Source: Flammula alnicola (Eukaryota > Basidiomycota > Agaricomycetes > Agaricales > Strophariaceae). From it: a stretch of 64,000 nucleotides of DNA. Below, piece by piece: positions 1 through 64,000 of the stretch. The stretch's first letter is position 1; each line of letters opens with the position of its first letter. The DNA is taken from the NCBI GenBank assembly GCA_015499995.1, contig JADNRV010000161.1:1-64000 (forward strand), given 5' to 3'. Below the pieces are notes generated by a model. The model worked only from the letters and a program-made list of their open reading frames with translations. It was not told where the DNA came from and searched no databases. Position numbers and translations under genes: made by a program.

Positions 1-14
1 TTACGTGTGTGTAG

Positions 15-2996
15 AGTCTCTTCGCCGACATCCTCTCCGTCCTTGCGATGACATATTCCGATACACAACCCCGAGGCACTCTCCGTTACCGTCTTTTGTC
101 TGCATCTCTGCGACCATCCGATTCTCCACTCGCAGACCCCGGAACCTGGGGCCATGAATACGTCCGCCACCTTGCTGCAGAGCTCGGAGAAGAATTTTCG
201 TTGCGGGAAGAAGCCGAGCTCGAGGAAGCTCAGCAAGCTGATAAAGCCGCTGAATCGAAAGACCAACTGCCAGGAACGATAGAGGACCTCCGTAATTTGG
301 CGAAGCAATGTGCAACGTTCCTTCTGGGACACAATGCAGAACCAGATGCGGTCGACTTGCTTGAAGAAATGGAGATCATCGACGAAATTACACAGTTGGT
401 TGACGACAACACATATGGACGCGTTTGCCAATATATGATTCGGTATGTCGCCTTGCCAAGTTTATGTGCCCAAAACTGAATTCGACATCTGCAGATGTGT
501 AAACTTGCTACCACCACCTGACGATCTCGTCTTCCTGCGCACTGCCCACAACATCTATGTCCAACACCACAAATTCCCAGAGGCCCTCTCTCGCGATTCG
601 TCTGGGCGATCCGACCTTATTCGAGAAGACTTCCACACTCCGCCAATCCGTAAGCACGCCTTACTACAATTTAATACAGGGAAACTAAGATTTTATTCAG
701 GCTCATGAAACGACAACTGGGCTTCCTCATCGCTCGTGCACAGATCCCTCTCGAATGGCTTCGCCCGCCATCGGCAGACGATGAAGAGGATGCTGAGGAA
801 GAGCTCGAATCAGATCTCCAAGATTGCTTGTTCAACACGAAACTCAGTCAACACTTCCGGGACTTTGGAAAGGAACTTGGGGTTGAGGATGCTAAGAGCC
901 TGGAAGATGTCTACAAATCACACCTCGAGAATACAAGTAGGCTTGGTTCAGTTCTCTTGTTCCTCGTAATTTGCTGATGGGTTTGAAATAGGACCAGGAA
1001 TCTCGGCAAACGTCGACTCTGCCCGTGGAAATCTAGCAGGCACCTTTGTGAACGCGTTTGTCAATGCAGGTTTCGGAAACGACAAGTTGATGGTGACGGC
1101 TGAAGAGGGTAATAGCTGGATTTACAAGAACAAGGACCACGGTAAGTGGCTATGTCGACAATGCGTGCCTTGACTCTAATTATTTGTGTGAAGGTATGAT
1201 GAGTGCTGCTGCCTCTCTCGGACTAAGTCTGCTTTGGGATACCGATGTTGGTCTCAGTCATATTGACAAGTACACATATTCCGCTGAGGAGCACATCAAG
1301 GCAAGTTGTACATCCTAACAACAGCTCATTAAAATTGACCATCTACTGAATAGGCTGGTGCTCTGTTTGCCACTGGAATGCTGAACACCGGCGTCAGAAC
1401 GGAAGCCGACTTCGCTCTCAACCTGCTTTCAGACTACACCGAGAACAAGTCCGTCCCTCTGAAGACAAGCGCGTTCATGGGTCTCGCGCTGGCCTACGCC
1501 GGCTCTCATCGCGAAGAGATTCTTCCTCTCCTCCTGCCACACGTCGCAGACGACACAGCATCAATGGAGATCTCCAGTCTTGCTGCCCTGGCCCTCGGCT
1601 TCGTCTTTGTTGGGAGCAAACACGGCGATATCTCGGAAACCATCTTGCAGACTCTGATGGAGAAGTTTGAACGCGGAGACAAATCCTTGGATGAGAAGTG
1701 GGCCAAGTTCATGGCATTGGGCTTGGGACTCTTGTACCTTGGTTCGTTTCATCATAATATCTGGGTTGTTTTGTTATTTACTGGTAAACAGGTCTCCAGG
1801 ACGCATCAGATGCGACGATTGAAACTCTCAAGGCTATCGACCATCCAATCTCGAAAACAGCACAAATCTTGGTCGAGGCTTGCTCGTTTGCTGGAACAGG
1901 GAATGTCCTGAAGATTCAGTCTATGCTGCATCAATGCGACGAGCATGTCAACGCCCCGAAGAAAGACGAGGAGAAGAAGAATGTTAAAGATGAAGCTAAG
2001 CGCGACGACTCGTTCCAGGCCTTCGCTGTCATCGCCATCTCTCTTATTGCCATGGGCGAGGATATCGGGGCTGAGATGTCGCTCCGTCAATTCAACCACC
2101 TCGTAAGTAATTAATCACTGCTTTATTTATTTATAGTTAGATTTCACTATTTTCGGTGTTGTAGATGCACTACGGCGACCCGGTCATTCGCAAGTCGGTA
2201 CCTCTCGCCATCGGTCTTGTCAGCGCCTCAAATCCTCAGCTGCCCATTCTCGACACCCTGTCCAAGTACAGCCACGACAACGACCTCCAAGTGGCTATCA
2301 ATGCCATCTTCGCCATGGGTCTGGTCGGCGCCGGCACAAACAACGCCCGTCTCGCGCAGATGCTAAGACAACTTGCTGGATATTACCAGAAAGAGCCTGA
2401 TTCGCTGTTCATGGTCCGCATTGCGCAGGGCTTGGTGCATATGGGCAAGGGAACGATTGGGCTCAACCCATTCTTCTCGGACCGGAGCATCATGAGTCGT
2501 CCAGCTGTTGCAGGTCTGCTAGCGACTTTGACGGCGTTCACAGATGCGAAGTCATGTAAGCATTGACTTATCCTTGTCTATTGAGAGAGAGAGACCCTGA
2601 TTATTCATCTTACTTTTTCAGTCGTCCTTGACAAATACCACTGGATGCTATACCTTTTGACCCCTGCCATGTACCCTCGGTTCTTGATCACCCTCGATGA
2701 GAACCTCGAGAACAAGCCTGTTACTGTTCGCGTCGGCCAGGTAAGCCTACTGCTTGTTCTCGATCTTGTCTTGTATATTGACAGATTCGCCACAGGCCAT
2801 CGACGTCGTCGGTCAGGCCGGCAAGCCAAGAACGATATCTGGTTTCCAGACACATCAATCTCCAGTGCGGCTTGGCACAACAGAACGGGCAGAGTTGGCC
2901 ACAGAAGAATATATTCCATTTACTCATGTCTTAGAAGGGTTTGTAGTTCTGCAAAAGAATCCTGGGTGGGAGAAGGAAGACAAGATGGAATTGTAA
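15..2996 (+). CDS. RPN1: 26S proteasome regulatory subunit RPN1 (PSMD2), 5' partial
   Basis: Rpn1 is the non-ATPase scaffold of the 19S base; it docks ubiquitin receptors, shuttle factors and Ubp6. The left edge cuts the gene inside an intron (acceptor at 13-14). Exons read here: 15-442, 495-649, 701-936, 992-1141, 1194-1300, 1354-1741, 1792-2102, 2165-2555, 2622-2740, 2796-2996. The protein shows the N-terminal region with [20 protein letters not shown], the proteasome/cyclosome (PC) repeats with [20 protein letters not shown] and [20 protein letters not shown], and a C-terminus near [14 protein letters not shown], all standard for Rpn1. The intron at 1301-1353 has a GCAAGT donor (GC-AG). 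In exon 2 the reading frame must shift near 587, 614 and 641 to recover AIRLGD, LIREDF and the phase needed by exon 3. These are probably small sequence errors, because the gene is essential. Identification is very secure. Confidence 0.96.
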
Positions 2997-3223
2997 ATCG
3001 TAGACACATTTTTTTACCCACTGCATTATAAGATTATAACGGTCGCGCGGCGTTAATTGAATTTCCTATTTTTCTTCGCCAACTGCCTGCCTGGCAATTT
3101 TACGCTCATAGCGCAACATTCCGCGGACGGGGAAGAAATTTCTTATATTTCAGTAGTACATTAGAAATATAATTCGACAGCTTTTCTACAACTTATCAAT
3201 AGCTTATACACTAGTGCTGCTCT

Positions 3224-4246
3224 TCAGACGAGGCGTATCGTTGTGGCCGCGCATCGACTTCGAATTTTGAATGAATGTGTAGAAGGCCCCCCAAAAGCCC
3301 TGGAGTTCAGCGGGTAATGCCATGGTCGGTATTGGCCTGTCTTTTTAGACATCTTGGAAACAAAAGTTTCTGCTTCTGGAAAGGCAATGTAGTTGTCGTA
3401 GCCTTCTATAACGCATTGAACCGGCTTGATGATGTCAAGGATGCGCAAAAGCAATGTCGGGCCTTCTGCGACATGCTCAGGGAGAGTAGATAGCTCAAAG
3501 CAAACCCGAATGAGGCCTAGAGAATAAAAAGATCGGTTACGTTCGATGAGCTCGCTTATTTCACCAATGCCAAGATAATGTACATAGATGTGCTCACCAG
3601 TGTATGGGGTCTGATGAATATCCATTGTTGGACGGTCATCCCTCAATAGGCCGAACAGCCGGATTATTTCAAGGCTGCGTCGCGTCATAAGGGAGAACTG
3701 CGGTGCATTGACGGAAACGTCAAAGATAAAGGGCTGATTGAGGTCATACAAACAAGAAGAGAGCCGACGGAATGGCAAATTGCGTATATCAGAAATGAGG
3801 TCTACGTCAACGAGACCCTGCTCAAGCAACAGCCGAAGGAATGCATTGTATCTACGAAACTTGGCGATTGAATACAAAGACACGCTCCACGGTTCTTCGG
3901 TAATATCGTTGCGAAGGTCGACTCCCTGCTTAAAGCTGGCAACGTCGTCGCAGATGCGGAATCGTATTTGGGCTGAGATGTCGGAATGGCCAGAAGGTAG
4001 GTGCAAGTAGAGTACTCCTCTAGTATTTTTCGGGAATGGGACCGATACCCTTAGACCATTTGCTGTTTGGTTGCGATAGGTTAGACCAGCAGACGAGTTT
4101 TCACTCCCTCGTCGGTCATTTTGAGGGACTGAACCGTCAAAGGAGAAGCGCGTTCCTTTCCATCCTGACAAATCATAAACCTCTTGACCGAGCTGCGACA
4201 TCTTGTCGGGTATAAGGGTCCGAATGACACGATGTATTTGTGGCAT
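3224..4246 (-). CDS. F-box-family-like Agaricomycete protein of unknown function
   Basis: Single long open frame of about 340 codons starting at the ATG at 4246 (MPQIHRVIRT). An in-frame stop lies just upstream of the GTG at 4264, so the ATG was preferred. The segment VPFPKNTRGVLYLHLPSG followed by RIRFRICDD-like residues and a PW pair resembles a module common in large, poorly characterised Agaricomycete protein families that often carry an N-terminal F-box. No F-box is visible in this frame. Other open stretches on the same strand at 4319-4660 and 4081-4437 may be upstream exons or remnants of a 5' end, but no convincing splice path joins them. It lies tail to tail with RPN1, 227 bp away. 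The function is unknown. Confidence 0.6.
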   Translation of the reverse strand: MPQIHRVIRTLIPDKMSQLGQEVYDLSGWKGTRFSFDGSVPQNDRRGSENSSAGLTYRNQTANGLRVSVPFPKNTRGVLYLHLPSGHSDISAQIRFRICDDVASFKQGVDLRNDITEEPWSVSLYSIAKFRRYNAFLRLLLEQGLVDVDLISDIRNLPFRRLSSCLYDLNQPFIFDVSVNAPQFSLMTRRSLEIIRLFGLLRDDRPTMDIHQTPYTGEHIYVHYLGIGEISELIERNRSFYSLGLIRVCFELSTLPEHVAEGPTLLLRILDIIKPVQCVIEGYDNYIAFPEAETFVSKMSKKTGQYRPWHYPLNSRAFGGPSTHSFKIRSRCAATTIRLV

Positions 4247-4264
4247 ATGCCGTCTTCGGACCAC

Positions 4265-5019
4265 ATTGCGGCTCTCGGGTCCATCGAATGGATTTGTTGT
4301 CTATGTAGGTGGTCGGCGTTAACCGCCAAACCAAGAGCGTTCCAAACAGGAGGGGCCACGTACGGAGAACGATCTCTTCTCGCATTTCCCAACAAAGTTA
4401 AGATGTAACACTGGAAGACAGCCACCACGCCGCCCAATTAGGCGTTCAGCTTGGCTTATACAGCTAGACAGTCGACGTCGAGAGATGGATTGTAGTGCGG
4501 ACATTCCTCTTCTCCGTAGTACTGATTGGAACCTCGATTGGATGCAGGAATGTGAACCAAAGCTGGCTTGAAATAGGTTGCTTTCAGTTTTCAAATCTAG
4601 GCCTTGAGATGGAGTGTCGGACCCAAGTCGAACCTGGCAATCGAAGGAAGTGCGATTCAAGTGCGATCAGTTGAATGCAGCATATCAAGGTGCAAGAGAG
4701 AGATATACTTACGGGCTCGAGCTAGACGCGTCGTGCTACGTGCTATGTGTGTTTTCCGGTAGAGAAAAAGGAATGCCCAGACACGGACCCTCCTAATTCA
4801 TGGGTCTAGTTGAAGCGCTATAGTTGAACATTGAACGTTGAACAGAATCACTGCGTTTCGGCTTTACCCGGGCCGATGGCGGTCGGGACCAAATACAACA
4901 TGTGATCGGTGACTTGCAATTTCTTCAATCTTCACCTTGAACAACAGTGAACGACATTCAGCCGTGGAGGACTTGGATTTTCCAGTGCGCCTAAACAGAC
5001 GCTTTCTGAGTTGGACACC
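4265..5019. other. Intergenic region between divergent genes
   Basis: About 750 bp between the unknown minus-strand gene and the mitochondrial uS15 gene. It holds a minus-strand open stretch of 113 codons (4319-4660) that matches nothing recognisable, and presumably both promoters. No repeat or RNA gene was seen. Confidence 0.4.
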
Positions 5020-5956
5020 ATGTTTAGAGCTTGTATATCCAGTGGTATGTCTTGTTTTGTGCTTTGTTGTAGACTTTTCCTGACTGGTGAACAGGTTCAC
5101 GGGCGGTCGCGTCGACTTCTTCTTTCCTGCACACCTCCGCTGTCCTCAATGCCTCTAAGAGCAAGAAGACTGGGTTGCGTATCAAGAAGCTTAATATATC
5201 CAAGACAGCGAAACGTTTAGAAGAGGCAGAACACAACAAACCCAGTGTCGTTCTGGGCACACGGGCACATGAGGAGGCCGAGAAATGGAAAAACTGCGAC
5301 CTTTCCAAGGTGCTCGTGAACGAGGAAGAGCTATTCTCGTCGACGGAGATGAAGCCGGAGGCAATGTCGATAGGCACTGTCCAACTCCCGAAACAGTTCG
5401 GCTACGGCGTTGATGAAGTAGAAAAGGAGATGCTGTTCGAGTCCCTCCCGGTGGCTTCAGCTGATATGACGATGCTCAACCTCGACCCCCCTTCCAAATT
5501 CCCTGAAGGGGAGTACGCTCTGCAGTACCAGAAGGAACTGCGCAAAGCAAACCTCCTGGCTAAAGCTCTGGACCTCCGAAATGCGAATGCGGCCGGAATC
5601 GCTTTCGAGAACCGACGGCGGATAATCCAGGAATTCTCCACTCCTGCAAACCCCTTCGATCCTGGACGTACCGAGGTGCAGGGTAAGTCGCTCGTTATCC
5701 TCCTTTATAAAATATCCCGCTAGAACTGCTGTCTTGTTCTACAGTCGCTCTGCTGACTTACAGGATCCGCAACCTCTGGACACATCTGACGACCTTCAAA
5801 CGCGACGTCGGCAACAGACGGGCTCTCCGCCAACTGGTTCATCAGAGGGCTAAGCTTCTTCGATACCTCAAGGGTGTATCCAGGGATCGCTACGAGACAA
5901 TCTTGGATCGGCTGGCTCTAGAACCAGAGAGCGTAGAAGGGGAATTGGTCGTTTAA
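5020..5956 (+). CDS. Mitochondrial small-subunit ribosomal protein uS15m (yeast MRPS28)
   Basis: Three exons, 5020-5044, 5095-5682 and 5745-5956, give a 274-codon protein with clean phases. The ATG at 5020 opens a Ser/Ala/Arg-rich N-terminus that looks like a mitochondrial targeting peptide. The C-terminal 70 residues form the S15 domain (VALLTYRIRNLWTHLTTFKR, then RALRQLVHQRAKLLRYLKG), which binds the central domain of 15S rRNA and nucleates small-subunit assembly. The 150-residue charged extension before the S15 domain is usual for fungal mitochondrial homologues and absent from bacterial S15. Introns are 50 and 62 nt, both GT-AG. Confidence 0.93.
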
Positions 5957-7088
5957 GTATATATTTTATTTAATTCATCAATTTGCTTCTCCTGCCACCG
6001 AATCCTATGGAATTTCGACCAAGTTTCGTGTGGCTTTATCAACGGCGAAAATCTGTTACCTTGGCCTTTGAACACGACAAAACTATCGAGGAACACCATA
6101 GAAGCCGTGGCGTAATTCATTTAAAGACGTGGATTTAAGAAAGCTGTGTCCACACACTCCTTTGATTTTAATATACAACTTCAACCAAGTTTTAGCTACG
6201 TATGCTTCAAACATAAGAATTTTCCATCTTGCACCGTGTATGTCCGAAAGGGCGACAAGAAAAAGTTGCCATGGAAAGCGTTGGGTATGTCAAACACAAT
6301 CTTGTCGATACGGCACCAAATACTGCGGAGAATATCGTAAAATTGAAGAGTGCCAGTGTAAGATTGATCCAGATGAATAGATGAAACTGAGAATAAAGAG
6401 CTCGAAGAGAGCAGGATGAAAGAAGAAAGGAGCTTGGAAATATTGCGACATTTACGAATGCCAATAAAACAAATCAAACAACGGGAATTGACGATGGTCG
6501 ACGGTCGAAAAACAAGGCTTGTTGGAGAAAGGAAAGACAGCGATAGCGCGTCCTGACGTGTCGTCGTTGATAACCAGAGGCCTCCGCGAAACGGCAGCCC
6601 TCAACCATTGAGGGCCTCCTTGAAGACGATAGCATTGGCGACACGACATGCCGGGGCTCGGTACTCACAGCGGAACAGATGCGAAACATTGATGACGACA
6701 GGACGCGAAACTCTGAAAACAAACACGACAAGGAAAAACATGTTGAAGGCATGTTTGGACGATCTAGAACACAGTAACATGATGATAGTGATGTTGATGA
6801 TGGATGATGTGATTGCGTGTGGGGTATGTGCAAGATGCGTGGTACGGTCCGTGGGCAGACGTTGCCTGTACAGTGACGGAAGAAGTGGACGAACGGATAG
6901 GATTGGACAACCTTGGACGAGGAAGTCGTTGCTGGATGGAGATGTAACAAATAACGAGATAAAGAGGCGATAAATGGGGTGGATGGATAGACCGCAGCCA
7001 AGGGATAGCCGTGGAGCAATCTCGAAGGTTTCGTTGACCAGACGCGGTTGATCATGCGAAGGTCAGTCAGTGTGGCGTAATCCTGGCC
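5957..7088. other. Intergenic region between convergent genes
   Basis: 1.1 kb between the stop codons of uS15m and cyclin B. A 193-codon open frame on the minus strand (6474-7055) is Ser/His/Arg-rich, has no recognisable motif and sits just past the cyclin stop, so it probably reflects the cyclin 3' UTR. No RNA gene or repeat was seen. Confidence 0.4.
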
Positions 7089-9006
7089 CTAGTTGTCCCG
7101 GTCCTGTTGCGCCTCCTCCTCCATCTCTCGCTCTATCTTGATCTCGGCCTTAATTCTAATCAACTCTTTCGCCAGGTCGACCTGGGTGTTTTCCGCCCAT
7201 CGGTCCAAGGCCCATTCTCTCATATAAACGCTCGACTAAAAATCGTGTCAGCAAGAACCCCTTTGAGATATATAGACCGAGGCAGACCAACCTTGTAGTA
7301 CCGCTTTCCAGCATACTTCTTGTGGAATGATTCATGTCTAATGGGTTTGAGGATATAATTTAACATTAAGTTTGCTGTAGGAATCAATTCGCTCTCTTTG
7401 TACGAAGAGTAATGGGCCAGGTTCGGTGTCTGAAAAAAAAATACTTTAAAACAGAGGAAAGAAAATGAAAGGGATGCTTACCCATTGCTCCATGCCCAGA
7501 GCCAAGCGAGCGAGCCATATCGAGGCAGCGGCCATTAATGAAGGAGGAGCGGCAATCAACCGCCACTCAAGAACTCCAATCTCCAGAAGGTACTTGCCCA
7601 GGGTCCTGACTTTAACATTGTAGTCATCCGCTTTGCTGACGCGTCGCAGGTAGTGAACAGGGTTAGGATAGCTCAAATTCCAGTCCAAAGTCTTTAGCAC
7701 ATATCGCTCGGCCTGGAGAATTTCGGACTCGGTGTAAGACGAGTCGGCACACAGCAGAAAATGCGAGACAGAAGGCGAGACGACTTCTTCGAATTTAGCC
7801 GCAATGAACATGCAGGTGACGCCCACCAGCTGAAGTTTCGCCAGCGAAACAACGCGGGCGGAGAGGAACCGGTCGATTACGTTGACGCAGAGGAAGAGGG
7901 TTTCGGGCAGAAGGCGGAAGCGAACATGAACTTGGATTAGCCAGTCAGTCAGGATTCCTCGCATTTTCCATGCAAGCTCCTTCTGGCTCTCCATATAGTT
8001 GGGGTTGGGCATTGTCGTGAGCTATACGGCAAAGAGTCACTCGAGTACATTAAAGGGGAAACAAAACAGATGTACCTCGACTTGCTTTAGGTAATGGAAA
8101 ATATCTTGGACATATTCGCTGACCATGAGAGGGTCATCATTGTCATCGGCATCAAGGTCGTCCCATGCTGAATTTTCTGGATCGGCTTCTGGTTCCTCAG
8201 CGAACGCCTCCATCTCTGCGGCAAGGCGGGCGTTATGCGCATCCTCTTCTGCTTGAGCTCGAGCCTCCTCGAGAACGCGAGGATCCTCTTCAGGGGGCAC
8301 CGAAGACGTCCGCCGTTTCTTGTGAACTGGTTGATCGTCTTCCAGGTCCTCATCAGGGCGCGCCAATACTGCAGATCGCAGAGAGACACGACGAGAAGTT
8401 GTTGTAGTATGGCCTTCTCTGATCAAATTTGACTTGCGCGTGGCGATGCTTGGGAGAGCTACAGGATGATCAACAACCATCGCGTTATCATCTTCAACGA
8501 CGATGACCTCCGATTTCAATTCCGTTTTCTTGCTGATAGCAATAGCGGTCTGGCGTGTTCCAGCTACGGTACGCAGAGGTTGACGAGTGGCGACTCCCTT
8601 GGGTTTGATCACAACGCCATCGAACTTTTCCTTCTCCTTGCCCTTCGCTGCCGCTCCTGTCGGTTTATTGCTTGGAGCAATGACTTCGCCCAAAGCCTCG
8701 CGCTTCCTCTTTCCAGCGTGAATATCGACCTTGTTTTCTGTGGTCGCCGATGCCTTTGCTCTCGAGGCAGCTGTTGCACGGGTAACACCGCCGGTGGCAC
8801 CTGTTAGACCCGAGGTGCCGGCCGCCATGGAAAGAGGCTTTGTGCGCGTCGAAATTCGTGAAGGGCGAGCATTAGCATTCTCGTTCTCTTTTACGGCGGT
8901 TGCTCGCGTTGTTCGTGTTACACGGCGAGCCTGCGATACATATGAAGGACGTCAGAAGAGAATGGATGGAATTCAAGGAGAAGCCTACAGGAATATTAGA
9001 AGACAT
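7089..9006 (-). CDS. G2/mitotic-specific cyclin B
   Basis: Five exons on the minus strand: 9006-8989, 8930-8076, 8021-7482, 7429-7292 and 7235-7089, giving 565 codons. The first exon encodes only MSSNIP and is joined through a 58-nt intron to an Arg/Lys-rich segment, so the in-frame ATG at 8828 is not the true start. The N-terminal half is a low-complexity regulatory region with basic patches and an acidic stretch before the cyclin box. No clear RxxL destruction box could be fixed. The cyclin N domain (MRGILTDWLIQVHVRFRLLP, then CMFIAAKFEE) and the C domain (YTESEILQAERYVLKTLDW) follow. The protein activates Cdk1 for entry into mitosis. It is the counterpart of Cdc13 and Clb2. Confidence 0.95.
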
Positions 9007-9947
9007 TTGATCTCGCCGTTTTGAGGGGTTGTCCTGTGGAATGAAGGTGTCGGAGGTGGTAGAGGTTGTGGTGAGCGAGCGAGGTGGCCCAGTCCAACAA
9101 CGAAAACCTGTGTCTGTATCCAACATCACGTGCATTGCAAATAAGGAAACAAATAACAGCGACGCGTCCAGTCACATGCGCGTCTACCGCGTCTGACTCT
9201 TAATTGATCAGGCGCGTCTCCTTGTTGATTGTCTTCCACGATATCGATGATTGATTTGTGTTCCTAGTCATCGCTGCGCATCCGCAACCTTTGTTCAATC
9301 AAATACGAATAGCCGTGTTTCAGAAATTCATAGGGGAGTATTGTCTGCATTGTGCAATATTAAATGTTCAAAGCATGCGTGCATATCCCGATGCCCTCTA
9401 TTAGGCTCTAGAGCAAGGACGCTGAAGACATCTATGGCGATGTTTTCGGAGAATTTTATCACTTTGGCGGTCACATCGAGAAGATGAAGCCAAGTAAGGG
9501 GCATGCCTGCCAGCCCACGGCTGCAAGGTACGGCTGGCACGACCTTATTATTGAGCTCCCCAAAAGATTCGCAAAATTTATATAATTTCGACCATTTCAA
9601 ACTAATTCCAAGCAGGTGGAGGCTCTGCGTTTCCCTTTTTATATGCATTTTGTGCACAGAGACCTGCGTTAGCCCGCAACTTATCTTTCTTGACTGGCAA
9701 TGACTGCTCCGAGATAACTTCACCCGGTGGTTCGGGCCGGGTTTTCACAAGCGGGCCGGTTAATGTTAGATCATCGCAATCTTCACCTCATCTCGTGTCC
9801 TTCCTTCCACACCCCAGTCACAGATTAAGAATTCTATCGCGCTCCTTCGGGAATCCCTTCAAATCAACTCCCAAGAACACCGATTTTCTCAAGCCTTACG
9901 TTCTGCAAAAACGGTGCACGCTTCGATGACACTCTCCAAGTCAATCC
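9007..9947. other. Divergent promoter region of cyclin B and the reductase gene
   Basis: About 940 bp between two divergent start codons. A minus-strand open frame of 131 codons at 9328-9723 has no recognisable domain. No repeat or RNA gene was identified, so the region most likely carries both promoters and 5' UTRs. Confidence 0.4.
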
Positions 9948-11498
9948 ATGTCCTCTGTTCTCTTGAACCGGCTTTCTCACCTCTCGTTGCATTTGAGCAG
10001 CTCGCAGCGTCATGCAAAGGTCGTTCTGACGCGGGACCTGGGTCCGGATGTCATGCCCCTTCTTCAGGAGAGACAGGATATTGAGGCGAGTTGAAGCTCA
10101 CGGTCTCTGTGATGGTGTCCCAATCTGACTCAGAACCGACATTCAACCATATTTCCAGCTCGTCTTTTGGGCCGAAGAACGTGAATGCGATAGGAAATGG
10201 CTACTTGAAAATGCAGCTGGCGCTGTTGCACTTATTGTAATCGTCACAGATAAGGTAAACCTTTTCAAGTTAATAAATTCTGGTCTCCGCGTTCTGTGAA
10301 TTTTGACTTCGAGGTCTATAGGTGGACGCGGAACTTCTGGATGCAGGTGAATACCTCTGCGTGGCTGCTGGGGTACTGAGAACCTATTTCTGTTAGCCGG
10401 ACCTCAGCTCCAGGTGGTCTCTACAATGTCAGTAGGATACGGTGAGTCGTCTACTCGTACGTCCCTCGTCTCAACCGAGTAAACATGACCTCCTACTCCA
10501 GAACACGTTGACATCAAAGAAATAACGAAGCGGAGCCTCAAATTAGGATACACACCTGACGTTTTGAGTGATGCTGGTAATGTGATTTCTGCCCGTCGCA
10601 TTCCCGACCACGTTACTGAGGCTTGCCTTTATGACAGTTGCCGATATATCCATCATGCTGGCTCTTATGGCTGGACGAAATGCCCGCGAAACCATGGCTG
10701 TTGTTAATGAGGGCAAGGTATATTCCCCAACATATCATGTTCCGCATTTTACTTTCCTCCCTCTGTTTTGAATTTTAGTGGCCAGAGTTCAACTGGGCTC
10801 CGTTCCTTTTCTGCGGTCACCAACTGAGCGCCTCAAAATCTTCCCCAACCAGGACCGTAGGCTTCCTTGGATTCGGACGCATCGCGCAGGCAACCCTTGC
10901 CCGTCTGATCCCATTCGGGTTCAAGCATTGTCTATACGCCTCCAACCCGACTTCCCAGCCCAATCCGGGGCGAGACGATGCCCTTGCGGCCGAGCTCAGA
11001 CTGCAATCGCTCCGCAGAGTAGACGTCAACACCGTCGCCGCGGAAAGCGATGTGGTATTCGTTTTGGCGCCTGGTGGTGCGGAAACGAAGAATTTAGTCG
11101 ACGAGAGCTTTCTTAGGAAGATGAAGAAGACGAGTGTATTAGTGAATACTAGTCGGGGAACGCTCGTCGACTCTGACGCACTGGCGAAAGCGCTGCACGA
11201 AGGCTGGATCTGGGGCGCGGGACTCGATGTCGTCGCTGGCGAACCGAAAATTTCGGCGGACCATCCACTAGTTAAAGAACCTAGGTATGTGATTGCCCGT
11301 TGTGCTACCTATATAATCCCGCTTCATCGATCTTTCTTTTTTAACTTATCGGCGAATAACAGATGCGCGATCTTACCCCATATTGGAAGCGCGACGATAG
11401 AGACTCGGATTGATATGGCCACTTTAGCCGTGAAGAATGCGCTTGCCGCGATTTCTGGAGAGCAAATGCCTGCGTCTCTGGATTTGACAAGCCAATAG
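9948..11498 (+). CDS. D-2-hydroxyacid dehydrogenase, glyoxylate/hydroxypyruvate reductase type
   Basis: Eight exons (9948-10085, 10159-10254, 10322-10346, 10397-10441, 10502-10576, 10638-10717, 10779-11284, 11363-11498) give 366 codons with all phases consistent. The enzyme would reduce glyoxylate or hydroxypyruvate with NAD(P)H. Visible motifs are the substrate loop STMSVGYEHVDI, the Rossmann signature VGFLGFGRIAQ, the catalytic Arg in VNTSRGTLVD, the Glu in VAGEP and the catalytic His in LPHIGSAT. The order and length match the GRHPR group. Intron 1 (10086-10158) begins GCGAGT after a codon-phase-0 exon, so it must be GC-AG; no GT donor nearby keeps the frame. Two exons are very short (25 and 45 nt). 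Confidence 0.92.
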
Positions 11499-11581
11499 GA
11501 TGCATCAGAGAGTAGATGCTGGACTTTATATTCATTCTCGAGAGTTAAATCAAATTACTGTGAGCATTACATGATTGTTAT

Positions 11582-12120
11582 CTACTGAGAACTTCGAAGG
11601 TAGTCAAGAATTTGCTGGGCATAAGCCACTGGCACCATCAATGCCATCCTTGTTGGTGCTGTGAGAAACCTCTGCCCATTTATCCGCATCATTGGCGGTG
11701 ATGAGAGCCTTGTCTTTGGTGCAGCCCACGCTTCACTCCCAAGTTGCAAGCGGAACAGAGGGTTAGGACCGGTTAGGCTCGGCACTGGCGATCTTCATGA
11801 TGGCCTTCGCCATCTTCGAAGCGACGCCGATGGCGTGGCTGCTATTTCAGTCTCTCTGAGGACGCCAAGTTGTTGACCACATAATCAAGTCTCTTGAAAT
11901 GACTTTTGGAGAGCTCAAATGCAGCATCGATGTCCGATTGAACCATTACATCGAGACGAACAACTTGTAGCTGAGAGCTCGGGTACTGTTTCTGAAAATC
12001 GGCGAGCTTGCTCGGGTCCCGCAAGGTCGCGATAAGACGGCGTCCAGATTCGAGGACAGCATGTGCAAGCGCGTTTCCCAGCCCGCTAGAGGCACCCGTT
12101 ATTTTTGCCGGTAAGTACAT
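11582..12120 (-). pseudogene. Broken short-chain dehydrogenase/reductase (SDR)
   Basis: The minus strand begins with a good SDR nucleotide-binding end (ITGASSGLGNALAHAVLESG, then LDYVVNN) at 12110-11850. It then jumps directly to SDR-like C-terminal pieces (SHAIGVASKMAKAI, then WAEVSHSTNKDGIDG) that lie in different frames. The middle of the protein, including the Ser and the YxxxK catalytic residues, is missing. A short duplicated CCTAACC at about 11765-11780 causes one of the frame breaks. No spliced model restores a full protein, so this is a decayed gene rather than an intron-rich one. Confidence 0.75.
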
Positions 12121-12299
12121 GTTTTTTTGGTTAAGCTATCTCTAAACCCTGAAAAAAAAATGCAACAAGGCGACCACTACTTGGTCAAATGCGAGAAAGA
12201 AATCGTGGCGTTTTCCGGCGGATGAAAACGAGCATTATCCTTCTCTGGATCTTGGAGAAAATGTATACATAAACCATCAACTGAATTTAAAGTAAAAAA

Positions 12300-13735
12300 T
12301 CGGGAGTGATGGCTATAGAGTAAGAACAAAGCTGCTTCCAGTACGCCGCATTGGAGGTTATTATGTAGCAAGTCGAGGCCTCTCCCAACCTACAAGAGGA
12401 CTTTTTTCGGGCTATTCACACCGTGGCGGCAACCTTGGGGTATCGCATACTTGGTATTGGAGGCCACGCGCCGTCTTCAGGCTGTTCATCAAATAGACAC
12501 GACGAAGAGCCGATAGTTGTCGTCGTTGCTCTGCGCACCCTGGCCATTACTGCTTCCAGCTGACATATTCGCGGGAGAGGGAGAGGGAGAGGAGATACCG
12601 TCGCTCGGTACATGGGCCAGCCCACTCAGTTTCGTCTGGCCCCGCATGAGGACTACGCGTAGTTTTCGTAGCTCGAAGAAGTGCTGTGAGGTAAGTGAGT
12701 AAGGAAAGTAAGTAATGAAAGCCGAGAAGCATTTAATAGCTTACGTGGTTCCATGTATCGACGACTTTGATGACCTTGTCTCGTTTTCGGGTCTTCATGT
12801 ATTTCTGGACGCCGGCGGAGGCTAGTGGGGCTACATTGATAACAAAGGTGAGTGAACGTGGCTAGAGCGTGTAACCGCGAATATCGGTACGCACTGACTA
12901 TAGGAATCCAGAAGATGATAGGTAGGCGAGACCGCTTGATGTCTTTTTCTGTCAGAGTAGCTGCGGCGCGTGTTTCATTCAAGAAACTGCACAGAAACAG
13001 AAATAGGAGTTAAATAACTATTGCGTTGTCTGAGGGTATATTTTAAGTTTACCTCAACCAATCCGCTTCGGTGATGTCATGCGACATAAATGGATGAGGT
13101 CGAATGGTAGAAGGAGGCGGTACCAGTGGGAAGCCTTTGTCGAGAGATTTGCTCTTCGCGACGAGGAACATGGACTGGAAGGCAGGGTATGGAAGGTCTG
13201 CAGGCGCGACTCGAGAGAAGGAGGACGGCATATCAGGGTCTGCATTGGCATAGCCGGCCGACGGGTCAACTGGAGCGTAGTAGGTCTGGTTGGAGTTGCC
13301 AGTGCTTAGGCTAGGACTCTGGGCTTGTGCTGAATCATGAATAGGAAATGCGGGAGTTTTCTCGCTGGGATCGATGTCTTGGTTGTCAGAACCGCGAAAG
13401 TATGACGGGGGAGGTTGGACGGCATTCGAGGATGATGAAGCAATAGCTTCAGGCTGTCCAGTACTAGACGGTGGCGCGTCGCTGTTCTCCGCAACGGAAG
13501 CCAAAGATTTGTCGGGAGACAATATCATGGTAGTTCCTGGAAAGGATCCAAGGATCCAATTTGAAGCAATGATCCGAGTCTGCCTTGTTCAGATTCTTAT
13601 CTGGTTGCTAGACCAGTGACTACAGTCTCATACTTATTTATAGGAGAGCCCGAGATGCAAGGAGCAGCGCTAAGCTGATAGCGTTTAGTCGACATGGTCT
13701 GCACAGGATTCATAGGGATCGAGAATGCGATAGTT
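12300..13735 (-). repeat. Segmental tandem duplication, copy A
   Basis: About 1.4 kb covering paralogue A with its 5' and 3' flanks. Similarity to copy B continues past the stop codon (shared CTTGGGGTATC and GGAGGCCACGCG) and upstream of the start (shared GCAAGGAGCAGC and TTTAGTCG). The duplication therefore included the promoter and terminator. Edges are approximate because they were judged by eye. Confidence 0.75.
12489..13528 (-). CDS. Agaricomycete protein of unknown function, paralogue A
   Basis: Minus-strand spliced gene. Exon 1 (13528-13053) encodes a Pro/Ser-rich N-terminal half that ends in PHPFMSHDITEADWL. Downstream exons carry a Leu/Pro-rich segment (LPIIFWIPI) that may be membrane-associated, the stretch KVIKVVDTWNH and, in the last exon, FFELRKLRVVLMRGQTKLSG followed by a Ser-rich tail and NYRLFVVSI. 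This layout matches a widespread mushroom family with the same HPF..HD..DW, IDTWN and VVLMRG signatures; its function is unknown. It is one of two tandem copies; see paralogue B at 14258-15290. Confidence 0.78.
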
Positions 13736-14039
13736 ATGTAGTTGCTCCGCTGTCGGAGGCAAGCCGCACTGTCAACCGGTGCCTCCACGGTGCCATTATT
13801 TAAACTCTCCTATTACTAAGCTAAGACGTCCTACGTTCGGAAACTCATGAGACGTCGATGCATCTGAAGCTATGTAACTGCCTTAGTCTGTAAATTTATA
13901 AACGAATAGTTCAAGATTGATGCACCGTTCGTTGAAGAAAAGAATGAAGTAGGGGCGACGGCTAACTATACTTGACGGGATGCGAGAAAGACGCCGTGAA
14001 GATTTCTGGGGAGGAAATACGAGTATCCTTCTTCGCAGG

Positions 14040-15445
14040 TAATGCGTAGGTAGTCAATTAACGAATCGGAAGTGACAGACATAGAGTAAGACACTAAGAA
14101 TACAGTTGCTTCCAGATCGCCAACCTGCCACATTTTTTTTTGCAGGACTCGAGGCCTCTGCGAGCCTGCGAGAACTTTTTTCTTGCCATTCGCGTGTCGA
14201 CCTTGGGGTATCACATATTTGGGTATTATCGGAGGCCACGCGTCATGTTCGTTTTGGTCAAATAGAGACCACGAAGAGTCGATATTGGTCGTCGTTGCTC
14301 TGCGTGCCCGGGCTTCCAGACAACGACATATTCGCGGGCGAGGGAGGGACGTCACCTGGGACATGGGCCAGCCCGCTCAGTTTCGTCTGGTCCCGCATGA
14401 GGACGACGCGTAGTTTTCGTAGCTCGAAGAAGTGCTGTGGTGTAGCAAGTCAATGAATACGTAGGTCATGAAGCCTAAGAAGAATTTAATAACTTACGTG
14501 ATTCCATGTATCGATGACTTTGATGACCCCTTCTCGTTTTTGGGCCTTCATGTATTTCTGGATGACGAGGGCGAGCACTCCGCCTACAGCAACAACCATG
14601 GATGAGTGAACGAGTCTAGGGAGCGTCGCAGCGAATATCGGTACGCACTGACTATGGGAATCTTGGGCATGATAGGTAGGTAAGACCATCTGATTTCTTT
14701 TTCTGTCAGAGTCGCTGCAGCGCGTACTTCATGCAAGAAACTGCGCAAAAAAAAAAATAGAAATTAGAGAACGTTACAGTGCATGGTGTCTATTTTTAGA
14801 TTTACCTCAACCAATCCGCTTCGGTAATGTCATGCGACATGAATGGATGAGGCTGAATGGTAGACGGAGGCGGTGCGAGTGGGAAGCCCTTGCTAAGAGA
14901 TTTGCTTTTGGCAACCAGAAACATAGGCGGGAAGGTAGGGTATGGCAGGTCGGCAGGTGCGACTCGAGAGAAGGAGGACGGCATATCAGAGTCTGCATTG
15001 GCATAGCTGGCCGACGGGTCAACTGGAGCGTAGTAGGTCTTGCTGGAGCTGCCAGTGCTGAGGCTAGGACTCTGGGGCCCTGGTGCATGTGCTGAATCAT
15101 GAATAGGAAATGCGGGAGTTTTCTCGCTGGGATCGATGTCTTGGTACTCAGAACCACGAAAGTATGACGGGGGAGGTTGGACTGCGCTCGACGGTGATGC
15201 ACTACTGTCAGGTTGTCCAATACTAGATAGTCCTGTAAAGCTGTTCTCCGAAACGGGAGGGAAAGATTTGTCGTCAGATAATAGAATCATAGTAGTTCCT
15301 GGGGTGGATGGAAAAGAAAGCCTGCAATTCGAAGCAGAGTTTATCTATACCTAGAGGAGAGGCCGAGGTGCAAGGAGCAGCTCTAAGCTGAGGGTGTTTA
15401 GTCGGCATGGTCTGCCCAGGGTTCATGGGGTTCGAGAATGGGATC
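14040..15445 (-). repeat. Segmental tandem duplication, copy B
   Basis: Second copy of the roughly 1.4-kb segment, in the same orientation as copy A. Non-coding flanks are still alignable by eye on both sides. Gene-to-gene spacing is about 730 bp. Confidence 0.75.
14258..15290 (-). CDS. Agaricomycete protein of unknown function, paralogue B
   Basis: Same architecture as paralogue A: a Pro/Ser-rich exon 1 starting at 15290 and ending FMSHDITEADWL, then FLHEVRAAATLTEKEIRWSY, KVIDTWNHV-like residues, and a last exon with FFELRKLRVVLMRDQTKLSG ending in YRLFVVSI. The two copies differ mainly in Ser/Pro tracts, in a short PG/HA insertion in exon 1, and in the middle transmembrane-like exon. The exon ladder is conserved, with introns at the same sites. 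It lies divergently from SIN3, 395 bp apart. Function unknown. Confidence 0.78.
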
Positions 15446-15685
15446 GGCAGTGGGCAGTGTGTACGGTTGCTGCGGATTGTTCAATTTGTTGCGTAGAGTC
15501 GACTGCGGAGAGACAGGTCTTGTTTGTTTCCCATGCCGATGTCCCCCGATTAAAATAGTGTGATCATGATGCCGGGCACCGAATTATGATCGGTGCACGG
15601 ACCTGTCAATCCGCAAGCGCTTCCCTTGTTTTCTGATCATCGTCACTAACGGTGACCACACCCAAATTCTTCCTTTCCACCGACA
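15291..15685. other. Divergent promoter region of paralogue B and SIN3
   Basis: 395 bp between two start codons. Its left half belongs to the duplicated segment. No specific element was recognised. Confidence 0.35.
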
Positions 15686-18600
15686 ATGGACCTAGATACC
15701 ATGCAAGTAGACAGTCCTGGTCAAGACACCGATCCTAGAAGGCCCTCAGACTCTGCGATGAGCACACCACGCACCACAACCGTTGCTCTGCCCCCGGTAC
15801 ATGACCAGCAGCACAATGACCGGAAGCCAACTCCCAAGCCTGAAATCGCTGAACCACTGTCTAGAGACGACAGGTTGGAGCGCACGTCGATGCCGCGTGT
15901 TGCAACTCCTGTTGCCGTGCCGCGATCAGAGAGGGACGCACACCCGTCTGCCATGGACGACCCTCCCATGCCAGCATCCACTTCACAGCGATCTCGTAGG
16001 CCCTCGCCCATGGACCCCCAGAGCTATGCATCGCTGGACCGACCACTGAACGTCACCGATGCACTCACCTATCTCGATGCTGTCAAGGTCCAGTTCCAGG
16101 ATCAGCCTGACGTATACAACCACTTCCTCGACATTATGAAGGAATTCAAAAATGAACAGTGAGTCTCAACGTGCCTTATATTGCTACTATCATGCTGACT
16201 GGTTGTTCTCCAGAATCGATACCCCGGGCGTTATCAGACGCGTCTCATACCTCTTCAACGGTCATCCTTCCCTCATTCAGGGATTCAATACGTTCTTGCC
16301 TGTTGGTTATCGTATTGAGTGCTCTACCGACCCCTACGATGCCGGTTTCATCACCGTCACCACACCCAATGGCCAAACAATGCAAACTACTACCTCTGGC
16401 GGCAGTGGGCGTGCGCTAGCATGGTCAACCGGCCCCTCTGCTCCAACACCCCGCCACGAGACTGGTTCCGGCTATGGTACTCTCTTTCTCGTTTATTTTA
16501 ATAAATCTCTCATTATTGTCAGTAGCGAACGTCGAACCCCCGCCCGCTTCTCCTGATCCTCGAATGTACGGCATGGAGGGCACAGCAATCGAACCCGCCG
16601 TGCAATACGTGCAAAAGATCAAGCAGCGCTGCGATCCAGACACCTACCGGCAGTTTTTGGACATTCTCTCGCGGTATCACCACACACCGGATACCGTTGA
16701 CGAAGTGGGTTACCATACCGAGCCTTGTCATGGACACCGCTGACACAACCTTTTTTAGGAAGAAGTTTCGAAGCAGATTGCTCGACTTTTCAAGGATGCC
16801 CCGGACCTGCGAAATGACTTTCGTGTTTTCATGCCGGATAGAAGCAGCCAGCAGTTTTTGGATGAAGGGCCTTCTCTTTCACATGCACGTGACAGGGAAA
16901 AGAATCGCCGCAAACTGGACGTGGTTGCAAGTTCAATGAATACCAGTACATCGCTCCCGCAGAAACGGAAAAGAAAACCGGCCGATAAGGAGAGAGAGCG
17001 TGAGAAGGAGCCCACGCCATCTAAGACTGTGCCCCCAGCCAAGGTATGTTTATTATCTATGCCCTTTCATGCCCCATCTGACAGCCATTAGAAAACCAAA
17101 CATGCGCCTGCTCAGGACCTCACGCCTATCTCATATAACCCGAAACACGTCGTCGCTGCGCCTACCTCTCCACGCCGAGCAGCCCACCACCCATTACCGC
17201 CCCAACCCCCGCGTCTGCCCGCCGCCAACGACCAAACGCAATTCTTCGACCGGGTCAAACGTGCCCTGGACAATCGCGAGATCTACAACGAGTTTCTGAA
17301 GCTCGTCAACCTGTTTGCGAAGGATTACATCGACACCGCGCGGCTCGTCAAAGAGAGCCGGCATTTCTTGGGCGAGACGGAGCTGTACAAGCAGTTCCGG
17401 GAGATACTTGGGTGGGACGAGAAGAAGGAGAGGGAACATTATTTGGCGGAGCAGCAGTCGCTGAGCAGTTGGACCAAGCCGGCGATCAAGGGGCTGCCTG
17501 AGAAGCCTGGGAGGATTGATTTGAGCGAGAAGTATGGGAGTTATAGGAAGGTGTCTGCTAGTGTAAGTCCGTTTCTCTCTCGTTGTTGCTGTCTTTTGAC
17601 GTCATTTTTCCTTACAAAGGAGGCGAATGTGCCGTGCTCTGGGCGAGACGAGATGTGCCGCTCGGTACTGAACGATCAATGGGTGTCACATCCGACATGG
17701 ACGAGCGAAGACTCTGGCTTCATCTCGCATCGGAAGAACATCTACGAAGAGGCGCTGCATCGCAGCGAGGAGGAACGACATGAGTACGACTTCCACATCG
17801 AAGCGATCGTGCGCACCATCGCGATGCTCGAGCCGATCAACAACAAGATCGCGCAGATGAACCAGGAGGACCGGGCCAACTTCAAGCTCAAAGCCAACCT
17901 GGGCGGGTCGTGGAAGGCCATCCACCAGCGGGTCATCAAGAAGATCTACGGGCGCGAGGCGGGGCTAGAGGTCATACAGACGATGCAGGACGCGCCAGCC
18001 CTGGCGATCCCCGTCGTGCTGTCGCGGCTGAAGCAGAAGGAGGAAGAGTGGAAACGCGCGCAGAGGGAGTGGAACAAGATGTGGCGCGAGGTCGATGCCA
18101 GGAACTATGCGAAGAGTCTGGACCACCAGGCGATCTCCTGGAAGATCACGGACAAGAAGTCAATCACGGTCAAGGCGCTCGTGAACCAGATCGAGACGGC
18201 GCGGGAGGAGCAGCTGGCGAAGCGCGCGGCGTTGATCGATCCGCTGTTCGCGCGCACGCGGCCGCGGTACCAGCTTGAGTTCGCGCTGGGCGATGAGGCG
18301 GTGCTGCAGGACGCTGTGAAGCTGACGTTCTCGTTTTTGGACCGGACGCCGCAGGGCCAGCTGAACCTGACGGAGCGGAGACGGATAGAGGGGTTCCTGA
18401 GGACGTTCATACCGCTGTTCTTCGCGCTCAACCCGGTCGAGTTCAATTCGGCGTTCGTGGTGCATGATTTGGTGGAGAGCGACTCGGCGAGCGACGTCGA
18501 TGTGGCGAGTGTTGCTGGTGGACATGTGGCGGATGACAATGGTGAAGGTTCAAGCGCGTTGGGGGGGTCGTCTCGTGCTGGAGGCAGCAGCAGTCATGTT

Positions 18601-20081
18601 AAAGGACGCAGCAGGAATGCGCACGGCGGCGCTGGGCTGCTCAGTTCGGCTGGCGGCGGCGATCTGCGGAAGAAGCTGCTGAAGAGCGAGCAGGCCAAGT
18701 CAACGAGCAGGAAGACGAGGGCGCAGGACGCGGCTGCGTCTCCGGCCGTGTCGCGGTTCGCCTCGCCTGCGGTGTTTGAGGAGGAGAAGGATTTGAGGAC
18801 TGAGCAGGCGCCGTATATCCATGGACGCAGGTCGTCGAAGATCAATAATGTGTTTTTCACGAATACGACGTTTTATGCGCTGTTGAGGTTGATCGAGGTA
18901 TGCTTTTTTCTCTTTTTCTTTTGTCCCTCGAGGACTGGAGGATGAGAATGCTGACTTTTTTTTTCACTCGTGTTAGGTACTCTACTCGCGCCTGAATGTG
19001 TCCAAAAACATTGCAGCCAAACTAGCAATATCTCCGCCTATTCCTACTTCGAACGTGCGCGGCTCGCATCCCAATTCGACAGCAGCAATAATCGAGCGGG
19101 TGCAGGCCGCCCACCCCAATGTCAACCACTACGAAATGCTCCTGGGGCAATGTGAGGCCTTGTTCACGAACGAAATCGAACAAAATGTGTTTGAAGATCA
19201 GACACGGGCTATCTTTGGCGTGAAGGTACATAACCCGTTTCAATCGTCTAGCAGCGCAGGTTTGCTGACTTTATGGGATTTTGTCTACAGGATGCGTACA
19301 AGATTTTCACGATCGATAAAGTCATTGGGGCAATCATCAAGCAAGTTCAAGCCGTGATTGCGGACCCGAAAAGTCAAGAATTGCTCGAGTACCTCAAACG
19401 CGAGCGGTCGCTCGTCTCTCCCACAACGCAGGATCGTATCAACTATCGCCATCAAGCTGAAAAGGTCCTGGGGCCTGACGAGAATGTCTTCCGCATCGAT
19501 TGGGTTCGTGGGGCTCACCTTGTAGTTCTTCTGCGGTTCTAACTCATTTCTTGAACAACCATTAGCTTTCCGAACCAAGCACGATGACGATCCAGTTGAT
19601 TGGCAAAGACGACTCTAACTATGACGATTCTGAGGTTCTGACTAGCCGGTGGCAGGCGTATGTTGATGCTTATGTTTCGGTTAGTTGTTCGACGTGCTTG
19701 GATGCGGCTGTGGAACTGATGAGTTGTGTGTGTCTTAGGGTGAAACGACTGAAGGGGTATCTCAAGCACGCGTTAAACGACCTTATCTGCGAAGGTATGT
19801 AATCCATGCATTTTCTTACATCGAGTTCATCGTTAAAGTTTCGTTGTAATGGTAGAAACCTCCCTGCTGCTGTTCGTGAGACGCAGCCCGATGTTTCATC
19901 GCAGGACGGCCTCGAGATCAAAGTCTGCCTGCGCACGTATCGTCTCTTCTACGTCTCGCATACGGAGGATTTCATGTGGAAATACCGGTACAAGGAAGAG
20001 ATGGAGAAGAACGCGCAACAGCTGGCCCTGCGGAATGGATTGCGGCGCAAGTGGTTAGAGGCGGCAAAATCAGAACCATAA
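15686..20081 (+). CDS. SIN3: SIN3 transcriptional corepressor
   Basis: Scaffold of the Rpd3/HDAC1 histone deacetylase complex in the nucleus. Exons start at 15686-16158 and 16214 onward and end with TAA at 20081; every intron checked is GT-AG with a consistent phase. Order of domains: a Ser/Pro-rich N-terminus; PAH1 ([20 protein letters not shown], then [20 protein letters not shown]); PAH2 ([20 protein letters not shown], then LFKDAPDL); a Lys-rich linker; PAH3 ([20 protein letters not shown]); the HDAC-interacting domain ([16 protein letters not shown], then [20 protein letters not shown]); and a C-terminal Sin3a_C-type region ending about [13 protein letters not shown]. An acidic/Gly/Ser linker at 18480-18760 separates the HID from the C-terminal region. 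Confidence 0.96.
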
Positions 20082-20303
20082 AGAACACCCTTCTCTTTTT
20101 GATTATCGCACATACATATTCCATTCCCTTTACTTAATCTTTCGCTTTCTTGCTTGTTTCGCTGTTGTATGTATTATCGTATATGCATTGGTTTTGTCAG
20201 GTTTTCATTTGTTGGTTTGTAGAAGTGGTGTCGGAGACCTTCCTGAACTTTGACTCGGACTCGGAGTCAATGATAACTACATAACGACCACCGGACGACA
20301 AAG

Positions 20304-23300
20304 CTAGTAACGCCAGCTATTATGATAGAAAGCGGTGGGTATATTCGATATCTGCACTCTGCAGCCATGGCTGAAATTTTTACTCCGAATGATCCGAGGG
20401 TTGTTCTCCTCCAGTTTTACCACCATGGTCGGACGTGGACATATCCCCGCCCTTGAGCAAACCTCAATGTCATGGATCGTGGACGCATGTAATAACCGTT
20501 TATTTATAAAGCTGCTGGTATGTTGGAACCTTTTCACCCCCCAACTCATAGCCATACGCTCGAAAACCATGTTCCTCCAGCCCGCCTTCCCTTCCTCGCT
20601 GATCTCTCTTTCCGTGTAGCTCGTGATCCTGTTATCTGCTTTGAAGTCCTGCTTGTTCAAATCAATGTAATCCACAAAGAAGCCGGATCGCAAGCGCATC
20701 GATCCACTCGCAAGAGGCTGCCAGGAATCTGAGGTTGAGGGCGTGTCTTGCGGGTCGTCATCAAATTTGGGCGCTAAACCAGGTCCATGCGCCACAGCTG
20801 TGAACGGGTCTCTGAAAACCTCCACATACATCACGGCATCAGGAGCAAAGAAGAGCGGTGGACAGCTGGGGTGGAGTGGCTGCATGGATTGCTCGTTTAG
20901 GGCCAAATAAACCAGTAGTCCATCTGCCAATTCTTCTTCGCACAATGGATTGTCGAGTTCGAGATCAACGTTTTCCGCCGCGAGTTGAGCGTTGGGTGCT
21001 CTCAGGAGCATGTGATCGATGTGCTGCTCTTCTAATGTGCCATACAGGTAAAATGGAGTGAACGTGTCGGGATAATCGGGGTCGCGCCACTTCGAGAGGA
21101 GAGAACGGTGTTTAATGACGCGTATGTTGCAGAGCGTACACTCGAAAACAACAGTTCCTCTATGCAGTGCATGAATATGGATGAGTCAAGAGCCTTGAGA
21201 TAGCGGGAGTTTCAGATATATAAACTCACCTCCTGTACACATATCCTTCCACTGTTTCCTTCTGTAGAATTTCTTCTATCGTCGCAGAAGGGATAGAAAA
21301 TGTGAAGGTTTCGTTTGGATGAGCGTCTTTATCTTTAACGTAACGCGACCAATGTACGCCTTCGATCATCTCAGCACTAATGATAAGTTGCTGACGGCCA
21401 TTAGCTTTGTGAAAGAGAGGTGTATAAACCAAGAAGAGTTTATCAGTCCCTTGCATAATGAAAATATGCTCTTGCGGAGTACAGGTGTTTCGTGCGACGA
21501 CATGCTAAAATCACACAAGTTTCAGCGAATGTTAATATTTTTTAGTCCCGAACTTACTTGCATTTCCTCAACGAGCGTGCGGCGGAAGATTTCAGCGATT
21601 TCGCCCGCAAAATCTGCAGCTGACTGGAAAGGCGATATTACAACGTTTCGCAGCACGAAAAGGCTCTGGCGGGACTCCGTCTCCAGCCCAAGACGCTCTT
21701 TGAAAGTTGTCAAACACTTTCCATAATCGTCGTGGGCGAATGTAGTCGAGCTGATGTAGAGAGGTCTGTCCATAGGGTTGTCATCAACATTAGTTAGCGA
21801 CAGCCTGTCGAAGATACATTTGTTGAGGTAATTAGCCTCTTCGACGTCGTCGTTAACTTCCCAGATATTAGTGTTCGCACTGCCGGCTTTCCGAATCCGA
21901 AAGTTGCAGGCGAGAGCGTTGATGTTGAGATCAGAGCCTAGCGCCCGCAATTCCGCCTGAACTTCCGGATCTGCATCACTGACGATTTCGTTATTTGATC
22001 TGCCGATGATTTTCTTACGGATGAAATCCTTCTCTTCTTTGACGCCAATTTCGTCTGGTTCAGCCCGAAGTTTATTCAAGGGCACGACCAGGTATGGCGT
22101 AGAAGAATCGGACATAGCTGCCCAATGCGCGGAGATCTATTGAAGGCAAAGAGTAAGGTCATGAATAACGGGAGACGGCGGGCTCACCCTAGCGCAGCTG
22201 AGACATGCTTCGCCCAACAAACTTCCATGGCCTTCCTGGTGTAAACCAACGACCCTGTGGTGTAAATATACGGCGGCAGCTGCAGCGCCTGGTTTGCTGT
22301 ATGAATTAAATTATATTCTGAAAATAAATGCATCCATTCACGAAGCTTACCTGCCTTCGACGCCGTATATGCCAATGCTCTCGCCGTTCTGCCCTTGATT
22401 GAGATACGGAGAAGACCAAGTCACCATGTACCTCATGCGACTATCTCTGTAGCACTATGTATTCCATGAGTCATCAGCGTGGACGAACAAGAATGAGTGA
22501 ACAAGTTGAATTGGACTTAACTAGAGCGCCAGCAGGAAACGGGCAATACCCAGTTTTGTGAGGGTCGATGGTAATGGAATCCGCTTCATGTAAGACCTCA
22601 AGTTGCCGTCGTGTATGGTCTTTCAGTGACAAAGAAGGAACATAGGTGCGACGAGGCGTGCGATCGTCGGCCTGCGACGGTATGCTGCCAGAAGTCCGCT
22701 GAACAGGCTTTTCTGTTATCATGGATGCAAAATAGCCACCCCAGGCGGCATCTGTCGTTCCATACAACCGATGAGCAGGATGGACGCTTGGAACCCCAAA
22801 ATAAGTACCTGCGTGCACTAAGAAAGACATTCCTTTAGACTGGTATTCTTTCCTCAGGGCTATTATTTGGTCGAGAGAGTCAACGGCGCCTTCTTCCGTG
22901 GACCCAATGATGGCAACAACAGCATATATGGCTTGTCGCTCCTGAAAGCTCTTCTCAACGGCATTCCTGAGCTCAGCTATATCCATGCGCGCATTTTCAC
23001 CAACAGGGATATCTATCACATTGCAAGATCCAATGCCGGCGAGTGCTACGGAATCGGTGAGAAAGGTAAGACGAGTAGAGAAGTCTACGGTATTACTGTA
23101 CCTGCTCCTTTAGGCCATGAATAATGTTTTGTACTCGATAGGAGGTATTGAATAGGATGTTCAATTTCGTCCTTTTTCTCGTAGAATTCCTTGCCAACGG
23201 TTTGAATAATGTAGGGTTGCAAGGCCTTGTCTAAAAAAGTAGGTGAGATCCTGAATTCGGTATGAAGTCGGTCAGGTATTGAGAGGATCTCCTCCGGCCT

Positions 23301-24168
23301 CAGATTAAGCAGATCCCAGACATCTAAGTCACGGAAGAGTGTCAACTCATTGGGGCTGGCACATTTGTGGACGCAGAATGCATGCGCAATAAAGCCAAGA
23401 GGTGCCCGAGGACACATGGCTTCTTTGAGGGCGAGAGGATAAAACTTGAGGTTGCGAGCTGTCCTCGTCTTTTAATGCGATTGCATGGCACGTAGACGCT
23501 AGCTCACCCGCCCTAATATGCAAATCATAATCAGATATGACCATCTTAAGATCTGGCAACTGAGAAATAAGAACGTACCATATAGACTCCAAATTCGCGA
23601 CGGTACCATCGCAGGCAATATGTCCCCAAGGTGGGATTGTCCCAGATCTCGAATACCCAAGCATCTCAGAAAGCTGCATTCCGACATCGAGCTCGAGTAA
23701 TGTCGTGATGGGGCTCGTCTCAAAGGCCACGTTATTGGGATTGTAAAGCATGGTAGCCAGCCAACCGAGCATTGAAGGTAAACTGCTTTCAAACTCCATA
23801 TGACCTGCGTATCTCGGAGAGTAGGTTGGGATGGATTTCTCATTGAGAAGGTCGGACAGCCTTGTGAACTCTTGACGAAGATTCTTTACAGCATCTTCGA
23901 AGGCTGGAGATTCTTTGATCTCGCTCGTAATGAACACCTATAAACACAGCTCCCGGTGTTAGTTGAAAGGGACGGAGATCATGAAACTATCACTTGCACC
24001 GTCTTCAGGGTGGTACATCAGCCTTGCTCGAGAGTGACTGTCAACCATTTGACTAAATAACTCCTTCATTAAATTGGCATTCTCGGCTTGAGGACCGAGG
24101 AACCATGCAGAGACAGCTTCATGCAGCGCAGGAGAAGAGGGATCATAGCTCGGAGACGTATGTGACAT
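20304..24168 (-). CDS. Noncanonical aromatic L-amino acid decarboxylase with C-terminal appendage
   Basis: PLP enzyme of fold type I that would decarboxylate tyrosine, tryptophan or phenylalanine-type substrates. It starts at the ATG at 24168 (MSHTSPSYDP). Exon 1 ends at 23998 and exon 2 is 23937-23579. Recognisable blocks: the substrate-domain stretch YSPRYAGHMEFESSLPSMLG, WGHIACDGTVANLESIW, the PLP-lysine motif DSITIDPHKTGYCPFPAGAL, and SKPGAAAAAVYLHHRVVGLH with EACLSCARVSAHWAAMS. About 550 residues (22100-20304) follow the catalytic part. The same long appendage marks the basidiomycete noncanonical AAAD family, where in a psilocybin mushroom it was reported to be a calcium-responsive regulatory domain. 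Intron 1 (23938-23997) is GC-AG. The final 60 codons could not be checked against family memory, so the exact C-terminus is less sure. Confidence 0.88.
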
Positions 24169-24389
24169 GGTTTGAAGGACGAGTTGAGTTGAAAGCAAAC
24201 GGGGGTCTCACCAACGAGAAACAGGGGATGGCATGACGTATAGTCATGAAAACAGGCTACTTTCAGCGGGGTCGGGCACAAAGAACCCTTGAAGACATTG
24301 AGTCCTGACTGACTGTGTAGCAAGAAAGATGGGCGATGATATATGGGAGGATTGCTCATCAAAAATGGGGTTGAAAGAGTCAAAATAAA

Positions 24390-24475
24390 TGGACACATTG
24401 GGAATTGAACCCAACACCTCTCGCAAACGATATAAGATGCTAAGCGAGCGTGATAACCAACTACACCATGTGCCC
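24390..24475 (-). tRNA. tRNA-Ala(AGC), copy 1, with 12-nt intron
   Basis: The cloverleaf folds by hand: 7-bp acceptor GGGCACA/TGTGTCC, anticodon stem CTCGC/GCGAG, T stem TTGGG/CCCAA with loop TTCAATT. G3-U70, the alanine identity pair, is present. The loop reads TT-AGC-A, then a 12-nt insert (TCTTATATCGTT) after position 37, the normal site for nuclear tRNA introns. Total 86 nt. Confidence 0.93.
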
Positions 24476-24580
24476 GCTGAAACACGAGGTTTTTCGTACC
24501 ATCAGATTCTCCAGTAGACCTTATAAGGAAATTCTTGTTACATACAGTATATATAGATAGGTACCAATTTCTGACAAGTA

Positions 24581-24665
24581 GGGCACATGGTGTAGTTGGT
24601 TATCACGCTCGCTTAGCATCTTAATCATTTGCGAGAGGTGTTGGGTTCAATTCCCAATGTGTCCA
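24581..24665 (+). tRNA. tRNA-Ala(AGC), copy 2, with 11-nt intron
   Basis: Mature sequence identical to copy 1 but on the opposite strand, 105 bp away. The intron after position 37 is TCTTAATCATT (11 nt). Total 85 nt. Confidence 0.93.
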
Positions 24666-24758
24666 TCTTTTTGCGCCTTTGATCTTAATAAGCCAACAAA
24701 GTTTATTCCTTTTATTATTTTACCGTTCGATGTACAGCATAAACCTGAATCGTGAACT

Positions 24759-26625
24759 TCAACTGAAGAATGGGGGTGGGTACTTCCTTCCCAAAGGATG
24801 AGTAACTATGACACGTTTGTCGGTAAAGTTTTCGATATGGAAGCGGCCGTAACCAGAGGATCCACTGAGGTATAATAGCTCGGTGAAAAGCATACTAGTG
24901 ATTATAATAATGGACATACCCCAGGCCTAGGAGCCCGTCGCTGGGCTCGGAATGGATAGTTGGGCCGTTGATGTTGGTACAACCTATACAAGCAATTTTG
25001 TAAGCATTCTCTTGCGATTGCGCCAAGGTACCCACCAGCCCGGATACGAGAAGCTATGCTTTGTGCGCCATAGAGATCGCTCGTCCAAAGAGAGGCAGCC
25101 AAAGAGTACTCGGAGGCGTTCGCCATGTCCACTGCTTCATCGATCGATTCTACTACAGCAAAGACAATGACTGTACAAGTTTATATTAGAGGGCCTGTGC
25201 AAACCAAAATATGCTTCGGCTAATACGATCGCACCTGGACCAAAAGATTCCCTATCCCACACCCGCATGCCCGGCTTCACGCCTTTGAGCATATGAGGTA
25301 CCAACAAAGATCTTTGCCTGGCAGTGTCTCCTAGAATCAGCTCCGCACCGCTGGCCTGAGCTTCCTTTATCATGCCTACGATATTATCCGCCGACGATTC
25401 GGTAAAGAGGGCGCCGAGAGACACAGAGTGGTCATTGGCAACGTCGCCGACCTTCAGGGACCCGCAGAGTTCCTTTATTTCAGACATGAGCTGCTCTGCG
25501 ATGCCTCTTTGGACGATCACACGTTCTGTGGACATGCATATCTGAAATGTCGCAATAAACTTAAGACTACAGTGTATGAGTGATAGCCGAACCATACCTG
25601 GCCAGAGTGAGCCATGGCTCCAAAAGCAATACCCTTCGCGGCCTCAGCGACATTGGCGTCATTGAGTACCTAGATTCAAACAATCGAGGTTGGTATTGGA
25701 AAGCGGGAGAATCAGAGAAGACACTGACAAGTGAAGGAGACTTGCCGCCTAGCTCAAGGACACAAGGTTTGAGATATTTAGCAGCTTCCATGGCGATTAT
25801 CTTGCCCACACGATCGCTGCCTGTGAACTGTGCGGTGGTTAGCCCATTACTGCGCTTTCAAAAGTGAACAACATTCGTACATTGATACTTCGCACCAACG
25901 GATGCGCGATAATTTCGGCAGTCAACGCGGGCGCACTCTCTCGCGACATGGAAATAAAGTTGAGTACACCCGCTGGCAACCCCGCCTCATGGAACAGTTC
26001 CGCTACAATAGATTGACTCCTCGGACTGCTTTCAGAGGACTTTAGAATGGTAGTGTTTCCGCACAGAATTGGGACGGCAACCGCCCTGATAGAAAGTGTA
26101 ACTGGTGCGTTCCACGGAGCTATACCGAAGCTAGAGTGAAGGAAGATTAACAATAAAACAAGATCACGGAATATGGTGAACACACATTACACCCATAGCT
26201 CGGCGCTGCGAAATTGCTTGTGCGCCTGGCACCGTACCAGATGGAAAGATCTCGCCCTTCAATTTCTCAACCGTGCCAGCCTGACTGCGAAGGAAATTGA
26301 TTGACCCCATCACATTGAACGTACCCCAGTACGAAGCCCCAGCCGTCTCCTCGGTTATGGCCTCCAGGACCTTTGCGCGATATTCCTCAGACGCGAGTAG
26401 GTCTGCAGCTCGCAAAAGAACGTCACGTCGGTCGTTCAGCTTGCTGTGCTCCCATGTTTTGAAGGCCTTTGCGGCTGCATGGACAGCAGCTTTGCAGTCC
26501 GCACTTGACGCCGAAGAAGATATGCCAACGACTTGTCCTGAGTGAGGATTGCGAACTTCAAAGGTTTCTCCGGTGCTGGAAGGCACGAATTTGCCATCAA
26601 TGTAGAGCTTCGTCAAGGGAGCCAT
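24759..26625 (-). CDS. NAD(P)-dependent aldehyde dehydrogenase (salicylaldehyde/vanillin dehydrogenase-like)
   Basis: Oxidises an aldehyde to its acid. It starts at 26625 ([17 protein letters not shown]) and ends at the TGA at 24759-24761 (tail [18 protein letters not shown]), with about six introns. Visible family motifs are [12 protein letters not shown] with the catalytic Asn, [12 protein letters not shown] in the cofactor-binding region, the general base Glu in [11 protein letters not shown], the nucleophilic Cys in [12 protein letters not shown] and the Glu-Phe region [10 protein letters not shown]. Intron 1 must use the donor after ATGGGTGTAAT to give GVIFGIAPW. The best fit is the aromatic aldehyde branch. 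It is next to, and on the same strand as, the aromatic amino acid decarboxylase, suggesting amine-derived aldehydes as substrates; this is inference only, since no amine oxidase gene lies between them. Confidence 0.92.
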
Positions 26626-27050
26626 AGTCTGGTAATTATTCGATAACGTAGGGGATTAGGAGGGTTCAGGAAGCAATAAATGTAGACAAGCTTTATAAGC
26701 CAGGGATGGGAAGTCATAAGCGGGAAAGAGATGGTAAGTACTAAGTTAAGTCCCATGAGCCCTATGGTGTGGGATAGGTTTGACCTGTTTCCATATTCAT
26801 AAGACCGAACTGGTGGTGGAAGTCGGATCAGGGGGTGCAAGTGTGGAAAAAGCTGATGATGGAAAGAATCAAACTCATGCAGATAGGATCTTATCAGATA
26901 ACGATTATCTGGCATTTTTCATCACCATTTTTTAGAGCAACTGGAAGGAGAACCGAAATTTCGGCCAGTTGAACCATGTTAATAACCACCCGCGAAAAGT
27001 TGATACAGCACTGGAAAAATATCCTGTTACGGGGGGAATAACTTTTATGC

Positions 27051-27136
27051 GGGCACATGGTGTAGTTGGTTATCACGCTCGCTTAGCATTAGTTCTGGTC
27101 TGCGAGAGGTGTTGGGTTCAATTCCCAATGTGTCCA
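27051..27136 (+). tRNA. tRNA-Ala(AGC), copy 3, with 12-nt intron
   Basis: Mature part identical to copies 1 and 2. The intron TTAGTTCTGGTC is unlike theirs. Total 86 nt. It lies 426 bp upstream of the aldehyde dehydrogenase start, so tRNA-Ala copies bracket that gene. Confidence 0.93.
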
Positions 27137-27606
27137 TAGTTTTGCATCCGTACGGGAGGAAGGCGCCTGTGCCATGTTCTGTTTCGGCATTTTGCTATTG
27201 CTATTCGTCTCTGCAGTAATGATCATGTGAGAAAAGGTGTTGATGGTAAGGTAAAAGAGCAGGCCTTATGAGTAATGCAGTCTTCCGAAAGTGCGATTGC
27301 AGTTCGGATGGTTTCATCGCTATAGGGAAAGAAAACCATTGAAATTGCTTATCGGGAGGATTTGGACGATCCACGAGGGAATTAACTCCTAGATACGCTG
27401 TCGGCCTTTGCGCTCCACACCTGACAAACAAAGTAATTTGAATGTAATCGCCTTTGAGATTACCAAAAGACGAATTTGAAAAAGTAGTACTTACTCACCG
27501 TAAACGAGGTAGGGAGACTGACAGTTAACTGGTTTTCTTGCAGGACGTACACCATCAACGATATGACAGAAATCAAAATCGGTGTGCATGTCTGCAGGAG
27601 GTACTT

Positions 27607-27760
27607 CATTCCTAGGACTAGTAGTACTAGGTGTCAATCGCTTCCACACCGTTGATAATCCATTTCATCGATATCTCGGCCTCGCGCATCTAACGTGTGG
27701 ACTCTCTGGCCCATAAGATGGACATATCAATATCTGTGGCAATTTATAAATAAACTAGCT
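27607..27760 (-). repeat. Dispersed repeat, copy 1
   Basis: The reverse complement aligns by eye with 42595-42764: shared blocks are AATTGCCAC, TGATATGTCCAT, GCGAGGCCGAGAT (GTGAGGCCGAGAT in the other copy), GGTGTGGA and CCTAGGAATG, in the same order. It is probably an old non-autonomous transposon or other interspersed repeat. No terminal inverted repeat or target duplication was found. Confidence 0.55.
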
Positions 27761-28161
27761 AAAAGAAGTACGCACAAGAATCGAAGAAAAATTCATGGTC
27801 CGTCCGACTCGCCTCGCCTTTTCAAGCATTCTTTGATAAGATGTTTGGTTTTAAATTGACTATTTGACATTTATAAAAGTCTTGACATCGGAAATGATTG
27901 GTATACTGTCAATAGATAGATTAGACATATATTGGCTTTAGCGCTGTGAAAAATTTGTATTAGAACGGACGTACGCGGCACTTTCTGACTGGCTGGTCTG
28001 ACCACGGAGTCGTTGAACCCCCGAATGAGAGGTATTATTATCGACGCGCTGTGATTTATCAGTGCACCTGGGCGCTAGTATTGACGGATAAAAACTGTGA
28101 ACGCAGCCACAACGGTCCCCCAGAATTGAGGACTGATCACTGCGTCTTCACTGCAATCATC

Positions 28162-30544
28162 ATGCCAAAGCGTGGGCCTTGGAAACCTCCTGTCTATGTC
28201 GGTCCTCCCCTTGACAATACCCCCGAAGCGGTTCCTGCCTCTCGAGGTCACCGTTCCAGGGCCAACTGCGCTACCTGTTTCGACCTCGATCTACGATATA
28301 TCCCGCAGCCCCACAAAGATGAGGACAGCTGCTCGATGGGTCAGATCGCACGGCACTGGATCACGTACGCCGATCTGGCCAAGGATCCGTCTTGCGCATC
28401 CTGCCGCTTTCTGAAATCAGCCTTTGACACCCTGGTCAATTCCGGCGAAGTTATGGACATTCCTCCGGGAAGAGAGATAAGATATTCAATCGCGATATTG
28501 GATAGAGACGATGGTGATGCCGAGGATGCCGTCGCGAGGAAAAAGAGAAGAGAGGCGGCAAGAAACAGCGAGGCCTCGAAGAGTTTGAAGGTTGAGATGA
28601 GGTGCAGCGCAGAGAAGAGGGGCAGTAATGACAGCGGATTCCAGGAGGAGTTCGAGCTCGAGATCTACACGCCACCAGGTGGTGAGTTCGTCCCATGTTC
28701 TCGAATTGATTTTGCGCTGATAGGTTGGATGAACAGCGGCCCCAGCACCGTGGAAGGCTATCGGGGCGGCCGGTGAAGTTCCTACAAAGCCCAGCGGGGA
28801 AGAGTGTGCAGCAATCATCAAACCGTGGTTACAGGACTGTGACAAAAACCATGCGTTGTGCCGCAGTGCAGACCATCAGGGAGAGCTTTTGCCACGGCGC
28901 GTCCTGGACTTGTCTGGTGGGCAGATCCGGCTTATCGAGACAACCCAAGGGCAACGCGGCCACTACGTTGCGCTGAGCCACTGCTGGGGAACGGAGCAGC
29001 TGCTGACCACGACACGACTGACGATTGCCGAGCATATGCATCGTGGTATTCCAATTGAGCGGATGCCGAAGACTTTTCAAGACGCTGTGGCAATCACACG
29101 GGGCTTAGGATTGCGATATATTTGGATCGATTCACTGTGCATCATACAGAAAGTTTCGCCTTCGGAGCCAGATGTCATAGCGGCTGCGGATTGGGAGCAA
29201 CAGAGCGCTGTCATGGCGGATATATATGCACACTGTTATCTGAATATCGCGACAACGCGGGCGGCAGGCGGACATGCGGGGTGTTTGGGGCCCAGATGGA
29301 CCACAAGGGATTCGCTTCGATGGGCCGAAGAATTTTCCAGAGCGGTAGACGACGGGGAAGGGAAGAGAGAGCGGGTGTCCAGGACGAGGAAATGCGAAGT
29401 CAAGTCGTTCAAGGTACCAGGAATGCAGCAGGATATACGCATCCGGCTTACAATGAAGTCGTCCCACGAGGCTTTGCAAACGCCTCGATGGATCCGTATG
29501 CATATGGACACGGCACCGCTGCTGCCCCGCGCATGGGTGTATCAGGAACGCTCCCTCGCAGCACGCTCGGTCCATCTGCACGCCAACGAGATGGTCTGGG
29601 CGTGCAACGTTACACAGCGATGCGAATGCAAAGAACTGGATGGAAGTCCACCCGATGGCGATGGCTGGAGCGCGACCAAGGACCGAATCGCGAAGCTGGG
29701 CGTTCTGAATGACAAGAAAGCATTGCATGGGCTCTGGAGGACGATTGTCGAGGACGTTAGCTTGCTGGATCTGACCTACGAGTCTGATCGGCTCCCAGCT
29801 CTTTCTGGTCTGGCATACAGATTTGCGGAGTATTTACCCAAGAATGAGCGGTACCTTGCTGGTTTATGGGAAGGCGATCTGGCCCGCGACCTCTTATGGG
29901 AGTCTGGAGGCAGCAAGCAGACGGCAGGACCTACGAGAGGCCGGAAACCTTTCAATTTGAAAGAAGGGCCTTTGACCGCGCCGTCCTGGTCATGGGCATC
30001 CCTGGTGTGGGGAGGCAACGATGCCAGCGGGATAGACTGGGAATACGAGACAAAGCCGAAGCTGGCGGAATGGGGAGGGACAACGAGCTACAAACAAGAC
30101 CCCCGTACTCGGATCATCAGTGCTTCGGTTGATATCAAGGGGCAGAATAAGTATGGCACGGTCCATGGTGGGCGCATCGTCATCGAGGGCGCCATGTGTG
30201 CCGTCGTGGTGGGGAGGTCTCCTCGGTCCCCGCCTTCCTGGTTAGCCAACGTCACGACCGTAAAAGAGGGCATCTTCAACTCGCTCCACCTCAATTACGA
30301 TACACCTACAGCTGAGGCATCTGCAGGTGGAACCGTTTACTGTCTCTTCATCGGCTCATTCAGCGAAGTTTTTGATCACGACAAGCACCCTCACATCAAA
30401 CATCAAGGATTGATATTGAAACCGACTGCTGGAGGAGCAAGATTTGAAAGGATTGGGCGGTGGACCCAGCACATTGAGGATTGGGTACACAATAAGGATG
30501 TGTGGACGAGGAAGTCGGGAGTCATGAGAGTCGAGATTATCTGA
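28162..30544 (+). CDS. HET-domain (heterokaryon incompatibility) protein
   Basis: Two exons, 28162-28681 and 28737-30544, encode 775 residues; the ATG at 28162 starts MPKRGPWKPP. The N-terminal part has a Cys pair pattern (CATCFDL, then CASCRFL) that precedes HET domains in many Agaricomycete members. The HET domain core follows: YVALSHCWGTEQ, then TFQDAVAITRGLGLRYIWIDSLCIIQ, then a WVYQERSLAARSVH block. The C-terminal 250 residues have conserved Trp-rich segments (PSWSWASLVWGG). HET-domain proteins act in fungal nonself recognition and regulated cell death; partners and trigger cannot be told here. It has no adjacent NLR or SesB-type gene. Confidence 0.93.
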
Positions 30545-31092
30545 AAGAAGAAAAAAACAGGGAGGCCTGAGAAGCGCTAATTGGAATCCAACATATGCCA
30601 TACTCACAGAATATACATGTACTGGTAGCCGACCACGTAGCTCAACACAGCCTGTAAAATCTGCCGGAACTTCAGGTCAGAGTCATGCATATGAGATTGA
30701 CGAAGTAGTAGACTTGGACGACTTGGGGCTCACAGTATAAAGTAACTCAGCCCCTTTGTCTTGTGGAACTCCCAAGAATTTATATTTCTAGATTCTGTGA
30801 AGGAGCGAATACTTCAACGTCCTTAGCAAGCAAAGTGGAAGGCAGGAACAAGGAAGGCAAGATTTAGATTACCAAGCTCCCATCCTGAGCCAAACAAAGA
30901 CAAAAACGCACCATCAGCAAAGGAGATTTCTACTCAATTTCTACCGAAAATCTTGTCGATGTGCCATAGTTTTATATTCATTAGAGAGCTGGAAATAATA
31001 GGGGCGAAGATATGACCTATTGTCTGGGAGATAAGGCTACATCGCGTTACGAACCTGCCAAAACTTTTCAATTGCACCATGATAGACATGCA
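30545..31092. other. Intergenic region between convergent genes
   Basis: 548 bp between the HET gene stop and the methyltransferase stop. It is AT-rich with short A/T tracts and no recognisable gene, repeat or RNA. Confidence 0.4.
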
Positions 31093-32493
31093 TCATGACC
31101 AACGGACATGCATAACTTTTCTTCCAACGCCAGCTTTTCGCTCCAGGACCGTATCGACGCGGCCTTTCCTACTTTCCACTGCCTTGAGGAAGTCTGAGAC
31201 TCCGCCTCCCACCCCGAAATACAGCACTTTCGCTGCAACGAGACACATGTAGTCCGGACGGGGCCCTTCCGCCGAGTCAGGCTCTTCTACCACCTTGAGA
31301 GACGAGACGAGGTGCTCTAGCGTCGCTGCTGGCTTTCCGGTGCATGCGGCTTGCATGAGGTTGAGTAGAGGGTCGAGACTGTCGGTGCGGTATATCGTTT
31401 CTGATGTGAGGAGGGTGTTGTACCCAGCCGGGCCGATGGTGTGGATGGGATCGAAAGTGTTCCATGATCCAGAGAAGAAGCGGAGCGTTATGTTGAGAGA
31501 CTGCAGTGAAGACAAAAAAGCGGCTTTGAGTTCTGGAGTGATTGGGAGTTCGCCTGGGGTGCTGGCATCGATGGTTGGTGCGAGTTCGGAGTCGTTCATT
31601 GTATACCGGTAAGGATCAGCGTGGATGGAAGTGTCTGTGAAATGATAAGTGGGGCCATAGAATTTATAACTGAGAAGGACTTACACCATGTCAAAAGGAT
31701 ATTGGGAAGCGTGACAAGTTGGAGGACTGAATCGTTATAATCCTGCAAATGTATCTCGGTCTTCGGAGGTAAATTTCCAGACGGATCATGATTTGGTGCA
31801 GAGGAATCAAATATCTCGCGCAAGATATATATCGACGGTATGCCCGTGCCACAACCAAGCTGACGATGAGCTTGAGCTAAACCATACCCATTGACTGAAC
31901 ATATGAAAACATACCTCAAGGATCCTCTTGCCTGAAAAGCTCTGGAATTCTGATGTATCTTTCAAACCGTCCATATAATCGACAAGATCCAGACTGCATT
32001 CCCATGTTTTCAGTCCTCCCTCGTAAACTCCGGGGACGAGATCGGATGGTGCATCAAGAAATTCGAGGGCTTTTCTGTCGCTTTTAGTCTGCGGCTCAGA
32101 CGAAGTAACGTCGCTTTGCTCTTGCCCAGCATCTATGGCATCTCCAGCTCCTTCTGAGATGAGTTGAAAGCGAGCATCGAAGAGATCTCGGCGAACAAGG
32201 GTTGTCGTCTTCCGGGAGGACGAGAGAGGGATGGAAAGAGGTGAATAGGATATCAACTGTGGTACTGAGTCCAACTAGACATCCGCAACAGGCAACGATG
32301 AAAGTCAGGACCGTGCTGTATGTTGGTGGAAGAGATTATCACGAACAAGCTGCTGGAGGGAGATCTCAGAGAATGGCTCGAGTACTGGCGAACCTGATGA
32401 CAACGGTTCTTGAGCTTTGTTGGACTCTACCCCGACGTCCAACAGATTTTCGAGGTCTTCTGCGTCCTTGATGTCGAAGTCGAATTTGAACAT
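31093..32493 (-). CDS. HPM1: Histidine protein methyltransferase, HPM1/METTL18 type
   Basis: Four exons (32493-32347, 32274-31915, 31859-31685, 31634-31093) give 407 codons. The start MFKFDFDIKDAEDLE and the block LISYSPLSIPL are typical of this family. The SAM-binding motif is LGCGTGIPSIYIL, and the family-typical post-motif region LQDYNDSVLQLVTLPNILLTW follows. In yeast and human the enzyme methylates a histidine of ribosomal protein uL3 in the cytosol or nucleus. The C-terminal stretch ILTSETIYRTDSL-like (LTSETIYRTDSLDPLL) is where the catalytic pocket motif sits in homologues. It is followed downstream on the same strand order by a serine hydrolase gene, 220 bp away. Confidence 0.9.
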
Positions 32494-32712
32494 GACAGAA
32501 GTGGGCAATATGTTTTGCACAGCCACCCAGCGAGTTTGATTTTTGGCAAAACCGTAACGATCATCTACAAATCATCTTCCATAAGTATCTATCAAAGAAT
32601 AAACGAATTTGAAGAGTTATGTCCCACTTCTTCACAACAATGCAAGCCATCCCAGTCCTTTTCGAGAGCTACAAAGCACACGAACTACGAAGCACAGGGT
32701 ATAAATTAAACT

Positions 32713-34401
32713 CTACCGCCCCCCTTCAACCTTTGGCAACCGTTCGCACCATCCCAAAATCCTGTTTGCGACCCTATCCACCAATACCTCGTACTCCAAA
32801 TTCTGCTGAGGCATAAAAAGTCCGGTATGGGCATTGACTTCGTCTTCCACACCTCCAATCGGCACGTTCTCCCACCTTTCCATGCCGCCAAGAACCTGGC
32901 CTAGCCCATTAGGAAGAATGACGAAATGCCTCTCCGTTTTATTTTTTTTGCTCTTCTCCTTCTCTTGCTGTTTGAGAGCTTTGACTTTGGATTTTTCCTC
33001 CTGCTTGAACTGCTTTTCCTGTAGCTTGATCTGTTTATCTGCCTCCTTTTGCGCAGCTTTCGTCTCAGACTTAGTCAGGGCGGTGTGCAGAGGCGAGTCA
33101 GAAGGGGTAGGAGAGGGGTCTGCATCGGTATACGTCGTAGAACTAGCCTCCGATTCTGGGAGAATGCCGTTCGCCGTTAGCGCTTCGTCGTTGTCGATTT
33201 GTTGCACCTTCGGGCTCGACTCGTTTTTTCCTGCGTCGATGTGGCTTGAACCAATCCGAGGTACTGTATTTGTCCAGTAGTTAATCCATAGGCCGCCTTC
33301 TGTTTCCCACTCGACGAGTCGCGTATAGCGAGATTTGAGCCCAGAAGGATCAAACATGCAGATGCCGAACTGGAAACGCTCGACCACCCAGCGTTTTCCC
33401 GCGGAAAAGGGTTCATCGGCGTGTTTGCGTAACCAGCGGACCAAGGGTTCGTCATTGCGAGCAGCTATAAACGACAGAGCACGGTCGACGAATGGGGAGG
33501 GAGCTGAAGCCTCCGGAGTGGATGATGGGTTTGGAGATAGGCTCAGATTTGACAACGAGCCGAGCGTTTCTTGCGAATGAGAAGGGCTCGAGGTGGATTT
33601 CGAATCAGATGCATAGGGGGCGTGTCGTGGATGGACTAGGTTCGCGTGTAAAATTGGTGTTGAGATAACACAAGAGAAGCGAGCACGCACCATGCATCTG
33701 TTTCTTGAACGCATCCCAGTCTTCCGTTACCTTCTCATCAACGATATTGACTTGTGGATGGACGTTCATCGCACTTTCCGACTTTCCCTTCTTGTCTCCG
33801 GATCCATCGTCTCCTTTGGGAAGCAACGATGCGATTCCAGTGATAATGACATGAGGGTGCATACCGAGATACGGTGTGTCAAACGCAACAACTCCAACTA
33901 TACGTTTCGGTCTCCCGCCAGGGTATCTTTCCGGATTATTGGACGCATCCGTAGCTGCTTCTGCAGCTAGAAGTCCACCCATCGAGTGCCCCATGAGTAT
34001 AACCGGACCAGGCGGTTGAGTAGACAGCCTATCGCACCAATATCACTGAGATTGTTGAACTATGCAGAAAAAGCACGAACTCACCATTCCAAAAAGTTCT
34101 TTGTTGCGTATGATATGGGTTTTACGCTCTTGTATGTTGGATACAGACTGCTCTGTATCGTTACGTCGAGATGTTGGGGTATTCTAGTAGCAAGATGCTC
34201 CTGAAGGTGCTTTGGAAACGACTGTTGTGGAAAGGAATAAGTACGATCAGTCGACCCCTGAAGCACTTGCACTTAAACTCCCACCTGAAAAGTGGTGTCG
34301 TTACCTGTAGAACCTTCAGTATCTGGTCAACAGCTATCCAAAGCAACAGGTGGGTCACCTTGAAAGCCATGAATGTAGACCAAGTGAACTAATGTAGACA
34401 T
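32713..34401 (-). CDS. Alpha/beta serine hydrolase (DUF676/lipase-like) with a 20-nt micro-exon
   Basis: Five exons: 34401-34359, 34304-34285, 34221-34085, 34028-33691 and 33635-32713, giving 486 codons. The first exon encodes MSTLVHLVYIHGFQG with the oxyanion HGFQG motif. The second exon is only 20 nt and supplies NDTTFQ. The nucleophile elbow GHSMGG is in exon 4. The rest is a Lys/Gln-rich coiled segment (KQEEKSKVKALKQQEKEK) and a C-terminal region with FVILPNGLG and FMPQQNLEYEVLV. The family resembles fungal lipid-body or ER-associated esterases; no substrate can be inferred. Both the HGFQG-NDTTF join and the GHSMGG join depend on the short exon being included. Confidence 0.87.
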
Positions 34402-36460
34402 TAGGATGGGCGAGACCTTTCCGGATCCCGATTATGCCGACGTCTCTGGATTCCGAATCGAATTTAAAGCCCTTCTCTCAGTGTCTCACAGCTTGTGTGG
34501 GCGGCTGCGGGATTGCCTGGATACCTGGATCTCGGAAGATAGTCTCTGGGGCTGTTCAAGGTGCATGGATCCAAGCTGGCCCGAAAATAGACTCCCCCTG
34601 GCAGAGAAGTCCCCTCACACTGTCAACTCAGTGGATGACGAAGTCAGATTTGTATACGACCCCACCGTTTTCTTCAAACACCGAACTTTCCCAATGTACC
34701 ATGCCTTGCCCACAATAAATGATGGTCTACTATGTTACATTGCCCTGCGTCTGCCTCTAACCCGTCACCACCTGGCTAAGACTCTCGTTCACTATCAAAA
34801 GGCTTAAATAACCATCCTCTTGTCGACCTTGCCATTGATGTAGAGTTTTGTACTTCTTCTAGCCATGGCCTAAGCACCTGGACTTTCTGTGCCTGTCGAT
34901 CTTGTAAAGGCGCACTCAGTGAACAATAGTAAGTGTCCTGACAGTCTTGAAAAACTCGCTGAAATCACTCACTGAAAATTCTGTCGCCCTTTACAGAATC
35001 CAAAATTTACGATACAGTGGAACTCGAGAACGCGTACAAGCCTGAGCTTACTGAGTACTGAACTTTGGTTCTTTGGCCTAGTATGGTACGGAAGACGGTA
35101 AGTTACTTTGTCAGTGATGATTTAAGACTCGGACAGGCTGATACCTTTCTTACTTTGCTCAGTTATCACTGAATGTCTCTTATCTAAACTGCTGTATGTG
35201 GATGGGTTCAGCACGTTAACCCCGCTAATCAAACGTGTACAATAGATATGGTTCATGAAGGTACTCCAGCCTAATAATTTTTGGTGATAATTATCCTAAC
35301 GGTTTGATAACTGAATGCTGTGTGAACCTGACAGGACATTCCATGTGCCGCCAGCGCCATGTATTTCATCGTTCAGGTAGTACTCAAGAATGATATTTGG
35401 CAGGACTAGATTTCAAATTTGATCGAATAACAGCCGGCGCTTCCTGCCAAAGGTGTGGTGTGGTCGGCGCATCCAGGTCGTGGATTAGAATAAGATCGAG
35501 TTCATGCAAGATGTCAAGCAGCCAGCGTCTATTTTCCAGGAACTCGATGGGACCGATGATCTATAGAGCCCATGTGAGTAATCATCACCAGTTTTCCGAA
35601 GCCCTCCATTCATAGTGATTCTTCTAGTTCATCCCAGAGTTCTGGATAGCAAAGGTGAGGCTAAACATGATACGCCATAGAGTTATTTAAATAAGGCCTC
35701 GACGTTGGTATTTCGTGATTTCCGTGAGTCTTTATATAAATTTACAGACAAAGATTCTTCTCATTATGTCGTATAAATAGAGGCTGTTTTACAGAATAGA
35801 GTCTAACATGTACCCACCAAATTCAATATCATCGCCGTGCATCAAAGATTTGTGTGGCACGCAGAAAATCACTTCGACGCTTCCGACTCTGGAGACTTTC
35901 TTTATGTCTCAAGAATTTATAGCCTCTTCCCGACCCACCCACCTTAGTTCCGAAAACTGAATATAGCACTATGGCGTTCTATGAGAATTTATCAGGTTGC
36001 TATGTTTGAATGCCAGTGGACGAATGCTATGGCTATTCTTGAATATCAAGAACTTTGCTGATGCATGGAAATTTGCCCCCAGTCGAACGTTCGTCGGAGA
36101 CATGGTAGTTACGATAATTAGGTCGGTGCGTTGTGTGGCTCCTCGAGATTCTTTCTAAAAAGTTGCGAGAGCCGTCACAGAGGAACTTGCAGAGAGCGCT
36201 TAACTTGGACTTGACTTGGATGAAGCAAGAGGAAGCAAATTTCGTTCACGTGACCCGGAGCACGTCTAGTCACGTTCTATAATTAAAATTTGTGACACAG
36301 GTTGACAATTGGCACGTTCCTCGATTAAGGTCGACTACGACCAAGTCCTTTGTTGTCTTCAAGTATTTATACGCTCAGTGCTGTCCTTCTAGCAACGCCC
36401 CAGCTCTTTCTTCTCTACCCTCATCCCATTGACACAAAGGACGTCCGCAATCGTCAAAGA
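34402..36460. other. Gene-poor 2-kb region with an aldehyde dehydrogenase fragment
   Basis: No complete gene is seen. Short open frames at 34406-34807 and 35397-35615 match nothing known. One recognisable item is a degenerate ALDH start on the minus strand, listed separately. The segment just before 36461 presumably holds the nuclease promoter. Confidence 0.4.
34806..34866 (-). pseudogene. Fragment of an aldehyde dehydrogenase N-terminus
   Basis: Reads MARRSTKLYINGKVDKRMV then a stop. The KLYINGK core matches the KLYIDGK start of the intact aldehyde dehydrogenase at 26625. Only about 20 codons survive, so this is a small gene scar or a chance match. Confidence 0.4.
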
Positions 36461-37873
36461 ATGCGTCTCTCGTCGGCCATCACTGTCGCCGCGCTGGGAT
36501 GCTCTGCCTACCTCCCAGGAGCCAACGCTTGGGCGCTGCAGGTATGATACTTCTACCGCTCATCCTCTTTCAAAGGTTTAATCTATTTGATAGGTCACGA
36601 AATAGTGGCCACCATAGCCCAGATGTACCTGCATCCAAACGTCCTACCCACGTTATGTGAAATCCTCGATATGCCCTCGAACAGATGCCACCTCGCGCCC
36701 GTTGCTGCCTGGGCTGACCAGCATCGCAACCAGATGCGCTGGTCTGCAACGATGCACTACATGGGTGCTCTGGACGATTACCCGTCCCAGTCGTGCGCGT
36801 TTCCAGGGACGCGCGGATGGGCAGGAAGCGAGGGTGCCAATGTGCTGGACGCAATTCACAATACAACCAGCTTGTTGCAGGCCTGGGTAAACCAGGAGAC
36901 GAGCGACGCCGCGGCGAATGAGGCGCTCAAGTTCCTAATACACTTTGCGGGAGATATGCATCAACCATTGCACCTGACAGGGAGAGACAGAGGCGGGAAT
37001 TCGGTGAAGGTGAGGTTTGGCAGGAGGCAAACAAGTGAGTACAGACGGCTTTCTTTCTGTTAATTTCAATGTCTCCATCCTTCATTCCATTGAATTCGTG
37101 ACGAGCGTCTACACACCTTCCCCTTTTCGGCACTCACGGATGACAGGTAGCTGACTGCATTCCACTCATTCGTTTGTCTAGATCTCCACTCTCTATGGGA
37201 TGGGTACCTCATAGCCAAGGCCGTGCGCACGGTGCCTCGGAACTATTCCCGTCCTCTGCCTTACCCCCAAGTCGAGAACTCGCTGAGAGGCACGATCTAT
37301 GACTCATATATTCGTCGTATTATGTGGGAAGGCCTCCTCAACCCATGGGTTGGGGACACGTCAGAGTGGCTGAGCTGCGCCGCGTCTGCCCCCGATTCCG
37401 AGTCAGCCATTACTGCACCAGCTTCAGGACTGCTTGGAATGTGGCAAGGTGTTTATCGCGCCACGAGCAAGGTGGTGCAGGTATTCATGAGGGATGGCGT
37501 GGAGATCACGCCTGATGGACCCACCGTGTGCCCGCATCACTGGGCGCAACCGATGCACAAGCTCAACTGCGACATCGTGTGGCCCAAGGAACTCGATGAG
37601 CCGCCTTTCAATGTGCGATTCGACTCTGGAGATGACCATGACCACCACCACGGACACGGGTTTGGTGATGAGGAAGAAGACGAGGTTGATCTTGAAGGCG
37701 TACCTTTGCTCGACCTCGACACCCCTGAGTACGCGGGTGTGATTGAGAAGCAGATGATCGTGGAGAAGCTTTTGGCCCAGGGTGGTATTCGACTTGCGGG
37801 GCTTCTTAACTATATTTTCGCGCCTGACGGCGAGCAATTCGGGCCTTTCTTGGTAGATCTAAAAGCACGTTGA
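36461..37873 (+). CDS. Secreted S1/P1-type nuclease (zinc-dependent)
   Basis: The start at 36461 gives a signal peptide (MRLSSAITVAALGCSAYLPG...ANA) cut before Trp, as in P1 nuclease, where the N-terminal Trp ligates zinc. Then GHEIVATIAQMYL, the zinc-binding region LIHFAGDMHQPLHL, NLHSLWDGYLIAKAV and a C-terminus with WAQPMHKLNCDIVWPKEL. A His/Asp-rich insert (DDHDHHHGHGFGDEEEDE) interrupts the C-terminal part. Exon 1 ends at 36541 and exon 3 is 37182-37873. The first splice is a problem: joining the GTATGA donor to the only AG acceptor (36592-36593) loses one base from the GGT codon of GHE. The enzyme would degrade single-stranded DNA and RNA outside the cell. Confidence 0.88.
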
Positions 37874-38237
37874 GTAGACTCGCCGCAGGTTTAGGGCACT
37901 GTTCCTTGTACGTAACTATGTCTCGTCATGTTGATGCTGTCGGCTGTGAATAAGGACTCTATCTATGTAATAAAAAATTCTGTAGCCTTGATACTCGCCT
38001 TGGATATCGGGCAGTGTTGTCTTTCAACTCGGACATGTGGCGAATGCTTCGGACCGGGGTTGTCCGTGGCCGGGAATCAAAGTGAGGAAGACATACAGGC
38101 TCATACAGGCGCTCACTGAACTTGATGCGATGTAACAACCTCGTCTACTTGAAACTTTTTTTTTGGACTCGTGACTTGACGTGCAGTTCCGGCTGATTTT
38201 ACAGGGCGTGTTAAGCTACGTCGTCGGCTACTAGTAC
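37874..38237. other. 3' flank of the nuclease gene
   Basis: About 360 bp. Its first 200 bp (CTCTATCTATGTAATAA, then CGGACCGGGGTTGTCCGTGG) resemble sequence following the nuclease fragment at 42.9-43.2 kb, so the duplication included this 3' flank. Confidence 0.5.
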
Positions 38238-39458
38238 GTGTACAAGGAGTATGTTGCCTCTACCTTTGCTGCGGACGCCATCTATCCCACAGCAGGCGAG
38301 CTGTTCTTTGATTCCGCCGTGGAGGACTGTATCCAGAAGACCCCAACAGCAGATTTTACAAAGGAGGTCCTACACACCACTACGCATAGCGCACCCACCA
38401 TCGCTCAGAAACGGAAGGAGAACAACGATGGAAAGCTGCGCGAACTTCTCGCTGGAGCGTGTGGTCCAGAATATGTCTTCAACCCAGGAACGGTGCTTCA
38501 GTCGGCTACAACGTTCTTCTCGTGCTCGTATCGCAGAATGTACTCTGATTCCTGCCAATACCCCCGGGTACTCATGCATAGCTGTTCAACATACGGTCTT
38601 TCTTATAGGAGTCCAGACGCGTATACCCGCATAATAGCCGATGTTCTGAAGGATGGTCACTGGAACCACAGTAAAGTCATCAGCTTCAAGAAGGAAAGCC
38701 TGCAACTTATGACTGATGTCGTCCGCATGTGCGGATTCGACCCTGCAACAACGACAGCGCGCAAGATGGAGGAAGTTGCACCGATAATTGAACGTGTATC
38801 ACGCAACGATGTTCGCGAAGGTCGAGCCACAATGTCGTGGAAGGCGGTGGTACGTTTTTACTGGATGACGTCGCACATGGAGCTCGAGTGCGCACTTACA
38901 TTGATGTATTTATATGCCTCGTCTGTTCTACCTCAACGTTTATTTCATTGGGTATGACAGTCACATCATGTAGATCGAACACCAACGTTCGACCCAAGAC
39001 AGCAAGAAAGAAATGAAATCAGAAGTTTTGAATGAACCAGAAGCCACAGGTGTCAAGGAACAAATGAACAAGTTGGAACTTGGAAGGCCGTCGGAGAGCT
39101 AATAAGCGCTACCGTGATATGGCTTGTGCACACTGCAAAAATACCTTTGATCTTGCAAAGCATGTGAAGAAAGAGTACGTGTTATTCTTCCCAAAATATT
39201 TTCCGCTCTCTCGTTCATTTCTAACTATTGCGATGTTCATCCGTAACTCTGCGCGCCTGCTTTATTTTTCGCGTTTGATCCATAACCAGGCACGGAAAAC
39301 AACACCCAACGTCCGATGATATCGTTCGCGTTCTGGACACGGATCATACCCCACCTTATGGCCCCCAAGAGAAGAAGAAGAACCTACTCAACATGTACAA
39401 CCTGACTCCATTTAATCTCGCTCAGCGTCCCCAAAACTCCGGCCAAAGAGATGTGTGA
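38238..39458 (+). pseudogene. C-terminal part of an F-box-like Agaricomycete protein, 5' truncated
   Basis: The first exon (38238 onward) opens with no ATG in frame and shows the family blocks VLMHSCSTYGLSYRS, VISFKKESLQLMTDVVRMCG and a conserved RATMSWKAV. The last part has CAHCKNTFDLAKHVKKEH, a zinc-finger-like C-x2-C..H pattern usually closing this family, and ends LAQRPQNSGQRDV at 39458. The N-terminal F-box region expected in relatives is missing, and the join between the RATMSWKAV exon and the zinc-finger exon needs a frame change. The gene is probably truncated or decaying. Its function is unknown. Confidence 0.55.
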
Positions 39459-39922
39459 GGCGTGGATTTACGAGCACAGATTTAGAATCTTCATCGTCGT
39501 AGTAAATATATATCTAGACTACTATTTCGAAGCAAAAATTTTAACCTGAACTATTGGCTACAGAGAGGTGAAACTGTTAAACAACACCTGTATTACCATA
39601 TTTAACGTTTTAGCTTACAGGTAGTTTGGTACTTCATTTCTTCATGTAGTAGAATCGCCCATATTTCTTAATTTGGCGATCAGTGATGGCTTGGCGCCTA
39701 TTATGAGCGCTAAAGGGTTCCCTCATTGAAAGACCAAACAAAAGTACAGTATTTCGCGTTTTCAAACACACACTGCCAACTTTAAAAAAATTAAATGTAG
39801 TTCATAACTTTATATACTTGTACGAGTAGCAAGCACATAGGTGTCCGGACTGATTCACTGGGTAATAAATGTCATAGTGCAAAGTTCTGAAATGTCGAGA
39901 AGCCGACGCCACCTCTAACAGT
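39459..39922. other. AT-rich intergenic region between convergent genes
   Basis: 464 bp with several A/T runs and no recognisable gene, RNA or repeat. Confidence 0.4.
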
Positions 39923-41193
39923 TCAGACAGCAGTCTGTGGAGGGGCAACGTCATCCCAGATCTGGTTAGAGTTTCCAGTACAGTTCCAGATCTGAAGCTA
40001 AATTAGAGGTGGAATCAGCATCGTAAAGTATTAATTATACGGAGCCGACCTCAAGCTTACCGGATTTCCCCTGGTCGTAATTCCATCCGTCAAGTCAACA
40101 CACATTGGGATTGCCAAACCGGTGCCCTCCCATCGAATAGTTCCAGTGGGAATCCAATCTTGGTTTATGTTCGCTGGGTCGCAGTCCCAAAGCTGTAGCT
40201 TCGTACCGGGAGTGGTATTCCCATTGGTAAGGTCGAGACACTTAAGAGGGGGAGAACCGTCGGGACCGAAGGCGAGCTTGTAGCTTCCAGAATTGCCGTG
40301 ACCAATTTGTGGAACGGTCCATACTTTCAGAGCGGTGGTGTCGCTGCAAGATGTGATAAAGACTGGGGCACCGTTTTCTGAAGAGTCGGCTGCCATGCAG
40401 AATGCGGCTAGTAGAGTAGAAAGTATAATTCAGTACGTTTGAGTTGGAGGACATAGGTGAATATAATCACGTTGTGCGGCAATGGCAACCTCGGATATAG
40501 GGCTATACAACTCGAGTCAGTGATGGAACTCGTCAAAGAAAGGCTGACTTACTTTGCCAGGGTATTCGACGTCCATTGCTGGTTAGTGTTTCCAGCGAAA
40601 CAAGTCCAAATTTGTATCTGGAAGTTGAAATGAAGTCAATGAGCATATGCATATGTTGGCCAATCCGGAAGAAATAAGTGACCTGATTTCCATTCTCCAA
40701 ATCACCATTCGTCAGGTCAAGACACTTGTTAGTACCAGACCATACGACAGTTCCATCCGCATTCCACTCCCACAACTGGTTTGCGTCTCCGGCTACACAG
40801 CTGTTGATTTCGACCTTCGTGCCGTCTACATCGGCTCCACCAGTCACCTCAAGACAGAATGAGTTGAAGATTTTGATGGGGCCGGGAGTGCCTTCACCCG
40901 TTGTCGCGCCTCCTTCAACAACTTGAAATCCGCGTTGTTGAGTTGCAGCGCTACAGTCATTGATGACGAGGGCTGAACCGTTGGCTGCACTGAATACTGT
41001 GAGGCAAGGCGTGCGCGGGAAGGATCCGCGGGTTATGGGCTGGAGTTGAACGAACTCATTTGCGCTGTGGAGATTATAGATAAACGGGTTAGCAAGGATA
41101 GAGTGTGATACATGCATTAACTTACGGAGGAAGTGCAGCACGAACAGCGGCTGCCGCTGTAGCAGCCGACAAGAAAGATGTTAAGTAGCGCAT
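39923..41193 (-). CDS. Secreted ricin-B-type lectin (beta-trefoil, CBM13-like)
   Basis: Minus-strand gene starting at 41193 with a signal peptide (MRYLTSFLSAATAAAAVRA). Several exons carry QxW-type repeats: CLEVTGG...ANQLWEW, KCLDLTNGDLENGNQ with IQIWTC...NQQW, KCLDLTNGNTTPGTKLQLWD with NQDW, and MCVDLTDGITTRGNP with LQIWNC...NQIW. At least four trefoil lobes are visible. It ends DDVAPPQTAV at 39923. These are carbohydrate-binding proteins without an enzymatic chain. The last intron uses acceptor AATTTAG to give LQIWNC. Confidence 0.88.
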
Positions 41194-42594
41194 GTCGTGT
41201 ATGCGTATGAAGATGCCTGTTTCCGTAGAGTGTTTAGTTGGAATAGATACTTAGACTCAGAGGACCAATTCCTTTTATACCTCGTCCAGTGGTTTGCTAG
41301 AACTTCAAGCTGGGCAAGGGCCAGAAGGTCAACCTGTTTTTGACCTTTACGTACACTCCGTCATCCCGCGACGGCCTAGCATACCCGCTTCTTGAGCTCA
41401 GCTTCTTGACTCATTCCTCTTCGGAAACCTTGGAGATTCATTTGAAATATGATTGTTGTCACCCAGGGCTGAGAGTCGGATGAACGTTGGTACAGAAATC
41501 CCATTCGGGCGGAGCATCCGAGCCATTTTGAAAATGATGATCCCGGATTGGGTATTTATAACTGCTTCTGAGCACGAGGATTGATGATTATTTTTAGTTC
41601 AAACTCATCGCCTTGCCGGGCTAAGGCTCACGTCTGGCCACGGAAAAGTTCTGTTATTGGGTGGCGAAAGGTGGCGAGACTCAAGGAATTCGAAACAATT
41701 AGCTAGACGGCAAATCCTCTAAAATTAAACCAAAATGGCAGAAATATATTCCAAATTCCCTCGGAGCCGCCTGGATCACGCTTCACAGCTTCGGATCGGA
41801 CCACAAGAATCCAATTTAGCCATGCAAAATAACGTAAGTATACTGAATCTGATTTGGCGCCTCACTTCAACTTGCTTTCAAGCGCCGCGTTCCACGGTCG
41901 AGTTTGAATCAAGAACGAAATAATGGAGAAATTTGAACTCGCGATCTTGTCGCGATCCCTGAGGGACTTCAGATACAGCATTTAATGGCCAACTCCTCTG
42001 ACCTTTGGGTGGCAGAGCCAACCTCACATGATACTTCTTCAACTTTATGCGACATCATGTTTCAAAATTCACGGTCATAAATCATTGTTCGTCGCAACAC
42101 TCGGTCGCTAGGCATGGTGATGGTGGCCATGAAGACTTAACTCAGCGCTCAGCACGGTCATCATGTTCACACTTTATATCTGCCTATCTTGGCGCTCAGG
42201 TGCCCAAAACGAAGGCCATGACATCGATAATGATAACTTTCATTCAGTGGCTTAGTCTGTCGTGATCGACCAGAAATAGACCAGCCCGAAAGTGCTGTGA
42301 GTTTCAGTCAGTCAATTTCACATTTCTCTGGCATCCTATTCACTCGGGCTTCCCTTGCTACTATCTTCAAAACACGTCTGGAACATTGCTTGGTCGATTT
42401 TACAGATGTTTTTCACCGCGCCGAAGTCAATAATCTATACATATATAATCTGGGAAGTATTTGACGACCTCGTGTCCATCACGGTCTGTGTCTGTCCTTC
42501 TGAATTCCTCGGCCATATATCCTAGTACACCCATCAGTCCCTCTGTCAAGACTTCAAAGCTTCAGTACTCCTGACGCTTTGATTAATATAAACC

Positions 42595-42764
42595 TAGCTG
42601 GTTTATATATGAAATTGCCACGGATCGTGATATGTCCATATTATTGATAGTCGCCCAGGTTAACCTTCATCTAGAAAGAACGTTGAATTGAGAAGGCATT
42701 GGATGCGTGAGGCCGAGATGCAATGGATGCTCAAAGGTGTGGACTCAATTGATACCTAGGAATG
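42595..42764 (+). repeat. Dispersed repeat, copy 2
   Basis: Inverted relative of 27607-27760. Blocks AATTGCCAC, TGATATGTCCAT, GTGAGGCCGAGAT, GGTGTGGA and CCTAGGAATG occur in order, with an extra middle segment of about 50 bp compared with copy 1. It lies just upstream of the S1/P1 fragment. Confidence 0.55.
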
Positions 42765-42854
42765 TTGATCGCGATATCGATAACTGGACTAACGCTCTAT
42801 TATAAAGCTTTAAAGCTGGGTCAACCTGGCAACTCCGTCACGCTCTATCTGCCA

Positions 42855-43215
42855 TGTACATGCGCGCCGATTTTTTTAAATATCGCATTGTTCATGGCCT
42901 GCATCCTGCAAAGAAACTGGCTTGTTCGCAGCGCCACGAGAAAGGTGGTGCAGGTATTCATTCGAGGACGGTGTGGAGATTGCCTCTGATATCGAGGACC
43001 CACCATTATGTACTCAGACCTCGAGATCGTGTGGCCGAAAGAACTCAACGAGCCTCCTTTAAACGTGCGTTTCGACACTGAAGACGACAGCCGCCGCCAC
43101 TGACACGGGCTTGGTGTGAATAAACGACTTTATCTATGTACCATTTACCTTTTGCAAGTAGCCAACCCAAAGACGAGACCAAGACCGGACCGGAGTTGCC
43201 CGTGGATGGCACTTT
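42855..43215 (+). pseudogene. Degenerate 3' fragment of an S1/P1 nuclease
   Basis: The segment GCGCCACGAGAAAGGTGGTG and the following 150 bases closely match the nuclease gene at about 37460-37640 (RATRKVVQVF against RATSKVVQVF; LEIVWPKELNEPPLNVRFD against CDIVWPKELDEPPFNVRFD), with frame breaks and an internal deletion. The match continues into the nuclease 3' flank (TTTATCTATGTA). It has no signal peptide or zinc ligands and cannot be functional. Confidence 0.85.
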
Positions 43216-43599
43216 GAAGTAAGTGTGGCGCACAGCCTTCGTTCATTCGCTGGCTAGTCAGCAGTCAGCTACCATTTTAACATGCCATGTACGAACAGTT
43301 TATAAGAACTCTGAGCTCTACTTTTCTAGGGCTTCATCGTGATGATAAAGAATACTGCGTCAATTAAGTCGCGCGGAATAGATCAATGATGAGCTTCTCG
43401 ATGAGGCTCATCAAAGGCCCATCTATCCTGTGCCAGATATAATGACAGGACTTTAATACCAGTTTGTCTATAGGGGCATTCGATAGAGGCCGACGAAGTG
43501 CAATAGAGGCTTTTGGGGATCTACACTAGGGGGTATAAAGCCTTGACGCTTCGGAACGCTCCTGCTGTCGCTCTTCTTGCCCCTTGCACTTGGCCAATC

Positions 43600-44178
43600 A
43601 TGTCTTCGCCAGTGGTTTACTTGTCGCGCACATTTTACATATCAGCCGCACATCGACTTCATTCGCGGCGAATGACCGCCGAAGAAAACGATACTGTCTT
43701 CAAAAAGTGCGCCCGGATGCATGGGCACAATTACACATTTAGAGTCGTTGTCAAAGGAGCGGTGAGTGAACCCGTTGTGAATTTGGTTTGTCTGTCACTG
43801 AGAAGTTTACTTAAATATAGGTGGAAGAGAGAACGGGGATGCTGGTCAGCGTAGATATTCTGAAGCAGATTGTGCAAGAGATGATTATTGGTCCCTTGGA
43901 TCATCGTAATATTGTGGGCGCACTTCACTGAAATTTGCACTTGTGCACTGATCAGTGATTGGTTACGTATGTAGGATGAGGACGTACCTTTTTTCTTCGA
44001 CAAGCCGTCGACGATGGAGAATCTCGCCGTATTTGTGTGGGGGGAAGTGAAGAAAGGGATGAGGAAGCATGGGGTTTCTCCGGATATCCTAGACGAGGTC
44101 GAAATATACGAGACGAGGGACAATGCGTTGTCGTATAAGGGGGAAGTAACAACTAGGTCGATAACACCAGAGCTGTGA
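43600..44178 (+). CDS. 6-pyruvoyl-tetrahydropterin synthase (PTPS)
   Basis: Three exons, 43600-43761, 43821-43913 and 43975-44178, encode 152 residues. The start MSSPVVYLSRTFYISAAHRL follows family length. Zinc-ligating His residues appear in SAAHRLHS and MHGHNY, the catalytic Cys in KKCARMHGHNY, and the conserved VSVDILKQIV, PLDHRNIDEDVPFF and PSTMENLAVFVW blocks are intact. The enzyme converts dihydroneopterin triphosphate to 6-pyruvoyl-tetrahydropterin. In fungi its physiological use is less clear than in animals. Its last exon is partly duplicated in tandem immediately downstream. Confidence 0.94.
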
Positions 44179-44369
44179 TGTCAAATGTCAAGCACTTGCC
44201 GTCTTTGTGTGGGAGGAAGTGAAGAAGGGGATGAGGAAGCATGGGGTTTCTCCGGAGATTCTGAACGAGGTCGAGATATACGAGACGAGGGACAATGCGT
44301 TGTCGTATAAGGGGGAAGTAACAACTAGGCCAAGAACACCAGAGCCATGATGTCAAATTCCGAGCACTT
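44026..44369 (+). repeat. 172-bp tandem duplication of the PTPS last-exon end
   Basis: Unit 1 is 44026-44197 and unit 2 is 44198-44369, both starting GCCGT and ending GAGCACTT or AAGCACTT. Unit 1 holds the last 50 codons of PTPS and its stop; unit 2 repeats them in an open frame (VWEEVKKGMRKHGVSPEIL, ending TPEP) with its own stop. Unit 2 lacks the VPFFFDKPSTMEN segment. The units differ at about a dozen sites. Confidence 0.92.
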
Positions 44370-44471
44370 GCGTTCGTCTCAAGAACTTCTATAAATCCTA
44401 AACCCTGTTCAATAAACCATTTAGCTTCTATAGATCTATTCCATGATCCTTCCAGTGTTATGCAAATCCAT
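44179..44471. other. Convergent intergenic region with duplicated exon
   Basis: Holds the second 172-bp unit, then about 100 bp to the HIS5 stop. No other feature was seen. Confidence 0.5.
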
Positions 44472-46058
44472 CTACATCTCCGCCAACACCTCCTTCAACC
44501 TCCTCAAAACCTCCTCGTTCTCCTTCTCCGTGCCAACCGTAATCCGCAGACACCCATCGCACCCCGGCTCGTTCCCGCGGAACCGCACCACGACCCCGCA
44601 CGTCTCCGCCAGCGCCTTGTACGCCCGGAACGCGCGCTTGCTGTCCGGCTTGCCTGGGGCTTGGGCTGGGGCTTCGGCCGTCTTCTCCTCTATCCCTTCT
44701 TGCACTGGCACCGCAGGCCTCTCGAGAATAGGCACGAGCACGAAGTTCGCGTCGTTGCCCCCTATGCTGTGTCCCACGCCCAGGGGGGCGAGCGCTGCGA
44801 GGCCGGCGAGGAGCGCGGAGCGGCCGTGGACGAGGGACTGGACTTTGCGCTGCATGAGCGCGACGGAGGCGGGGGAGAGCGCGGAGAGCGCGAGGTGGGC
44901 GGTGGGGGTGGAGATGTTGTACGGCGCCTTGGTGTTGGACAGGATTTGGATGAGGGGCGGTTGGGCGAGTGCGATGCCGAGGCTGTTTGTTTGATTCGAA
45001 AAAAATGGGCATGGAGAACGACGAGAAAGGGAAGAGAAGTTAGAGCACGTTAGGATCTCTTTCAGAAAACGACGCGCACCGGATAGCAGCCAGCCCAAAG
45101 CTCTTGCTCAGCGTCTGCATCACACACAGGTTAGCGTACTCCTTCACCAGCGACACCGCGCTGCTCTTCCGCACGTCCGCCGCGAAATCGATGTACGCCT
45201 CGTCAACGACGACGATGCCCTTGAACAGGGGGTACTCGAGCAGGGCGCGCACAGACGCGAGGGGGATGAGCGTGCCCGTGGGGTTCCCGGGCGAGCAGAG
45301 GAAGATGAGCTTGATGGAGGGGTCGGCGGCGATGGCTTTCTTGATCTATAAGTATACACACAATTCAGTCTTTAGTTCGTTGATTGGAGTACGAGTACGC
45401 CGATATCGTCAAACGCAACCGAAAACCAAAAACGAAAACGTACCTCCTCGACCCTAACACTAAACCTCCCCCCCTCGCCCCCCTCGCCCGCGGCACCGCC
45501 GAGCTCCAGCGGGACCTGGACGACGCCGACATCGTTCACGTGCGCGCAGACGGCGTACATCCCGTAGGTGGGCGGCGTGGTGAGGATCTTCTCGGCGCCC
45601 CCGGGGACGACGCACACGCGCATCAGGAGGTCGATGATCTCGTCGGAGCCGACGCCTAGGAAGACGTGGTCGGCGCCTGATGCTGAGGCACCGTTTGCCG
45701 CAGAGGCATTTGAGGAGGAGGAGGGGGCAGAAAGCCCGCGCAGGGCGGCGATGCGCGCCTTGATAGACGGGTGCGACGGGTCGGGGTAGCGGTGCAGGTC
45801 GAGCGACAGCGTCGCCCTCAAGTCCTCCGGTAGGTCCTCCCCATCCCCATTTGCATTTGCATTCGCATTCGCATCGTCGCCACCCGCACCCGCACCCGCA
45901 CCCGCACCCCCGACGACGATAGAGCTCCCGAACGCATTCTCGTTCGCGTCGAGCAATATGCCTTCACTGTAGTCGTCCCGCGCGCAGCGGTAGGGCTGCA
46001 GTGCGAGGATGTTGGGCCGGATCACGGCGGCGAGGGAGAAGTGCGGTGGGTATGCCAT
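44472..46058 (-). CDS. HIS5: Histidinol-phosphate aminotransferase (yeast HIS5)
   Basis: Three exons (46058-45444, 45345-45080, 44982-44472) give 463 codons. This PLP enzyme acts in histidine biosynthesis: imidazole acetol phosphate plus glutamate gives histidinol phosphate. Visible motifs: IRPNILALQPYRCARDD, LDANENAFGS, YPDPSHPSIKARIA, GVGSDEIIDLLMR, PPTYGMYAV, SPGNPTGTLIPL, VVDEAYIDFA and the PLP-lysine block QTLSKSFGLAAIR. Two low-complexity inserts absent from core homologues are present: a Gly/Ala run and an Asn/Ala run (45850-45915), then a Ser/Ala run near 45690. These are translated simple repeats. The first exon is GC-rich. Confidence 0.95.
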
Positions 46059-46513
46059 AGGGTGTTTCGTCTTTTATCTTTTTCTTTTATCTTTTTCTTT
46101 TTCTTTCGTCTTTTGTCTTTCTTGCTTCCTGGGCCGGGATAAAGACAAGGACAGGAGGAGGAGGAGGAGGAGGAAGGAAGGGGTCGGATATCTACGTGAA
46201 AGTTGAAAGTCAAAAGTCGGAAACGGAGTCACATCTACCATCTCAGTATCAAAATTTGACCCTGTTCAAGATTAGATTAGATTAGATAACAGGCCACCAA
46301 TCAACCCAAACGACGACAAACGCGTGCCACACGAGGCGAAACGATCACGTGTTGTTCAAATGTTGAAATTGGCTTCTCATTTATCCGGGTCGGGTCGCCC
46401 TTCTTCTCTCTGTTCCTCTCCCTCTGTCTCCATCGCACTCTCCATGCTGTAAAAGCGTTACCCTATCTCCAGATACCCAGATAATACATACAGCAAGACA
46501 AGACGAGAAGAAC
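46059..46513. other. Divergent promoter region with CT/GGA simple repeats
   Basis: 455 bp between HIS5 and the next gene. A pyrimidine-rich stretch at 46070-46125 and a run of GGA triplets at 46151-46180 are visible. The polypyrimidine stretch lies just upstream of the HIS5 start on the minus-strand side. Confidence 0.5.
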
Positions 46514-49500
46514 ATGGCAGAGAACAGACGCCCTTCCGGGATGTCCCTGATGGCGGTCGATAGTCACTTCGATTTCGACAACTTGAACAATAGCAGTAAT
46601 AACAACAACAACAGCAACTCTAACAACACGATGAACACGAACACGAACACGAACAAGGACGCAGTATCGAAACGCATCGATTTCACGTCCCTACCTCGAG
46701 GTATTAGCGCAAGTGCGCGAGCGGGACATGGCCACAAGATCCTCTCCCCCATGGCGACGCGCCCTTCCAACGTCAACGTCTTCCCGGCCTCTTCCCCTCT
46801 GCCCGTGGTAGTAGTCGACACCCAGCGCCTGCAGCTCATCAGCCCCCCGCCCGAGGAGACGCTCAGGCGCAATGCGAATTCGGTGCGTTGGCCTTTTTAC
46901 TTTCTTTCTTACTTGCCGGTGATCAGGGGCTGAGCGGAGTGTTTGGTTTTTTTTTTGTTTTTTGCGTGATGTAGAGGCTTAGCACTGGCAGTGTGCCGTT
47001 CACGCCGTCTTTGTTGGCCGATGCCTCGCCTGGGCCTGCGCATGGGCAGGGCACGACGAAGCGCAAGCGGGCGACGGCGCAGCAAGGTCGTGCCACCGCG
47101 ACCACGACCACGACCGCGACCACGACGACCGAAGACACTGATGCCCCGATGGCTATCGACCACGACCACGATCGGGACCTCGTCGAGGCCCCGCAGGCGA
47201 TTGAAGCGACGCCCAACCCCAAACCGCGCAAGCTCGGACGCCATGCGCGGATGCCCAGCGTGGGCTCGCCGACGAAGGGGTCGTTCGCCGCCGTGTCTCC
47301 TCCTCGCGCCACCACCAGACCCAGACCCAGTAATACTGATACCAGCCCCGGGCATAGCAGTGGCTCTGGGACTTCACGGCGGCAGAGTGGGAATACGGAC
47401 GCTATGTTGAACACGACACCGTCGAAGACGAAGCCCAAGAGGGGGGTGCTGGTGCAGAGCCCCTATGCGCGGAACCCGGACGCGGACTGGATCCCGCCCG
47501 CGCCTGCGTTGGCGCTGTCTGCGGCTGGGTCTGGGCGGGCGAGGCGGGCCGTCCTGAGGCGGAGCGCGACGCCGATACCGCCGTACGAGGCGCCGACGGA
47601 CGTGTTCACGCCGCCGCGGGAGGTGTTCATGAGCCCTGCGCCGGTGGTGAAGAGTGCGTCGAAGAGGAAGACGCCTGGAGCCACGAAGACGAAGGCGAAG
47701 GCGAGCACGAAGAAGGCGTTGAGGGTGGTGACGGCGCAGGTGAAGCAGGAGATCCCGGATGATATCGACTTGAGCGCGCCGATGCCCCCCCAAGCCCGTC
47801 GGACGACCCGCTGCTGCTGAGTGGGCCGCCGGAGCCGCCGGTGGATTATTACTCGAGTCCGTTGAGAAGGGGCGTGAGGAGTAGGAGGAGGTCGGTGTCT
47901 GTGCAGGCGGAGCGGGATGTACGTGCGGATAAGGATGGGGATGTGCTGCCGCCATCTTCGCCCGAGCTGCCGTTGGGCTCTGAGGACGTGGAGGCGGTGC
48001 GGACGTTTGACTGGGCGAGGCAGGCGGAGGGGTCGGTGGAGACGGAGGACAGCATGATGCGCATGGACCCACGGGATGCGGAGGTGTCTCCTGTGCGCTT
48101 GTTTGAGTTGGACGATCTGCCGGGTGTGGATACGGGAGGGTGGAGTGATAGTGATGATGAGATGGAGGGGGACAAAGGGAAAGCTGCTGGTGGTGGTGCT
48201 GAGGAGTGTGTGGAGGAGGGCGAGGGAGAGTATACGGGACGGTGGAGGATGATGACGATTAGGACGAAGCTGGACCCGCCGAGCAGTGCGACGAGGGAAA
48301 GGATGGAGGAGTGGGGCAGGCCGATTAGTCCGTTCCCGAAGATCAAGAAACTGGATCTTTTGGGTGAAGAGGAGGAGGCGGAGGAGGTGAGGAGGATGTC
48401 GGTCGAGCCTGAAGAGCACGACGAAGGAGACAAATCAGCGGAATATGACCAGTCTGTTGAATCCGTGCAGCAGGATGATGCTTCTCCTGCAGTTGACAAT
48501 GAGGAGGAGGAAGACGAAGAAGAGAGAGAAGTGCGACAAATGTCTGTCGAGTTTGACGATGAAGAGGAGGAATTGAATATCGCCCAGTTCTCGAAAGAGC
48601 AGGCTTCTGTTGAACGACAGCCTTCTCCTACACCCACTGTCGTCGATCGGCCCTCGTCCAACGTCTTTGCATTTCCTTCTTTGGAATCTCCGTCTCCTGA
48701 AGCGGGTTTTGCTCTCAACACCGTCGATGAGGACGTACAAATCCACGATGTCTCCTCGGAACGACAAGACCTGCTCGATAATGACGAAGACGACGACAGC
48801 AGCGAGGGTGATTTCGAGCCTGGTCTCGTCAAGATTACCAGCGCAGATCCGCGCGCCGCGGCTAGAGCTGCTGCCATTCTCAAGCAGGTTCGTTTTACAT
48901 TATTATTTCTATTAGCTTTTTTGACTGACATGATATATGTAACAGCACGACTACGAATGTTATACCAAGATGATCCTCAAACGACGGCACTCCGAGGCAA
49001 AGCAGCGTCGCGCCTCCCATTCGGGCGTCGATGATCTAGCCAGAGAGTCGCGCAGGCGTGACCTTGGCTCCTCCGCCGTCGCCAAGTCCTCTGACAAGAA
49101 TAGGCGCAAGTCCACGCTTGGTATGGGTGTTGTGGGCGATCGCGTCTTCATCCCCGGTACACCCGTCATGACCCTTCCGCAGCTCCTCCACGAAGCGGAG
49201 ATGGAGGTCGAACGTCAGCACGAGCATGAGCATGAGCGTCTCACCCCAGGGCGTGTGTGGAGTGCACGCGCCAAGTTTGAGGGTCTTGGACAGCGCGATC
49301 CGTTCAAGACCCCGCTGCCTGATAGGATTAGAAGCCTCTCGGCGCCTAGAAGCGAGGTGCGGGGTGGTGCTCCGAGTCCTGTGCCGCTGCAGTATGGAGG
49401 CGGCGACCGTCTGTGGACAAAGGAGGAGTGGAAGCAGCTCGATGCGTGTTTTACCGACCAGAGGCTGGACCTTGGCGCAACTTTGCAAGGCGCGGACGAG

Positions 49501-50880
49501 GACACGCTCGCTCCGGTCGATATGGTGGTTATCGAGGACGTTGTGGATCGATTCGTTGCGTTCGTTGGTGGCTGGGAGGTGGTTGAGAAATACGGAGAGG
49601 CGTGGTCGAGGTTTGCTTTTTCAGTGGTGTTTTCTGCTCTTGGACAGTCACTGATTACCGTTCCTTTTCGTTTAGAGACAGCCTCTTGGAAAGAACGCGT
49701 GCCCTGCAGAGAAAACAGCGCTCTGGGAACGTCGCGCGCCCTTCTATCCCTCGCCCTCGCACGCCTTTCTCGTTCACTACTTCCGCTTCCAATGTGGTAC
49801 ATAGACCGTCATATGACATGGAAGTACCGGACTTCACCCCCCTCACCATGAACCGACGTGCCCTACCGCACCCGCGCAAGTCGCGGCCGCCCCCCGTCCT
49901 GCCTCCGCCCGTAGTCCACAGGGCGCCGTTCGCCGACCTGCTGACGCAGGAGGAGGAGGAGGAGGAGGGGGAGAGGAAGGCGAGGAGGAGGATGATGATG
50001 ATGCCGAAGACGCTGTTGGCGCCTAGGTACTCGCATTTGTTGGAGGAGGCGGTTGCGGTTGGGCTGGAGGGCGAGTATCGCGTGGCGGTTCCCACTCGAG
50101 AGAAGGAGAAGGAGAAGGAGAGACGAGGAGACGAGTCTTTCAGTTCTACCTCTGCTGAGAGCGCGGGCGAGGCGGGGTTGGGTGATGAGCGGCTTGGAGG
50201 TGAAGGTGGTGAGGAGGAGGATATGGATGATGGAGAGGAGTGTGCCAACGACACCACGACCACGACGATGACACCCGCCGCACGTCCGCGTTCGGACCCC
50301 AACCCACCACCAACTGCAACGACGACGATCGGCACCCGCGTCAAAGGGTTCCTATACTCGTACCTGCCCTCGCGGCTCGCCAAACCCTCATCCTCCAAAC
50401 CCTCCTCATCCTCCTCGTCATCGTCGCTGCGGAAAGGCCTCCCCCTCCCACCCGCATCCATCCTCTCCAAACCGCGCGGCCCAGTGACGACGCCCGCACG
50501 TGCGCCCCTCCCGCGGCCCAAGCATCCCAAGGAGTTGGTGTCGTTGCACCCTGCGCCGGGTGTTCCGCGTGCGACGATGGCGAGGGGGGCCCCGCGGAGG
50601 ATGGTCGAGTTACGCGAGGTGCCGGTGCGTGAGGAGCAGCCCGGGGTTGGGGGGTAGGGAAACACGGAGGACTTGGAGGGGTGGTGGTGCCGAGGCCGAG
50701 GAGGAGCAGTGGGAGTAGTGTTAGGGATTTGGTTAGGGGGTTTGAGGAGATGCGGGAGGGGGTGGTGGGGGCGAGGAGGGGATGGGGATGGGGTTGAAGA
50801 GGGTGAGGAGTGGTGGTGGGGAGGTGAGGAGGGCGTGGAGGGCTGGGGCGGGGGATACGAGGCCTAAGTGGAAGCCTTAG
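46514..50880 (+). CDS. Large low-complexity basidiomycete protein of unknown function, with frame breaks
   Basis: Starts at 46514 (MAENRRPSGMSLMAVDSHFD). Introns lie at about 46882-46974, 48889-48946 and 49613-49675. The product is rich in Ser, Pro, Thr, Glu and Arg with a poly-Asn run, TP/SP sites, an acidic middle and a basic Pro-rich tail. The only well-ordered segment is at 49110-49610 (VGDRVFIPGTPVMTLPQLLH, then WTKEEWKQLDACFTDQRLDLG and VVDRFVAFVGGWEVVEKYG), which looks conserved but was not recognised. The frame breaks at a C7 run at 47785-47791, a G6 run at about 50650 and a G4 run near 50775; allowing for these, the reading continues to VRRAWRAGAGDTRPKWKP at 50880. No function is proposed. 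Confidence 0.7.
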
Positions 50881-52155
50881 AGGGTTGGTGGTGGATCCTG
50901 TGATGAGAGAGGGTTGGTGAATGATGTGTATTTTCTATGCGAGTTATGACGTGAATATGATATGTACTATGGAGCTACTAGAAGAAATCTAAAAGAATTT
51001 GTTTGGTTTTTTTATGTTTATTTGAGGCTGGCCTTGTTTGCGTTTTGAGTTCTCGTCGTAAGTATGAATCTAACGCAAGCTCAACCTGCGTCGATTGGCA
51101 TCATCACAACTCTCAAGACCTCGCAATACTGTTTCGAATTCGCGCTACCGGCATAAAAGCTCAGTTCAACCACTCCACTGGCACATCGCGGCGTGTAATT
51201 GCGAGCGAGCAATCTATAATATATTTGAAGGGTGGTTTTCCCCGAGTCTTTCTGGGATCTTGGTCGGTTTTCGGAGGGGTCGCTGGGCGATTGTCATGCT
51301 CAGGGAGGAGGAGGGCGGACAAAGCCAAGTGTCCTTCCGCCGAACACGGAGGTCTGGGGCCTTGTTCGTTGCATATCTCTCTCGTTTCCTCCTCTACGCC
51401 TTTCATATTTTCTGTAGGAGTGTTGCACGCTTGTGGATAGTGGACAGGTTAGTATCTTTTACGCAAGAGGGAAAATGTGAGTTTAAGATGGTGTAGTGGG
51501 CCTTCAACGTGATCTTAACCATCATGTTACAACCTTCAAAAACTTCGCCACCATAACACTTAACGACTGGACATGTCAACTTAACCACTGTATCAACCCT
51601 CTCATGCATTCAATTGTATTCTATGGTTTTGTGCCAAAAAAATCAGTGTTTTCTGCATGGGTGCTCTGTTTTTGGCGTTATATGGGAATGGGTTCATAAT
51701 TGTACGACTTTACTGTCGAGGTGGAATCATCATGTCTATTTTTTGGGATTTCGAATATCATTGTGCTCTTATTTTGAGCTTTTTCGCACTGTTTGAGCCA
51801 TAGAGGGTTTGCAGATGTAGAAATGACATTCGGGGGGTGGCCCAACTATGCACGTAGATATCCTCGAAATATTTAATTTCTACCTTCATTACTCTATTTG
51901 AAACTTGTGCCCACCAACTAAGACGGAGCAGCAAGCCTTCCCCCTTGCTTCCCCCGCAGGAGCGGATCCTTAATCGCATTAATACTTGGGCTTGAACATC
52001 GCATGAACATCGCGAAAAAAAATGTATTAGGCGCCCGAAGGTCACATGTAACTTTACCTAAATTCTACACGGCCCGATCAAGATCCGCACGCCAGCCGGC
52101 AGGGCAAAGGGTTATCGATCATCGCATCTCTACCCACGACCACGACGATCGCTCG
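50881..52155. other. Intergenic region upstream of the TPR-CHAT gene
   Basis: 1.3 kb. Several plus-strand open frames (51003-51496) overlap in different frames and match nothing. The region presumably includes the promoter of the TPR-CHAT gene. Confidence 0.4.
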
Positions 52156-55100
52156 ATGGCAGAGACTCAGAGCAGCAAGGTTGCTCCGCGCAACAACAAC
52201 GACGACGACAATGACAGCGGAGAAGATACCGGAGGTGGGCGCTTAGGGTGAGTTTACTGTTTCGCTACTTGCTCTGGCAAGACCGCGCACTGAATCACCG
52301 ACTCGTGGCTACAGAGGCACGTCTATCGGTGGCGGCGGGGCTGTAAGCGGCGGCGGGGGACGAATTGAAGGGGGCGGTACCACGATCATGGAAGACAACA
52401 ATGCAGTGAGTACCGCTTTCTCCTTGAGCGAACGGTAGACTACGGAATTGACTAAATATTGCTCCAGGCATTGCGTGTTCAAGGGCGCGGCACCGCGATT
52501 AGCAGTAATGCAGAAGACAACAAGGCAGTGAGCAGTGCATTCTCCTTGAGCGAACGGTAGACTACGAATTGACTAAATATTACTTCAGGCATTGCACGGC
52601 ATGCTCAGTGGCGGTGGACCTCTGAGCGGCGGCGAGGGACAAATTGAGGGGCGCGGGACGGCGATCAAAGGCGAGGTGGAAGACAACAATGCAGTGAGCA
52701 GCACATTCTCCTTGAGCTCACGGTAGATGACGGAATTGACTGCATTTCTCCAGGCATTGCATGTTCAAGGGCGCGGCACGGCGATGGGCGGTAATGCAGA
52801 AGACAACAATGCGGTGAGCAGCTCATCCTGCTTGAGCTCACCGTAGACTATGAAATTGACCGCGTTGCTCAGGCATTGCACGGCATGTCGCTCAGTGGCG
52901 ATGGACCTGTACGCGGCGGCGGGGAACAAATTCAAGAGCGCGACACCGGGATTGGTGGCAATGCAGAAGACAGCAAGGCGGTGAGCAGCTCATCCTCCTT
53001 GAGCTCACCGTAGACTACGAAATTGACTGCGTTGTTTTAGGCCCCACAAGGATCTGATCCAGCAACGAAATTGAGAGATGACACACAGACAACCGGAAAA
53101 AGTAGGTTTATATATAGAAGCCATGAGTATATTGCTAACATTAAATACAAACCTTGCAGGTACTGGGGCAAAAATTGCAACTAAAGTAAGATCTAGGCTG
53201 GCCCAGCTTGGACGTACATTGCTTACACCAATGAAGCAGAAGAGCCCAACTCTTGCAGCTGCTTCCTCTTCACCTGGTCCTTCTGCAGCTGCTCCTTCTG
53301 GACAGAGCCAGCTTCAGAGTAAACTTGAAGGACTCGAGGCTGCTTTGAGATATCTGGAAAATGCTTTGGCAAATGTCCCACCTGATCATCCTAATGTTTC
53401 TACTTGGCAGATGAATCTGACTGCACTCAATGTTTCCCACTATGAGATATCTGGCAATCTGGATAATCTGGAGGCTGCTTTGAAGTTTGGACATCAGGCT
53501 TTGGATAGTGTAACTGCTTCGCACTCTGAAATAGCTCAGTGGCAGTCAATTCTAGCTAAAGCTCACAGTTACCACTATCAGAAACTGGGCTTTTTGGATG
53601 ATCTTGAGGCTGCTATATTATATAGAGAACAAGCTCTGAAAAATATGCCTTCTGAACATCCTGATAAAGCCTTTAGGCAGGCAAATCTGGCAACTGAGTA
53701 TAGTGAGCGCTATAAAAGACTGGGTGATGCTAGTGATCTTGAGATTGCTTTGAAGTTACAACACCAAGCCTTGAACAGCACATCTAATGCTAAACAATCT
53801 GATATATTCAATTGGCAGAACCAGCTTGGGACACTTTACAGCTATCGCTATAAAAGATTTGCTAAGATAAATAATCTTCAAACTGCTGTGAAATATAGGG
53901 AGGAGGTATTGAAAAATGTTCCTCCTGGATTTTCTGATATATTCAAATTGCAAAATAATCTTGCAAACTCATACAATGATCGCTATGAGGCATTGAATCA
54001 TTTGGAGGATCTTGAGTCTGCTTTGAGATTAGGAAAAGAGGCTTTGTCAAATGTACCTGCTGGACACTCTGATCTATCTAAAGTGCTACAAAACTTGGCT
54101 GAATCATACACTTATCATTATAAAAGATTTAATAATGAAAGTGATCTTGAGAATGCTATAATGCATCAAGAACAAGCATTGAAAAACACAGGTTCTGGGC
54201 ACCGAGATATATCTTTACGTCAGGACAGTCTTGCAGCACAATATATTCTTCGCTATGAAAGATTCAACAGTGTGAATGATCTTGAAACTGCCTTGAAGCT
54301 CCGAAAACAAGCCTTGAAAAATGTACCAGCTGGTGATTCCAATATACTCCAATGGGAGTCAAATCTGGCTGCAACATATCTTCACTATTATGAAAGGTTT
54401 AGTAACATGACTGACCTTGAGGATGCTTTAAAACTTGGAGAACAAGCATTGAAACATACACCTTCTGGTCATTCTAGTATATCTACAAGGCAGGCAAATC
54501 TAGCAATCCTACACTTTCATCATTATGAAAGACTGGGCAATGTGAATGACCTTGAAACTGCATTAACCTTTCAAAACCAAGCCTTGGATAATACACCTGT
54601 GAAACATATTGATATATCTTTACGAAAGGCAAATCTAGCTTCATTCTACAGTGCTCGCTATCGAAGACTGGGTGATTTGGATGACCTTATGCATGCATTA
54701 AAGTACAGAGAAGAAGCCTTGAAAAACCTCTCTTCTGAACACTCTGATGTGCCTTTACGGCAGGCAAATCTAGCAACATCATATACTGATCGCTATCAAA
54801 GATTGAATAATTCAGATGATCTTGAAGCTGCTTTAAAACTTCAAAAGCAAGCTTTAGATAATATACCTCTGGGGCATTATTATACCTCCACTCTACAAGC
54901 AAACCTGTCTATATTATACCATTATCACTATGGTATATCAGGTGATACATCTGATTTGAATGTTGCTTTGATGTTTCAAAAGCAAGCTTTGGAAAACACA
55001 CCTTTGGGGGATCCTGAGAGATACAAATGGCAAACAAATCTTGCTATGATATATCTTGGCCACTATAACATATATAATGATGTGAAGTACCTTGAAACAG

Positions 55101-56887
55101 CATTAGAAGTCCAAAAACAAGCCTTGGAAAATATATCTGCTGGTCATCCTGGATTTTTATATGCTAATAGAACTTTGGCTGCACTTTACATTAAAATGTA
55201 TCAAAGCTCGAAACAAGGAAGTGATTGTGCTGAGGCAATATCATATGCAAGAATAGCTATTACTGCAGCATCTGACTCACCATCTGCATGGATAGTTGCA
55301 GCTGATACAGCACAACTATTTGAAGATTTTGATTTATCAGTGTCCTTTGAGGCTTATACTGCAGCATTCAAGTCTTTATCTGATTTGATCTGGATTGGCA
55401 CATCTCTCACAACTAGGCACTATAATATGAAAAAGCACAATATTCATAAAATACTTTCCTCAGCAACAGCAATTGCAGCTCAGTTAAACAAAACTCAATT
55501 TGCTATTGAACTTTTGGAGCAGGGCCTCTCTATTACCAGCCAACAATACAGAATGCTGAAAGCAAGATATAATGACTTGTTAAGCAATTATCCAGTTGAA
55601 GCTGCTGAATTTGAGAGAATTTCATACCTGCTTTTACATGCTGATGATCCTGATCAGACAAAGAAAGAAAATATCAGTTACAATCTTCTTGCAACCCAGA
55701 GAAAGAACTTGATTGCATCTTTAAGAAAAAAAGAAGGATTAGACAAGTTTTTGCTTCCAGCATCATTTGCAGAACTATCTGCAGTTGCTAAAGAAGGTCC
55801 TGTAATTTTGCTGAACTGTGCGTCTCTCAGAAGTGATGCATTTATCATAATTCAATCATCTGAAATAGTGACAGTACATATGGTTCCTCTTCACTTTACT
55901 GATAAAGAGGTTGAATCAAATCTTGGATTTTTAAAGTCTACACTTCAACATTACAGACAATATATCCAAGATGACAGTGACCGATCTATGGTTCCATATC
56001 ACAAAAAATCAAAGGACATTTGCTCATGGATGAAAGAGAAAATTGTGGATCCTGTTTTCAATGCTCTTCAACAGGTATGTTTTTATTTTTATTTTTTATA
56101 TACATATATTTATATTGTTCTTTAGAATGGAATTGTCTCTGGGAGAATATGGTGGTGCACTTCAGGTGTTTTGACTCCTCTGCCACTTCATGCAGGTGCA
56201 CCTATTGAAAGTCCATACATTCAATCATATACTTCAACTCTACAAGGTCTCATTAAAGCAAGAACCCAGGCCATAGAAAATGGCCCTATTCTTGCTACAG
56301 CTGTTGGAGTCAGCAAAGCTTCTTCTCATTCTGGACTATCAAGTCTTCCAGGGATCAAACCAGAACTTGAAGCAATTAAATCTATATTTGGCCAGGACAA
56401 AGTTGTACAGCTTTCTGGATCAGATGCAACTGTGGAGAATGTACTTGATTATATGAAAAAATCCTCATGGCTCCACCTTGCATGTCATGGTGTGCAAGAC
56501 CCTTTAGACTCATTAAAAAGTTGCTTGCTGCTTGACAATGGAAAGCTTGAGCTGAAAAAGCTTATGACTGAGAATTTACCCTTTGCCAAATTTGTCTTTC
56601 TTTCAGCATGTCAAACAGCCATGGGAGATAAAGAGCTTGTTAATGAGTCCATGCACTTGACAGGAGGATTTATTACTGCAGGGTTCCAAGGAGCAATTGG
56701 AACATTGTGGACAATGAAAGATTCAGATGGGCCTACAGTTGCAAAAGGTGTTTATGAAACAGTTTGTAATAAAGGATATCCAGATCCTACCTTGGCTGCT
56801 GAGGGTTTGCATCTTGCAGTCAAGAAGCTTCGCCAAAGTGGTGCACCTTTTGAAAGATGGGCACCTTTTGTTCATTTTGGAATTTGA
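52156..56887 (+). CDS. TPR-CHAT protein: tandem-exon Gly-rich N-terminus, about 14 TPR units, C-terminal CHAT protease-like domain
   Basis: Nine exons: 52156-52247, 52315-52405, 52468-52527, 52589-52693, 52754-52813, 52873-52980, 53041-53101, 53160-56074 and 56126-56887. Together they are 4254 nt, divisible by three, for 1417 residues. Residues 1-190 are Gly/Asn/Asp-rich and built from repeated modules ending in EDNNA or a close variant. Residues from about 230 to 900 are some 14 TPR-like units of 45 residues, each with a DLExALKxxxQAL start and a QxNLAxxYxxRYxR end. After a helical region, the last exon opens WWCTSGVLTPLPLHAG, a CHAT signature. The catalytic His is in LHLACHG (about residue 1285) and the Cys in FLSACQTA (about 1326). 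CHAT proteins are caspase/separase-like peptidases; this one would be a TPR-sensed protease switch. Exons 1-7 are GC-rich and exons 8-9 AT-rich. The substrate is unknown. Confidence 0.93.
52315..53040 (+). repeat. 287-bp tandem repeat of exon-intron modules in the TPR-CHAT gene
   Basis: Exon 3 to exon 5 starts are 286 bp apart and exon 5 to exon 7 starts are 287 bp apart. Exon 2, 4 and 6 ends are 288 and 287 bp apart. Each unit has a 20-codon exon (ALHVQGRGTA...EDNNA type) and a 35-36-codon exon (ALHGM..LSGGGP...EDNNA type), each followed by a 58-62-nt intron that begins GTGAGCAG (GTGAGTAC in the first) and contains CTCCTTGAGC and GAATTGACT. All these introns are phase 0, so gain or loss of a unit keeps the reading frame. 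Confidence 0.95.
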
Positions 56888-59135
56888 AATTTGTTGGCTT
56901 TCATATTTCAATGCATAATCCAATTTTTTGTGTGAATTACTTTTTGTCTTCTTGTTTTGTTAAATCTTGTTATTCTTGTCTTATTTTTTTTGTTCTCTGA
57001 TTTTTTGACTGCACTGTCAGTAGCTATCCATATTGAATTTTGCTTTCCATTCCTTTCTATAAAACTCCTGTTACTTGATTTTTCTTCTCTCCCAGTTTCA
57101 ACAAATATTTACAAGGCAGTGATGCATCTTTTGTTTACAATTTGTAGGATTTTTTGTTCACTTCAACAGTGAATATAGTTTCTGGATTCCTTCTTCAACA
57201 GTTGGGATATCAATTCCTTTTTCTAATTTTGAATTTGTCTTGTAGTATTTTGTATCTGTGGGTTTTGTGTTAGTTTGTAAAAAAAAAAAAAGCAAATTGT
57301 TTTGTTTGAAAATAGGTTTTAAGTATCATAGATTCATAAAATCTGATAGGTAAATGCTAGGGTTCAGTGGTGCTCAATTTTTTGTCAATGGTTATATGCA
57401 ACTGCTGCTGAAGAGACTCTCAATTTCGGTTGGTGAAATTTCACTGAATGCGCAATGTGCAGGAAATCAGATCTGCTGGAATTAATTGTGGCGAACAGTT
57501 CAGTGGACAGTTCAGCAGACGGGTCATGTTTTTTGTTTTTGTGATGATTGTGATGACTGACGCTCCTGGCGTCGTCGCTGCTCATCACTGTGGGGATCGG
57601 CATGGCCTGATGAAAAACTATAATATTTGGCTATGTTTGTCCTTCACCCAACCTCTTGTTTTCATCAGTTCCTCCTCATTCAAGGCCGTTTCCTGCTCTC
57701 CCATCCCACTTATCATACTTCTGAATACATAGAACATATTTCATGGACGTAAATAATATGAATATTAAGTTTAAACATTGTAAAAGGGCTAGATAGTGTC
57801 AGACATTACTTAACTGGAACTTGGAAGTTGAGCTCATTTCGTACATGCCCTCAGAAATTCTGAATAGTACTGCAAGCCTTGAAGAAATTGCTGAAGCTGA
57901 GAAGATACCTGTAATCATAAATCCATGTTCTTAAAGGAATTGGAACCAAAATATGAGCAAATTTAAGCTGGACATCAGTGGGCAGTGTTGAATGTGTTGC
58001 ATCACCGACATGCTCTGAAGAACAACCAGCCTTGAGAAGCTCAGGAGGAAGCCTGAGCCAGCTTGCAATCATAAAGAAGTCTCTCAGCTTGTTTCAAAGA
58101 TTTTCATATGTTATCTGAAGATGTAGCCAGAGGTAGGTTTAGATCCTGAGATCTTTCATCCATTTGTGCAGTATTCTCAGATGTTGCCATAGATTACAGC
58201 ATCCTTTTGGTGAATTTCATGGACATGAGAAGTAACTTCATTCTTATGCCCTCGTATTATGGCTTCCAGATCGTTAATAGTCACATTTTATTGGACTGTC
58301 AAAGTTCTGCTTTCAATTTGGTGTCGAGTTTTTGCTACAAAAGCAAAAGTTGGCAGAGTTCATCCAGAGTCATCATGAAGCTTTCGACAATTTCTAAGGG
58401 CCTGAGTATGAGCCTTCGGTGCAGCAGTTTAAGGAACCATTTGAGAAGAGAAATACAGCTATATGCGAGCAATTAAAGCACAATAGAAGTAAAAGGAAGA
58501 GGGATTATAGGACTTTGGATGAGTACTCAACTCAACAGCTGGTTGATTAAATGGCCCTTCACAAGCCTGACAGCGGATGGCTGCTTGACGTCATCTGACA
58601 TCATTCCTCCCATTCCTCTTCACCAGAAGGCATGGAATATGTTCTTGAATTGTTTCTTTGTTGTGAATTTTGATTTTCCTCCATTTCAGTGTGGTCAGAT
58701 TGTTTTTGCTGATGAAACTTTCCTTCAGAGATGGAGATTTTGAAAATTTGGCGATCCACAAAAAAGAAAATCTTTCTAAAGATGTTTTACATTTTCTACA
58801 AATTTTTGGGCATTTGTTTCTTGATGTGCAAGTCCGGAGTCAATGAAGTAAAAGTACCTGATTTGAGGAACCAGCGTTTAGCAGGGACAAACAAGGAACA
58901 AATATCATGCTTTTGGAACAGGCGATGCCCATCCCCAATCACTGCCGCCAGCTGCCGCCGCCGTCGCATGCGTGTTTCATTTCCACGCATATAGGATCAC
59001 ATGGGGATGCGTATCTTTGCGCTCTGAGTCTTATGCGGCCAATTCAAAAGCACTTCTCAGGTTTCCTCCAGACCACATTCATTGCACACACACAAAGAAT
59101 GTGCGCATGGCTAGTAGCTACATCATCTGTATATA
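56888..59135. other. AT-rich region downstream of the TPR-CHAT gene
   Basis: 2.2 kb of AT-rich sequence with T-rich runs. One degenerate stretch at 58350-58560 reads FIQSHHEAFDNF, then GPEYEPSVQQFKEPFEKRNT with stops, and may be a decayed gene of unknown kind. No intact gene is seen. Confidence 0.4.
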
Positions 59136-59710
59136 ATTTCCCTGGGTTTGACTTCACCAATGAGCTGAGGTGTGTTATATTCAGCCAAGGAACGCTTCGC
59201 ACCCTAATGTCCACCCATTTGTTAGGAACAACTTTCTGATGAACAAGGGTCTTCCTCTCCCAAAAGCTACCAGTACTGGAATGACCATTGTTGGCTGCCT
59301 GTTTAAGGATGGGATTGTGCTGGGCGCGGACACTCAAGCGATGGAGGGACCTATTGTAGCAGATAAGAACTGTGAGAAGGTGTGAGCGTTCCTTCACGAG
59401 GATACTGAGTTGATTAGATGCTGTGGGGCAGGAACGGCTGCAGATATGGAATTCACAACTGCCCTAATATCCTCGAACATGGAGCTGCATGCATTGCAGA
59501 CTGGAAGGAAGCCGTGCATCATTACTGCAATGATGATGTTAAAGCAAATGCTCTTCAGGTTTGTCGTTCTTTGGCAATCGAGTTAGTCGGTCTGATACTA
59601 TTGGTCAACACAGGTATCAAGGAAATATCAGTGCCGCTCTTGTCCTTGGTGGGGTTGATGCAACCAGTCCCAATCTCTTCATTATCCACCCTTGTGGTTC
59701 AACAGATAAG
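59136..59710 (+). pseudogene. Proteasome subunit beta 2 (PUP1) pseudogene, 5' part
   Basis: Begins FPGFDFTN and continues through [58 protein letters not shown] and [17 protein letters not shown] to GSTDK at 59710. Introns with normal borders remain, so it arose by DNA duplication, not from mRNA. The residue that should be the catalytic N-terminal Thr (TTIVG) is Met (codon ATG at 59281). The exon that should give HYI..NIR is damaged. The frame is cut after GSTDK by the insertion at 59711. Confidence 0.92.
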
Positions 59711-61158
59711 TCTGTTTATTCACTTGAATTTACCATGAATTTAACACGGCTGTCAGCTGCGCTAAATTTGAGATTCGCGATCTGACAGCGTGACAAAGGG
59801 TTGTACCCAGGGTCGTATGCACCTAAAGAGCTTCATCACTAAGTCTGGGTGCCCCCAGGGTTGTTATCACACACAATAGGATGCAGTGAGGTCAGTAGAA
59901 TATGTAGAAATAAGGCCGCAGGCTGAGAAATTTTGTATTGCTTTGTATAGTAAAAATGTATAGTAAGCTAACAAAAAAAGTGGAAGGGAGCTAATGTAGC
60001 TGTGCAGCGAGAAAAAAAACAGTGGAACACATGAGCAGGCAATGCCATCCACTGAACCAGCAGCAACAGGAGAAGGTGATTGCATAATGTCAGAGGAGGG
60101 GCACGCCAGTTCGCGACCAGGGTCTGGTCTGAATTGATCAATCGCAAAATCCAGACGCTGCAGGCAGCGAGCTGGCTTTTCCGAGTCTCCATTCTGTGTT
60201 CCGCCAGCCCAATTTAAGATTTGAACCAGCCCAATTTAAAGAATTTAAGCAATTTAAGCTTAATTCCTACTTTCCTTAAATTTGGGCTCAGAATCCTTAA
60301 ATTCATATGTAGCGCTCATAATTTGCCCTCGGAGGCTTCATATTCATAAACTTAAGCTTGAATTACATCTAAATTACATCTAACCTACTACTATTTTGTG
60401 TGAGGGATTTGTGCGAGGGAGGGGATGGCAGGTGCTCTCCTCGAGGGCAGATGGCGAGAGCAAGGAGCAGCACGCGCGCGAGTGCACAGCGTGCCTGCCT
60501 GCCAAAACGGTAAAACCCCCGAATGCAGGCCGAAGGTGGGGCTATGCGACCACCAAATGCGGATTCCAGAAAGTTCCGTATTTCGAGAGTCCGCCCCTCC
60601 ACACTGTCCGCCTGTCCACACGTCCCGAACAGGTGGCTGACAAATTTCAGTAAAGCCTGCGAAAATCACCTCTCGTGATCAACGCGCACGCGTCCACGCT
60701 CGACGCGTCGAGCTTATCCTCTACGTTGCAATAGTTCAAAAACTATCCCTCTATTCACCCCCGCCTTTATCATAATATAAGATGTTTCCCCTATGAACAC
60801 TACTAGTCTACTAATTCAAAAATTTACTGTAATTACCTGCAAAATGAACATAAATTACTTGCTGCATTGGATGCAATGGTGAGGACCAACAGCATATCTC
60901 GCCTTATGAAAATGAAGTTGAAAGTGCCAAATCTCTTCCAAATAAATGCCTGCTTCGACACCATACTCCTATCACACGGTACTCCATCAATAAATCAGTA
61001 TTTATATTTAAATTTACCTAGTTTTGATTTTCTCAAAAGTTTACATATCATCAGTGCACTGTGACCCTATTTTCTTATACACCGCCATCACCGATCAATG
61101 GCATGATCGCGGCATACCATAACAGGCAAGGGCCCTGACCTGGGCCCTTAAATTTACG
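59711..61158. mobile_element. 1.45-kb insertion inside the PUP1 pseudogene, putative transposon
   Basis: Bounded by an 8-bp direct repeat, CAGATAAG, at 59703-59710 and 61159-61166, exactly where GSTDK and KLPYVT should be adjacent. An 8-bp target duplication is characteristic of hAT-type DNA transposons. No transposase reading frame was found and clear terminal inverted repeats could not be recognised, so this would be a non-autonomous or decayed element. The interior is AT-rich with repeated CAGCCCAATTTAA and ATTTAAG motifs near 60208-60265. Confidence 0.65.
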
Positions 61159-61558
61159 CAGATAAGTTGCCGTACGTCACCATGGGATCCGGAAGTCTGG
61201 CTGCCATGGCTGTATTTGAAACCGGCAGGAAGCCCAATATGGAGGTCAATTCTTTCCTCGTTCTCAGTGCACGATTGTTAAAGATTATCCATTTACAGCG
61301 TGAAGATGCATTGAAGCTCGCAGTCGCCGCTGGTATCTTCAATGATCTTGGCTCTGGTTCCAATATCGATGTGTGCATATCACCGCCAGCCACACCGAAA
61401 TGCTCAGAAACTTCGAGATGCCGAACCAGCGTGTTCAGAAGGAGCGAGACTATAAATTCAGGAGAGGGACAACAGCATGGAAGAAGGAGGATATTCGCAA
61501 GTTCGTTGTTGATGAGCAGTTGACACTGATTGGTGGAGATGAAATGGATACTTCCTAG
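61159..61558 (+). pseudogene. PUP1 pseudogene, 3' part
   Basis: Continues the same beta-2 subunit: [20 protein letters not shown], then [36 protein letters not shown], a frame shift near 61372, then [20 protein letters not shown] and [12 protein letters not shown] ending GGDEMDTS. Together with 59136-59710 it makes an almost complete but interrupted gene. Confidence 0.92.
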
Positions 61559-62399
61559 ATTTATTGTGGGCCTCACGTATCAGCAATGTATTATATCAAT
61601 TTCAAAAAAATCAGAAATTCAGGCAAAGTGCAAGATGGCTCAATCGAATGAAATGGCCCAAGTACCACTACGAGTTTAATTTTTCCATCCTTTTGAAATG
61701 GATAGCCAATGGATAGGTATGAGTTTGGCCACAAGGGGGTGCGCCAAATAAAAAAAAATACCTAGGGTCGATTTATTTTTTCAGCCAATATTTCACGGAC
61801 TAACTAACTAACGTAATCAGAAACCATCCCGATATGGTAATATTACATCAGCGAAGATGCAAGACGCTTGCCCTCCAGAGTCCACCGGATTCCTCGAACA
61901 TCTCGCAAAACCCATTTATGAGGTGCTTGCTCCAGATTTATACATTATAAATGGTACTGTAGATGTATTAGTATAGTATTCCAATGAAATATAATTTTTT
62001 GACTGTTGAAAATGGCCGAGAAATAAATATGATCCAATGATTGATTGCGTCATCCACTCAGTGCCGCAAACTTAGACTAGGTTCTACAGCATTTCTATAT
62101 GTATTACAGCTAGTATTTAATAGATGTAAGGCAATATATGGTGTAAAACCGGCCTTGGGCCACTTCAAAGCACCTATTTTGGGACATTTATAGAGGGGTA
62201 TAAATATTTTTTTCGCCAGCCAGCGGCTGGACTAACTAACCAACCCCCGGTCAGCTATTAAGGTTCGCACACCCCCTTGTTTGGCCATGCTGAACGAACT
62301 TCTCGGACCGCTCGGGGTGTGTCCCGTGCCGCTGCCCGCAGACGCGTCAAAGAAACTCGACCAAATTCAAGTTGTACCAGGTTCACATACGATAATATC
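61559..62399. other. AT-rich intergenic region
   Basis: About 840 bp. Two similar ACTAACTAAC motifs (61797-61812 and 62230-62243) bracket about 430 bp, which could be the ends of a small element; nothing else was recognised. Confidence 0.35.
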
Positions 62400-63437
62400 A
62401 TGGATTCTTCCGATTCTCTCTTTCACACCCTGCCAGAACATATTCAACGCCTGATAGATGAAGCATTTACTACTGCTATCAACCCAAACAGCCCACCTGG
62501 CTCTTTCAAGACGAGAAAGGCCTCCAGCGATAGTCACGCCGTTCCGCACAGTTCTTATGCAGGGGGTGGGGGCTTCCTCGTTGAGGAGCCCAGCGAGCCA
62601 ACCGGGGGTGGGTTTCTCGTAGAAGATGAAGCTCCAGAACACGAGGAGCAAGCGCCATCCCAAATCTCACTCGACCTCATCCCTTCAGCCCTCCAGCGCC
62701 TTGATCTTCCACCAGACGACGATGAAGTTCTCTCGGTATTCAAGAACGCCGCTTCTGGGTGGAGCTCGTCGTCCATACACCCGTCTGCTGAGTTGGATCC
62801 TCAAACGAGATATGTGAGTCGGGACGACTGGCGCTCTGTCTGTGCTGTCCTGCTTGAGAGTCGCGCCCACGAAATGGACGAGGATAGGGATGACTCGACT
62901 GCTCAACCTGCTCAAATGGAAGTAGAATTTGCAGAGGAAGAAGAAGATGCAGACATGAGCGAAGACTACGTCGAAGCCCAATCGCCGCACTCCGGTCGAC
63001 CCTCGAGTGACTCCGAGAACGAGTCGGACGACGAATATCAAGTTGGAGGCTCGAGCTCACGTCGTGGAAAGCAAGCCCAGCGCAAGCGACGTGTTTCGAG
63101 TGGACCATCTCGTCCATCTGTAGACGCAGGCCGACCGACGGGTCGACAACAGGAGGCTTGCTTGGAAGCGTTCGCGCTTTTCTTTCCTGACACCTCACCC
63201 TCTGAGCTCCCGAAGCAAAAGATAAAGGTCGCGGACATTCAACATGCTGCGAAACTTCTTGGAGAGAAGATCAAGGCTGAAGAAGTGCGGTTCTTTCCCT
63301 CGTTCATGCGTCGCTCTCTCACGAATTATCAATGAACGCAGATGGTGGAAATGCTGAATATGTTTTCGACATCTCCAGACAAATCGATGGATCTCAGCGA
63401 TTTCACCCATATGATGATCATGGCAAAATTAGCATGA
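62400..63437 (+). CDS. Acidic protein with C-terminal EF-hand-like domain, unknown function
   Basis: Two exons, 62400-63284 and 63342-63437, give 326 codons. The ATG at 62400 (MDSSDSLFHTLPEHIQRLID) fits the family start; an upstream in-frame ATG at 62277 would add an Arg-rich stretch of 41 residues that looks non-coding. The middle is acidic and Ser-rich with two GGGFLVE motifs. The C-terminal 90 residues (LEAFALFFPDTSPSELPKQK, then VADIQHAAKLLGEKIKAEE, then MVEMLNMFSTSPDKSMDLSD) have the helix pattern of a degenerate EF-hand pair, as in centrin-like proteins. Related basidiomycete proteins exist; the role is unknown. Confidence 0.75.
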
Positions 63438-63766
63438 CGATGCCGAGAGCCTAGTCTTGAACTGGAACCTATTATTCCCTTTCTTTTGTTCAACACTGAG
63501 AAGTTAGAGAAGTTGATGAAAGTGCTGTGAACGATAAGTCTACCCCCAAGGCATTTCATCTATGTGAGTACCTTGATCATTCCTCGTAGGCTAATGGCTA
63601 GGCTAATTGCTCTCCAGTGACTTCGGATCACCATTTCCAGCCCGCATATTGGACAAGCTCGAATGTCCGACATGTCGGGGAGTGTTTCGATACGTTTTGA
63701 GGGTCCAACCTCGCTTAGATGTTAGTTCGAGTCACGAGTATAAAAATAATCGCGGACTATGATAAG
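63438..63766. other. Intergenic region
   Basis: About 330 bp between the EF-hand-like gene and the possible secreted protein. A TATAAAA-like sequence at about 63739 precedes the next ATG at 63767. Nothing else was seen. Confidence 0.35.
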
Positions 63767-64000
63767 ATGGCTCTCACGGCATCGCCTTGGAAGCTTTTTC
63801 TTGTATCCACTCTGCTATTTATCGGTCTGCCGGAGGCCTCAGGCGACAATCATATCGTCCAATCTCTCTCCGATACGATCTACAAGATTCCTTCTTTCCC
63901 ACTTCAGAATTTCTCTGTTCTTCGATGTCTTTACACGAGTCCGAAAAGGTGTCCTATCCTCACGTTAAGCGCATCGTGAATCCTACAGGTACGCTACGCC
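63767..64000 (+). CDS. Possible secreted protein, 3' partial
   Basis: The ATG at 63767 opens MALTASPWKLFLVSTLLFIG, a good signal peptide, followed by SLSDTIYKIPSFPLQN. The open frame stops at 63979, but another frame reads SYPHVKRIVNPTG, so an intron may join them beyond the right edge. No family was recognised. Confidence 0.35.

Follow-up and report, generated by a model that had tools for sequence, protein, structure and literature searches.

The 5' end of a TPR-CHAT gene in the window (the whole 64,000-nucleotide stretch of Flammula alnicola DNA analysed here) is formed by an intron-containing intragenic tandem repeat, which very likely arose by the mechanism proposed here, in which exchange between modules is only suggested. 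The DNA unit would be a phase-0 exon together with its intron, copied in tandem before this genome's two haplotypes parted. The short class of modules would most simply go back to a single deletion of about 45 nt, copied afterwards, a step that would need pairwise copying or exchange between modules. Upon splicing, the product would carry, before its TPR and CHAT parts, an N-terminal arm of about 140 residues that is acidic, rich in Gly, and free of aromatics. This arm would most likely be a flexible or weakly self-associating tether tolerant of sequence change, with the TPR region sensing and the CHAT domain cutting a cell-death substrate.

Gene model and tandem modules

The gene model spans positions 52156–56887 on the + strand, where all its parts lie, and comprises nine exons that encode 1417 amino acids in haplotype A. 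The copy of haplotype B, on contig C534, likewise has nine exons and encodes 1422 amino acids, and the reading frame is open in both. The exons follow the order leader (E1), repeat modules (E2–E6), linker (E7), TPR region (E8), and CHAT domain (E9). Exon 1 (52156–52247) bears the predicted start codon and an Asn/Asp-rich leader (beginning MAETQSSKVAPRNNNDDDNDSGEDTGGGRL), a feature of the model that is unchanged in haplotype B (L009). Exon 2 (52315–52405), defined by the gene model and the haplotype alignment, is the first long-type module, with 30 residues in haplotype A and 35 in haplotype B. It is followed by the short exon 3 (52468–52527; 20 residues, ALRVQGRGTAISSNAEDNKA), the long exon 4 (52589–52693; 35 residues), the short exon 5 (52754–52813; 20 residues), and the long exon 6 (52873–52980; 36 residues). 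Intron comparison and splice signals delimit the repeat introns, namely intron 2 (52406–52467; 62 bp), intron 3 (52528–52588; 61 bp), intron 4 (52694–52753; 60 bp), intron 5 (52814–52872; 59 bp), and intron 6 (52981–53040; 60 bp), the last of which closes the repeat family. Exon 7 (53041–53101; beginning APQGSDPATKLRDDTQTTGK) is a linker outside the repeat. Exon 8 (53160–56074) holds the TPR region, with a 135-nt repeat spacing (Pfam TPR_10, 4e-08), and exon 9 (56126–56887) a CHAT caspase-like protease domain with the motifs ACHG (His) and SACQT (Cys).

Judged from splice signals and reading frame, the gene structure is very likely as modelled, and an internal start within exon 8 could bypass the array. 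As the initial annotation had it, repeated exon–intron modules form the N-terminus of a TPR-CHAT gene. Its statement that all introns are in phase 0 applies to introns 2–6; among the eight introns of the gene, intron 1 is in phase 2 and intron 7 in phase 1.

The array runs exactly from the start of exon 2 (52315) to the end of intron 6 (53040), and consists of five head-to-tail modules, each made of an exon and an intron of 59–62 bp. Tandem Repeats Finder (TRF) reports a 287-bp period at 52391–53030 with a score of 801 and 80% matches, whereas the best array found in 200 dinucleotide shuffles of 52156–53160 scored 50. The module exons alternate as long-short-long-short-long (30 or 35, 20, 35, 20, and 36 residues). 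The alternation of two classes described earlier holds for the exons and agrees with the TRF period, but not for the introns, which are most alike between neighbours (2 with 3, and 5 with 6). The repeats were also said to end in EDNNA or a close variant, and in haplotype A the ends read, in order, EDNNA, EDNKA, EDNNA, EDNNA, and EDSKA. The majority module core is IQGRGTAIxGNAEDNNA, of which only the E, the D, and the last A are invariant across the ten module exons of the two haplotypes. Short modules are devoid of about 15 residues of the Gly-rich lead present in the long ones, and GTTCAAGGGCGCGGCA together with an identical gap is common to both short exons in both haplotypes. Exons E3–E6 are symmetric (0-0) and their lengths are multiples of 3; since the repeat introns are in phase 0, the gain, loss, or skipping of a module would keep the frame. 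Whole-genome DNA and protein searches (74.4 Mb, 861 contigs) detected no further module copies, the only good matches being the two alleles.

All ten repeat introns of the two haplotypes have a GTGAG donor and an AG end, and all keep a TTGAC whose A lies 13–16 nt before the intron end. Reading through any of the ten hits an in-frame stop at codon 11. Introns 2–6 had been called near-identical, which overstates their pairwise identity of 71–92% in one comparison and 75–92% in another. A kept frame, constant intron signals, and exon indels in multiples of 3 are the pattern expected of a spliced coding array; these features, together with the codon-11 stops, support the predicted splicing in vivo.

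In fungi, short introns are generally recognised by intron definition, under which exons are seldom skipped. For this reason, combinatorial exon skipping, through which one allele would also yield arms with fewer modules, appears unlikely, despite donors and acceptors that are alike across the array and the symmetry of E3–E6. Such a process would resemble that described for the human polyubiquitin gene UBC, where stochastic splicing varies the number of monomers (PMC10809524).

Two haplotypes and the history of the array

The window contig and the C534 copy probably represent haplotypes rather than a duplication, given their collinear matches on either side of the gene. Compared position by position across the haplotypes, the modules are, in order, 90, 98, 98, 98, and 99% identical, against 70–86% for non-partner modules, and this closeness of positional partners places the array before the haplotype split. 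Exon 2 is longer by 15 nt in haplotype B (3 + 12 nt as aligned), the difference lying inside the exon, and the length of intron 1 differs by 5 nt, distributed over three places.

Both haplotypes hold the same five modules in register, with no allelic difference in copy number (n = 2), despite 98 differences over the 2915 sites of exon 8. This argues against a selected, fast-changing length polymorphism, in which unequal exchange would vary the module number and thereby diversify a nonself sensor, as do two further properties of the array. The divergence between haplotypes is uneven, and the segment from E3 to intron 7 (9/692) falls below both exon 8 and the segment from E1 to intron 2 (22/312). 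In addition, repeats in fast turnover should show a higher mutual identity than the 70–86% found between modules. The symmetry of the exons would favour such a polymorphism, and repeat-number polymorphism has been described for the TPR, ANK, and WD repeats of fungal NLRs (PMC4986451).

The relationships among modules bear on both readings. Ranked by identity, the exon cores of both haplotypes form the pairs 3/5 and 2/4, and their introns the pairs 2/3 and 5/6, although intron 2 of haplotype B is nearly equidistant from intron 3 (0.89) and intron 4 (0.88). Four topologies were compared by the AU test, for exon cores and introns separately. The intron-like tree fails for the exon cores (p 0.0007) and the exon-like tree for the introns (p 0.004), a preference for different trees that would favour turnover by exchange. 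However, the tree {2,4},{5,6},3 is rejected by neither (p 0.20 and 0.30), so that a single module history, with one common tree fitting exons and introns, is compatible with the substitutions. This common tree weakens the case for exchange between modules. Past exchange is nevertheless suggested, and stays a fair suggestion because a single history would need the short gap to arise twice, or the lead to be regained in module 6. The GTTCAAGGGCGCGGCA stretch and the gap shared by the short exons would have their simplest origin in one deletion that was later copied. Intron 2 of haplotype A agrees no better with its own allele (55/62 positions) than with intron 3 (55/61), which weakly points to a possible recent short conversion. 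The earlier proposal that the N-terminus is expandable by unequal exchange is thus upheld as regards the symmetric modules; past exchange is only suggested, and present expandability is not supported, given the equal copy number of the two haplotypes (n = 2).

When the haplotypes are aligned by codon, E2–E6 differ by 14.5 nonsynonymous and 3.5 synonymous changes (pN/pS 1.33), and in the nucleotide alignment by 15 mismatches, eight of which are within E2. Elsewhere, pN/pS is 0.30 in E7–E8, 0.92 in E9 (six changes), and 0.25 in E1 (four changes); the contrast between E2–E6 and E7–E8 is small, with p = 0.04 or 0.07 according to how the changes are rounded. In the ungapped exons E3–E6, seven of seven changes are nonsynonymous, against approximately 51 of 98 in E7–E8 (p = 0.016), and introns 3–6 differ at 2 of 240 sites. 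The module exons tolerate amino-acid change. This nonsynonymous excess would suit a diversifying sensor, but relaxed constraint explains the changes as well as diversifying selection does, since seven out of seven is also an outcome of weak constraint. Taken together, a length polymorphism under selection holds a small share of the probability, and the array is better read as an old intron-containing repeat whose copy number agrees in the two haplotypes.

The N-terminal arm and the TPR-CHAT body

The arm holds 24–26% Gly, has a net charge of -8 to -10, and contains no aromatic residues. It has no Pfam match at E ≤ 10, and among solved structures only designed proteins match it, with E values no better than 0.75. 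Single-sequence searches of the genome, which could miss distant partners, yielded no second gene with the arm motif; after the two alleles, the next match has an E of 2.14 and 26% identity. No effector gene sharing the motif was found in the genome either, where only the two alleles match well, and a search of Pfam gave the arm no match to a known amyloid motif family (HRAM, PP, sigma, or PUASM). On a scale of the AGGRESCAN type, used with no amyloid positive control, the arm has 0 hotspots and the TPR part 28.

These properties bear on the proposal that the Gly/Asn-rich period forms a beta-solenoid or an amyloid-signalling motif, for which the Pfam, structure, and partner-gene searches and the hotspot count (on that uncontrolled scale) gave no support. 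The core [IV]xGxGTAIxGN, in which Gly residues are spaced and several modules have a GN pair, would fit a functional amyloid or beta-solenoid signalling domain that is built of one rung per 20-residue core and seeds the assembly of either the protease or a partner. Comparable features have been described in the N-termini of NLRs from Agaricomycetes, which bear amyloid-like motifs, some of them with a G[DN] pair (PMC9815663), and in HET-s, whose two 21-residue pseudo-repeats form one rung each (PMC7889193). Set against the lack of aromatics, the strong negative charge, and the absence of any matching family, structure, or partner gene, this reading is quite unlikely. A flexible or weakly associating tether is proposed as the role of the arm, with modest confidence.

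Regarding the rest of the protein, the CHAT match (PF12770, 2.5e-31) reaches 109.6 bits against a curated cut-off of 24, and ACHG and SACQT align with CHG and GACET of the TPR-CHAT structure 7zoq. Their His and Cys are presumably the catalytic residues, and the TPR-CHAT structures 7zoq and 7y9x (Csx29) go by the name craspase. A Pfam scan of residues 1–240, exon 8, and exon 9 found TPR and CHAT above the cut-off and three other matches below it, and no NACHT or NB-ARC domain, for which reason the protein is not classed as an NLR. In Podospora, a TPR-bearing CHAT protease has been described to activate a gasdermin (PMC12881547). With this precedent, a putative cell-death protease is the natural reading of the encoded protein, its protease activity being predicted from the domain match. 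With a gasdermin gene within 10 kb in mind, ten reading frames flanking the gene were scanned; their one Pfam match is an aminotransferase and no gasdermin was identified nearby, in a general Pfam scan that could miss intron-split genes.

Several other features lie in the window. A reading frame with a HET (heterokaryon incompatibility) domain (PF06985, 6.4e-25) occupies 28733–30541, some 22 kb before the start of the CHAT gene; this frame and the short introns are in keeping with a filamentous fungus, probably a basidiomycete. A frame with a ricin-type beta-trefoil lectin domain (1.9e-12) lies at 40536–41180 on the - strand. At 44026–44371 there is a 172-bp tandem duplication of two copies (90%), in a stretch that reads like the C-terminal end of a putative pterin synthase. 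Downstream of the gene, 57453–58980 (approximately 1.5 kb) and 59711–61159 (approximately 1.4 kb) are matchless in the examined stretch of the other haplotype; parts of them recur at many places in the genome, and they are probably mobile or repeat DNA.

The genome contains 35 CHAT matches, two of which are the alleles studied, and 20 of the other 33 were examined. TRF detects 135-bp arrays of up to 20 copies in the TPR stretch of 14 of these 20 loci; one of them (L041, C701:230710-240700) holds about 20 TPR units of 135 bp with a 90% match. In the window gene the TPR units are diverged, with 62–73% to the reference copy of the first family. An array like the one studied was not found upstream of any of the 20 loci, as judged by TRF and a scan of the upstream DNA for Gly-rich segments. 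Other short upstream arrays occur at five of them, of 151 bp (L025), 40 bp (L030), 55 bp (L037 and L043), and 88 bp (L044), and those of L025 and L044 show no frame-keeping exon–intron unit. Four CHAT matches of the genome (G000; C534:133318-133902, C13:450645-451055, C13:484842-485246, and C389:7598-8002) each have a 199-residue open frame and one TAA within the match, and represent broken copies or contain an intron.

GC and GC3 fall sharply from the array (52156–53040) to the TPR-CHAT body (53041–56887). GC3 is 0.59 in E1–E6, 0.28 in E8, and 0.26 in E9, and the GC content of introns is 0.43–0.54 for introns 1–6, 0.31 for intron 7, and 0.12 for intron 8. For comparison, GC3 is 0.46–0.58 in the stop-to-stop frames of 12 of the 20 other CHAT loci examined, and 0.48–0.76 in seven other reading frames of the window. 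The overall GC of the TPR-CHAT stretch is 0.48–0.53 in 17 of the 20 other loci measured, against 0.38 and 0.41 here; some of these comparison loci are probably mutual alleles, so that not all are independent. With the body out of line with other CHAT loci and the 5' array in line with them, a chimeric origin of the gene is a fair inference, and the gene may be chimeric. As regards the source of the AT-rich body, the bacterial relatives of the CHAT exon are only 26–31% identical (15 loci), in a scan that reaches only relatives with shared short peptides, whereas the closest CHAT loci of the same genome reach up to 41.6%. Those bacteria are thus not the source, and another fungus is a conceivable one.

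A composite reading would have the arm consist of self-assembling rungs, one per symmetric exon, with their number set by intron–intron exchange and perhaps by skipping, and would have it fused to a compositionally foreign TPR-CHAT body. It is very unlikely; if true, the rung number would set the assembly threshold or the specificity of the TPR-CHAT protease. Lastly, an independent spread of introner-like elements into the gene is hardly credible as the source of its several similar introns, and was rejected, since the exons are repeated along with the introns, the array DNA occurs at only two places in the genome (both alleles), and the genome search found no intron copies in unrelated genes.

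Comparison with known intron-bearing repeats and CHAT proteins

The closest likeness to the array is CNN00420 from Cryptococcus neoformans, another basidiomycete gene, whose repeated DNA unit contains an intron and whose introns are identical or near-identical within the gene (PMC2395259). There, the repeat is polymorphic, its number varying by strain, whereas the two haplotypes agree here, and the description of CNN00420 makes no mention of TPR or CHAT in the part that is available. Repeated exon–intron units are also described in the spider silk genes Argiope MaSp2 and flagelliform spidroin, where repeated introns bound the coding repeats and some genes alternate two exons and two introns as the unit (PMC9779670). 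However, introns of these genes average 97.6% alike within a gene (94.3–99.7%), compared with 71–92% among only five here, and the silk genes encode animal structural proteins. The same source cites SOWgp from Coccidioides, with fungal repeats in concerted evolution, among cases of homogenised introns; unlike the protein studied here, it is a surface protein.

On the protein side, the WD, ANK, and TPR repeats of fungal NLRs belong to recognition-type proteins with repeat-number polymorphism (PMC4986451). Those repeats are C-terminal, and introns in the unit are unmentioned in the portion of that source at hand, whereas the modules of the present gene are N-terminal and match no known fold. In the structures 7zoq and 7y9x (Csx29), as here, a TPR region precedes a CHAT domain that bears His and Cys motifs, and fungal CHAT proteases are described as activators of gasdermins (PMC10197012, PMC12881547). 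The present gene differs from these in being fungal and in having a repeated N-terminal arm that is unique in its genome.

Modules that include their introns had been called unusual, which calls for some qualification, as a few such cases have been published, among them CNN00420 (PMC2395259) and spider silk (PMC9779670). In the literature searched, which covers few subscription journals and in part only sections of the papers, no TPR-CHAT or NLR gene is described as having modules that carry introns. The gene presents such modules cleanly in two haplotypes, within what is putatively a fungal cell-death protease. As the array keeps its copy number and register across the haplotypes while the gene around it has diverged, it also provides a direct test of whether introns within coding repeats promote or restrain exchange. 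The change of composition where the array gives way to the TPR-CHAT body hints at a way in which such sensors may gain new N-terminal parts. The array joins the known intron-bearing repeats, to which it adds a new gene family and an equal copy number in two haplotypes.
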